Part shown: positions 1-42,985 of the stretch, piece after piece | How positions within the stretch are numbered: position 1 is the first letter of the stretch | Layout: each line of letters begins with the position of its first letter | Source: Bacteroidales bacterium | Lineage (GTDB): Bacteria > Bacteroidota > Bacteroidia > Bacteroidales > Bacteroidaceae | Direction: 5' to 3' | Assembly: GCA_015060835.1 (NCBI GenBank) | Contig: SUXT01000013.1 | Location: 1-42,985, forward strand | Length of the DNA stretch: 42,985 bases | Notes under the pieces: generated by a model | Seen by the model: only the letters and a program-made list of their open reading frames with translations | The model's database searches: none | What the model was told of the DNA's origin: nothing | Translations under genes and position numbers: made by a program

Positions 1-2
1 CT

Positions 3-182
3 ATGGTCAGAATTGTTTTGATGTATTATCTCAATATGCAGACATTCTTCAATAAACCGGAGGAAGACCTTAAACTGATGCTAATAGAAGCTGCCGAACC
101 ACCACCGGAAGAGACATTAAATTCATATAGGGGGCTTGTCCAAAATAAAAGTTCTCTCAACTCCTCTTTTTCAAGGAGTTGA
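3..182 (+). CDS. Possible 3' end of a plus-strand gene, cut by window edge
   Basis: A frame open from the first bases of the window runs to a TGA at 180-182 and reads as a charged, acidic tail (MQTFFNKPEEDLKLMLIEAA, then a PPP turn). I do not recognise it. Its last codons lie inside the hairpin at 152-187, which is unusual for a real gene end, and a competing minus-strand frame covers the same bases. It may be the tail of a gene that begins outside the window, or a chance open frame. Confidence 0.25.
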   Translation: MVRIVLMYYLNMQTFFNKPEEDLKLMLIEAAEPPPEETLNSYRGLVQNKSSLNSSFSRS

Positions 183-187
183 GAGAA
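152..187 (-). terminator. Hairpin downstream of the GTPase operon
   Basis: A perfect 14-bp inverted repeat (152-165 with 174-187, 8-nt loop). On the minus strand it is followed by ACTTTTATTTT, so it would end the leftward Fic/GTPase operon about 40 bp after the last stop codon. Confidence 0.6.
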
Positions 188-227
188 AATTATCATGTTT
201 AGCGGACAGTAATAATAATAAATAGGA

Positions 228-1925
228 TTAGTTCTCGTTATCAATAATCTCGATAAAATCGACATACTCGTCCTCAAGTTCTCTTATAGAATTTGAAAGT
301 TGAGCATTCTTCCTTGACATTTGAATTAATTCATCCTTTGACTTGTTAACCTCATTACGCTTATTAATATAATTATCAAGTATAACACCCATATATTGTT
401 CAAATTGAGACTTTACTTTATTAATTTCAGATTGATATGATGTTACAAGTTGCTCTTTTGAGTCTTGAATCTGTTTCAATCTTTGCGACTCCTTTTTATC
501 CTCTCTAACTTGCATCCATATATCTATTCCTGCAGTAATTACAGGGATAGCGAACTTTGCCACTTTGGCAATATTAGAAGCCCATTTTACAGCCTCCCAT
601 GGCTTAAATGATTTACCAAAGAAGTGTCCGACATTCAAAACGAGTTCATGAAGTGTTGAACCTGAAGCTTGACTTACACCTCCAAAAAACTTGTTTACAT
701 TTGGGGCGAGTTTACTAACTTGTGAACCACCATTCCTTAAAAGATCAAGGCATCTTCTTTGTGTTTCAAGGCTTTTTTTCTCCTCAATGCTTACTTTAGG
801 TGAGTTAATTTTCGTTTCGATCTCATCACAATATCTAACCAACGAATCTTTATCTCCAAACTCGTTTATATCATTGAGTAATCTTTCGTAATTTTGGTTA
901 ATAGCTTCATCAATCTGTATTGATGTATTTTCAATTATCAACCCTAATTTTTTATTTAATTCCTCTTGCTGTAGATTCCACTCTGCTTCTTTTAATAAGC
1001 CTATACCATCTGACAATTTTATTACCTCTGCCATAGCTGATGAATCAAATGCAGACAAGAGATTGTTTACATCTCGCTTCATTTCTTTCATACTAAAACT
1101 GAGCTTCATCTCAAATTGAGTGTAAAAATCAGACAACGTTTTATCAATAGACGACACCACTATGTTCTTCAAATAACTTTGAAGTATTCGGATTGGTGTA
1201 TCAAACTGTTTCTTAATAACACCTTTCTGCGACACAAACGCATTAAGCATGTCAACAAAGTGTTCAAAATTACTCAGTTCTATAAATTCTTCGTCACCAG
1301 AATCCTCTCCCTCAATAAAATCAGCGGCATCAATAAATGCTATCGGAAACTCATCTACATTATATCCTCGTTCGCTAAAAATCTTAGCCAATGACGATGT
1401 GTATATTGCAGACAACTGATCAAAATCGCCTGCCTCCATGCCCATTTTATTAACAACAATGAAAATTTTATCAGCGAAGTGCTGATTGTAGGCAAGATCA
1501 ATAAAGTTGTTAAAAACAACATCGTCAAACAGCTGACTTGTAATCACATAAAATATCAAGTCGCATTCTTTTAATGCTGCCTTAGTGGCCTCATCGTGAG
1601 ATTCAACCTTACCAGCCAGAATTCCCGGAGTATCCATTAATACAATGTTATTCCAGCGATATTCTGAAACTATGTCGGTTGCGACATTCGCATCTATTTT
1701 GATATCTTTTCGTCCTGTTAATGCAGAGATAATAGTAGATTTACCTGAACTATATTGACCCACAAACGCCAATCGCAGTTCTTTTCTTTCATCTGAAGTT
1801 GTCAACTCTTCAGACATCTTAATCACTAAGTTCTCATTATCGGTCCCCAAAAGCAACTTTTCCGTCTTTTCTCTTAATGCCATCAAACACTCATGATATT
1901 TGGCATAATTAATTTTTGTATTCAT
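228..1925 (-). CDS. LeoA-like dynamin-family GTPase
   Basis: A 565-residue GTPase. The P-loop is GQYSSGKST at residues 56-64, a switch-I Thr lies near 83, DTPG is at 98-101, and NKMG at 159-162 replaces the usual NKxD. A long helical region with charged coiled-coil stretches follows, with a hydrophobic/amphipathic patch around 440-470 that could touch membrane. The length and order match bacterial dynamin-like proteins of the LeoA type (about 570 residues). The ATG lies 3 nt after the stop of the preceding GTPase gene, so the two are surely co-translated and probably act together, as paired bacterial dynamins do. Base composition is clearly more AT-rich than the housekeeping genes at 9-14 kb. 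Membrane remodelling or phage defence is inferred from family and pairing, not seen directly. Confidence 0.8.
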   Translation of the reverse strand: MNTKINYAKYHECLMALREKTEKLLLGTDNENLVIKMSEELTTSDERKELRLAFVGQYSSGKSTIISALTGRKDIKIDANVATDIVSEYRWNNIVLMDTPGILAGKVESHDEATKAALKECDLIFYVITSQLFDDVVFNNFIDLAYNQHFADKIFIVVNKMGMEAGDFDQLSAIYTSSLAKIFSERGYNVDEFPIAFIDAADFIEGEDSGDEEFIELSNFEHFVDMLNAFVSQKGVIKKQFDTPIRILQSYLKNIVVSSIDKTLSDFYTQFEMKLSFSMKEMKRDVNNLLSAFDSSAMAEVIKLSDGIGLLKEAEWNLQQEELNKKLGLIIENTSIQIDEAINQNYERLLNDINEFGDKDSLVRYCDEIETKINSPKVSIEEKKSLETQRRCLDLLRNGGSQVSKLAPNVNKFFGGVSQASGSTLHELVLNVGHFFGKSFKPWEAVKWASNIAKVAKFAIPVITAGIDIWMQVREDKKESQRLKQIQDSKEQLVTSYQSEINKVKSQFEQYMGVILDNYINKRNEVNKSKDELIQMSRKNAQLSNSIRELEDEYVDFIEIIDNEN

Positions 1926-1928
1926 ATT

Positions 1929-4403
1929 TTAGCTTCTTAAGATTTTCATTTGGGTTGCTTGTTCTATGTTTTGTCTTTTGTTCTCCGAAAGGGGAATATC
2001 ATATAAGTATGTTAATGACTGCTCCCGCCAATCTCTTTTTACAGGAAAGAGTTTAGCAAGTTCGGTATTGGTTGCGGCGTTAATCTTTTTTTTATTTTGT
2101 TTTACACCTGCAAATTCCAATATCCTTAATCCTATAAGCGAATTTATAGAATCTTCATTCGATCTGCAAGTTTCAATAAGGCTTTGCAATTGCTTGACAA
2201 TATTTTGAACATTTAGTATATATGCCGATAAAATATCATTTATGGATTTATACATTTTAGCTACTGATTCTTCCGTACTTGCAAGAGCTTCCGATTGAAT
2301 AGAATCGATTGAATTGTCAATTGATTCATCCAACTGACCTTTTAATTTTTCTGTTGCTTTTCTTATTTTCTCAGCTTTTGATGTAAATAAAGAGGTGATA
2401 AATGAAACTCCCAATCCAACACCTATTGTCACTAACGCTACAACCCATCCTGCAGGATTCCATATATTTGCAATTGCAAACGGAGCTACGGCCGTAATTA
2501 TACTTCCAATAATTCCAACTCCTAATCGAGTATTGGTTATGCTTTCACCCTTAATTCCATCACTTCTTTGTGGCGCATTGAATAAAAACTCTATATCCGA
2601 AGCCAATTCTTCCATTTCAGCCTTTGCCTTATCGCTAAAATCATTCATTCTCGCCTCAAGTTTATGGTTTAATTTTGAGTATTTAGATTTTACGACTTCG
2701 TCATTTTGCCATTTCTCACCAGCTTCTTTATCCTCATAATGGTTTCGTGCAAACAAGTCTGCTCTATTGTGTAGTTCAGCTCTTACACCTTCGAATATTG
2801 TGTTCACATCACTTTGTATACGCGTATTCTCCGTATCTATAAAATTTTTAAACTTATCTCGCTTCTGCTTTAATGCTTCTACTCCATCATTCAATTGTTT
2901 ACAATCCTCCTCAATCATAGAGCACATCGTATTGATTTGATAGGCAGTACCATCAATTACGCTCAAGCTTTTTTTAATATCTCCAGACTTGTGAACTTCG
3001 CTCTTTACTGACCTTATAAATGTTATAATATTTGAACCCTCGATAAGCAGTTTCGATGTTTGCTCGTCAAATTCGCCAGATAGTCCTAATTGTGCAGCCA
3101 GCAAGTGCATAGGAATAATCTCGATTGCATCCATATTGTACTTTCCATCCAATTTATCATGAATACGAGATATGTGTCCTTCAATTGCTTGAGGGCCACC
3201 ATCCTCACGCCAAGCAAGTGGATTATCTAAAAACCTTTTTAATCTAACACTTTGGTTTAGATTACTTTTGACATTGAGAATAATATATAGAGGCTTATTG
3301 CGTTCTTTTATAGTTTCAAAAAAGTCAAACTCTGTTTCTTGAATTGAGTCACTTGTAACTACATAACATATAATATCCGCCTCATCAATTATTGACTTTG
3401 CTATTTCTGTATCAACATCACCTCCTGGCGCGCCAATTCCTGGAGTATCCACTACTCGCAACAGATTCCAATACCAACTTCTATTAAATCTTGTTGTGCG
3501 CAATCTTCCAACACCTATATCATCATTATCTTGTTGGGTAATAACCTTGTGCAAGGTACTTTTACCGGCCTTAGTTCTACCCATAAACGCAATTGTAAAG
3601 TACCGAATATTTCTTTTTTTCTTCTCTAATACCTCTACATTCTTCACTAATGATGTATTGAGCATCTCTTGAAAATCCGCACTAATCGATTGCACAATCT
3701 GCACTACCTCCGACACATCTTTAGATGAGATTTTTTCTTTAACTGCCCCAGCCAATTTATCATTGGCTGTCTTCAAATCGGCATTAATGTCACCAATAAT
3801 TCTAGATACTCTATCAAAGTCTACAATAGCGTTATTTGTTATATCCTCAATTGCAGTAGAATAGCCCAAACTCCCCAACAGCCAATCAATTAATTTTTCC
3901 TTACTATTGTGGTTTAAAACATCATATAATGTATTTTCGACGGTTCCCACAATTCGCTGCAATTTTGATAAACGCAATTTTTCGATACGTTCATCAGAGA
4001 GCGATGCCTCTCGATTAATTATAGCCTCGACATCGATATTTAACGCCTTGCTCACATTTCCTATAATTTCGTACTCGCGTCGAGAGACAAAATTATCGCC
4101 ATATGCTACTCTAACAATCAAGTCTACAATCTCTTCTTTCTCTGCATTCGAAAGATTTTTGAGGCGTAAATAATTATATAAATCTTTTTCGTTTATACAA
4201 GTTTCATCATCTGCAAAAATTTCAGTTCTCTTTTGGTGCAATTCAGTTTTATCAGATAAATCCAAGTATGAATCTAATACATTTAATTCATGCTCATTTA
4301 TCTCCTTATCGGCTGTTACCACATAACAACCCAACAAATAAGCGAGTTGTTTGTATGAATAATTAGTCAACATCATATTTACCACATATTTTAATTTCTT
4401 CAT
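1929..4403 (-). CDS. TerB-like N-domain plus dynamin-like GTPase (LeoBC-like partner)
   Basis: Taken from the ATG at 4403 (824 residues). A longer frame starts at a TTG at 4424, but the ATG forms an ATGA overlap with the Fic stop codon, a classic coupling signal. Residues 1 to about 130 resemble a TerB-like helical domain (YKQLAYLLGCYVVTADKEI, then a second similar block ending YGDNFVSRREYEII). The GTPase domain has GRTKAGKST at 275-283 and DTPG at 319-322; the G4 motif is a divergent NVKSN. A 48-residue glycine-rich hydrophobic stretch at about 627-674 looks like a membrane-inserting hairpin. The C-terminal part is helical. The pairing with a LeoA-sized GTPase just downstream suggests a heteromeric dynamin. 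Annotation pipelines may split or mislabel it as an isoniazid-inducible/dynamin-family protein. Confidence 0.75.
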   Translation of the reverse strand: MKKLKYVVNMMLTNYSYKQLAYLLGCYVVTADKEINEHELNVLDSYLDLSDKTELHQKRTEIFADDETCINEKDLYNYLRLKNLSNAEKEEIVDLIVRVAYGDNFVSRREYEIIGNVSKALNIDVEAIINREASLSDERIEKLRLSKLQRIVGTVENTLYDVLNHNSKEKLIDWLLGSLGYSTAIEDITNNAIVDFDRVSRIIGDINADLKTANDKLAGAVKEKISSKDVSEVVQIVQSISADFQEMLNTSLVKNVEVLEKKKRNIRYFTIAFMGRTKAGKSTLHKVITQQDNDDIGVGRLRTTRFNRSWYWNLLRVVDTPGIGAPGGDVDTEIAKSIIDEADIICYVVTSDSIQETEFDFFETIKERNKPLYIILNVKSNLNQSVRLKRFLDNPLAWREDGGPQAIEGHISRIHDKLDGKYNMDAIEIIPMHLLAAQLGLSGEFDEQTSKLLIEGSNIITFIRSVKSEVHKSGDIKKSLSVIDGTAYQINTMCSMIEEDCKQLNDGVEALKQKRDKFKNFIDTENTRIQSDVNTIFEGVRAELHNRADLFARNHYEDKEAGEKWQNDEVVKSKYSKLNHKLEARMNDFSDKAKAEMEELASDIEFLFNAPQRSDGIKGESITNTRLGVGIIGSIITAVAPFAIANIWNPAGWVVALVTIGVGLGVSFITSLFTSKAEKIRKATEKLKGQLDESIDNSIDSIQSEALASTEESVAKMYKSINDILSAYILNVQNIVKQLQSLIETCRSNEDSINSLIGLRILEFAGVKQNKKKINAATNTELAKLFPVKRDWREQSLTYLYDIPLSENKRQNIEQATQMKILRS

Positions 4404-5467
4404 TGTGTCAAAAACACTCTCCAACTACCATCCTTCTCACCACGCTCGACATATTTCTTTTGGATCAATTGAACAAGTAATTTCTGAATGGCAGCAATAC
4501 TTATACCGGTAATCTCTTTCATATCAGCAAGTGTCAATGTAGGATAGGTTCGCATAGCATTTAATATCTTCGTGTAGTTAGGAGTACGGAAGGCTATTCG
4601 TTCGCCATCATACCACCAAACATTCTCATTCTTCTCGCTTACAAACAAGACGTCATTGTATACTTCGGTAGCGACCAAATCATTGAAGTATTTCAGGAAC
4701 GGACGGATATTCTTAATGTCAGCATGTGCTCCATCACTTGGTAGGGGGCCAACCTCAAGATCTGCCTGATGTAAAGCTTCCAAATACTCACTCTTCTTGC
4801 GACTACGGACTACAATCATCGGATAATCATGGCGAGTAAGAATAAAGTTTACCATCAGTCGGGCAATACGACCATTACCATCTTCAAAGGGGTGAATGCG
4901 GATATAACGATAGTGGAACAATGCTGCTAACTCTACAGGTGTAAGTTTACCCTCTTGCTCTGCCTTGTTATACCAATCCACTAAGTCTGCCATCAGACTG
5001 GGAGTTTCTTCGGGTGAAGCATATTCAAATCTATCACCATATCGTGTAATCACACTATTAGGACGTGTTTTATATTGCCCGGCATGTATTACATAGCTCG
5101 TCTGAACTCCACCTGGCAAATTACGATATACCGTATAATCCTCACGAAGTAATGTCTGGTGTAGTGTTCTAATAAAGTTTTGCGTCAAAGGAGTTTCTTT
5201 TACCTTAGCCTCTTCTGTCATCATTCGTAAACCCACATTGCTTGCTGTCATCTCTTGAACATCACGCACGCTTGCCTCTCCAATCACCTTGCCGAACAAC
5301 AACAAGATTTCCGTCTGACCATAAGTCAACGTATTACCTTCTATGTGGTTGCTATTATAGTTGAAGTCCACTGTGAAACGACGACTAAGTCTATCCTTAT
5401 CCTTTTCGGATAGTGGTTGCAACTCTTGCCATGCAGTCAAAGCCTTCTTAATATTAAGATATTTCAT
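4400..5467 (-). CDS. Fic-domain AMP-transferase, class II autoinhibited
   Basis: A 355-residue Fic protein. The full catalytic motif HPFEDGNGRIAR begins at His192. An N-terminal SNHIEG (Ser39, Glu43, Gly44) fits the inhibitory [S/T]xxxE[G/N] motif that marks class II Fic proteins, which carry their own antitoxin helix in cis. The last 80 or so residues look like a winged helix (LTLADMKEITGISIAAIQKL), as in many stand-alone Fic regulators. Family members usually transfer AMP from ATP to a protein hydroxyl. It is the first gene of the operon: its TGA overlaps the ATG of the next gene as ATGA. That coupling suggests that it modifies or regulates the two GTPases, or a shared target. This last step is inference. 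Confidence 0.9.
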   Translation of the reverse strand: MKYLNIKKALTAWQELQPLSEKDKDRLSRRFTVDFNYNSNHIEGNTLTYGQTEILLLFGKVIGEASVRDVQEMTASNVGLRMMTEEAKVKETPLTQNFIRTLHQTLLREDYTVYRNLPGGVQTSYVIHAGQYKTRPNSVITRYGDRFEYASPEETPSLMADLVDWYNKAEQEGKLTPVELAALFHYRYIRIHPFEDGNGRIARLMVNFILTRHDYPMIVVRSRKKSEYLEALHQADLEVGPLPSDGAHADIKNIRPFLKYFNDLVATEVYNDVLFVSEKNENVWWYDGERIAFRTPNYTKILNAMRTYPTLTLADMKEITGISIAAIQKLLVQLIQKKYVERGEKDGSWRVFLTQ

Positions 5468-5495
5468 ACATCACCTTATTTAGTATCACTCAGTG

Positions 5496-5503
5496 CAAAT
5501 ATA
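5496..5503 (-). promoter_or_regulatory. Bacteroidetes -7 box of the Fic/GTPase operon
   Basis: On the minus strand the sequence reads TATATTTG, an exact TAnnTTTG match, about 30 bp upstream of the fic ATG. No convincing TTTG -33 box sits at the expected 19-20 bp. Confidence 0.55.
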
Positions 5504-5520
5504 CAAAATGTTTTCAATAT

Positions 5521-5538
5521 GGTTGTACAACTACAACC
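5521..5538. promoter_or_regulatory. Palindromic operator candidate upstream of fic
   Basis: GGTTGTA-CAAC-TACAACC is a perfect 7-bp inverted repeat with a 4-bp centre, 17 bp upstream of the -7 box and overlapping the -33 zone. The site and position fit a repressor or autoregulator; the Fic C-terminal winged helix is one possible binder. The binder is inferred. Confidence 0.4.
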
Positions 5539-5574
5539 TTTTTCATTGTTTTCTGCAAATATTTCTGCCGCGTC

Positions 5575-5597
5575 CCTTCGCGTTTGTAACGCGAAGG
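5575..5597. terminator. Hairpin after the lipoprotein pair
   Basis: CCTTCGCGTT and AACGCGAAGG form a 10-bp stem with a 3-nt loop, about 50 bp downstream of the lipoprotein stop at 5646. There is no clear U-tract on the minus strand, so it may be a REP-like palindrome rather than an intrinsic terminator. Confidence 0.4.
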
Positions 5598-5645
5598 ATT
5601 GAGTATAAGCATCAGTGATGCGCTTAAAGTTGCCTGAGTACATGC

Positions 5646-6293
5646 TCACTCGGACACAAGTCTCCCCCTTCCTTTACGAAGCAGACGCTTGATTATTGCG
5701 CCATTGCTATCCACAGCTACATTATATACCGAAATCTCACCCTCGCCGTTGTATACACTTTCAACATCATCAAAGCGATATTGGGTATAAATCATTTCAT
5801 ATTCGCCGGTTGCCGGTTCTATTCTGCAATATTCAATATCGCTACTTTTGCCAACTGTGGCAAAGTCTATGAATTTCCCATTCTTGCCGTATGTTGCCAA
5901 GATGTTATAACAGCAGGGATAACCGCCGCTCTTTACCACATCGCAGCAGGTCTCCATTGCAACCAAATGGAAGTTATCTTGCTCTATTCTGTAACAAGGT
6001 CTGTAATAAAGCTCTTTTACTACACAATCCCAATCATCATCATAAGGCAACAGGAAAGAGAAAAAATACTTGTTAATTTCGGGACTGCATATTTCAGTTG
6101 GATATTTTTCCCTTACTCTGAAAAAAGATTTATCCGGCAGCTTGTTGCCATATTGAGCAAATTGTGTAATGAAAAAGTCTAACTTTGATTTATTAGCCTC
6201 TTCCACGCAAGCGATGCCTTTGGTACTGACCGGAGTGCCTGAACAGCCCGAAAGCAGCATGATATACGCTATAAAAAATATTGTATGTTTCAT
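5646..6293 (-). CDS. Lipoprotein, paralogue of its neighbour
   Basis: The protein is 215 residues from the ATG at 6293; a TTG two codons upstream is less likely. MKHTIFFIAYIMLLSGCSG is a lipoprotein signal with lipobox LSGC, so it is exported and lipid-anchored. The mature part shares a pattern with the next gene upstream: an N-terminal helix before 'QFAQYG', an 'FFRVREKYPTEICSPEI' block, 'YYRPCYRIE', 'NILATYGKNGKFID' and an 'RFDDVESVYNGEGEISVYNV' block. The fold and role are unknown to me. Only 10 nt separate it from the upstream paralogue's stop, so the two are one transcription unit, probably a tandem duplication. Confidence 0.75.
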   Translation of the reverse strand: MKHTIFFIAYIMLLSGCSGTPVSTKGIACVEEANKSKLDFFITQFAQYGNKLPDKSFFRVREKYPTEICSPEINKYFFSFLLPYDDDWDCVVKELYYRPCYRIEQDNFHLVAMETCCDVVKSGGYPCCYNILATYGKNGKFIDFATVGKSSDIEYCRIEPATGEYEMIYTQYRFDDVESVYNGEGEISVYNVAVDSNGAIIKRLLRKGRGRLVSE

Positions 6294-6303
6294 CGTCAAA
6301 CTA

Positions 6304-6945
6304 TTAAGGATTAAGCAACGATACTTTTACATTCTTCTCCTCATTTGTTAGGTTTTTACCTATTATACCATTGTCGTCCAAAGTTACTTTATACACAAAA
6401 ACATCACAATCGCCTTCATAGGCACTTTCAATATCTTTGAATTTATATTGTATGCAAGTGATTTCGTTTTCATTCACAGGTTCAATCTTATATGCAGATG
6501 CTCCGCCTTCACTCACACCCAAGACTACCATATCGATAATATCTCCTTGCTTGCTGTATGTTGCCAGTATGTTGTCGTCGTATGAATATCTCTCCCTTTT
6601 CATTGACAGAAGATGATAGTTTTTCATCTCAATCCTGTAGCAGGGCCTATAGCAATACTCCTTTTCATCAGTGTCGCAAGAGTGCGGTAAATATGCAGAA
6701 AAAAGGGACTGACTTATTTCAGGACACCACTTTTCGTTGGGAAATTGCTTACGGAGAGTAAAGAACGATTCATCAAGTCCATTGCCATCGAATTTTGCAA
6801 ACTGAGACAGATAAGAACCAAATTCTGCTTTATTAAATTCTTCCTCGCAAGCGATGACTTTCTCTACACCACTGTTTTTATTGTCGCCGATTGAACAGCC
6901 CGAAAACAGCAGTACGCACACTACAAATGCAAATGAAATTTTCAT
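6304..6945 (-). CDS. Lipoprotein, paralogue of its neighbour
   Basis: The protein is 213 residues from the ATG at 6945. The longer frame to 6969 would start inside the terminator hairpin at 6966-6993. MKISFAFVVCVLLFSGCS is a lipoprotein signal (lipobox FSGC). The mature part repeats the pattern of the downstream gene: EEEFNKAEFGSYLSQFAKF, ESFFTLRKQFPNEKWCPEI, YCYRPCYRIE, NILATYSKQGDIID and a final KDIESAYEGDCDVFVYKV block. The conserved Cys in both mature domains (WCPEI/ICSPEI and YRPCYRIE) could form a disulphide. I do not recognise the family; the role is unknown. Confidence 0.75.
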   Translation of the reverse strand: MKISFAFVVCVLLFSGCSIGDNKNSGVEKVIACEEEFNKAEFGSYLSQFAKFDGNGLDESFFTLRKQFPNEKWCPEISQSLFSAYLPHSCDTDEKEYCYRPCYRIEMKNYHLLSMKRERYSYDDNILATYSKQGDIIDMVVLGVSEGGASAYKIEPVNENEITCIQYKFKDIESAYEGDCDVFVYKVTLDDNGIIGKNLTNEEKNVKVSLLNP

Positions 6946-6965
6946 GTTGTTCCTATTTAAACACA

Positions 6966-6993
6966 GCACTCCCGCTTTAAGAAGCAGGAGTGC
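6966..6993 (-). terminator. Terminator of the DUF3857 operon
   Basis: GCACTCC (6966-6972) pairs with GGAGTGC (6987-6993), with an inner GCTT/AAGC pairing, 21 bp downstream of the stop codon at 7015. The U-rich run after it on the minus strand is short. Confidence 0.55.
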
Positions 6994-7014
6994 CGGTTGC
7001 TATTTATCATAATA

Positions 7015-8643
7015 TCACTTCTTTGCAACAACCTTGCGGTAGGCAGGATTGTTCCAGAGTCTCATAATCTCGTAGAACTCCTTGTATTTTCCTGCGGGAA
7101 TAATATCCATGTTGAGAGCAATTGAACGCTTGATGACAATCTTGCCACTCTCGTTGACGATGGAGATATTCACACTGCCGACAGAGTTCTTGATGCTCTT
7201 GCTTACATTCTTTGTTACCGAGGTTACACCATCGAGGGCGATTGTGTACTCGTTCTTCTCGTTTACTTTATAAGGGATGGCAAATGCCGCAGTACGTTCC
7301 TTGTTCAGACGTGTGATACTCCATTTGTCTACGCATCCTGTGGCGGGCGAGGGAAGAGTATAGGTTATATATCCACCATTCTCGGCTATCTTGCTCTCTT
7401 CGGAGAAGGTGCGGCGGTTGTCGTTGCCACGCAAAGGAGTTACGTCGAATTTGTAGTCCTGAACAGCTTTTTTGGCAGAAAGGGTTACATTGCCTGTGAG
7501 GGTAATTTCGGTATCGGTAGGCTCCATCGCAATGGCATTGCCCGCAAGGTCGAATATCGAGTATTGCGATGTGCGCCACTTGAGAAGCGACTCGCCAAGA
7601 GTACGTACCGAGTAGAGACGGCCGCCGCAGAGTACCATATATTCTGCAACGTTGCGTATGGTCTTTACCTCCTGAGCAGCAGGGAAAGCTACCACAGCCT
7701 GTGCGCCCAATCCTTCGGCACGCATCAGCTTAGCCATGGCAAGAGCTTTTTCTGCCTCCGTACCGTAGGCTGTCTCCATCACTCTACCGCACTGACGTAC
7801 GCTGTTTGCTGTGAGGAAGGGCTGTACCTTGCAGCTACCCAATCCGTTGACAATGTATTTCTGAATAGCTTCGGCACGCTGAGTTTCATTGGTTGCTCCC
7901 TGCATATATTCGCGGGGAGCACGGCGCAGGTCGCGTGTCTCAATAGTGAGAGGCATCAGATTGTCGGCAAGGCTCTGCGATGTTGTTATCGACAGATGGG
8001 GTACGCCGCCGTATCCATAGGGTGTGTTCTCTTCGCCCTTTGCCGATTTTACACCACTGAATGTCCATGTGTAACGGCCACCCTTCACTGTGGGCTTCAC
8101 CTTAGAATCGGTGAGGCTCCAGCGGAGGTCGGTTCCTTCGGGGAGATTCACTATTACCTGATATTTATCAATATCCGCTCCTGCAACGCCTATAACCTCG
8201 TCAATGTCAAGAGAGCCATAAACGCCCGGTTCGGTGGTTATGGTGTACTCAAGGTAGCTTGTCGCACCAAGTTCAAGGCCTGTGTGGGTGATTACAAGCT
8301 CTGTCAGCTTATTGTAATCGGGTGCCTTCGCTGCAATGGAGGGAAGCACATAGTTGAAGGCATTTGCGGGTGTCTTTATCACAGTTCCGTCCTTCTGCAC
8401 TGTGTAGGAGGTGTCTACCTTTATCTTCTGGTATTCGGGATTATATACCACGAATGTCTCTCCGAAGAGTGTGAAGAAGGAGTGGTGTGTATTGTATCGC
8501 AACACCTTTGTTACCTTCTGTGTGATACCTCCGTCGGTTGTAAGGGTATATTCGTTTATTATCTTCTTGTATGTTCCGTCTGCTGCGGCAAACAGCTGTA
8601 TGGCGAACATCATTGCCAATGCAAAAATTATATTTCTTTTCAT
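7015..8643 (-). CDS. DUF3857 exported protein with degenerate transglutaminase domain
   Basis: The protein is 542 residues from the ATG at 8643, with a clear signal peptide (MKRNIIFALAMMFAIQLFAAA). The N-terminal half fits DUF3857 (beta-rich, 'TSYLEYTITTEPG'). The middle aligns in order with the transglutaminase-like domain of the gene just upstream, but the catalytic residues are gone: the GVCKDKA block is replaced by AYGTEAEKA, the FNHCV block by AEYMVLCGG, and LDPTW by a segment without that Asp. It is therefore probably a non-catalytic partner. Its ATG lies 4 nt after the upstream stop, so the pair is co-translated. Localisation is probably periplasmic or outer surface. Confidence 0.8.
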   Translation of the reverse strand: MKRNIIFALAMMFAIQLFAAADGTYKKIINEYTLTTDGGITQKVTKVLRYNTHHSFFTLFGETFVVYNPEYQKIKVDTSYTVQKDGTVIKTPANAFNYVLPSIAAKAPDYNKLTELVITHTGLELGATSYLEYTITTEPGVYGSLDIDEVIGVAGADIDKYQVIVNLPEGTDLRWSLTDSKVKPTVKGGRYTWTFSGVKSAKGEENTPYGYGGVPHLSITTSQSLADNLMPLTIETRDLRRAPREYMQGATNETQRAEAIQKYIVNGLGSCKVQPFLTANSVRQCGRVMETAYGTEAEKALAMAKLMRAEGLGAQAVVAFPAAQEVKTIRNVAEYMVLCGGRLYSVRTLGESLLKWRTSQYSIFDLAGNAIAMEPTDTEITLTGNVTLSAKKAVQDYKFDVTPLRGNDNRRTFSEESKIAENGGYITYTLPSPATGCVDKWSITRLNKERTAAFAIPYKVNEKNEYTIALDGVTSVTKNVSKSIKNSVGSVNISIVNESGKIVIKRSIALNMDIIPAGKYKEFYEIMRLWNNPAYRKVVAKK

Positions 8644-8647
8644 AGGA

Positions 8648-10606
8648 TTATTTCTTCTCAAAAACCAATACTCCGTTTGTCATCTCCTTGAATGCATTCA
8701 CTGCTCCGCGGAACTGTGCCCAATCGGAAGCCTCGTAGACGCGTTTGCCAAGTGATATTTTCTGCTCGGCGCGGAGCTTTGTGCCCTCCTGAGCAATGCT
8801 GCCCGACGCGCTTGCAACCTCTCCTTCAGACGAGAGGCTCTTTGCATCCTGCACCATCTTGTAGCCCTTAGGCAGTGTCATTGTCTCCTTAAGTTCAACG
8901 TAGCGCGAGCAGGCATCTTTGAAGGCATATTTGCGTTCCTTGACGCTTGTGTCCACTCTGAGGAACGAACATACACCGCTGTAGAGGCCTGAGAATACAA
9001 GAGGCTTGCACATTATCACACCCTCGCCCACTGTGGCATATGAGGGGATTGTGAATGTAATCTTAAGCTCGATAGGCGCCTTTTGGTAATCCTTTGCATC
9101 CTTGCAACTGTAGCCTGTGAGTATAGCCTGAGGCGATACTGCGAGCAACTGGTTCTCAAGCGAACGGTAGATGCGGTCGGCGTATCCCTGAAGGAAAGGT
9201 GAACGTACAGAGCCGTCAGACTGTCCCTCGGCGTTTACTGTAAATTCTCCGGTGAGAGTGCCATCGGGCGACAGTGCAGTCTTTGCATTTATCTTCAGAT
9301 AGTGGTTCATGGGGTCCGATACGGGTGTGATGCAGAGGTCGGAACCTTCGGGAATACCGGGAAGGTAGTTCTGCTGCTGTTCGGCGCTCGACCATAGCTC
9401 GCGCTTGAATGGTACCCATGTGGGGTCGAGGGGCATATATGTGCCATCTTCGAGCTTAACCACCGTAACGCAGTGGTTGAAGTGATCGGCAGGGATTGTC
9501 TCAATGCGCGAGCCTGCCATTGTCATTGCAGGGTAAGCCTCGAAGCCTGCCATACGCAGCATGGAGATGAGCAGGGCTGCCTTGTCCTTGCAGACGCCGC
9601 AACGGTCTGTGAAGTTCATCTTTGTGTTGTGCAGCGTGTAGCCCTCGCCCTTACCCATAGGAATACCGGAATAGCGCATATTGTCGGCTACCCAGTGGGT
9701 GAGGATGGAGATTTTCTGCATATTGTCTTTTACACCTTTCAGAAGTTCGTCAACCTTTTTCTGTGCCTCAGGTGTAGGCTCGAAACTGCCATAATCCTCG
9801 TTCACTCCATAGAACCACAGAGACTTGTCCTCCCATTTTTCAGTTGAAGAGAGCATCAGTTTGGGGGCAACATCATAGAGTGCCACCATATTCTTTTCGC
9901 TCTTGAAGGGGAGTGTCATCGACTGTGAGAATGTGTAGAGATTACGGCCGCCGCTCTTGCGTACCGACGAACTGCACTCGCCCTGATAGAATTCATACTG
10001 TACGGGCTTGCCATCGGGCACACTCACGCTGTACACCTTCTTAACGGTAGGATAATCAACCCAGAAGGGGACAATGTCGTAAAATTCTCCGCGCATAGGG
10101 GGCACGAAACGCTCATCGTCGTCGGCGGGAATATCTGCAAGCAGGGCGTATGTGAAGCCCTTTTTATTGATTGTGTAATCTACAATGTCGCCGGGATTAA
10201 GCTCGCCAAGCTCTATCATTATCTGTCGCGCACCCCAATAGATGGCGCGGGCAGGGGCTGCATAGTCGCAGGTAGTTGCTGTGTCGATGTTGCGCACTGT
10301 GCCGTCGGCGCCATAGACTGTTACTTTGTCGAACTGTGCAGAGGCTGTCAGAGGGTCGTAGTCGTACACAAGCACGCGGTGGGCAAGAGCACCGCGTCTG
10401 TCCTGTATGCGCAGTGCCTTGTGGATGGTGAAACTGCCGGAGCCGTTGTCCGTTACACTTACACCGATACTGTCGAGCAGCACCGCCACTGAGGCTGAGG
10501 AGAAATTCTTATCTCCATTTGCCTTTGCGACTGCTGCCGACCAATCTTGCGCCATTGAGACGATGCTTGCCAACAGCGCGAAAAGAGTGATTGATATTCT
10601 TGTCAT
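8648..10606 (-). CDS. DUF3857/transglutaminase-like exported protein
   Basis: A 652-residue protein with signal peptide (MTRISITLFALLASIVSMAQ). DUF3857 covers roughly residues 40-230. A transglutaminase-like domain follows with an intact triad: Cys339 in DRCGVCKDKA, His378 in FNHCVTV and Asp394 in LDPTW. The C-terminal part is a DUF2569/DUF3858-like beta region. Members of this family are common in Bacteroidetes; the substrates are unknown, and peptidase or cross-linking activity is possible. It is the middle gene of a three-gene operon: 11 nt after the nucleotidyltransferase fusion and 4 nt before its own catalytically degenerate paralogue. Confidence 0.85.
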   Translation of the reverse strand: MTRISITLFALLASIVSMAQDWSAAVAKANGDKNFSSASVAVLLDSIGVSVTDNGSGSFTIHKALRIQDRRGALAHRVLVYDYDPLTASAQFDKVTVYGADGTVRNIDTATTCDYAAPARAIYWGARQIMIELGELNPGDIVDYTINKKGFTYALLADIPADDDERFVPPMRGEFYDIVPFWVDYPTVKKVYSVSVPDGKPVQYEFYQGECSSSVRKSGGRNLYTFSQSMTLPFKSEKNMVALYDVAPKLMLSSTEKWEDKSLWFYGVNEDYGSFEPTPEAQKKVDELLKGVKDNMQKISILTHWVADNMRYSGIPMGKGEGYTLHNTKMNFTDRCGVCKDKAALLISMLRMAGFEAYPAMTMAGSRIETIPADHFNHCVTVVKLEDGTYMPLDPTWVPFKRELWSSAEQQQNYLPGIPEGSDLCITPVSDPMNHYLKINAKTALSPDGTLTGEFTVNAEGQSDGSVRSPFLQGYADRIYRSLENQLLAVSPQAILTGYSCKDAKDYQKAPIELKITFTIPSYATVGEGVIMCKPLVFSGLYSGVCSFLRVDTSVKERKYAFKDACSRYVELKETMTLPKGYKMVQDAKSLSSEGEVASASGSIAQEGTKLRAEQKISLGKRVYEASDWAQFRGAVNAFKEMTNGVLVFEKK

Positions 10607-10617
10607 TTCTTTATAAA

Positions 10618-11754
10618 TTAACTTCTTCTTATTCTTATCTTTAATGCATTCTCCACAGGAGTATCGTTTATGAGCACAAGGTATCCTCCGCCACCGGCTC
10701 CGGTAATCTTGAAGCCTTTGACCTTCTCCTTGTAAAGCTCTATGCTGTCGAGCACTTCACGAGGCGCCATATTGGGATACATTGCTATCTGTGCGTAGAA
10801 AGACTCCTTTGATGCCTTGCCCCATTCATCAACATCGCAAGCAGTCAGTGCCTTCCAACATCTCTCTGTAGCGGCAGCAAGAGCCTTTGCACCTTCGATG
10901 GTGATATTTGTACCCTCAAGGACATCATAGTCGCTCACGCGGGGCGAGAGGGGAATTATCCATATATTATTCTCGATAAAATCGAGGATTTTCGAATCTG
11001 TTACACTCTCTATGTGTATGGGCCAATAGTCGTTGTCGTAGTCGAGGCGATTCAGTCCCGGCATCACTATTCCTATTGCATCCTGTGAACCACTGATGTA
11101 TGTGGCTCCGGGAGGATTCTCGTAACGGAATACCATTTTGGCAAGCGTCTCGCGGTCGCCTTCGGGAATGTCAACGTGCCACATCTCCATTGCAGCCTTG
11201 CGCGATGAGGTGCTCATGCCACTGCGGTTGTTGAACTCATAATCGGGCTCTATGCAGATGGTTATTACAGCGCCCGGACAAAGTTTGTTGACACTCAATT
11301 GGTCGTGCCATCCTCCCGCAAGGTCAATACGATAGGGTATGTTACACTCCTGACGCAATGCAGTTGTCGAGCGACGGGGAAGGCCAGCGGCCGGTTCGCG
11401 GTTACTGACAATTAGTTCAATGCCATGCTCGTCGCAGAAGCGGCGCTTTTCGGGAGTATATCCATCGCTGTTGACAAAAAATATGTCGGGTTTCAAGCGT
11501 TTGACATCCTCGGCAAAGTCCATAATGCCACTGCCGGAGTTTACAAAGGCATCCTTTACGTAGCGTATGGCCTTAACCATATACAAACGTTCACGCTCGG
11601 TATTGATGGTTTTGCGGTTCTTCAGGTCGTGTATCGTGCGATCGGAGCCTATGCCTACATAGAGGTCGCCGTATGAGGATGCCTCTTCGAAGAAGGCAAC
11701 GTGCCCCGAATGCAACATATCGTAACATCCCGATACAAAAACTTTTTTGCTCAT
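10618..11754 (-). CDS. Fusion of cytidylyltransferase-like and GHMP-kinase-like domains
   Basis: A 378-residue protein. Residues 1-125 are a nucleotidyltransferase of the glycerol-3-phosphate cytidylyltransferase type, with the HxGH signature at His15-His18 and an RERLY block near 54-58. Residues from about 138 follow the GHMP kinase order: IPYRIDLAGGW (motif 1, 139-149), GMSTSSRKA (motif 2, 179-187) and TGAGGGGY (motif 3, 351-358). The kinase part is only about 240 residues, shorter than the usual 310-340. It probably makes an activated sugar by phosphorylation and nucleotide transfer, like FKP or HldE but with different domain order and families. Substrate unknown. It leads the operon with the two DUF3857 genes; that link is unexplained. 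Confidence 0.75.
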   Translation of the reverse strand: MSKKVFVSGCYDMLHSGHVAFFEEASSYGDLYVGIGSDRTIHDLKNRKTINTERERLYMVKAIRYVKDAFVNSGSGIMDFAEDVKRLKPDIFFVNSDGYTPEKRRFCDEHGIELIVSNREPAAGLPRRSTTALRQECNIPYRIDLAGGWHDQLSVNKLCPGAVITICIEPDYEFNNRSGMSTSSRKAAMEMWHVDIPEGDRETLAKMVFRYENPPGATYISGSQDAIGIVMPGLNRLDYDNDYWPIHIESVTDSKILDFIENNIWIIPLSPRVSDYDVLEGTNITIEGAKALAAATERCWKALTACDVDEWGKASKESFYAQIAMYPNMAPREVLDSIELYKEKVKGFKITGAGGGGYLVLINDTPVENALKIRIRRS

Positions 11755-11784
11755 GGTTACCTGTTTGTGTAAGGTTTATACTCT

Positions 11785-11834
11785 ATGAGGCTGACTGAAA
11801 AGTTTATTTTTACCAACTTCCCGGTCAACCTCAT
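11785..11834 (-). terminator. Inverted repeat after aspartate aminotransferase gene
   Basis: ATGAGGCTGAC (11785-11795) can pair with GTCAACCTCAT (11824-11834), one mismatch, long AT-rich loop. It lies in the 116-bp gap between the aminotransferase stop and the nucleotidyltransferase start. It may end the lptF-ribBA-aminotransferase transcript; the long loop makes this uncertain. Confidence 0.3.
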
Positions 11835-11870
11835 ATATATGTAACTTAGAATAGATTGACAAACAATCCG

Positions 11871-13064
11871 TTAGCTAAGTTTAGCAAGTGCCTCTTTAAT
11901 TCTATTCATCGCCTCAACGATATTCTCGTCGCTGGTAGCGTAGCTCATTCTGAAGCAGTCGGGAGCACCGAACGATGCACCGCCTACGGTTGCTACGTGT
12001 GCTTCGGTGAGAAGGTACATTGCAAGGTCGTCTGAATCCTTTACTGTCTGTCCGTTGTAGCTCTTGCCGAAGAATGAACTGCATTTGGGGAAGAGGTAGA
12101 ATGCTCCTTCGGGCACGTTGACCTCAAGTCCGGGAATCTCCTTTGCGAGCTTCACGATAAGGTTACGACGGCGCTGAAAAGCCTTCTGCATCTCTGCCAC
12201 AGGTTCCTGAGAACCTACATACGCCTCTACGGATGCCATCTGCGACACTGAACAGGGGCCGCTGGTGTACTGTCCCTGCAACTTGTTGCAGCCTTTTACT
12301 ATCCATTCGGGACCTGCAATGAAGCCTATGCGCCATCCTGTCATTGCGTATGCCTTTGAAACACCGTTAACGATGATTACACGGTCGCGTATCTCCTCGA
12401 ACTGCGCAATGCTCTCGTGGCGACCGATGTAGTTGATGTGCTCGTAAATTTCATCGGCAACGACAAATACATTGGGGTATTTTGCAAGCACTGCTGCAAG
12501 CTCCTTAAGTTCCTCTCTGCTGTATACCGAACCTGTAGGGTTTGAGGGTGAACAGAGAATGAGCATCTTGGTCTTGGGAGTGATTGCAGCCTCAAGCTGT
12601 GCGCCTGTTATCTTGAAGTTCTGCTCTATACCTGCATACATTGTTACGGGTGTACCGTCGGCGAGCTTCACCATTTCGGGGTAGCTTACCCAGTAGGGAG
12701 CGGGAACAATAACCTCGTCACCGGGGTTTACAAGTGCCATTATCACGTTGCAGACTGACTGCTTCGCACCGTTGGATACTGATATTTGAGCGGCTGTATA
12801 TTCGAGGCCGTTCTCATTTTTCAGTTTCTCCACTATGGCATTGCGCAATGCGGGGTATCCGGGAACGGGAGAGTATCTTGAGAAATTCTCGTTCACTGCC
12901 TTTATTGCTGCCTCTTTTATAGCGTCGGGAGTGTTGAAGTCGGGTTCTCCCACGCTCATGTTTATAACATCTACACCTTGTGCTTTTAGCTCTTGGCTTT
13001 TTTGGGACATTGCCAATGTTGCCGAGGGTGATAATCTGTTGAGACGGTCTGATAATTGGTTCAT
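11871..13064 (-). CDS. Aspartate aminotransferase, class I PLP enzyme
   Basis: A 397-residue fold-type I aminotransferase, the usual length of the AspB/AspC1-gamma group. The PLP lysine sits in NGVSKAYAMTGWRIGF; the substrate-binding Asn and Asp/Tyr occur in CSPSNPTGSVYS and VVADEIYEHI; the carboxylate-binding Arg is in DCFRMSYA near the C-terminus. It would transfer the amino group between aspartate and 2-oxoglutarate in the cytoplasm. It starts 20 nt after the ribBA stop and is probably co-transcribed with it. Confidence 0.9.
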   Translation of the reverse strand: MNQLSDRLNRLSPSATLAMSQKSQELKAQGVDVINMSVGEPDFNTPDAIKEAAIKAVNENFSRYSPVPGYPALRNAIVEKLKNENGLEYTAAQISVSNGAKQSVCNVIMALVNPGDEVIVPAPYWVSYPEMVKLADGTPVTMYAGIEQNFKITGAQLEAAITPKTKMLILCSPSNPTGSVYSREELKELAAVLAKYPNVFVVADEIYEHINYIGRHESIAQFEEIRDRVIIVNGVSKAYAMTGWRIGFIAGPEWIVKGCNKLQGQYTSGPCSVSQMASVEAYVGSQEPVAEMQKAFQRRRNLIVKLAKEIPGLEVNVPEGAFYLFPKCSSFFGKSYNGQTVKDSDDLAMYLLTEAHVATVGGASFGAPDCFRMSYATSDENIVEAMNRIKEALAKLS

Positions 13065-13084
13065 GGTGTTATGTATATTATAAA

Positions 13085-14302
13085 TTATTCTTCATTCAAA
13101 TGTAGTGTATGCCCCATTCTTTCTGCCTTTGTATGCAGGTAACGCGAATTGAAACTGTTGGGGGCAATTTCGCAGCTTACAATTTCTGAAATTTCGAGTC
13201 CGTAGCTTTCGAGACCTATGCGCTTGACGGGGTTGTTGGTGATGAGACGCATTTTGTGGACGCCCACACTGCGCAATATTTCGGCACCTACGCCATAATC
13301 TCTCTCATCGGCCTTGAATCCGAGGCAGAGGTTGGCATCAACAGTGTCCATACCCTCTTCCTGCAACTTGTAGGCCTTCATCTTGTTCATAAGACCTATG
13401 CCGCGACCCTCCTGATTGAGGTAAACTATCACTCCTTTTCCGCTCTCTTCGATGAGCTGCATTGCCTTGTGGAGCTGCGCACCGCAATCGCAACGCTGCG
13501 AGGCGAAGATGTCGCCTGTCATGCACGAAGAGTGTACTCTGACGAGTATAGGTTCATCCTCTTTCCACTCACCCTTGATGAGTGCTATATGTTCGAGACC
13601 GGTAGACTTCTGTCTGAAGGGTATCAGGCGGAAATGGCCGTATTTTGTGGGCATATCGACCTCTTCGCCCTGCTCCACGAGTGATTCCTGTTTCAGACGG
13701 TACTTTATAAGGTCGCTTATGGATATAATCTTAAGGCCGTACTCTGCCGCAAGTATTTTAAGTTCGGGCATACGTGCCATTGTACCATCCTCATTCATTA
13801 TCTCTATGAGGGCAGCGGCAGGCTGGAGTCCTGCGAGACGGGCAAGATCGATACTTGCCTCTGTGTGTCCCGCACGACGGAGTACACCCTTATCCTGTGC
13901 GTAGAGGGGGTTTATATGTCCGGGACGGGCGAATGTCGTGGGAGTGCTTGCAGGGTCGGCAAGAGCCTGTATGGTTGCTGCTCTGTCGGCTGCCGATACA
14001 CCTGTGGTGCAGCCCTCTATTTTGTCGACAGTTACAGTAAAGGGAGTGCCCAGAAGACTGGTATTTGAGCTTACCTGTGGCTCAAGTTCAAGTTCTTTGC
14101 AGCGCGACATTGTTATCGGGGCGCAAAGAACTCCGCGTCCATGCTTGAGCATGAAGTTCACCGCTTCGGGGGTTATCTTTTCTGCTGCTATTATGAAGTC
14201 TCCTTCATTTTCGCGATCCTCGTCGTCTACGACTATGACAAATTTGCCTTCGCGGAAATCTTTGATGGCTTCTTCAATAGTGCTTAATTTTACATCTTCC
14301 AT
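13085..14302 (-). CDS. ribBA: Bifunctional riboflavin protein RibBA
   Basis: A 405-residue two-domain enzyme. Residues 1 to about 200 are 3,4-dihydroxy-2-butanone-4-phosphate synthase ([12 protein letters not shown] acidic metal site, [11 protein letters not shown]). The remainder is GTP cyclohydrolase II, with the zinc site [15 protein letters not shown] and the [11 protein letters not shown] nucleotide motif. Both active sites look complete. The enzyme makes the two precursors of lumazine. The ATG lies 28 bp from the end of a MITE-like element; before that insertion it stood about 20 nt after the stop of the permease gene, so lptF/G-ribBA was an operon. Confidence 0.95.
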
Positions 14303-14330
14303 ATATGTATCAATGTAAGGTGTTATATTA

Positions 14331-14519
14331 GGGTAGTTCTATAAATTATTAATCTATATTTCTTTGCCGGGTGCATTCTATTTCGGTCGCTTTTTGTTTT
14401 ATTTCGGCATCTTCTTCATTTTTACTCAGTTGCAACACAAAGGTTGCGCCATCATAAAAATAAACAATATACTCAAAATAAACTCAAAAATCGCCTCGAA
14501 CTAATTTATAGAACCACCC
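14331..14519. mobile_element. MITE-like element, 189-bp form
   Basis: Ends are GGGTAGTTCTATAAATTA (14331-14348) and TAATTTATAGAACCACCC (14502-14519), an 18-bp inverted repeat with one mismatch. It is flanked by a 4-bp direct duplication ATTA (14327-14330 and 14520-14523). There is no coding capacity. The interior is the same as the copy at 35540-35876 but lacks two internal modules of 73 and 75 bp. Its right end encodes the final GGSIN and stop of the permease gene. Confidence 0.85.
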
Positions 14520-16435
14520 ATTAGTTTTTCTTTTTTCATTCTCTCCATCAGTGCACGCGAATTGTTCCTTATCTTTTTGAGGTCGCGTGATATCTGATTA
14601 TTGAATTTGGCTGCTCTGAGGTAGAATATTATTCCTATGGGGAATATTATTATTGACATTATATTCAACCATCTTCTCTTGAATGGTGAGCGCAGTTCAC
14701 CTGCCATCATCACCGGATATTCATTGAGCAACTGTATTACTTTGCGATTCTTGCTGTTGCCCATCTCTTCAATGAGTGCTTCGAGCTTGTCGCTGAACTC
14801 TTCTATCGGCAGTGTCTCCTCTTCACTGAAGAATACCTTTACAGGATTGGGAAGTCTGTTGCTGCGGTACTGCGAAGAGTATTTCTTGCTCTCTTCTGCT
14901 ATTTTTTCGAGCGTACTGTAGGCCTTTGCGTAGTCAGGATCCTCGATTATAACCTCTTTAAGGGTTACATTGCGCGACTCTCTCAGTCCGAATATTTTCC
15001 TGAAGAACGCCTTGTAGGCATCCATATTGAAGATGGTAGAGTCCTTATTCGACTGGTAGGTGAATATTATTCCCAGCGGTGCGAGTACCATTGTACTAAT
15101 CCAGCTTCCGAACCATACGTACCACTCACCCTCGCGGGCCATCTTGTAGCCTGAGGTGTTGAATATGTAGTAGAGGATGAATATAGCTACGGATATAAGC
15201 ACCGGATAACCGAGACCTCCCTTCTTTACGATTGCTCCAAGAGGTGCACCAATGAAGAAGAATACAAGACAGGCAAGCGAAAGAGTTATCTTTTCCCACC
15301 ATGTTATGCGGTGCTTGTTTAGATCTTTGTCAAGCGAGCGCATGATATTCTTCTTAATTTCGTAGTCGGTCATCAACTGTTCAACCTTGTCGAGTGCAGC
15401 TCTTTTCACTCTCAGTTTGGAGGTCTTTGAGAGATTGTCGTATACACTATCGCTGTTGAGTGCAAAAATCTGCTCCTTTTCCTGCGCTATTGAATCCTCT
15501 TTTGTGAATTCCATCCTCTGCGTGTAGGCATTGCGCAGAGCAGCCTTATAGTTGTTGCGACCTATGCTGTCATTGTAATGTGTGAGCGAGTCGATTGAAT
15601 GCACAAGTTCCTTCATATTCTTGCTTGCCGCCTGTTTCTTCAGGAAAGAGCCATCCTTCATATCGAATCCTCCACCGAAGTCTATGACTATGATTTTTTC
15701 GCGGAAGGTTTCACGTGTGTAGGGAATGTTCCTGTTTTTAGAATTCTCTTTCAGTTCGGTAGCATTTGCGAACCTCTCGCCATTGTATAGTTTAAGCAGA
15801 AGATGTTGCTGGTCGGCAGTTGTCTCTATTTTTCCCGAATCGGAAACTATGATGCTTGCATTTTCGAAACCCTGTGTCATGTCGTATATCATCACACGAC
15901 GCAACATTCCGCTCTCCTTATCCTTCTCCTTGACAAAGAGGTTGTATCCCTCTATCTTGTCGTAGAATACACCTTCGGGAATCTCAACCTCGGGTGAAGT
16001 CTGCCTTATCGAGTAGAGCACAGTGTAGAGTTTCACCTGTGCCTTGGGACCAATCTCATTCTGGAAAACAAAGGATATTCCTCCAAGTATGGTGCACACC
16101 ACAACCAGCGGAGCCATTATTCTGAGCAGGGGAATACCGGCTGCCTTCATTGACAAGAGTTCGAGCCTCTCGCCAAAATTGCCGAATGTCATCAGCGCTG
16201 CAAGAAGTATTGCAAGCGGCAATGCCTGACCTACCATCGTGAGTGAGCCCAAATAGAAGAATTGCGCCATCACCCAAAGATCGAGTCCTTTACCTACAAA
16301 TTCATCAACCCATCGCCACAGGAACTGCATTATCAGGATGAAAGTGCATATAAAGAATGTTGCCACAAAGAGCAACAGGAAACTCTTTATGATGAAAAGG
16401 TCAAGTTTCTTTATATGTAGGTTAGGAAATTTCAT
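14501..16435 (-). CDS. LptF/LptG-family permease (YjgP/YjgQ)
   Basis: A 644-residue permease of the lipopolysaccharide export ABC transporter LptB2FG. Hydrophobic segments near the N-terminus (LFIIKSFLLLFVATFFICTF, then two more to about residue 120) precede a large periplasmic beta domain, and further membrane segments lie in the C-terminal half (LACLVFFFIGAPLGAIVKKG, YPVLISVAIFILYYIF). The length fits Bacteroidetes members, which carry an extra charged insert and tail. The last residues, MGGSIN, are encoded by the end of the inserted element; excising the element with one duplication copy gives KLI-stop instead. It is transcribed before ribBA. Confidence 0.85.
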   Translation of the reverse strand: MKFPNLHIKKLDLFIIKSFLLLFVATFFICTFILIMQFLWRWVDEFVGKGLDLWVMAQFFYLGSLTMVGQALPLAILLAALMTFGNFGERLELLSMKAAGIPLLRIMAPLVVVCTILGGISFVFQNEIGPKAQVKLYTVLYSIRQTSPEVEIPEGVFYDKIEGYNLFVKEKDKESGMLRRVMIYDMTQGFENASIIVSDSGKIETTADQQHLLLKLYNGERFANATELKENSKNRNIPYTRETFREKIIVIDFGGGFDMKDGSFLKKQAASKNMKELVHSIDSLTHYNDSIGRNNYKAALRNAYTQRMEFTKEDSIAQEKEQIFALNSDSVYDNLSKTSKLRVKRAALDKVEQLMTDYEIKKNIMRSLDKDLNKHRITWWEKITLSLACLVFFFIGAPLGAIVKKGGLGYPVLISVAIFILYYIFNTSGYKMAREGEWYVWFGSWISTMVLAPLGIIFTYQSNKDSTIFNMDAYKAFFRKIFGLRESRNVTLKEVIIEDPDYAKAYSTLEKIAEESKKYSSQYRSNRLPNPVKVFFSEEETLPIEEFSDKLEALIEEMGNSKNRKVIQLLNEYPVMMAGELRSPFKRRWLNIMSIIIFPIGIIFYLRAAKFNNQISRDLKKIRNNSRALMERMKKEKLMGGSIN

Positions 16436-16500
16436 TTCTATCGGTAATCTCTTTTTTAATGGGTATAAATCCTGTTTGTATACAATATACCATATTTTTG

Positions 16501-16508
16501 CAAAGTTA
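16501..16508 (-). promoter_or_regulatory. -7 box upstream of the lptF/G gene
   Basis: Minus strand reads TAACTTTG (TAnnTTTG), 66 bp upstream of the ATG at 16435. No clear -33 box. Confidence 0.4.
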
Positions 16509-16564
16509 GCACAAATGCACGAATATTACCACAGAAAGTGTTTGAAAATATTCCTAAAAAATTA

Positions 16565-16597
16565 TACCCGCCGTACATTGGCAATGCGCGGCGGGTA
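16565..16597 (-). terminator. Terminator of lgt
   Basis: TACCCGCCG (16565-16573) pairs with CGGCGGGTA (16589-16597); an inner CATTG/CAATG extends the stem. On the minus strand it is followed by TATAATTTTTTA, a good U-tract, 22 bp after the lgt stop. Confidence 0.8.
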
Positions 16598-16619
16598 CAA
16601 AATATAAAATCCATTATTG

Positions 16620-17462
16620 TCAGCAAGGATTTTTGTGTCTGAATCCTCGCCACATACAGGCGAAGCCTATTATCATAAAGGGGATACTGAGCCACTGTCC
16701 CATATCCAGTGTCATACCCTCTTCGAATGCCGACTGCACCTCCTTCAAAAATTCCACAAAGAAACGGAATGTGAAGATGGTTGCAAGACAATATCCGAAA
16801 TAGAAGAGACTGCCCACCTTCGAAGGAAACTTCCTGTAGAGCAACAATCCACCTGCGAATATTGCAAAATAAGCTATTGCCTCGTAAAGCTGTGCAGGAT
16901 GGCGAGGAAGCTCGTCCACCTGAGCAAATATCACTCCCCACGGCATTTCGGTTACATTACCCAAAATCTCGGAATTGAAGAAATTGCCCAATCTTATCAT
17001 GCCCGCCACAATGGGAGTAGTGATGGCTATATTGTCCAAAAGCCATGCAAATGAAAGCTTTGTGCGAAGGGTATAAAGCCATAATGCAATAAAGAGTCCT
17101 ATAGTACCTCCGTGGCTCGCAAGCCCTTGATAACCTATAAATTTCCAACCCGAGGGTGTCTCCTTTATGGGCAGGAACATCTCAATAATGTGGTTGAAAT
17201 AATATTCGGGCTCATAGAATATGCAGTGTCCCAAGCGCGCACCAATGAGAATGCCGAGGAAACAGTACATGAAGAGCGGTTCGAACAACTCCATGCTCAC
17301 ATTCTGACGCTTGTAGAGGTGCTTCATTATCATGTAGCCCGCAAACAGACCTATTATCCAGCAAAGGGAGTAATAACGCACTTCGAATCCGAAGAAAGAG
17401 AATGGCCCGGTTGCCGGGTCCCATACAAAGTAGCAGGGTATTGCAACCATAAGACTATACAT
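16620..17462 (-). CDS. lgt: Prolipoprotein diacylglyceryl transferase Lgt
   Basis: A 280-residue polytopic inner-membrane enzyme that transfers diacylglycerol from phosphatidylglycerol to the lipobox Cys of prolipoproteins. It has the Lgt signature RLGNFFNSEILGN, the RHPAQLYEAI motif and about seven hydrophobic segments. Its ATG overlaps the end of ychF by 8 nt, so the two are translationally coupled. Lipoproteins in this same window (5646, 6304, 38741) would be clients. Confidence 0.95.
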   Translation of the reverse strand: MYSLMVAIPCYFVWDPATGPFSFFGFEVRYYSLCWIIGLFAGYMIMKHLYKRQNVSMELFEPLFMYCFLGILIGARLGHCIFYEPEYYFNHIIEMFLPIKETPSGWKFIGYQGLASHGGTIGLFIALWLYTLRTKLSFAWLLDNIAITTPIVAGMIRLGNFFNSEILGNVTEMPWGVIFAQVDELPRHPAQLYEAIAYFAIFAGGLLLYRKFPSKVGSLFYFGYCLATIFTFRFFVEFLKEVQSAFEEGMTLDMGQWLSIPFMIIGFACMWRGFRHKNPC

Positions 17463-18558
17463 TGAAACGGAAGTGCATGATGTCTCCGTCCTGCACTACA
17501 TACTCTTTACCTTCGACGCTCATTTTTCCGGCCTCCTTTACGGCTGCTTCGGAGCCGAGGCTTATATAGTCGTCATACTTTATAACTTCGGCACGTATGA
17601 AGCCCTTCTCGAAATCAGTGTGGATGACTCCTGCACATTGGGGAGCCTTCCAGCCTTTGCGGAATGTCCATGCCTTCACCTCCATCTCTCCGGCTGTGAT
17701 GAATGTCTGCAATGTGAGCAGGCTGTATATGGCCTTTATCAGACGGTCGCAACCCGACTCCGAGAGACCCATATCTTCGAGGAACATCTGTTTCTCCTCG
17801 TAGCTTTCGAGTTCGGCAATCTCAGCTTCTGCCTGTGCCGAGATTATCAGCAGTTCGGCATTCTCGTCTTTTATTGCCTCGCGCACTGCCTCTACATATT
17901 TGTTTCCCGATGCCGCAGAAGTATCGTCCACGTTGCACACATAGAGCACAGGCTTTGCAGTCAAAAGGAAAAGATTCTTTGCAATCTGCTGCTCATCCTC
18001 TGTGTCGAATGTAACGGTACGTGCCGACTTTCCGGCTTCGAGCGCAGCCTTGTACTGCATCAGCACATCGTATTCGAGCTTTGCCATCTTGTCGCCACCT
18101 ACACGTGCCTGTTTCTCCACACGTTTGATGCGGTTCTCTACTGTTTCGAGGTCCTTGAGCTGAAGCTCTATGTCTATTATTTCCTTGTCGCGTACAGGGT
18201 CAACCGAACCGTCGACATGCACAATGTTGTCGTTGTCGAAACAGCGCAACACGTGTATAATAGCATCTGTCTCGCGGATGTTTCCGAGGAATTGGTTGCC
18301 GAGTCCCTCGCCTTTGCTTGCACCTTTTACAAGACCTGCAATATCCACAATGTCGCATGTGGCAGGCACAATGCGTCCTGGATGAACTATTTCGGCAAGT
18401 TTGTTGAGACGTTCATCGGGAACGGTTATCTGTCCCAACTGTGCATCGATTGTACAGAAGGGGAAGTTTGCTGCCTGTGCCTTTGCACTTGAGAGACAGT
18501 TGAAAAGAGTGGATTTTCCTACGTTGGGCAAGCCAACTATTCCTGCTTTTAGAGCCAT
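17455..18558 (-). CDS. ychF: Ribosome-binding ATPase YchF (Obg family)
   Basis: A 367-residue protein, the usual size. The P-loop GLPNVGKST is near the N-terminus, switch II reads DIAGLV, and the G4 position reads NVDD rather than NKxD, as expected for the ATP-preferring YchF subfamily. A helical insert and a C-terminal TGS domain (FRKGWKAPQCAGVIHTDFEK ... VVQDGDIMHFRFNV) complete it. It overlaps lgt. The upstream region carries a -7 box directly followed by the 82-bp repeat array. Confidence 0.95.
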   Translation of the reverse strand: MALKAGIVGLPNVGKSTLFNCLSSAKAQAANFPFCTIDAQLGQITVPDERLNKLAEIVHPGRIVPATCDIVDIAGLVKGASKGEGLGNQFLGNIRETDAIIHVLRCFDNDNIVHVDGSVDPVRDKEIIDIELQLKDLETVENRIKRVEKQARVGGDKMAKLEYDVLMQYKAALEAGKSARTVTFDTEDEQQIAKNLFLLTAKPVLYVCNVDDTSAASGNKYVEAVREAIKDENAELLIISAQAEAEIAELESYEEKQMFLEDMGLSESGCDRLIKAIYSLLTLQTFITAGEMEVKAWTFRKGWKAPQCAGVIHTDFEKGFIRAEVIKYDDYISLGSEAAVKEAGKMSVEGKEYVVQDGDIMHFRFNV

Positions 18559-18587
18559 ATTCTATTTTGTTTCAGTTTATTTTTTTG

Positions 18588-18595
18588 CAAAGATA
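18588..18595 (-). promoter_or_regulatory. -7 box of ychF abutting the repeat array
   Basis: Minus strand reads TATCTTTG, an exact TAnnTTTG, 30 bp upstream of the ATG. The base next to it (18596) is the first base of the tandem array, so the upstream promoter half lies inside the repeat. Confidence 0.6.
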
Positions 18596-18843
18596 GTGAA
18601 AGGCGAGTGAAGAAAAAAACAAGCTCGCTTGATTTTTTATTCCGAGCCGCATCCTATCTTCGTCGGTACGACAGAGTAGTGAAAGGCGAGTGAAGAAAAA
18701 ACAAGCTCGCTTGATTTTTTATTCCGAGCCGCATCCTATCTTCGTCGGTACGACAGAGTAGTGAAAGGCGAGTGAAGAAAAAAACAAGCTCGCTTGATTT
18801 TTTATTCCGAGCCGCATCCTATCTTCGTCGGAACGACTGAGTA
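18596..18843. repeat. Three tandem copies of an 82-83 bp repeat
   Basis: Units begin at 18596, 18679 and 18761 with GTGAAAGGCGAGTGAAG and end ..TTCGTCGGTACGACAGAGTA. They differ by one A in a poly-A run and a few bases in the last unit. Each holds CAAG-CTCG-CTTG followed by ATTTTTTATT, a terminator-like mini hairpin. There are no unique spacers, so this is not a CRISPR. A related array lies at 42367 upstream of recR. Confidence 0.9.
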
Positions 18844-18850
18844 ACTAAAA

Positions 18851-18875
18851 GCTGCGCCAAAAAATTTAGCGCAGC
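18851..18875. terminator. Hairpin terminator after the M60 cluster
   Basis: GCTGCGC (18851-18857) pairs with GCGCAGC (18869-18875); T-rich on the right flank and A-rich on the left, so it can work in both directions. It would stop the minus-strand transcript of the M60 gene ending at 18901. Confidence 0.65.
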
Positions 18876-18900
18876 CTCTTTTTTAATATCCGTAAAAAAA

Positions 18901-21900
18901 CTATTTGTTTATATAAGTCTTCTTGCCATCAATAACATATACACCCGAAGAGGTTACGCTCTTCACTCTACGGCCACGAATGTCGTAGATAACAGCATCT
19001 TTTCCATCTACAATAATATTGCCTATCCCTGTACTTACAGTGTATCCTGCCTTTACAGCAGCAATCGCATCAGTAAGTTCCTCTATAAGCGCAGGGCAGA
19101 GATTGTAATACTTCTTTGTAATTGCATTATCTGACTCTGCCACCTTTGCCATCATCGACTCGACATCCGCTGCAAGTGTCTCACTTGTTACCTCAATACC
19201 TTCGTTGAATGTGATTGAAGAGGTATTTGTTGTGTCGACTATCTGGTTGTAGACGGTTGTTGCCGAATCGATAAGAGCATTCAGTGCTGCGGCATCGGCC
19301 TTCTCCTTCTTTTGGTCTATTGCTACAAGGCGCCACAATGAAGGTTCCTCATCGTGGTTCCATCCCACTACAGAATAGTACTGGTCACAATGTAATCCCA
19401 AGTCTGTGTCGCCGCTCTTGTAGAAATAGAATTTTGCAAGACCATGCTCGCCGAATGTGAATTTCAGAGCGCCACTCTGCTTGGATGCTTCAGCTTTTGC
19501 CTGTGAGCTTCGGCCTATGTAACTGATGTATTTGCCGTTTGAGGAAATGTAATACTCATTTGACTTACCGGTGGAGATAACAGTGAAGCGGCGCGACTTG
19601 GGAGTGGTTGTTCCCGACTTGCAGATAAGCTTGCCATTTTCATAGTACATTGTGTATGCAGGGTATCTTACATTGTAGAACTGGTAGGTGTTACCCGAAT
19701 GCAGCTCCACGCGGTTATCTCCGGCTATAACAAGTTCTCCGATCTCCTTGTCGATGAGTGTAGCCCACTGTCCGTAAGTGTGCACACTCTGATCCTTATT
19801 GTCGTATGCAGCCTGTGCACTATCGGCAAGAGCCTGAAGGGGTACAAGTGCCGATTCGAAGAAATATCCTACATACTTGTTGGCTACATCCTTCAGTTCA
19901 AGTGTGGATGCTGCTGAAGCAAGCGCCTCGGTAAGTGCTTCGAGCTGATCCTCCTCGCTGCCGTTGCTCTTGCTGTTTACAACAACCTCTGTGCCGTTTG
20001 CCGACACTGCCACTATTGAAATTTCGTCTGCAAGGAATTCGTCGGGAATCTCAAGTTCGTATCTGTTGGCAAATGTTACAAGAGAACCTTTACTGTCGTA
20101 CACCTTGAAGCCGACGGCATTCTTGCCCTTTGAAATACTTATCTTGTTTCCTGATTTCGAATATATGTAACCGCTTGCGGTTATACCCAAAGAGTCGGGA
20201 TAATAGGCTGTGTATTGTCCCATTTCACCGAATTTTCCAGGTACATATTCCAGTTTGTAACCCTCGCCGCCATCGGTACGTTCCGAGTATGCTACACGGT
20301 CTTCGATAAATTCAATGGCTGCTGCTTTCTTGGTGTACTTAGCCATTTTTTCCTTTGTCTGGTTTATCATTCGGGTGGTTGAACTGATGGTCCAATCACC
20401 ATAGTCGCCTATGACATTACGAGACATTGGTACAAAGAATCCCCATGCTTCGAAGAATTTTGTCAAATCCTCACCCGATGCCTCGCAACACTTTTCGGCA
20501 AAGTGCAGAAGGTCGTTACGTCCGAGATTGTCGTATCCGCCGGATTTCTTCTCCAAAGGATCTTCGCGCAACAATTTGAAGAGTGTAGGATAGAATTCGG
20601 GGTTGTTGCCTGCCACATGATAGTAGAGATAAAGTTGGAAGAACATACGCATCTTGAGACCGATTCCCTGCATTGTCCACGGCTCTTTGTTGACGAAATA
20701 TTCGGCCATCATGTCAACACCGTCGCCCCATGTTACGAACTTACCCAAATTGTGAACGACGATATTCGAGAAGAGGTTGTTGCTCGCCTCGGTACAGCCA
20801 ATCATGTTTATCGCACCCTGATGGACGTGTCCCACCTCGTGCGAAGGTCCCCAGCAATATCCGCTGGTCTGCATTACCTTTTTGAAAGATATTACATCAT
20901 GGAGAGAGGTCTCAATATAACTGGTATTATAGTCGCTTGCTGACATCAATCCGTCGCCTGCATACGAAATACCGCACAACTTATTATTGAAACGCGAAGG
21001 ACGGTACTCCTCAAGTCCCATGATACCCTGCTCCCATTTTACCATATTATCCCACCATCCGATAGCGTCACTGATGGTATTGGGAGATACGTCAGGTGAA
21101 ATCAAAACCGAGAGATTCATAAAAAGCATCATATAGTCGCCCTTTATAAACATATATTTATGCTTGGCATGGTTGCGGGTAATGTCTACCCAGTCGGCAT
21201 CGGTGTGTCGTCCCTTATCCCAATAACCGTTGACATAACCACCCTCAATGTGGATGGGAATAGAGTCGAAATCTGCGAGGGTATACTCTTTTTGGGTGTC
21301 GGCTGTGTAGATGATGAATAGTGAGCGGTCGTTCTTCACTACAGGTATAATGTTAAGTCCCTTCTTTAGTGCTACACGCTCGGTCTTATGGTTATTCTCG
21401 TTGATAAAATCGACTTCGAGAGTAGAACCCTCTTTAGGCTCCTTACCTACAAAGATGTAGAGCATATCTCCGGCATTGGCACAGATACCTGTAGGGTTAT
21501 TGAGCCATGAATAGCGCATTGTAATAAGTTTTTTACCCCAATAGTCGGGATCAGCATAAGGTCCGTAGGAATTTACACGAAACTCAAGTTCGCGCTTTGC
21601 CCATGAATTATTTTTTACTTTAAGTGCAAAAGAGATTAGTGTCTCGCCGCAGCCTTCCATAGCCGCGGTAAGCTCTTCGTCGCTCATTGAAGTGTATTCG
21701 CTCTTGAGCTGTGAGCAGGATTCGTCCTCGAAGAATGAGCTGTACTTCTCCATTATCTGATCCTTGTCGCTCAGAAGCTGGTTGAACTTGTTGTAATTCT
21801 CTCTCACCGCAGCAATATCTTCGGCTGAGAAATCTATCTTCTCGTAAGTCCACTCAGTACCGTCGAATTTGCTTGTTGAAGAGTACCACGGTACAATGTC

Positions 21901-22314
21901 GCCATCAGTCTCACAGTGAATACCGTAATTTCCTCCTTTATCGTTGACGATATTGTAGCACTCTTCGGTGTAATTTTTATTCTTGGAAACATAGAACAAG
22001 CCAATTTCGCCATCCTCAGTGTCGGTAACATAAAGTTTACTGTTGCTTGTCTCCTTCTTGATGTAGCGACCGGTAAATATGTTCTGTATGTTCCAACCTT
22101 CGCCATTCTGTTTGAAGAGCCACAACTGCGCAGCTTCGCCTTCTACCTTGGTTCCACCCTTGAGCTGGTGTGTCATATAATTCTCCACCAGTACAGAATT
22201 ATCCCTGACAGTGTTGATTATGCGATATATTCCACCGTCTTCGGGAAATCCCTGTGCTCCGGCTGACAGAGCACAGATAAAAATCGAAATGAATAAGTAA
22301 AAATAACGTTTCAT
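18901..22314 (-). CDS. Secreted M60-family metallopeptidase (mucinase-like), copy 1
   Basis: A 1,137-residue protein with signal peptide (MKRYFYLFISIFICALSAGA). Residues about 22-165 look like a beta-trefoil or carbohydrate-binding module (QLWLFKQNGEGWNIQNIFTG). The catalytic M60 domain has the gluzincin motif His492-Glu493-x-Gly-His496 with Glu509 as likely third zinc ligand. A second trefoil-like module and helical repeats follow, then a C-terminal tail (VIYDIRGRRVKSV ... GVYVIDGKK) of the Bacteroidetes cell-surface sorting type. M60 enzymes such as BT4244 cleave mucin-type O-glycoproteins; that role is inferred. It is the last of three tandem paralogues. Confidence 0.85.
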   Translation of the reverse strand: MKRYFYLFISIFICALSAGAQGFPEDGGIYRIINTVRDNSVLVENYMTHQLKGGTKVEGEAAQLWLFKQNGEGWNIQNIFTGRYIKKETSNSKLYVTDTEDGEIGLFYVSKNKNYTEECYNIVNDKGGNYGIHCETDGDIVPWYSSTSKFDGTEWTYEKIDFSAEDIAAVRENYNKFNQLLSDKDQIMEKYSSFFEDESCSQLKSEYTSMSDEELTAAMEGCGETLISFALKVKNNSWAKRELEFRVNSYGPYADPDYWGKKLITMRYSWLNNPTGICANAGDMLYIFVGKEPKEGSTLEVDFINENNHKTERVALKKGLNIIPVVKNDRSLFIIYTADTQKEYTLADFDSIPIHIEGGYVNGYWDKGRHTDADWVDITRNHAKHKYMFIKGDYMMLFMNLSVLISPDVSPNTISDAIGWWDNMVKWEQGIMGLEEYRPSRFNNKLCGISYAGDGLMSASDYNTSYIETSLHDVISFKKVMQTSGYCWGPSHEVGHVHQGAINMIGCTEASNNLFSNIVVHNLGKFVTWGDGVDMMAEYFVNKEPWTMQGIGLKMRMFFQLYLYYHVAGNNPEFYPTLFKLLREDPLEKKSGGYDNLGRNDLLHFAEKCCEASGEDLTKFFEAWGFFVPMSRNVIGDYGDWTISSTTRMINQTKEKMAKYTKKAAAIEFIEDRVAYSERTDGGEGYKLEYVPGKFGEMGQYTAYYPDSLGITASGYIYSKSGNKISISKGKNAVGFKVYDSKGSLVTFANRYELEIPDEFLADEISIVAVSANGTEVVVNSKSNGSEEDQLEALTEALASAASTLELKDVANKYVGYFFESALVPLQALADSAQAAYDNKDQSVHTYGQWATLIDKEIGELVIAGDNRVELHSGNTYQFYNVRYPAYTMYYENGKLICKSGTTTPKSRRFTVISTGKSNEYYISSNGKYISYIGRSSQAKAEASKQSGALKFTFGEHGLAKFYFYKSGDTDLGLHCDQYYSVVGWNHDEEPSLWRLVAIDQKKEKADAAALNALIDSATTVYNQIVDTTNTSSITFNEGIEVTSETLAADVESMMAKVAESDNAITKKYYNLCPALIEELTDAIAAVKAGYTVSTGIGNIIVDGKDAVIYDIRGRRVKSVTSSGVYVIDGKKTYINK

Positions 22315-22347
22315 ATTGTAGTGTTTTTATTCTCCTATAAGGACAAT

Positions 22348-22375
22348 GAGAGTGTACCACTAAGGGCACACTCTC
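22348..22375. terminator. Hairpin between M60 copies 1 and 2
   Basis: GAGAGTGT (22348-22355) and ACACTCTC (22368-22375) form an 8-bp stem in the 76-bp gap. It shares the GAGAGTG core with the longer palindrome between copies 2 and 3. There is no strong U-tract, so it may attenuate or stabilise rather than fully terminate. Confidence 0.5.
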
Positions 22376-22390
22376 TATTACTTACTGTGT

Positions 22391-25300
22391 TTATTTGCCT
22401 AAATGCACTTTCTTGCCGTTTATGATATATACCCCCGGTGAAGTTACAGATTTTATCTTTCGTCCACGGACGTCATATATCACACTGTCTCCTATTTCAG
22501 CTTTGATGACGTCTATTCCTGTATTTACGGTGTATCCCTTCTTTACAGTTGTTATCAATGCCGAAAGTTCATCGATAAGCGCAGGACAGAGATTGAAATA
22601 TTTTTTTGTTATCGCATCCTGCGACTCTGCCACCTTTGCCATCATCGACTCAACATCGGCTGCGAGGGTGGCACTTGTTATCTCTATTCCCTCTTTGAAG
22701 GTAAGCGATGCTGTATTTGCAGTATCAACAATCTGATTATGGATTGCAGTCGCTTCACCGATGATCTCCTTGAGCGCCGCAACATCGGCATTCTCCTTTT
22801 TGAGCTCTACTGCAACGAGACGCCACATCGATTGGTCATACGATTCGTAGTCCCAACCTACCACCTGGTACGACGCACTGCAATGTAGGCTTGCCGAGGT
22901 GTCGCCGCTCTTGTGCAGATAGTATTCAGCAAAGCCGCTCTCACCCACGGTCAATTTTACGGCATCTGCCATCTTCGATGCGGTGGCAGTAACCTTGCTG
23001 TCCTTCTGCAGGAAGTTTATGTACTTGCCGTTGTTGGATATGTAGAACTCATTCTCCTTACCTGTGGAGGTAAGTGTGAAACGACGCATCTTGGGCGAGT
23101 TTGTTCCCGACTCACAGATGATATTGCCATTGTTATAGTACATTGAGTACTGCGGGAAGCGCACATTGTAGAGCTGATAACTGTTGCCCGGCTGTATCTT
23201 CACCCGGTTGTTGTCGCCATCGGCAATAACCTTTGAAATCTCCTTGTCGAGCATCGCAGCCCACTCGCCATATGTGTGCTCGCCCTGGTCCTTATTATCG
23301 TATGCCGCCCGGGCACCTTCGTTGAGAGCCATGAGGTCGAGAAGTGCTGTCTCGTAGTAGTATCCTACATTCTTGTTGTATGTATCCTTGAACTCGAGAA
23401 TGGCTGCGGTAGATGCAATGGCATGCTCCAATGCCTCGTACTGCTGCTCTTCACTGCCGCCATTCTTGCTCGGGATGAACATTTCTGTGCCGTTGGCAGA
23501 CACAGCAACCACCACTACATCCTTTGCAGCTATCTTTTCGGGTAGCTCTATCTTGTGGACATTGGCAAAGGTGAGAAGTGTTGTAGAGTCGCTGTCATAC
23601 ACCTTGAATCCGACTGCATACTTACCGTCGGATATTTCAAGTTTCTTGCCTGTCTTCATATAGACATAACCTGTTGCAGTAATGTTTATAGAATCCTTGC
23701 AAAAGGCTGTATATTGTCCTGTCTCGCCACATTTGCCGGGTACATAGTCGAGTTTGTATCCCTCGCCGCCGTCGGCGCGTAGTTCGGGACGGACACGGTC
23801 CTCGATAAATTGTACTGCTCCTGCCTTTTTGGGATATTTTGCCAACTTCTTCTTAGTGTCGTTTATCATTCGTGTGGTGGAGTTTATGGTATAAGAACCA
23901 TAGTCTCCTATGGTAAGGTTCTTCATGGGAACGAAGAAACCATGAGCATCGAAGAAGTCGGTGAGGTCTTCACCTGCAGCGGCTGCACATTTTTCGGCAA
24001 AACGCAACAGGTCGGTTCGTGCCAGGTTGGTCTCAGTGCCCGATGCCTTCACAAGCGGTTCCTCGCGCAGAAGCTTGAAGAGTGTAGGATAGAACTGTGG
24101 ATTGTTGCCTGCCACATGGTAGTAGAGATAGAGCTGCCAATACATACGCATCATTATGCCTATGTTGCGCAGTGTCCAGGGGACATTGTTCTCGAAATCC
24201 TTTGCTACATCGCCAATAGGCGGTCCCCATGTAACGAACTTGCCGAGCTTGTAGAGTACCACATTGGAGAAGAGGTTGTTGCTCACCTCGCCGCAACGGA
24301 TCATATTGATGGCTGCCTGATGGATATGGCCGTTCTCGTGGGCAGGTCCCCATGCGTTGTCGCTGTGCTTCATCATATTTTTATAAGGCAACAGACTCTT
24401 TATGTGGGTGCGCACATGGAATGTGTTGTATGCACCTGCAGCCTGATAGCCATCGCTTGTGGAGATTGCACATAGTCTGTTGTTGAAGCGCGAGGGTTTG
24501 TACTCCTCTATGCCCATGATGCCCTGTTCCCAGACAACGAGGCTGTCCCACCACCCTATCGCGTCGCTTATGGCATCGGGGCAACAATCGTCGGCTATCA
24601 TATATTCGCGCTCCATGAAGAATGCTTCGTGGTCGCCTTTCACAAACATATATTTGTGCTTTGCATGGTTGCGGGTGATGTCTACCCAATCTTCGTCGTT
24701 GTGTCGGCTCTTGTCCCAATAACCGTTTACATATCCACCCTCTATGTGGATGGGGATGGAGTCGAAGTCGGCAAGCACATAATCTTTTCTTGTGTCTGCC
24801 ACATAGTTTATGAAGAATGTCTGGTCGTCGCGGACTATGGGAAGTATGTTCAATCCCTTCTTCAGTTCCACCCTTATTCCTTTGTAGTTGTTCTCTGCCA
24901 CCGCATCTATTTCGAGTGTAGAGCCCTCTTTGGGTTCTTTGCCTACAAAGATATAGAGCACGTCTCCTGCATTGCCGCAAATGCCGGTGGGGTTATTGAG
25001 CCATGAATAGGGGCTTATCAGAAGAATTTTTGTCCAGTGGTCGGGGTTACTGTATGGTTCGTATGTGTGTACACGGAACTCCTCTTCGCGTGCCGCCCAT
25101 GAATTGTTCTTTATCTTCTTCGCCATCTCAATTATGACACTGCCGCATCCGCTGAGAGCAGCATCGAGCTCTTCGTCACTCATAGAGAGATATTCGCTCT
25201 TCAGCTCCGAACAAGATTCATCAACAAAATATTTCGACAACAAGAGTTCAATGGAGTCGGAATTCTCAATAACATCGTTGAAAGCATTGAATCTTGACCT

Positions 25301-25801
25301 TGCAGCTGCAATTTCATCGTCGCTCACCTCAACCTTTTCGTATGTCCACTCCGACCCTTCGAAGCGGTCCACTGCCGAGTGCCAGGGCACTACATTGTAG
25401 TCGCCTGCGCAGTGAACACCCCATGTTGCACCGGCTGTATTCACTATATTGTAACACTCGATGCTGAATCCGTTGTTTCGGGATACATAGAGAACTGCAG
25501 GCTCCTTTGCCGTTGAAAAATATTTGCTGTTGTCTGTTTCGTTCTGTATGTAGCGTCCGGTGAAAATATTCTGTATATTCCATCCGTCTCCATCTTTAGT
25601 GAAACGCCACAGCTGGCTGTAATCGTTTTCCACCGGCGATTTGCAGAAGAGAAAACTCTGGCCGTAGTCCTCAGTGAGTATGACACCAGTGCGGAAAGTA
25701 TTAAAAAGACGGTATGTAGCACCATCTTCGGGGAAATTCTGTGCCTGAGCCGTCACAACCGACACAAGTAAAAGAAGTAAAGTCCTTACAAAAAGTTTCA
25801 T
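22391..25801 (-). CDS. Secreted M60-family metallopeptidase, copy 2
   Basis: The protein is 1,136 residues from the ATG at 25801. A GTG nine codons upstream would put a charged stretch ahead of the signal peptide MKLFVRTLLLLLVSVVTAQA. Layout matches copy 1: N-terminal trefoil-like module, M60 domain with His488-Glu489-Asn-Gly-His492 and Glu505, second trefoil-like region, helical repeats and a YDVRGRKIKSV ... GVYIINGKK tail. Shared stretches such as FDSIPIHIEGGYVNGYWDK show recent common origin, while the binding modules differ more, hinting at different glycan targets. Confidence 0.85.
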   Translation of the reverse strand: MKLFVRTLLLLLVSVVTAQAQNFPEDGATYRLFNTFRTGVILTEDYGQSFLFCKSPVENDYSQLWRFTKDGDGWNIQNIFTGRYIQNETDNSKYFSTAKEPAVLYVSRNNGFSIECYNIVNTAGATWGVHCAGDYNVVPWHSAVDRFEGSEWTYEKVEVSDDEIAAARSRFNAFNDVIENSDSIELLLSKYFVDESCSELKSEYLSMSDEELDAALSGCGSVIIEMAKKIKNNSWAAREEEFRVHTYEPYSNPDHWTKILLISPYSWLNNPTGICGNAGDVLYIFVGKEPKEGSTLEIDAVAENNYKGIRVELKKGLNILPIVRDDQTFFINYVADTRKDYVLADFDSIPIHIEGGYVNGYWDKSRHNDEDWVDITRNHAKHKYMFVKGDHEAFFMEREYMIADDCCPDAISDAIGWWDSLVVWEQGIMGIEEYKPSRFNNRLCAISTSDGYQAAGAYNTFHVRTHIKSLLPYKNMMKHSDNAWGPAHENGHIHQAAINMIRCGEVSNNLFSNVVLYKLGKFVTWGPPIGDVAKDFENNVPWTLRNIGIMMRMYWQLYLYYHVAGNNPQFYPTLFKLLREEPLVKASGTETNLARTDLLRFAEKCAAAAGEDLTDFFDAHGFFVPMKNLTIGDYGSYTINSTTRMINDTKKKLAKYPKKAGAVQFIEDRVRPELRADGGEGYKLDYVPGKCGETGQYTAFCKDSINITATGYVYMKTGKKLEISDGKYAVGFKVYDSDSTTLLTFANVHKIELPEKIAAKDVVVVAVSANGTEMFIPSKNGGSEEQQYEALEHAIASTAAILEFKDTYNKNVGYYYETALLDLMALNEGARAAYDNKDQGEHTYGEWAAMLDKEISKVIADGDNNRVKIQPGNSYQLYNVRFPQYSMYYNNGNIICESGTNSPKMRRFTLTSTGKENEFYISNNGKYINFLQKDSKVTATASKMADAVKLTVGESGFAEYYLHKSGDTSASLHCSASYQVVGWDYESYDQSMWRLVAVELKKENADVAALKEIIGEATAIHNQIVDTANTASLTFKEGIEITSATLAADVESMMAKVAESQDAITKKYFNLCPALIDELSALITTVKKGYTVNTGIDVIKAEIGDSVIYDVRGRKIKSVTSPGVYIINGKKVHLGK

Positions 25802-25836
25802 TTCTTTATTTATTAATTGAATTTGCACTTTTATAA

Positions 25837-25868
25837 TGAGAGTGCGCTTTTCGAAAAGCGCACTCTCA
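25837..25868. terminator. Perfect 32-bp palindrome between M60 copies 2 and 3
   Basis: Two 16-bp arms (25837-25852, 25853-25868) are exact reverse complements with no central gap; the core is GAGAGTGCGCTTTTC. It lies in the 80-bp gap, 13 bp after the stop of copy 3. It would form a strong RNA hairpin in either direction. Confidence 0.6.
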
Positions 25869-25881
25869 TACTATAGTCGGT

Positions 25882-28800
25882 CTATTTTCTGATATATTTT
25901 TTCTGACCGTTGATAAAGTAGATTCCGGATGATGTTACAGATTTTACCTTACGTCCACGGATATCGTAAATTACACTATCTTCCTTCTCAGCATCGATAC
26001 CGCCTATTCCGGTACTCAATGTGTAACCTGCCTTTACCTTTGCTATCATCTCTGTAAGGAGAGTGATATAGGCGGGGAACTGTTCGTAATACTTTTTGTA
26101 TACTAATGACTCAGCCTCTTTAGCCTTTGCCATCATCGCGGTGAAATCTTCCATAAGTGTTTCGCTTATGACATTCACTCCCTCTTTGAAGACAATGTTT
26201 CCATCTACTGTTGCCGAATCGTCAACAATTGTCTGATGGATACCGTATGCTTTGCAGTAAAGGTCTGTAAGCTCTGTTTCATCAGCAATTTCCTTATTCA
26301 TGTCTACTGCTATAAGCTGCCATTGCGATGCATCTGCTTTCGTATCCCATCCTACAACTTTCTTTCCTGCATCACAATGGAGAGATTGCATACTCTGACC
26401 TGTTACACAGATGTAGAATCTTGATTCACCTGCATCGCCCACAGTAAATTTCAAAGCCTTTGACTGAGATGAAGTCGCTGCCTTAGCCTGTGTACTTGTT
26501 GCTATCGAGCTTATATAATTTCCGTTATTCGACAGATAGTATTCATTCTCCTTTCCTGTAGATGTGAACTTGAATGTTCTGTACTTGGGATTCTTGGTAC
26601 CACTCTCGCATATCAGATTACCCGAACTGTTATACATTGAATAACCACTGTAAAGTTTGTTGTTGAGTTTATATGTGTTACCCGAATGTATTTTCACTCT
26701 TGAATCCTCTTTTGACAATACAGTGTTGATTTCCTGATCTATGAGTGTAGCCCATTCGCCATATGTATGCTCACTCTGGTCTTTATTCTCAATAGCAGCT
26801 TTTGAACTATCTGTTACTGCAATAAGGTTCTCAAGTACACTTTCGTAGAAATAACCGACATACTTACCGCCTCTGTCTTTGAATTTGAGTATACTCTCAG
26901 CAGATGCGAGCGCTTCATTCAGAGCTTCGAGCTGGTCCTCTTCGCTGCCGTTGTTCTTGGAATTTACAACTGATTCCGAACCGTTTGCAGCTACAGCCTT
27001 GATAACAATCTCTTTAGAGGCTGCCTCATCGGAGAGCTCAATGGTATTGTAGTTGGAGAATGTGATGAGTGTACCATCGGCATCATATACCTTGTAACCT
27101 ACTGCACCTGTTCCTTTTGAAATATTGATTGTCTTTCCGGCTTTCGAGAATACATATCCTGTTGCAGGAACAGACATTGAGTCGGGAACGAACGATGTGT
27201 AATGTCCTACATCACCTGCCTCGCCTACTGCTACTCCGTTGACCAATTTATTGCCGTCGCCACCGTCGGTACGGAGTTCGGGAAGTACGCGGTCCTCTAT
27301 GAACTGTATGGCACCGGCCTTCTTGGGATATTTGGCAATACGCGCCTTTGTGGTATCTATCATCGCTTGTGAAGATGTGAGATAATATGTGCCATAATCG
27401 CCGAATTCGGCTCTGTTCATGGGTACAAAGAATCCCCATGCCTCAAAGAAGTCAGTCATATCCTCACCCGATGCTTCGCAGCATTTCTCTACAAAGTGGA
27501 GAAGGTCGTACTTACCGTAGTTGAGTGAACCGCCGGATGTCTTTTTCAAAGGCGATTCGCGCAATATTCTGAAGAGTGTAGGATAGAATTCGGGATTGTT
27601 GCCTGCTACATGATAGTAGAGATACAACTGCCAGAACATTCGCATTGTGTAGCTGATGTCGCGAGAAGGGAAAGCTATATTGTTTTCATAGCAATCTACA
27701 AGGTCGGATATTTTGCCGCCGCGCGACATATATTTTCCGAGCTTATAGAGTGTGAGGTTCGAGAAGAGGTTGTTACTGCTCTCCGAGCATGCAATCATGT
27801 TTATACCATACTGGTGCACATGTCCGTTCTCGTGGGCAGGACCCCATGCGTTGTCGCCGTTAGACATCATTCTGTTGTAAGGGAGAAGATTGTTTATGTA
27901 TGTCTCGGCATATTGTGTGCGGTAGTCTGTTGCCGACTGATATCCGGTTGTGAGCGAAATAGCACACTGCTTGTTGTTGAAGCGCGAGGGCATGTACTCC
28001 TCGATACCTAAAAGTTCCTGTTGCCATTTCGACATATTATCCCACCATCCGATGGCATCGGTAATGGTGTTTTTGCAACAATTATCTGCAATCATATGTT
28101 GGAGACTCATGAAGAAGAGGTGGTAATCACCCTTTACAACCATATAACGGTGAGTGGCAAGATTGCGTGTGATGTCAACCCAGTCGGCATCTGTATGACG
28201 GCTCTTATCCCAGTAACCGTTCACAATACCTCCTTCGATGTGGATGGGAATTGAGCTGAAGTCTGAGATTACCTTGTCGCCACTTGTGTCGGCTGTGTAG
28301 AGTATGAAGAGACTCTGTGCTTCACGTGATACAGGAATGATGTTCATACCCTTTTTAAGCGTAGTACGTGTTCCTGACGGAGAAACCGCTGTAATAGCAT
28401 CGATTTCGAGTGTGGTACCCTCTGCGATGTCTGCTCCCACAAACACATAAACTACATCACCGGTGTTAGCATAAATACCTGTGGGGTTGTTGAGCCATGA
28501 GTATTTTCTGATGTTTATCTTTGTTGCCCAATAGTCGGGGTTACTGTATGGCTCGTATGTGTGGATGCGGAACTCCTTTTCGCGTGCCGCCCATGCATCG
28601 TTCTTTATCTTCTTGGCTGCTGCCACAAGTGTGCTGTTGCAAGCACTCATGGCTGCTTCAAGTTCAGCATCGCTCATTGAAGCATACTCACTCTTGAGTA
28701 CGGTACATAGATCATCCTCGAAGAATTTTGTGTATGCAGCTATCACAGAATCCTTATTTGTGAGCACTTCATTGAATTCGTTGTATTTCGCACGAATCTC

Positions 28801-29298
28801 GGCTATTTTCTCTTCGGAAAGTTCCACCTTTTCGAATATCCACTCCGAGCCGCCGGGAGTAGTCTCGGTACCGGAGTACCAGGGTACTACATCGTAAGCA
28901 GCGTCGCAGTGCATTCCAAAGTTGCCACCCTTAGTGTTGACAATATTGTATTTTCCCGATACTTTGCTGTTCTCGGAAATATAAAAATTCTTTGCTGTGG
29001 TTGCTGTGGTAAAGAGTGCGTATACCGTAGACTGGTTCTGAACATAGTATCCGGTATTTACATTCTGTATGTTCCATGCTTCGCCGTTCTTCTTGAACTG
29101 CCAAAGCTGGTTGTAACTCTCGTCGCCGCCCTTGTCGGTGCAGTAGATGTTATGCGCCGTAATATCTTCCGTCATTACAGCATTTGTTCTACCTGCATTC
29201 ACCAAGCGGTAAACGGCATTCTCTTCCGGTATAATCTGTGCGTGCAACGAGAGGACTGCTGCAAACAAGATTATAGTTGTGTAAAATAAATGTTTCAT
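25882..29298 (-). CDS. Secreted M60-family metallopeptidase, copy 3
   Basis: A 1,138-residue protein with signal peptide (MKHLFYTTIILFAAVLSLHA). The M60 site is His489-Glu490-Asn-Gly-His493 with Glu506. N-terminal and central trefoil-like modules, helical repeats and the VIYDIRGRKVKSV ... GIYFINGQKK tail are as in copies 1 and 2. It is the first of the three in transcription order and follows the DUF3472 gene by 36 bp with no hairpin between, so DUF3472 and copy 3 probably share a transcript. Confidence 0.85.
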   Translation of the reverse strand: MKHLFYTTIILFAAVLSLHAQIIPEENAVYRLVNAGRTNAVMTEDITAHNIYCTDKGGDESYNQLWQFKKNGEAWNIQNVNTGYYVQNQSTVYALFTTATTAKNFYISENSKVSGKYNIVNTKGGNFGMHCDAAYDVVPWYSGTETTPGGSEWIFEKVELSEEKIAEIRAKYNEFNEVLTNKDSVIAAYTKFFEDDLCTVLKSEYASMSDAELEAAMSACNSTLVAAAKKIKNDAWAAREKEFRIHTYEPYSNPDYWATKINIRKYSWLNNPTGIYANTGDVVYVFVGADIAEGTTLEIDAITAVSPSGTRTTLKKGMNIIPVSREAQSLFILYTADTSGDKVISDFSSIPIHIEGGIVNGYWDKSRHTDADWVDITRNLATHRYMVVKGDYHLFFMSLQHMIADNCCKNTITDAIGWWDNMSKWQQELLGIEEYMPSRFNNKQCAISLTTGYQSATDYRTQYAETYINNLLPYNRMMSNGDNAWGPAHENGHVHQYGINMIACSESSNNLFSNLTLYKLGKYMSRGGKISDLVDCYENNIAFPSRDISYTMRMFWQLYLYYHVAGNNPEFYPTLFRILRESPLKKTSGGSLNYGKYDLLHFVEKCCEASGEDMTDFFEAWGFFVPMNRAEFGDYGTYYLTSSQAMIDTTKARIAKYPKKAGAIQFIEDRVLPELRTDGGDGNKLVNGVAVGEAGDVGHYTSFVPDSMSVPATGYVFSKAGKTINISKGTGAVGYKVYDADGTLITFSNYNTIELSDEAASKEIVIKAVAANGSESVVNSKNNGSEEDQLEALNEALASAESILKFKDRGGKYVGYFYESVLENLIAVTDSSKAAIENKDQSEHTYGEWATLIDQEINTVLSKEDSRVKIHSGNTYKLNNKLYSGYSMYNSSGNLICESGTKNPKYRTFKFTSTGKENEYYLSNNGNYISSIATSTQAKAATSSQSKALKFTVGDAGESRFYICVTGQSMQSLHCDAGKKVVGWDTKADASQWQLIAVDMNKEIADETELTDLYCKAYGIHQTIVDDSATVDGNIVFKEGVNVISETLMEDFTAMMAKAKEAESLVYKKYYEQFPAYITLLTEMIAKVKAGYTLSTGIGGIDAEKEDSVIYDIRGRKVKSVTSSGIYFINGQKKYIRK

Positions 29299-29334
29299 GG
29301 CGTTAATGTAAATGGTTTAGATTATATATGGTAA

Positions 29335-30684
29335 TTATTCGAGTGTGCTGAAATCGATATTGGGTTTCTCGCCTACGCCGTTTTTGCGTGTGAAGCGGGT
29401 ATATCCTTTTGTATATCCGTCAAAGAATCCACCCATCATCAGGTAGAAACCATTTTCGTCGGCACCTCCTGTGTAGTCGAGACGCTTACCATTCCTACCT
29501 GTATCGCAATGTGTGAAAACAGCCTCGGTTACAGGTATCCACTCGCCATCCTTTGTGCATGCCCATTGGTTGTTGTAGCAGGCACGACGGGTTTTATATC
29601 CCATAACAGGGTTGAAGTTTTCGAGGAACGAGTGAGGATTGGTGTACCATGTGTCGATTTTGGGACGCTGGAAACTTGCCATCAATCGCCACTTGCCATC
29701 CTCGGCATCGCAGAAGTAGGCTGTATATACAGTACTTCCCTTTCCATCGGGACGCACACGCATAAGGAATTTATAGGTGTTGCCGGGCTTCCAGTCGTAA
29801 GCCATGAAGCTCTGTCCACCTGAACCTTCGCCTCCGAAATCCTGTACCTTTACAGTTTCACCTTTTTTGAGGAGCTTTATGCGAAGTGAGTCGGGAATCT
29901 CATTGGCATTGTCTGTCACGAACGGACTCCATACAGAGAAGAGTACCTTGCGGCGTCCGGGCAGGTTGTTCTGGAATCCGAAATATCCCTCACCGAATCC
30001 GCAAGCCATATAATAGCTGCTCACACGGTCGTAGTCGGCGGGAACAGTTACTTCGTTATAGAACCATTCGTAAGTCTTGTCCTTAGGCAGACGGTAGTTC
30101 AAGTGCACCGATGGACCGCGACGTCCGAAATGCGAACTGTAATTCTTGCGTATGTATGCAAGTTCTCCCAGATTGCCGTTGACGATAAGGCTGAGGACAT
30201 TGCCGAATGTGGTCTCTCCACTACCCTTCTTGCCTTGTATATCCACTTTGATGTGTCCGGGGTTCTTCACTTTGAATTTTCCGATGGTGTAGATGGCAGG
30301 TGTATCACCTGTGAGTTTAACCTTTTTCTTTTTTCCCAGGCAGCTTACTGTTATCGTGGAGTTTCCATATGCCTCAATCTTGAGTTCCATCTCTCCTGCC
30401 TTTTCCGCATGGAAATATGTACTTATTATATTATCTTTGTCGTACCAATTGGCTATTCCGCCATTATGCTCATCGATAAATGCCACAGGAATCTTGCCTG
30501 TATTTTTACGTGCACCGGGAGGAGGCATCATCTTATCTCTCGACAGAATCAATGACTCGGCATCAGGCGAAGTCACATATCCGTTATTCTTAATCAATAT
30601 GGTGTCTGATTTAAATTGCGCGTGTGCTGTGCCGCAATGCAGAAGCGCCAGGAAAGCTACGAATGATACGATTTTTTTTCTCAT
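29335..30684 (-). CDS. Secreted DUF3472 (DUF5077-DUF3472) protein
   Basis: A 449-residue protein with signal peptide (MRKKIVSFVAFLALLHCGTAHA). The N-terminal beta domain resembles DUF5077, and the larger part fits DUF3472: WFYNEVTVPADYDRVSSYYM, GYFGFQNN, VLFSVWSP and GGEGSGGQS are typical blocks. The family is frequent in Bacteroidetes glycan-use loci, but its activity is not known to me. It is first in the M60 cluster and faces the candidate origin region. Confidence 0.8.
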   Translation of the reverse strand: MRKKIVSFVAFLALLHCGTAHAQFKSDTILIKNNGYVTSPDAESLILSRDKMMPPPGARKNTGKIPVAFIDEHNGGIANWYDKDNIISTYFHAEKAGEMELKIEAYGNSTITVSCLGKKKKVKLTGDTPAIYTIGKFKVKNPGHIKVDIQGKKGSGETTFGNVLSLIVNGNLGELAYIRKNYSSHFGRRGPSVHLNYRLPKDKTYEWFYNEVTVPADYDRVSSYYMACGFGEGYFGFQNNLPGRRKVLFSVWSPFVTDNANEIPDSLRIKLLKKGETVKVQDFGGEGSGGQSFMAYDWKPGNTYKFLMRVRPDGKGSTVYTAYFCDAEDGKWRLMASFQRPKIDTWYTNPHSFLENFNPVMGYKTRRACYNNQWACTKDGEWIPVTEAVFTHCDTGRNGKRLDYTGGADENGFYLMMGGFFDGYTKGYTRFTRKNGVGEKPNIDFSTLE

Positions 30685-30889
30685 AAGTCTTTAAATTCTT
30701 TTATTATTATATAATAGCTCATAAAAGTAATCAATATTTATTTATTACCGGTTATATATTGCTATAAAATAAGTTAATTGAAAGATTTTATTTTTTCATC
30801 CCACCCTTCCCGGCACTCTTTTTGAACGATATTATATTTTATTATCTTCTTCTTTTAAATATAAAAAAAGGAAATAACAATAATAATGG

Positions 30890-31266
30890 CTGTTGATAAT
30901 ATTGATAACTTTTTAAGTGCTTTTTGGCATATTTTGTTATTCATATATGTGCTATAGTTATTAAGATGTTATTCATAGTGTATCTTTTTGTATTTAAGCT
31001 AATTACTGTTTTATTCACAGTCTGTTGATAACGTTGTTAAAGTAAAATTGATGATAATTTCAGGCTCTTTTTTCTGTTGAAAACCGTATAATAAATTTTT
31101 ATAAAAAACATGGTTATCAACTTGCATTTTCGTTGATGCAGTTTGTATATACACCATTTTGTTTTTTCCAACAAGAACCGACATTTTCTTTTATCAATTT
31201 ATCAAATGATTTTTAAGATGCTTTTCAATATGTTTTGCACCGTTATCAACAGATTTTGTGAATATC
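30890..31266. other. Candidate chromosomal replication origin (oriC)
   Basis: The gap 30685-31508 holds no gene and is very AT-rich. It contains many DnaA-box-like 9-mers: TTATTCACA at 31011-31019 (+); TTATCAACA at 31243-31251 (+) and, on the minus strand, at 30891-30899 and 31023-31031; near matches at 30900-30908 (-), 30937-30945, 30969-30977, 31114-31122, 31191-31199, 31199-31207 and 31257-31265 (-). Boxes at 31011 and 31023 are opposed with a 3-bp spacer. Gene direction switches here: everything to the left is minus, the next four genes are plus. dnaA is not in the window, which is common for Bacteroidetes origins. Chance in AT-rich DNA is the alternative. Confidence 0.45.
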
Positions 31267-31508
31267 TTCACCCTATAATACTCTTTCGCCGGATTTAATC
31301 AGCTTTTGATAATCTTCGATAAGCCTTTTCAACAGCTTGTTAATATTGTATTTTACATATAAATAGCTGTAATACAGTAGTGTATAATTGTTATTGACAT
31401 AGTTTTCATCAAATAGTAATGAATTTGCATATAATTTAAATTCGTAGCAATTTATTCCGTTATTACACAATTTCTTATTATCTTCGCATTCTGAATAATA
31501 GTGTATAT

Positions 31509-31916
31509 ATGTATAAGGAAAAATATGTTTACTCGCTGGAAATGAAGGTACGCGACTATGAGTGCGATCTTCAGGGAATAGTAAATAATGCCAATTACCA
31601 GCATTATATGGAGCACGCGCGACACGAATTTCTCGAATCGCTCGGCGAAAATTTCGGTCGTCTGCACGAGCAGGGAATCGATGCAATGGTTGCCAAGATA
31701 ACCATCGAATATAAACTCCCGCTTATCAGTGGCGATAAATTTGTTGTGGGAATCAATCTTAAGCGCCAGGGAGTAAAGATACTTTTTCTTCAGGATATTT
31801 ACAGGTTGTCCGACGGCAAGCTTTGCACAAAAGGGTGTGTAGAGACAATCTGTGTGCAGAATGGTCGCCTCACTCGTGGCGAACTTTTCGACGAGGTTTT
31901 TAAAGACTATTTGTAG
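31509..31916 (+). CDS. Acyl-CoA thioesterase, hot-dog fold (4HBT/YbgC type)
   Basis: A 135-residue single hot-dog domain. The motif DYECDLQGIVNNANYQHYME matches the YbgC/4HBT active-site helix, with Asp20 as probable catalytic residue. It should hydrolyse acyl-CoA thioesters in the cytoplasm; substrate unknown. It is the first plus-strand gene after the candidate origin, and the next gene follows by 20 bp. Confidence 0.85.
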   Translation: MYKEKYVYSLEMKVRDYECDLQGIVNNANYQHYMEHARHEFLESLGENFGRLHEQGIDAMVAKITIEYKLPLISGDKFVVGINLKRQGVKILFLQDIYRLSDGKLCTKGCVETICVQNGRLTRGELFDEVFKDYL

Positions 31917-31936
31917 AATTAAAAAAACTTCTTGCA

Positions 31937-32326
31937 ATGAACTTTTTAGAAGAATTTTGGCCGGTGGCATTCTTTTTCGTGATTATGGGAATATCGTATG
32001 CACGTAATGCCGCTAAGATAAAAAGAGAGGCTTCTCAGACACCCCCTGAGGTGTTGAGTGAGGAATTTCCGCAGATAGATACACAGGAATACCTTGAAGA
32101 GCCTCCGCAAATGCAACAGAACTTCTTTGAATCATTAGGGAAGCAAAAGAGCGAGCAGAAACGTCATAACAAAAAGCCTGCACAACCATCAAGAAGAAGT
32201 GTGGAAAATACTCCCCCACCCGCTCCCCAAGAAGAAGAACGCAAAGAGAGACTTGTCAGCATGAAGAACAAGTCCGAAGCAAAGAGAGCATTCATATACT
32301 CTGAAATATTCAACAGAAAATATTAA
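31937..32326 (+). CDS. Small membrane-anchored hypothetical protein
   Basis: A 129-residue protein. One hydrophobic segment (FWPVAFFFVIMGISYA) at the N-terminus is followed by a charged, Pro/Gln/Glu-rich low-complexity tail (TPPEVLSEEFPQ, NTPPPAPQEEE) and a short helical C-terminal block (SEAKRAFIYSEIFNRKY) that looks conserved in type. I recognise no domain. The spacing puts it in the operon with the thioesterase and the acetyl-CoA transferase gene 18 bp downstream. Confidence 0.65.
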   Translation: MNFLEEFWPVAFFFVIMGISYARNAAKIKREASQTPPEVLSEEFPQIDTQEYLEEPPQMQQNFFESLGKQKSEQKRHNKKPAQPSRRSVENTPPPAPQEEERKERLVSMKNKSEAKRAFIYSEIFNRKY

Positions 32327-32344
32327 CACAAATAAACATACAAA

Positions 32345-33832
32345 ATGAACTATCGCATAATAACCGCAGCCGAAGCTGCAACATACATAAATGACGGCGA
32401 CGGAGTAGGTATCAGCGGATTTACCCTTTCGGGTACCCCAAAGACTGTGCTTCCCGAAGTAGCCAAGCGTGCCGAGGAATTACACGCTGCGGGCAAGCCT
32501 TTCAAGATAAATCTCTATACAGGAGCATCTACAGGCGATGCCATCGACGGTGCACTCACACGCGCCAACGCACTCAACTTTAGAGCACCCTTCCTGTCTA
32601 ACCCCACAGTGCGCACAGCTGTAAACAACAAGGAACTCACATACACCGACCTTCATCTCTCTCTCATGGCTCAGGACTTGCGTTACGGCTTTATGGGTAA
32701 GGTCGATGTTGCAATCCTCGAAGCAATAGACATTACCCCCGACGGAAAAGTGTATCTTACAACAGCCGGAGGTATAGGACAGACAGTAGCCAATCTTGCC
32801 GACAAGATAATCATCGAGCGTAACATCTTCCACCACACAGAGGGACTGCACGATGTTTACGAGCCTGAGACACCCCCCTACCGCCGCGAAATTCCCATTT
32901 ATAAGGCATCTGACAGAATAGGTAAGCCTTATGTGCAGGTAGACCCTAAGAAGGTTATAGGTATCGTGGAGGTCAATCTCCCCAACGAGCCTGTTGTATT
33001 CAAGGAACTTGATGATGTTACCCGTCGCATAGGCGAGAATGTTGCAAACTTCCTTCTCACAGACATCAAGCGCGGTATCATCCCATCTGTGGGACTTCCC
33101 ATACAGAGCGGCATCGGCAACGTGGCAAATGCCGTGCTCAAGGCACTGGAGACAAGCACAGAGATTCCTCCCCTCGACCTCTATTCCGAGGTGTTGCAGG
33201 ACACTGTAATCGACCTCATGGAGCTCGGAAGAGTAAAATCGGGCAGCACCTGCTCGCTCTCTCTCAGCCAGGAGGGATTGCAGCGTGTCTACAACAATCT
33301 CGACTTCTTCCGCGACAAACTGGTGCTCCGCCCCTCTGAAATTTCGAACAGCCCCGAAGTTATACGCCGTCTCGGAGTAATTGCAATAAACACAGCCATC
33401 GAGGTCGACCTCTACGGATGCGTAAACTCATCGCACATCGGAGGTACAAGACTGATGAACGGAATCGGCGGTTCGGGCGACTTTGCACGTAACGCATATA
33501 TATCAATCTTCACCTGTCCCTCTACCCTCAAGGATGGCAAGATAAGCGCCATTGTTCCTATGGTGGCACATGCCGACCACTCGGAGCACGACGTGAGAAT
33601 TGTCGTAACCGAATATGGTGTTGCCGATCTGCGCGGCAAAGGTCCCGACGAAAGAGCAAAGACTCTTATCGAGAACTGTGCGCACCCCGACTACCGCAAT
33701 CTCCTTTGGGACTATCTGAAGATAAGCAAAAAGGCACACATCAGCCACAATGTGGCTGCCGCCCTTGCACTGCACACCACATTTGAGCGCGAGGGAGACA
33801 TGCGCCTCACCGACTACTCCAAGTTTATCTGA
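32345..33832 (+). CDS. Acetyl-CoA hydrolase/transferase (succinyl-CoA:acetate type)
   Basis: A 495-residue enzyme of the Cat1/AarC family. It shows DGDGVGISGFTLSGTPK at the start, LYSEVLQD with probable catalytic Glu282, EVDLYGCVNSSHIGG and the GGSGDFARNAYISIF oxyanion region. It probably moves CoA between acetyl- or succinyl-CoA and acetate/succinate, which suits a propionate- and acetate-producing gut anaerobe. Substrate choice cannot be read from sequence. It is in the plus-strand run with the thioesterase. Confidence 0.9.
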   Translation: MNYRIITAAEAATYINDGDGVGISGFTLSGTPKTVLPEVAKRAEELHAAGKPFKINLYTGASTGDAIDGALTRANALNFRAPFLSNPTVRTAVNNKELTYTDLHLSLMAQDLRYGFMGKVDVAILEAIDITPDGKVYLTTAGGIGQTVANLADKIIIERNIFHHTEGLHDVYEPETPPYRREIPIYKASDRIGKPYVQVDPKKVIGIVEVNLPNEPVVFKELDDVTRRIGENVANFLLTDIKRGIIPSVGLPIQSGIGNVANAVLKALETSTEIPPLDLYSEVLQDTVIDLMELGRVKSGSTCSLSLSQEGLQRVYNNLDFFRDKLVLRPSEISNSPEVIRRLGVIAINTAIEVDLYGCVNSSHIGGTRLMNGIGGSGDFARNAYISIFTCPSTLKDGKISAIVPMVAHADHSEHDVRIVVTEYGVADLRGKGPDERAKTLIENCAHPDYRNLLWDYLKISKKAHISHNVAAALALHTTFEREGDMRLTDYSKFI

Positions 33833-33853
33833 TAGAGAATCTCCACCCTGCCG

Positions 33854-34396
33854 ATGAAAAAGAAATCAGTTATAGATATGGGACGTATCGGACGCGATGA
33901 GTTCATCGCGTCCGATAAGCTTCCCTTGACGGTTGTTGTCGACAATGTACGCAGCCTGCACAATGTAGGTTCGATATTCCGCACCTCCGATGCTTTTCGC
34001 GTGGAGCAGGTGCTTCTATGCGGAATAACAGCTACCCCTCCGCAGGCCGAGATTCACAAGACTGCGCTCGGTGCCGAGGATGTTGTGTCGTGGAAATATT
34101 ATAAGGATACGATGGATGCTGTACGCGAACTATCCGAGGCGGGATATGGAATATACGCAATAGAACAGGTCGAGGGGAGTATTCCCCTTCAGGATTTCAA
34201 AACCGAGGAGGGATGCAAATATGCTGTTATTCTCGGTAATGAGGTTAAAGGCGTAGGGCAACAGGTGGTAGATGCCTGTGACGGTTCGATAGAGATTCCG
34301 CAGTTCGGCACCAAACATTCGCTGAATGTCTCTGTAACGGCGGGAATGGTCATCTGGGAATTTGCCTGCAAGCTCGGATGGGTTAAACGCGGGTAG
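33854..34396 (+). CDS. TrmH/SpoU-family RNA 2'-O-methyltransferase
   Basis: A 180-residue single SPOUT domain. Motif 1 is NVRSLHNVGSIFRT, motif 2 is VILGNEVKGV and motif 3 is IPQFGTKHSLNVSVTAGMVI; all three knot motifs are intact. It methylates a ribose in tRNA or rRNA; which one is not visible. It lacks an N-terminal L30-like substrate domain. It ends 2 nt from the convergent recO stop. Confidence 0.9.
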   Translation: MKKKSVIDMGRIGRDEFIASDKLPLTVVVDNVRSLHNVGSIFRTSDAFRVEQVLLCGITATPPQAEIHKTALGAEDVVSWKYYKDTMDAVRELSEAGYGIYAIEQVEGSIPLQDFKTEEGCKYAVILGNEVKGVGQQVVDACDGSIEIPQFGTKHSLNVSVTAGMVIWEFACKLGWVKRG

Positions 34397-34398
34397 GT

Positions 34399-35124
34399 TC
34401 AGGCAAACAGCTCCTTAAGCACTTCGGCCGACTTTAGTTCGGGGAAATCGGGAATATGCAACCGGTAGTAATTCTGTATTACACTCAGATATTCGTTGCG
34501 CAGGTTTCTGTTCATAGATACCTGTGATACTCCATCGTAGTCATGCGCCATGAGCGAGAAAAAGTCTGCTGCTTGCGTCGCTGTGAGGTAGTTTGAGTGC
34601 AACGGCTGCACTCCTACAAAGCATCCTGCCTGAAGGTCGAAATAGTGCGCTCCTGAGTCGGTCTGCAGATTGGGAGATATTCCCAAAAAACGTGTCAGAC
34701 GCAGCAGGAACAGCAGATGGAAATTGGCATACTTCTCCTCTGCCCCATCCAGCCACATAAGCGACTCTTCGATAAATGAAAATATAGCCGCATTGTCGCT
34801 CTCTTCGTGCAGTGCGCGTGTGAGAAATTCGGCAAGGTAGAGTGTTATTGCCGACTTGTATGGGTCGCATGGGATTGTAGAGTAGAGACACGCCGGGACA
34901 ACCTCGGAGAGACGGCTCATGGCTCCGCCATGCTTGTATTGTGCCTGAAAGTGCAGTATCGACAGTGGTTGGAAAAGCACACTTCTCACCTTTGAACGCT
35001 TGCTGTGCGTCACCGGCAGCAGAAAGGATACCCTTCCCCTGCTCTCTGTGAAAATATCTGCAATCATCAGATTGTCGCTGTATTTCAGTGTGCGCAGCAC
35101 TATACCCTTGAACTTCTCTACCAT
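34399..35124 (-). CDS. recO: DNA repair protein RecO
   Basis: A 241-residue protein. The OB-fold N-terminus (FKGIVLRTLKYSDNLMIADIFTESRGRVSFLLP) and helical C-terminal half fit RecO of the RecFOR pathway, which loads RecA on gapped DNA. A Bacteroidetes-type protein without an obvious four-Cys zinc site. Its ATG lies 1 nt after the nikR-like stop, so it is translated from the same message. The partner gene recR is also in this window (41720). Confidence 0.9.
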   Translation of the reverse strand: MVEKFKGIVLRTLKYSDNLMIADIFTESRGRVSFLLPVTHSKRSKVRSVLFQPLSILHFQAQYKHGGAMSRLSEVVPACLYSTIPCDPYKSAITLYLAEFLTRALHEESDNAAIFSFIEESLMWLDGAEEKYANFHLLFLLRLTRFLGISPNLQTDSGAHYFDLQAGCFVGVQPLHSNYLTATQAADFFSLMAHDYDGVSQVSMNRNLRNEYLSVIQNYYRLHIPDFPELKSAEVLKELFA

Positions 35125-35125
35125 A

Positions 35126-35527
35126 CTACTCTGCTCTGCTCATTACCAGTTTTCCATGCTTTATACCCTTTACAGCTATGAGTCTGTCCGACAATTCTGT
35201 CAGGCGGAACGCTTCGCCCATAACCGTAACAATATGCAGGCAGAAATTGCTGTTTATAAAGTATTGCGACGACGACAGTATCAACTCCTGATGTTCCTGC
35301 TCAATGTCTGCTATGCGTGAGGTTATATCCTTGCGCTCCTTGTCGTACATTATCACTATGGTGCCTGCAACGGTGTGGTTGCACATCCACTTCTCCTCGG
35401 CAACATTCTTCTCTATCAGAAAACGTATTGCCTGTGAACGGTTGCTGAATCCGTTCTTCTCCACATATTTGTCAAGAGAGTCGAGAAGTTCCTCCTCAAG
35501 CGATACTCCGAAACGTTTCAGTGTCAT
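35126..35527 (-). CDS. NikR-like ribbon-helix-helix regulator with altered metal site
   Basis: A 133-residue protein. The N-terminal ribbon-helix-helix (TLKRFGVSLEEELLDSLD ... FSNRSQAIRFLI) and the C-terminal ACT-like domain fit NikR. Compared with E. coli NikR as I recall it, the nickel ligands His76, His87, His89 and Cys95 correspond to Gln77, Gln88, Phe90 and Cys96, so three of the four are missing. It may sense another signal or hold a different metal. No nickel uptake gene is nearby. The MITE-like element ends 12 bp upstream of its ATG and has separated it from the GH76 gene; it is coupled to recO downstream. Confidence 0.8.
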   Translation of the reverse strand: MTLKRFGVSLEEELLDSLDKYVEKNGFSNRSQAIRFLIEKNVAEEKWMCNHTVAGTIVIMYDKERKDITSRIADIEQEHQELILSSSQYFINSNFCLHIVTVMGEAFRLTELSDRLIAVKGIKHGKLVMSRAE

Positions 35528-35539
35528 AATATTACTTTA

Positions 35540-35876
35540 GGGTGGTTCTATAAATTATTAATCTATATTTCTTTTCCAGGTGCATTCTATTTCGGTCGCT
35601 TTTGGATTCTCCGAAGTTCTTTTGCGCTCGTTGGAAATAAAAGCAAACTTTTATTCACTCGCTTATACGAACATTTGTTTTATTTCGGCATCTTATTCAT
35701 TTTTACTCAGTTGCAACAGCAAGGTTGCGCCCTCGTAAAAATAAACAATATACTCGAAATAAACTCAAAAATCGCCTCGAAAGTTGCGGTTAAACGAGCG
35801 CAATGTGAACTTGTTCACAGATTGCACAGCGAGTGACAGCAACTTCAATCATGTTAACTAATTTATAGAACCACCC
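35540..35876. mobile_element. MITE-like element, 337-bp form
   Basis: Ends are GGGTGGTTCTATAAATTA (35540-35557) and its exact complement (35859-35876), a perfect 18-bp inverted repeat, flanked by a 4-bp TTTA duplication (35536-35539 and 35877-35880). It equals the 189-bp copy at 14331 plus a 73-bp module (35604-35676) and a 75-bp module (35783-35857). No transposase. It fills the gap between the GH76 and nikR-like genes. Confidence 0.9.
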
Positions 35877-37132
35877 TTTACTTTTTTTAGAATGCACATA
35901 GCCTCCATAAGCATGCAGCCTGTCAGTTGTGCAGTCAGTTGGACATTTTCGTTGTTGCCGGGAGCCCTCCACCACTCTCCTCCATAGAGCATTGTAGAGT
36001 GATTCACCCCGTTTGTTGCCATAGTGGTTGCAAGGTGTGTGAGATAGCTGTGATATCTGCGGCGTATATTTTCATCAACCCTTTCGTCGTTTGTCAGTTT
36101 CACAAAATAACGGAAGAATATCCCATGAAATAGTGCCCCGTCGCCCGATTTTGCATTTCCAAGAACACCCCTGTTGTCCGACATACGTTCTATCACATGG
36201 TCTGCAGCCATCAGTGCATCCTGCAGATAAGTGTCATCACCTGTGAGGTCGTAAAGCTCGTGGGCTGCACCGATGAATGTTCCCTGATTGTATGTGAAGT
36301 TCCAGCGCACGACTTCGCCCTTGGCATTTATATGGTCATAGACTGCCCCACTCTCCTTGTCGAACAGTCTCTCTTTGAGCCACGCATATATGCGCATCGA
36401 TTCGGCAAGATATTCATATCGTTTTTTCTCCTCCGTGTCGCCATCGGTCAACCTGTAGAGTCGTGCAGCTATGATTGCTGCCGGTCCGTTGGAGCAGGCA
36501 TTCTTAGAGGGTACGATATCTGTTTTCCATGTAATGCCTCCATACCACGGAGCCTTGTCGTCGGGGCCCCATGTGCTCCATATCCATTTGTCGTAGAGAG
36601 TACGTGCTTTTTCGAGATACTGCTTCTCGCCGGTGTATTCGTGCAGGCGTATCAGTGCCAGCACCATCCACTCCATGTCGTCGACGTATGCGTTCCACCA
36701 CGGCTCCTCGCTGCGTCCGTAGGGATTGTAGCGGGGCATTCCCTGCCACCACAGAGGCATTATGGCCTTGTAGCGACGTTTGCCGGTGCGCATGGCTGCA
36801 TCGAGCATCACATCCATTGCATGTGCCTGGGGCCAGAAGTGTTCGGTGCTCATGTCGGACCTGTTGCTGCCGTAGTTGAAGTAGTATCGTGTCTCGTCTC
36901 CTTCGAAGCTTGCACCCCAGAATTTTTCTATCAGTGCATTGCTCATCCCATCTGCCATCTTGTGCCAATATGAGGCTTTCAGAGGCTTCGTGGCGCTTTT
37001 TTTTGCCTGAATGGGAACAACTGTAATCAATGACAACAGAAATGCAAGCAGAATGAATTTCCTCTTCTTTAAAGATACTCTGCCACTACCCGCCCGTTGC
37101 GATAGAATATTCAAATGATTGCCTGCCATCAT
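35858..37132 (-). CDS. GH76-family glycosidase (alpha-1,6-mannanase type)
   Basis: The protein is 424 residues from the ATG at 37132, which forms an ATGA overlap with the upstream aldo-keto reductase stop; the frame is open further but would overlap that gene. A hydrophobic export signal (KFILLAFLLSLITVV) starts about 20 residues in. YVDDMEWM carries the paired Asp151-Asp152 that are catalytic in GH76 endo-alpha-1,6-mannanases, and WNFTYNQGTFIGA and GDGALFHGIFFRYF also fit. Likely target: yeast-type or bacterial alpha-mannan. The last five residues (GGSIN) and the TAG come from the end of the inserted element; without it the protein would end at KKVK. Confidence 0.85.
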   Translation of the reverse strand: MMAGNHLNILSQRAGSGRVSLKKRKFILLAFLLSLITVVPIQAKKSATKPLKASYWHKMADGMSNALIEKFWGASFEGDETRYYFNYGSNRSDMSTEHFWPQAHAMDVMLDAAMRTGKRRYKAIMPLWWQGMPRYNPYGRSEEPWWNAYVDDMEWMVLALIRLHEYTGEKQYLEKARTLYDKWIWSTWGPDDKAPWYGGITWKTDIVPSKNACSNGPAAIIAARLYRLTDGDTEEKKRYEYLAESMRIYAWLKERLFDKESGAVYDHINAKGEVVRWNFTYNQGTFIGAAHELYDLTGDDTYLQDALMAADHVIERMSDNRGVLGNAKSGDGALFHGIFFRYFVKLTNDERVDENIRRRYHSYLTHLATTMATNGVNHSTMLYGGEWWRAPGNNENVQLTAQLTGCMLMEAMCILKKVKGGSIN

Positions 37133-38112
37133 AGCTTCTCTGTACTGAACGGTTTGCTGTGTATACACTTGATGTTGTTGCGCAGCTGCCCCACCGAACT
37201 TGCACCGGCAAGCACCGATGTTACACCCTTCTGTGCGAGCACCCATGCGAGTGCCGTCTCCGATATTGTCTCGCCGCGAGACTCAGCCACTCCTTTCAGT
37301 TGTTGCAGATATTGCATCACTTCGGGTGTCAGACGCTCTTTGGTGAGTGTGCCTGCACGCGACATACGCGAATCGGCAGGTATGCCGTTGAGGTATCGGT
37401 CGGTGAGTACTCCCTGTGCCAATGGCGAGAAGGAGATGAATCCAATCCCTTTCTCTACACAGAAATTGAGTATGCCCTGCTCCTGCGGTTCGCGGTCGAG
37501 AAGGTTCAGTCGTCCCTGGTAGATGAGTGGTGGCACGTCGCGCTCCTTCAGGTAGTTATATGCTGTCCTGAATGCTTCGAGCGGCCAGCGCGATATTCCC
37601 ACGTATAGTGCCTTGCCCATTCGCACAATGTCTACAAGCGCCTGCAGTGTCTCTTCGAGTGGCGTTACAGGGTCGTATCGATGTATGTAGAAGAGGTCTA
37701 CATAGTCGAGACTCATCCGTTTGAGGCTCTGGTCGAGGCTCGCAAAGAGATATTTCCTCGACCCCCAATTGCCGTATGGTCCGGGCCACATGTCATATCC
37801 CGCCTTTGTGCTTATGAATAGTTCGTCGCGGTAGGGGTTGAAATCCTCTCTCATCAGCCGTCCGAAAAGTTCCTCAGCGGCTCCGTAGGGCGGTCCGTAG
37901 TTGTTGGCAAGGTCGAAGTGTGTTATACCGTTGTCGAAAGCGTAGTGCGTTATAGCCCTGCTCTTTTCGTATGTGGTGTCGTATCCGAAATTCTGCCAGA
38001 ATCCGAGGCTTATGCGTGGCAACATCACTCCGCTGCGTCCGCAGCGTGCATACATCGCTTCGCTGTCGCTGTATCGGTTCTCCGAGGCTGTATATTGGCT
38101 TTTCAAGTTCAT
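37129..38112 (-). CDS. Aldo-keto reductase, YghZ-like
   Basis: The protein is 327 residues from the ATG at 38112; a TTG seven codons upstream is less likely. The catalytic tetrad is present: Asp67 and Tyr72 in HFDLANNYG, Lys103 in FISTKAGYD and His144 in LFYIHRYDP. The MWPGPYGNWGSRKYL block resembles the YghZ (L-glyceraldehyde 3-phosphate reductase) subgroup. It is NADPH-dependent; the true substrate is unknown. It is the first gene of an operon with GH76, nikR-like and recO. Confidence 0.85.
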   Translation of the reverse strand: MNLKSQYTASENRYSDSEAMYARCGRSGVMLPRISLGFWQNFGYDTTYEKSRAITHYAFDNGITHFDLANNYGPPYGAAEELFGRLMREDFNPYRDELFISTKAGYDMWPGPYGNWGSRKYLFASLDQSLKRMSLDYVDLFYIHRYDPVTPLEETLQALVDIVRMGKALYVGISRWPLEAFRTAYNYLKERDVPPLIYQGRLNLLDREPQEQGILNFCVEKGIGFISFSPLAQGVLTDRYLNGIPADSRMSRAGTLTKERLTPEVMQYLQQLKGVAESRGETISETALAWVLAQKGVTSVLAGASSVGQLRNNIKCIHSKPFSTEKL

Positions 38113-38184
38113 GGTCGATGATTGTTTTTGCAAATATCCTTTATTTTTTAATTATAATGGCTGTATTGCTTTTGTGGAATTTGC

Positions 38185-38192
38185 CAAAGTTA
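38185..38192 (-). promoter_or_regulatory. -7 box of the aldo-keto reductase operon
   Basis: Minus strand TAACTTTG fits TAnnTTTG, 73 bp upstream of the ATG. No clear -33 box was found. Confidence 0.4.
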
Positions 38193-38251
38193 CAATTTTG
38201 GCGCGGATTATAAAGGAAGTTGGCGGGGAATTTTAAGGATATACAAACAAA

Positions 38252-38279
38252 AAAGCCTCTCAGCGAACTGAAAGGCTTT
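38252..38279 (-). terminator. Terminator of the first tRNA-Asp
   Basis: A 12-bp stem (38252-38263 with 38268-38279, one G-U pair) with a CGAA loop begins 3 bp after the tRNA 3' end and is followed on the minus strand by TTTTTTGTTTGT. Confidence 0.8.
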
Positions 38280-38282
38280 TTG

Positions 38283-38356
38283 CGGTGCGTACGGGACTCG
38301 AACCCGTGACCCCATGCGTGACAGGCATGTATTCTAACCAACTGAACTAACGCACC
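38283..38356 (-). tRNA. tRNA-Asp (GTC), copy 1
   Basis: The 74-nt gene folds as a cloverleaf: acceptor GGTGCGT/ACGCACC, discriminator G, D-arm TTCAGTTGGTTAGAA, anticodon stem CATGC/GCATG with loop CTGTCAC (anticodon at 38320-38322) and T-arm ACGGGTTCGAGTCCCGT. CCA is not encoded. Identical to the copy at 39392. Confidence 0.97.
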
Positions 38357-38394
38357 AAATTGTTTTATGTCTGCTTTGTATCTCAAAGCGAGTG

Positions 38395-38425
38395 CAAAGA
38401 TACGCACTTTTTTTTATTCTGCAAA
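38395..38425 (-). promoter_or_regulatory. Full Bacteroidetes promoter of tRNA-Asp copy 1
   Basis: Minus strand: TTTG (38425-38422), 19 bp, TATCTTTG (38402-38395). This is an exact match to the -33/-7 consensus with ideal spacing, about 39 bp before the mature 5' end. Confidence 0.75.
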
Positions 38426-38485
38426 TATTTTGCCGTTTTTTTCTGTTTTTTATGCGTATTTTCTGAAATTCTTGTCGTTTTTTTA

Positions 38486-38740
38486 GGGATGTTCTATAAA
38501 TTACTTAACATGGTTGAAGTTGCTCCCACTCGCTTTGCAATTTGTGAACAAGTTCGCATTGCGCTCGTTTAGCCACAACTTTCGCGGCGATTTTGAGTTT
38601 TATTTTTAGCTGTTTTTTGATATATTTGAGATAAATCTCGAATATACACTGCACTCGCTGCAAAATAACAAAGTAAACTTTGTTTATTTCGCTCGTTTGT
38701 TGTTATATTTGTAAGGATTCTTTTGTGTTATAGCATACGA
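38486..38740. mobile_element. Truncated MITE-like element, opposite orientation
   Basis: Starts with GGGATGTTCTATAAATTA after a TTTA, then continues as the reverse complement of the right part of the copy at 35540, including its 75-bp module. Past about 38615 similarity fades and no second terminal repeat is seen before the Sel1 gene at 38741. The right boundary given is approximate. Confidence 0.65.
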
Positions 38741-39289
38741 TTATTTATCCCATTTAAGATAATATTTGTTATTCTTGACAAATTTCTTCGTGGCTTTGAT
38801 GTATGGCTTTACACCGATGTCATTCAGTGCGCAAAGAGCCTCATCCCATCCTTTATCAGCCGCCTTGCCATACCATTCTATTGCGCTAAGAGTATCCACC
38901 TTGCAACCATAACCATTAAGATAACATTCCCCAAGTAAAATCTGTGCCTCTCCATCGCCTTTTTCGGCAGCTCTCCTACACCACTTTACACATTCATCAT
39001 AGTTTTTGTCAACACCGTCACCTCTGAAATAACAATACGCAAGCAATGTTTCACCTCCAATATGCCCCAACTCAGCAGCTTTTTGTATTAAATCAATTGC
39101 TTTGACAGTGTCTCTTTCTACACTGTCACCAATATAATATTTAAAACCAAGATCATAGAGTTTTTCAATATCCTGCGGATTATTTGTTTGTGCGCTATCA
39201 GATGGATTAAGTGATGTATTTCCCCCATCAATATTTGAGTTACAGGCGATCATGCCTATAATAATACAAAATACAGCAAAAAGTCTCAT
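38741..39289 (-). CDS. Sel1-repeat lipoprotein
   Basis: A 182-residue protein. MRLFAVFCIIIGMIACNS is a lipoprotein signal with lipobox MIAC. After a Ser/Asn-rich linker come about three Sel1-like repeats, seen as AAELGHIGGETLLAYCYFRG, AAEKGDGEAQILLGECYLNG and AADKGWDEALCAL. Such repeats form alpha solenoids for protein binding. The partner is unknown. The gene sits alone between two identical tRNA-Asp genes and is AT-richer than the operons around it. Confidence 0.8.
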   Translation of the reverse strand: MRLFAVFCIIIGMIACNSNIDGGNTSLNPSDSAQTNNPQDIEKLYDLGFKYYIGDSVERDTVKAIDLIQKAAELGHIGGETLLAYCYFRGDGVDKNYDECVKWCRRAAEKGDGEAQILLGECYLNGYGCKVDTLSAIEWYGKAADKGWDEALCALNDIGVKPYIKATKKFVKNNKYYLKWDK

Positions 39290-39361
39290 GGCATTGTATT
39301 TTCGAGGTTTATCTCAATAATAATGAATTTAAAACGGTTTGTCAAGTATATATAAACAAAA

Positions 39362-39387
39362 AATCCTTTCAGTTCGCTGAAAGGATT
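39362..39387 (-). terminator. Terminator of the second tRNA-Asp
   Basis: AATCCTTTCAG (39362-39372) pairs perfectly with CTGAAAGGATT (39377-39387), 4-nt loop, followed on the minus strand by TTTTTTGTTTATA. It is very similar to the terminator of copy 1. Confidence 0.85.
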
Positions 39388-39391
39388 TTTG

Positions 39392-39465
39392 CGGTGCGTA
39401 CGGGACTCGAACCCGTGACCCCATGCGTGACAGGCATGTATTCTAACCAACTGAACTAACGCACC
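39392..39465 (-). tRNA. tRNA-Asp (GTC), copy 2
   Basis: Identical over all 74 nt to the copy at 38283; anticodon at 39429-39431. The upstream -7 box is TACATTTG (39510-39503); the -33 position is poor. Confidence 0.97.
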
Positions 39466-39502
39466 AAATTTTTTATGTCTGCTTTATATTCTAAAGCGAG
39501 TG

Positions 39503-39510
39503 CAAATGTA
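39503..39510 (-). promoter_or_regulatory. -7 box of tRNA-Asp copy 2
   Basis: Minus strand TACATTTG fits TAnnTTTG, 38 bp upstream of the tRNA. The flanking GCGAGTGCAAA and CGCACTTTTTTT match the copy-1 promoter, but the TTTG -33 box is not conserved. Confidence 0.5.
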
Positions 39511-39569
39511 CGCACTTTTTTTGAATTTCCGATAAAAATTTCCTTTTTTCTTTGCCTGTAGCTGCAATT

Positions 39570-40106
39570 TTAATATTTATTATGTTTTTTCAGCCACTGA
39601 TAGAGCTCAACATCCACAAAATCATCACCGTCGCGCTTCCATTCTTTAAGTGTGCAGGTATGCAGGAATCCTGCGCCTTCGAACAGTTTTTTGCTTGCCG
39701 TGTGCTCTGCGGTGATGTATGCGTACAATTGGTGTATGCCAAGATAACCTGTGGCGTACTCTTTGAGCAGGGTGAGGGCTTCGGTGGCGATGCCTTTGCT
39801 GCGGTATTTTCCAAGTATCCCTATGCACACTTCGGCACGGCTGTCAAAGGGGTTGTAGTCTGCAAGGTCTATCATGCCTGCCTGTCCGCCATCTTTTAGT
39901 TCTATGACGAAGCGTGCCTGACGTTCGCTGTAGAGGTCGCCGCTTGTCTGCTGTATGTATTGTCGCAGGGTGTGGCGCGAGTAGGGCAGGAGGGTGGTGC
40001 CTACGCTCCACAGGGTGGTGTCGTTCTCCATAGTGTAGAGAAGGTCGAGGTCCTCCGGTTCGGGGGCGCGTAGGCGCATATTTTCACTTTCGAGCCATCT
40101 GTTCAT
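39570..40106 (-). CDS. GNAT N-acetyltransferase, RimJ/RimL type
   Basis: A 178-residue GNAT domain. It opens with the LRAPEPEDLDLLYTMEND block; the acetyl-CoA loop region is GILGKYRSKGIATEALTLL; the C-terminal part LYAYITAEHTASKKLFEGAGF is typical of the RimJ/RimL branch. The substrate (spermidine, a protein N-terminus or a small molecule) is unknown. Its ATG overlaps the stop of the glycosyltransferase gene as ATGA. Confidence 0.85.
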   Translation of the reverse strand: MNRWLESENMRLRAPEPEDLDLLYTMENDTTLWSVGTTLLPYSRHTLRQYIQQTSGDLYSERQARFVIELKDGGQAGMIDLADYNPFDSRAEVCIGILGKYRSKGIATEALTLLKEYATGYLGIHQLYAYITAEHTASKKLFEGAGFLHTCTLKEWKRDGDDFVDVELYQWLKKHNKY

Positions 40107-41296
40107 TTGTTGTCGAGGGAATATATGGTATCTTCTGTAATGAGTTTGCCGGTTGCGGTTGAGTATGTTGCCAGTCGCAGTGTGTTACCGGGTGTCTTTT
40201 GCAATAAGCGCAGCATTGTGTCGTAGCTGTAGCTCTCAGCATCGTAGAGTACGTGGGTGTATCCTTCGATGTTCTTTATTGTCAGGTGGCCGTCGGGGGT
40301 TTCTGCTTCGGTGGTGGGGAAGTAGAGATTGTCGGCTGTGAGGTTGTTGCGGCTGCATATCTCTTTTATCTCGTCGCAGGCCTGTTGACTGCCTATTACA
40401 ATGAAGCGTTTGGGTGGTTCGTTGTACTCTTCCCAGTTCTTGCCGTAGACGATGGGGTAGGCGTGGTGTATGCGGAACTTAAGCACTGCCACCGACAGTT
40501 GCAGGGGGATGTAGAAGAGTATGTTGTAGAGCGGGAAATGTTTTTTGAAGAATATCTGCAACGATGAGTATAGCCAATAGCGGTAGCGCAGCTTGCTCTT
40601 TACCGAACTTTCGCCTTTGTAGTGGAAGATGGTGTAGGGCAGATAGTAGTTCTTTTCTCCCGACTTCAGTATGCGGTACGACAGATCGCTGTCCTCCCAA
40701 TACATGAAGAACTGCTCGTCGAGTGTGCCAATGCGGTCGAGTGTCTTGCGGCGAAGGAACATGAATGCTCCTGATACCATTTCTATTGGGTTTATCTCTT
40801 CGATGTCGAGGTAGCTCATGTAGTAGTGCCCGAAGAGTCGGCTCTTTGGGTAGCGGCGGCACAGGCCTGTCGCCTTGCAGAAGGCTACCCAGGGCTTTAC
40901 TATGCCGCGGCGCGACTCCATTGCAAATGTACCGTCCTTGTTAATCATTTTGACTCCCGCTGCGCCTGCTTCGGGGTGTTCGTCCATGAATCTAACGCAA
41001 CCTTCGAGTGCCTGTCGGGTTACAATGGTGTCGGGGTTGAGCATGAGTATATACTCGCCGCGGGCATGTGAGAAGCCTATGTTGTTGCCGTGTGAGAAGC
41101 CACCGTTCTCCTTGCACTCTATCCATATTACTTGTGGGAAGAGGGGTTTCAGGTATTCCATAGACCCGTCCTCGGAGGCATTGTCTACTACCAGCACTTC
41201 GTGCTTGATGTGCGCGGCAGCTCTTTCCACCGAGCGCAGACACTGCTCAAGGTAGTATTTTACATTGTAGTTTACTATTACTATGGATAGTTTCAT
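40103..41296 (-). CDS. GT2-family glycosyltransferase (rhamnosyltransferase-like)
   Basis: A 397-residue protein. The GT-A fold starts with LSIVIVNYNVKYYLEQCLRS; the nucleotide-sugar and metal site is MLNPDT; MVSGAFMFLRRKTLDRIG and FFMYWEDSDLSYRI match the acceptor and ED catalytic regions of the dTDP-rhamnosyl transferase-like GT2 group. A C-terminal hydrophobic stretch (LYNILFYIPLQLSVAVL) may bind membrane, and the last 100 residues form an extra domain (RFIVIGSQQACDEIKEI). It probably adds a sugar to an envelope glycan. ATGA overlaps on both sides tie it into the recR operon. Confidence 0.85.
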   Translation of the reverse strand: MKLSIVIVNYNVKYYLEQCLRSVERAAAHIKHEVLVVDNASEDGSMEYLKPLFPQVIWIECKENGGFSHGNNIGFSHARGEYILMLNPDTIVTRQALEGCVRFMDEHPEAGAAGVKMINKDGTFAMESRRGIVKPWVAFCKATGLCRRYPKSRLFGHYYMSYLDIEEINPIEMVSGAFMFLRRKTLDRIGTLDEQFFMYWEDSDLSYRILKSGEKNYYLPYTIFHYKGESSVKSKLRYRYWLYSSLQIFFKKHFPLYNILFYIPLQLSVAVLKFRIHHAYPIVYGKNWEEYNEPPKRFIVIGSQQACDEIKEICSRNNLTADNLYFPTTEAETPDGHLTIKNIEGYTHVLYDAESYSYDTMLRLLQKTPGNTLRLATYSTATGKLITEDTIYSLDNK

Positions 41297-41703
41297 TGCT
41301 CTCTCAGTTGTTCAGTGCTCTTGTCTCCGGGGTAACTGTATATGTATGCCATCAGTCCGGCAAGTGCGCAGTACAGCATATTCTCGCCACCTGTGCCGTA
41401 GAAGAGCCCTATATTCATTATAATAACCACGAAGAGCAGTGCGAGACGTATCTCCATCATGCGGCGGCAGGTGGTTGTCAATGTCTCATCGTCGCTCTCT
41501 TTTACCTGCTTCATCCTTATGGAGTATGCCTTTATTGCCAAAAAGATAAGCCCGAAGGTGAGGAAGATTGTTGCTACTTCCATTGTGTATCCGGCTGTCA
41601 GCCCTCCTTTTGGCAGCACTCCTGTTTCGAAAAGTGCTGCTGTGGCTGCCGCGATGAGCAGCAGTGCATAGAATATCTTTTTTTGTCGTGGAAAACTGTT
41701 CAT
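41293..41703 (-). CDS. Small polytopic membrane protein
   Basis: The protein is 136 residues from the ATG at 41703. The longer frame runs back into recR and is rejected. About four hydrophobic segments are seen (IFYALLLIAAATAALFETG, TMEVATIFLTFGLIFLAI, IRLALLFVVIIMNIGLFYG, MLYCALAGLMAYIYS). It resembles Bacteroidetes proteins of unknown function found next to recR and the GT2 gene. It is 16 nt after recR, and its TGA overlaps the glycosyltransferase ATG. Confidence 0.75.
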   Translation of the reverse strand: MNSFPRQKKIFYALLLIAAATAALFETGVLPKGGLTAGYTMEVATIFLTFGLIFLAIKAYSIRMKQVKESDDETLTTTCRRMMEIRLALLFVVIIMNIGLFYGTGGENMLYCALAGLMAYIYSYPGDKSTEQLREQ

Positions 41704-41719
41704 GGTTGTAAGTGTGGTG

Positions 41720-42340
41720 TTAGAATGTTTTTCCTGTAAAGGGTGTGCGGTTGAGTATGGAGCGTCCGAGGGTAACCTCGTCGGTGTATTCAAGTTCGTC
41801 GCCTACGGATATGCCGCGTGCAATGACCGACAGCTTCACATCCATGCCCGACAGTTTGCGGAAGATGTAGAAGTTGGTTGTGTCGCCCTCCATCGTGGGG
41901 CTGAGGGCGAGTATCACTTCGTTTACTCCTCCCTCTGTTACGCGTTTTATGAGGCTCTCTATTTGCAGGTCGCCGGGGGAGATACCATCCATAGGCGAAA
42001 TAACACCGCCAAGAACGTGGTACACTCCTTTGAACTGCATCGTATTCTCCACTGCCATAATGTCCTGTATGTTCTCCACCACGCATATTATCGAGTGGTC
42101 GCGCACAGGGTTGGCACATATCGGGCAGATGTCAGTGTCGGATATTCCGTGGCAGTGCTTGCAGTATTTTACCTCTTTTTTAAGGCGCACCATTGCTTCG
42201 GCGAAATTTTCCACTTCACCTGCCGGTTGTCTCAGCAGATGCAGCACAAGGCGGGTCGCTGTCTTGCGACCTATGCCCGGTAGTTTCGAAAATTCGCTTA
42301 CTGCCCTTTCGAACAGCGCCGATGGATATTCCTGACTCAT
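41720..42340 (-). CDS. recR: Recombination protein RecR
   Basis: The protein is 206 residues from the ATG at 42340 ([20 protein letters not shown]). The frame is open for 28 more codons, but those translate the upstream repeat. Helix-hairpin-helix [13 protein letters not shown], the four-Cys zinc finger [16 protein letters not shown] and the Toprim domain ([13 protein letters not shown]) are all intact. It works with RecO and RecF in gap repair. It is the first gene of a four-gene operon. Confidence 0.97.
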
Positions 42341-42358
42341 TTTCCCTTTATTCTTTTG

Positions 42359-42366
42359 CAAAGATA
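42359..42366 (-). promoter_or_regulatory. -7 box of recR abutting the repeat array
   Basis: Minus strand TATCTTTG, 19 bp upstream of the recR ATG. As at ychF, the next base (42367) starts the tandem repeat, so both genes have the same promoter-repeat junction. Confidence 0.6.
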
Positions 42367-42580
42367 GTGAAAGGCGAGAGAAGAAAAAAACAAGCTCGCT
42401 TGATTTTTTTATTCCGAGCCGCATCCTATCTTCGTCGGTACGACAGAGTAGTGAAAGGCGAGAGAAGAAAAAAACAAGCTCGCTTGATTTTTTATTCCGA
42501 GCCGCCTGTTATCTTCGTCGGCACGACAGAGTAGTGAAAGGCGAGAGAAAAAAACAAACTCGCTTGATTTTTTTTATATT
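42367..42580. repeat. Tandem 83-84 bp repeat, two full copies and one partial
   Basis: Units begin at 42367, 42451 and 42534 with GTGAAAGGCGAGAGAAG; the third stops after about 45 bp where unrelated sequence (TATTAGTGTCCGGTAAAC) begins. It is the same family as 18596-18843, with GAGAG in place of GAGTG near the start of each unit. Confidence 0.9.
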
Positions 42581-42985
42581 AGTGTCCGGTAAACGTATTT
42601 AAGTTTTTTAAAATTCAATATTTAAGTAACTATAAGTCCCAATTCTTTATTAAGACAAATTTAAGTCAATGATTGGAACTCCCTCGCCCTGCGGGCACTC
42701 CCTCTTCAAGAGGGAGAATGCTATATGTTGATAATTTTCAGTGATTTATATTCCTCCTCTTGAAGAGGACATTGCGTAATAAGCAATGTTTGCTTTATGC
42801 GAAGCTCGGCTGCGCTCGTTTACAATTGCAAGCAAGCTCGCATTGTACTCGCTGGCATGAGCTTTGCGACGACGAAAGCTTTAGCTTTCCAAAACTATAG
42901 CAAGCGAGTGAATGGAAGTTTACTTACATTTCCAACGAGCGCAGCATAGTTTCGATATTATCAAAGGAGTGCCGAGCTTGCGAGG
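42581..42985. repeat. Non-coding repeat-rich tail of the window
   Basis: No gene is seen. It contains a perfect 9+1+9 palindrome (42698-42716, CTCCCTCTT-C-AAGAGGGAG), a 15-bp palindrome (42755-42769), and at 42902-42943 a stretch matching, in reverse, the 73-bp module of the element at 35540. It looks like a mosaic of small dispersed repeats near a boundary of an accessory region. Confidence 0.6.

Follow-up and report, generated by a model that had tools for sequence, protein, structure and literature searches.

A class II Fic protein as a candidate portable controller of an Eleos-type GTPase pair and other cassettes in Bacteroidales

It is an open question how cells keep costly defence systems silent before infection, and descriptions of controller families are few. 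The locus considered here, from a Bacteroidales genome (assembly GCA_015060835.1, contig SUXT01000013.1; the window is the whole analysed stretch of 42,985 nucleotides), poses this question in a particular form: a fic gene heads a pair of dynamin-like GTPase genes, and the Fic protein might be a partner of the GTPases, an independent neighbour or their controller. The locus consists of the following features.

4400..5467, minus strand: fic, 355 aa, class II Fic with a C-terminal winged-HTH-like region; the proposed controller
1929..4403, minus strand: TerB-fused LeoBC-type dynamin-like GTPase, 824 aa from the ATG at 4403; the start may instead be 4376 or 4373
228..1925, minus strand: LeoA-type dynamin-like GTPase, 565 aa, matching the LeoA model and the solved LeoA structure 4aur
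5521..5538, no strand: operator-like palindrome GGTTGTA-N4-TACAACC, perfect, 71 nt before the fic ATG, where the -33 region of the fic promoter is expected
5496..5503, minus strand: Bacteroidetes-type -7 box TATATTTG (TAnnTTTG), -36 from the fic ATG
152..187, minus strand: terminator-like hairpin 3' of leoA, a resemblance noted by eye

The initial annotation gave the order fic, TerB/LeoBC GTPase, LeoA GTPase with correct coordinates and strand, in tightly packed genes, and the 3-nt gap between leoBC and leoA is real. The elements that it placed at the edges of the locus were all located in the sequence: the -7 box, which fits the Bacteroidetes consensus TAnnTTTG, the palindrome, which is perfect, and the hairpin, whose arms (152-165 and 174-187, read by eye) are followed by a T-rich stretch on the minus strand, consistent with a terminator. 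The ATGA overlap of fic and leoBC is present as letters (ATG 4403-4401, TGA 4402-4400), and the translational coupling that was read from it is unsure: in the alignment, the LeoBC relatives L032 and L034 start near Met10/Met11 of the window protein, so that the leoBC start may be 4376 or 4373, which would lie 23-26 nt past the fic stop.

The adjacent combination of LeoA and LeoBC is the defining pair of Eleos, and the Eleos-type identity proposed for the two GTPases was borne out by profile searches, in which the best PADLOC models were LeoBC (E 6.6e-95, model positions 20-567 of 601) and LeoA (E 3.6e-84, positions 19-551 of 559), the two genes being separated by the 3-nt gap. Pfam recognizes an N-terminal TerB domain (E 7.1e-07) and a GTPase domain in the LeoBC product, and MMR_HSR1, Dynamin_N and DLP_helical in the LeoA product, which also matches 4aur with an E-value of 4.1e-13. 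By the usual assignment of GTPase motifs, the P-loops (GQYSSGKS and GRTKAGKS) and DTPG are intact in both proteins, as is NKMG in LeoA; at the G4 place LeoBC has NVKS, a departure from the usual NKxD. The predicted structure of LeoBC, from an alignment of five rows, has a mean pLDDT of 59.7. The pair is adjacent and ordered as in the relatives L031, L032 and L034, and differs from the Eleos type in the N-terminal TerB domain of LeoBC and in being headed by fic. Judged by its sequence, it is an Eleos-type defence pair, and protection against phage is predicted.

The Fic protein (Pfam Fic, E 2.7e-21) carries the catalytic motif HPFEDGNGRIAR at residues 192-203 and, as the class II assignment of the initial annotation requires, the inhibitory sequence SNHIEGN at residues 39-45. 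The two motifs of class II AMP transferases, HPFx[DE]GNGRxxR and the N-terminal inhibitory helix [ST]xxxE[GN], occur together in 60 of 63 Fics (window included, seven truncated Fics left out), and the window Fic, which has both, is a predicted class II AMP transferase. Its C-terminus appears winged-HTH-like, on the basis of MarR_2 and IclR HTH matches below the Pfam cut-offs, a helix pattern, and a single-sequence fold of low confidence (mean pLDDT 38 overall) whose least poor part comprises three helices and two strands.

Is the Fic protein then tied to the dynamin pair, as the initial annotation supposed? A LeoBC family model at a loose threshold matched 101 of 101 genomes and 14 of 14 controls through its generic GTPase part; a strict threshold was used. 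Among the ten assessable LeoBC/LeoA-type pairs, which include two distant ones split over several ORFs (L040, L041) and one in which both GTPases are weakly similar to those of the window (L039), and which exclude L033 at a contig edge, fic stands beside the window pair only, and the other nine lack it. Rarity of fic beside the pair is what the initial annotation had named as telling against its proposal, and a dedicated Fic-dynamin system was rejected on these neighbourhood counts.

The surroundings of closely related fic genes are more informative. Fic proteins at least 95% identical were found at nine loci, the window included; three of the contigs end inside fic, and the six that are readable downstream hold six different same-strand cassettes, namely the Eleos pair, a metallophosphatase protein, a DUF4209-type pair, a TIR-WD40 protein, a NACHT protein, and a dynamin with HerA. 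The Fics in front of these unrelated cassettes are 95-98% identical to that of the window, the cassettes start between -4 (or +23) and +87 nt from the fic stop, and five of the six loci fall in one clade of the Fic tree with a support of 97/97, L227 having been omitted as too short. A 91% identical copy precedes Gabija. One of the six cassettes of this tightest group, at L256, opens with a dynamin-type GTPase (Dynamin_N E 1.5e-15, LeoBC model E 1e-09), an observation in favour of the earlier reading. In that reading Fic would AMPylate both GTPases, or be a toxic effector freed when they act; the intact catalytic and inhibitory motifs and the GTPase behind the L256 fic speak for it, and against it stand the nine of ten pairs that have no fic and the close Fic copies found with Gabija, TIR-WD40, NACHT and metallophosphatase cassettes. 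A nearly identical Fic with changing partners is unlikely to be a dedicated AMP transferase for these GTPases, and we hold the reading as a whole to be very improbable.

In the wider set of 28 loci with at least 85.5% Fic identity, three were set aside at contigs that end in fic, and 12 of the 25 that are readable downstream have a same-strand ORF of at least 90 aa within 200 nt. At nine of these 12 loci a defence or toxin-antitoxin family, known or candidate, is matched by the ORF itself or by the gene after it, one of the matches (L078) being weak at 1.6e-06, so that Fic copies stand upstream of several different defence cassettes, as an immune-operon controller would, at 9 of the 25 loci. 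An upstream control at nine of the 12 loci gave one clear defence match and one weak match that Pfam reads as a dehydrogenase, in a comparison that covered one gene per locus (the nearest, first ORF of at least 120 aa only) against up to several downstream. More diverged fic genes lie between type I methylase and specificity genes (L226), inside a type I operon whose specificity and restriction genes were scanned (L101; L102 was placed under type I restriction by its likeness to L101 alone), and between PglX and PglZ (L104). Most of the genome surveys sampled larger groups, and two Fic matches of the order search (G301 and G252, 46-47%) were left out of the set of loci.

The remaining 13 of these 25 close copies are solitary, with no same-strand ORF of at least 90 aa within 200 nt, and control of a cassette therefore cannot be the sole role of the Fic. 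They also lend weight to the reading of two independent systems, in which Fic would be a self-contained autorepressed toxin or a Sofic-like abortive-infection protein and the Eleos pair would share its promoter with no functional coupling. Sofic, a stand-alone toxic protein that acts as a single-protein defence, resembles the window Fic in being of class II type, according to the available text of its description (PMC12249575), and the window Fic matches the PADLOC models PDC-S04 (E 1.5e-35) and SoFic (E 2.1e-32); its nearest solved relative, however, is 3cuc (E 3.2e-99), and the SoFic structures match much less well (about 2e-05). Against independence, all six readable copies of the tight clade are followed by a closely spaced same-strand cassette, and diverged fic genes occur inside the defence operons of L226, L101 and L104, although two of these Fics (L101 and L104) have no winged-HTH-like end. 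On balance we regard two independent systems as unlikely, if still deserving of weight.

Compared pairwise, the DNA homology of the six tight-clade loci breaks off near the fic stop, at -12 to +7 nt for 14 of the 15 pairs and at +32 nt for the remaining one, and direct repeats of 22-78 bp flank some solitary fic genes (L083, L084, L094). Both features would fit a 3' end of fic that is a mere recombination anchor, with cassettes swapped behind a conserved gene and regulation incidental. The bearing of the operator on this proposal is described below. Carriage by phages or plasmids was rejected: the phage collection held no LeoBC relative at E <= 1e-10 and no Fic relative at E <= 1e-40, a scan of viral contigs with the LeoBC alignment found none, and the Fic relatives on viral contigs (80 of 84 loci kept) were all distant, with best-segment identities of 20-58%. 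One plasmid Fic was found, at 61%; the plasmid matches to LeoBC numbered five, of which H1, H2 and H5 were opened, H3 and H4 having the coverage and identity of H2.

An exact search for the palindrome gave a single match in the 2.64 Mb source genome, where a reversed control pattern has none, and six matches in 12 fic-bearing genomes, each of them upstream of a fic gene; with one mismatch allowed, 11 places away from fic were found in the 12 genomes, against six for the reversed pattern. In related fic genes it lies at -67 to -73 nt. From 70 Fic loci, 62 entered a comparison of recognition helix and operator after removal of L227 and L256 (tight-clade loci cut on the 5' side, their promoters outside the sequence seen), L103, L229, L257 and L269 (cut on the 3' side) and two with less than 120 nt upstream. 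A helix match was present in 48; the 14 others comprise ten Fics with other C-termini and four (L094, L095, L226, L231) whose winged-HTH-like ends were missed by the pattern, L094 having a 5-of-7 site, GGTAGCC. With Ser-type helices the palindrome is present in 22 of 24 loci; the other two have none within the first 150 nt, a one-mismatch form being present for L081 and one at -196 for L082. The first residue of the recognition helix varies together with base 4 of the half-site, Ser with T in 22/22 and Asn or Ala with G or A in 14/14, counts that are inflated by relatedness and by a criterion that fixed GGT at the arm end. At the five Asn-type loci that were measured, the palindrome begins 17-19 nt beyond the beginning of the -7 box and lies over the expected start site; 10 of 23 Asn-type copies have a weak palindrome or none by the set criterion, five of which show repeated GGTGGT half-sites by reading. 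Among the ten relatives with a non-winged-HTH C-terminus, also judged by reading, nine have no palindrome and one has an AT-rich 5-of-7 match.

The window Fic thus combines a winged-HTH-like C-terminus with a palindrome at its own promoter, as expected of an autorepressor. The covariation of operator and helix suggests that promoter and Fic have been kept together as a regulator, and it speaks against the anchor, which as a full account appears extremely unlikely; the anchor and controller readings are not mutually exclusive.

A precedent is CccR, an HTH-bearing class II Fic that uses palindromes near -35 and -10 to repress its own promoter; the available text of its description states that nearly nothing is known of class II Fic proteins (PMC9755527). 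CccR shares with the window Fic the inhibitory helix, the Fic motif, the C-terminal HTH and palindromic sites at its own promoter; it differs in being a secreted effector that regulates its own gene, whereas the window fic heads defence cassettes, and in its 10-bp half-sites 26 bp apart, against 4 bp here (PMC9755527, available text). Known controllers of immune operons include CapW/BrxR, CapH with CapP, CapK with CapS, and RptR. In the available text of their descriptions (PMC9122601, PMC13373217, PMC12255303), BrxR and CapK with CapS are DNA-binding regulators encoded upstream of diverse defence operons, RptR is first in its defence island, and BrxR and RptR have inverted or palindromic repeats at the promoter. 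The window's proposed controller differs from these in being a Fic enzyme, and the word Fic is absent from the main text of the three papers.

Closely similar modules with other cassettes recur in Bacteroidales. We consider it probable that a portable 5' module of promoter, operator and class II Fic autorepressor controls the cassette behind it, in the manner of CapW/BrxR. At the window locus an Eleos-type pair stands behind such a putative module. A Fic dimer would bind the palindrome over the expected -33 of its own promoter through the C-terminal winged HTH, as conservation and covariation suggest, and bound Fic would keep transcription of fic-leoBC-leoA low, as the operator position and CccR indicate, perhaps because membrane-type GTPases may harm the cell. 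Infection might then change Fic, through its ATP or AMPylation state, through binding of a partner or through its loss, so that repression lifts and the pair is made; AMPylation may have a part in this release. The pair itself presumably acts at the membrane, judging from its family and the hydrophobic segments of LeoBC. A bolder proposal, which we put forward tentatively and hold to be possible rather than probable, is that one Fic protein has both tasks, repressing the operon and, by way of its nucleotide-transfer site, sensing infection; AMPylation, either of Fic or of a target, would be the on-signal for any downstream cassette, among them Eleos, Gabija, TIR, NACHT and dynamin-HerA, across Bacteroidales.

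If true, a nearly identical Fic with a winged HTH that heads six or more different cassettes would represent a further, enzymatic family of immune controllers and would give class II Fic proteins a role, and it would also provide a search rule, by which genes close behind a Fic module become candidates for defence.

All three genes of the window operon were found where the initial annotation had placed them:

4400-5467, - strand: fic
1929-4403, - strand: first GTPase gene (LeoBC-type, 824 aa, with an N-terminal TerB domain)
228-1925, - strand: second GTPase gene (LeoA-type, 565 aa, with MMR_HSR1, Dynamin_N and DLP_helical matches)

The proposed LeoA/LeoBC identity was borne out by comparison with the PADLOC profiles, the 565-aa protein matching LeoA (E 3.6e-84) and the 824-aa protein LeoBC (E 6.6e-95); on the basis of these matches and of one to the LeoA crystal sequence 4aur (4.1e-13), the pair looks like Eleos. 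The ATGA described as a fic/GTPase overlap is present as letters; its use as a start is unsure, since two relatives of the LeoBC-type protein begin near its Met10/Met11, so that translation may really begin 23-26 nt beyond the fic stop. At the other operon end, positions 1-182 (+ strand) hold the final 59 codons of an ORF running in from the contig edge. The pair is rare: in strict searches, each counting the window genome, the LeoBC model hit 2 of 393 genomes across the order, the window protein 3 of 399 within the family and the alignment 1 of 395 within the phylum, and a species-collection scan gave four loci.

The Fic protein had been thought locked to this dynamin pair, as a new Fic-dynamin weapon. 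Among ten pairs with readable upstream DNA, fic adjoins the window pair alone, and neither blastp nor a motif search found a Fic anywhere in the fetched stretches of the other nine (L031, L032, L034, L039 of genome G043, L040 of G240, L041 of G643, plasmid L232, L233 and L234), of which L032, the same contig as G476, has just 921 nt of readable upstream DNA, and L040 and L041 are distant pairs, each split over several ORFs; L033 is outside the count. With nine of these ten pairs lacking fic, such a weapon is not supported. In L031, from Prevotella histicola, a 258-aa ORF without Pfam match (5244-6020) overlaps the leoBC start; it may be a leader gene for this Eleos pair without fic.

The Fic protein itself was rightly called class II, its inhibitory motif and Fic motif both being intact. 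Its best solved relative is the Fic-domain protein 3cuc (E 3.2e-99), and its C-terminus is HTH-like by MarR_2 and IclR matches below cut-off. This type of Fic is common, occurring in 31 of 201 family genomes (E <= 1e-80), 23 of 295 order-wide (E <= 1e-90), and 10 of 44 within the genus, with 4 of 19 and 10 of 66 in two other genera (E <= 1e-60).

Besides the window, the analysis covered the DNA around 69 further Fic genes. Nine loci, window included, encode a Fic at least 95% identical to the window protein; in three the contig stops inside fic, and the remaining six carry different same-strand cassettes close behind it.

Genes behind fic at the six loci (tight clade) and at three with slightly lower identity
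Window: Eleos cassette
L077: 1422-aa metallophosphatase protein (PDC-S60 1.2e-43; PD-Lambda-4_A 7.7e-21)
L078, 5817-9337: 97% Fic; DUF4209/PDC-S39-type protein (weak, 1.6e-06) and 600-aa protein without family matches, genes overlapping by 4 nt; candidate defence pair
L227: TIR-WD40 protein
L253: NACHT protein with hydrophobic start (PDC-M54A 4.6e-12), cut by contig end
L256, 683-6614: 96% Fic, 5' cut; dynamin-type GTPase, 223-aa unknown and HerA-type ATPase; possible undescribed dynamin-HerA cassette
L214: 91% Fic; 149-aa unknown, nuclease-like gene, Gabija (GajA 4.5e-224, GajB 2.4e-212)
L258: 92% Fic; second gene behind encodes SMC-like protein (PADLOC Ppl 4.5e-16)
L259: 92% Fic; nucleotidyltransferase-HepT pair 169 nt away

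At 25 readable loci with a Fic at least 85.5% identical, a same-strand ORF of at least 90 aa lies within 200 nt in 12 and is absent in 13. In nine of the 12 there is a match to a defence or toxin-antitoxin family, known or candidate; the other three have an unknown gene (L080), a sugar-transferase gene (L216) or a nitroreductase gene (L262). The nearest upstream gene, taken as control at nine of these 12, matched a defence family clearly at one locus (L216) and weakly at another, where Pfam reads a dehydrogenase. The L216 gene (1015-2763, HEC-06/Orf5-type) lies directly 5' of an 86% Fic, so fic can also come after a defence gene. More diverged Fics stand 442 nt ahead of an HpaII-type RM pair (L096), among type I restriction genes (L226, L101, and L102 by sequence likeness to L101 alone), and among BREX genes, between PglX and PglZ-BrxL (L104) or between a 979-aa gene and PglZ-BrxL (L263); the L263 Fic combines a wHTH-like end with a GGTGGTA palindrome, and both are absent at L104.

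Among the six tight-clade loci, 14 of 15 pairs lose DNA similarity between -12 and +7 nt from the fic stop, and the other at +32 nt. The limit on the 5' side differs from pair to pair, at 76 to 327 nt ahead of fic in pairs with both upstream sides present, and reaches farther for the sister locus L257 alone. A Fic copy in another family (G201, L227), 95% identical across the last 173 residues, points to horizontal transfer. The window island is preceded by g548 (7015-8661). In three congeners the gene directly after g548 encodes 123-130 aa, which we take to be ribosomal protein L19; in a fourth, G021, fic occupies this place. The arrangement is consistent with insertion after g548, the far side lying off the contig. 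Between fic and g548, at 5646-6969 (- strand), are two adjacent genes of 217 and 221 aa with lipoprotein-like starts (by eye), without Pfam match and absent from L257, the G021 sister locus. At three loci (L083, L084, L094) a solo fic lies between direct repeats, with lengths and identities of 78 bp and 97%, 39 bp and 90%, and 22 bp and 100%. The upstream repeat contains the operator region and the downstream one a copy of it, as if a promoter-fic unit moved or duplicated as a cassette.

The palindrome GGTTGTA-N4-TACAACC lies 71 nt ahead of the fic ATG, with TATATTTG at -36. Exact copies occur six times in 12 fic-bearing genomes, all upstream of fic; allowing one mismatch raises the number to 23, of which 12 are at fic, one per genome, a reversed control pattern giving six. 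The predicted recognition helix, recognisable in 48 Fics, starts with Ser in 24, Asn in 23 and Ala in one. Ser-type genes have a GGTT palindrome in 22 cases and none within 150 nt in two; Asn-type genes have GGTG in ten, GGTA in three and a weak or no palindrome in ten; the Ala-type gene has GGTG. Base 4 agrees with the helix residue in all 36 Fics with a palindrome, under a criterion that fixed GGT at the left arm end and with counts non-independent through relatedness. For rows with at least five matching arm positions, 100 dinucleotide shuffles per locus reached the observed score in 0-3%, except at L096 (6%), and no such palindrome was found at nine of ten relatives that lack a wHTH-like C-terminus. 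The site begins 34-35 nt upstream of the -7 box start, over the expected -33 region, in nine Ser-type genes measured, and 17-19 nt past it in five Asn-type genes; either placement would suit a repressor.

CccR, likewise a class II Fic with an HTH-type region and palindromes before its own gene, is described as a dimer repressing its promoter via palindromes near -35 and -10, with regulatory and toxic activities that its authors consider independent (PMC9755527); CbFic2, a further Fic with a wHTH, is described as a DNA-binding protein that DNA also stimulates, without a known specific sequence (PMC10628234). By analogy, the window Fic would most likely act as a repressor of fic-leoBC-leoA and release the operon on an infection-linked signal of some kind; its AMP transfer may serve as that signal, act as a toxic output or be unrelated. 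Regulators encoded ahead of varied immune operons already form a recognised class (BrxR/CapW, CapH+CapP, CapK+CapS, RptR; PMC9122601, PMC13373217, PMC12255303), and the word 'Fic' is absent from the main text of these three papers. A Fic acting alone in defence is already known as Sofic (PMC12249575, PMC11514479). Among the papers listed, mostly from open-access journals, none reports, by title and abstract start, that a Fic protein controls defence operons. We regard the locus, with reasonable though not high confidence, as an Eleos cassette placed behind a portable Fic-wHTH controller, and more probably this than a new Fic-dynamin weapon; confidence is slightly reduced by the L227 and L256 promoters lying outside their contigs and by the one-mismatch sites away from fic. 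What is new is the modular association of Fic with its cassettes and the covariation of the operator.
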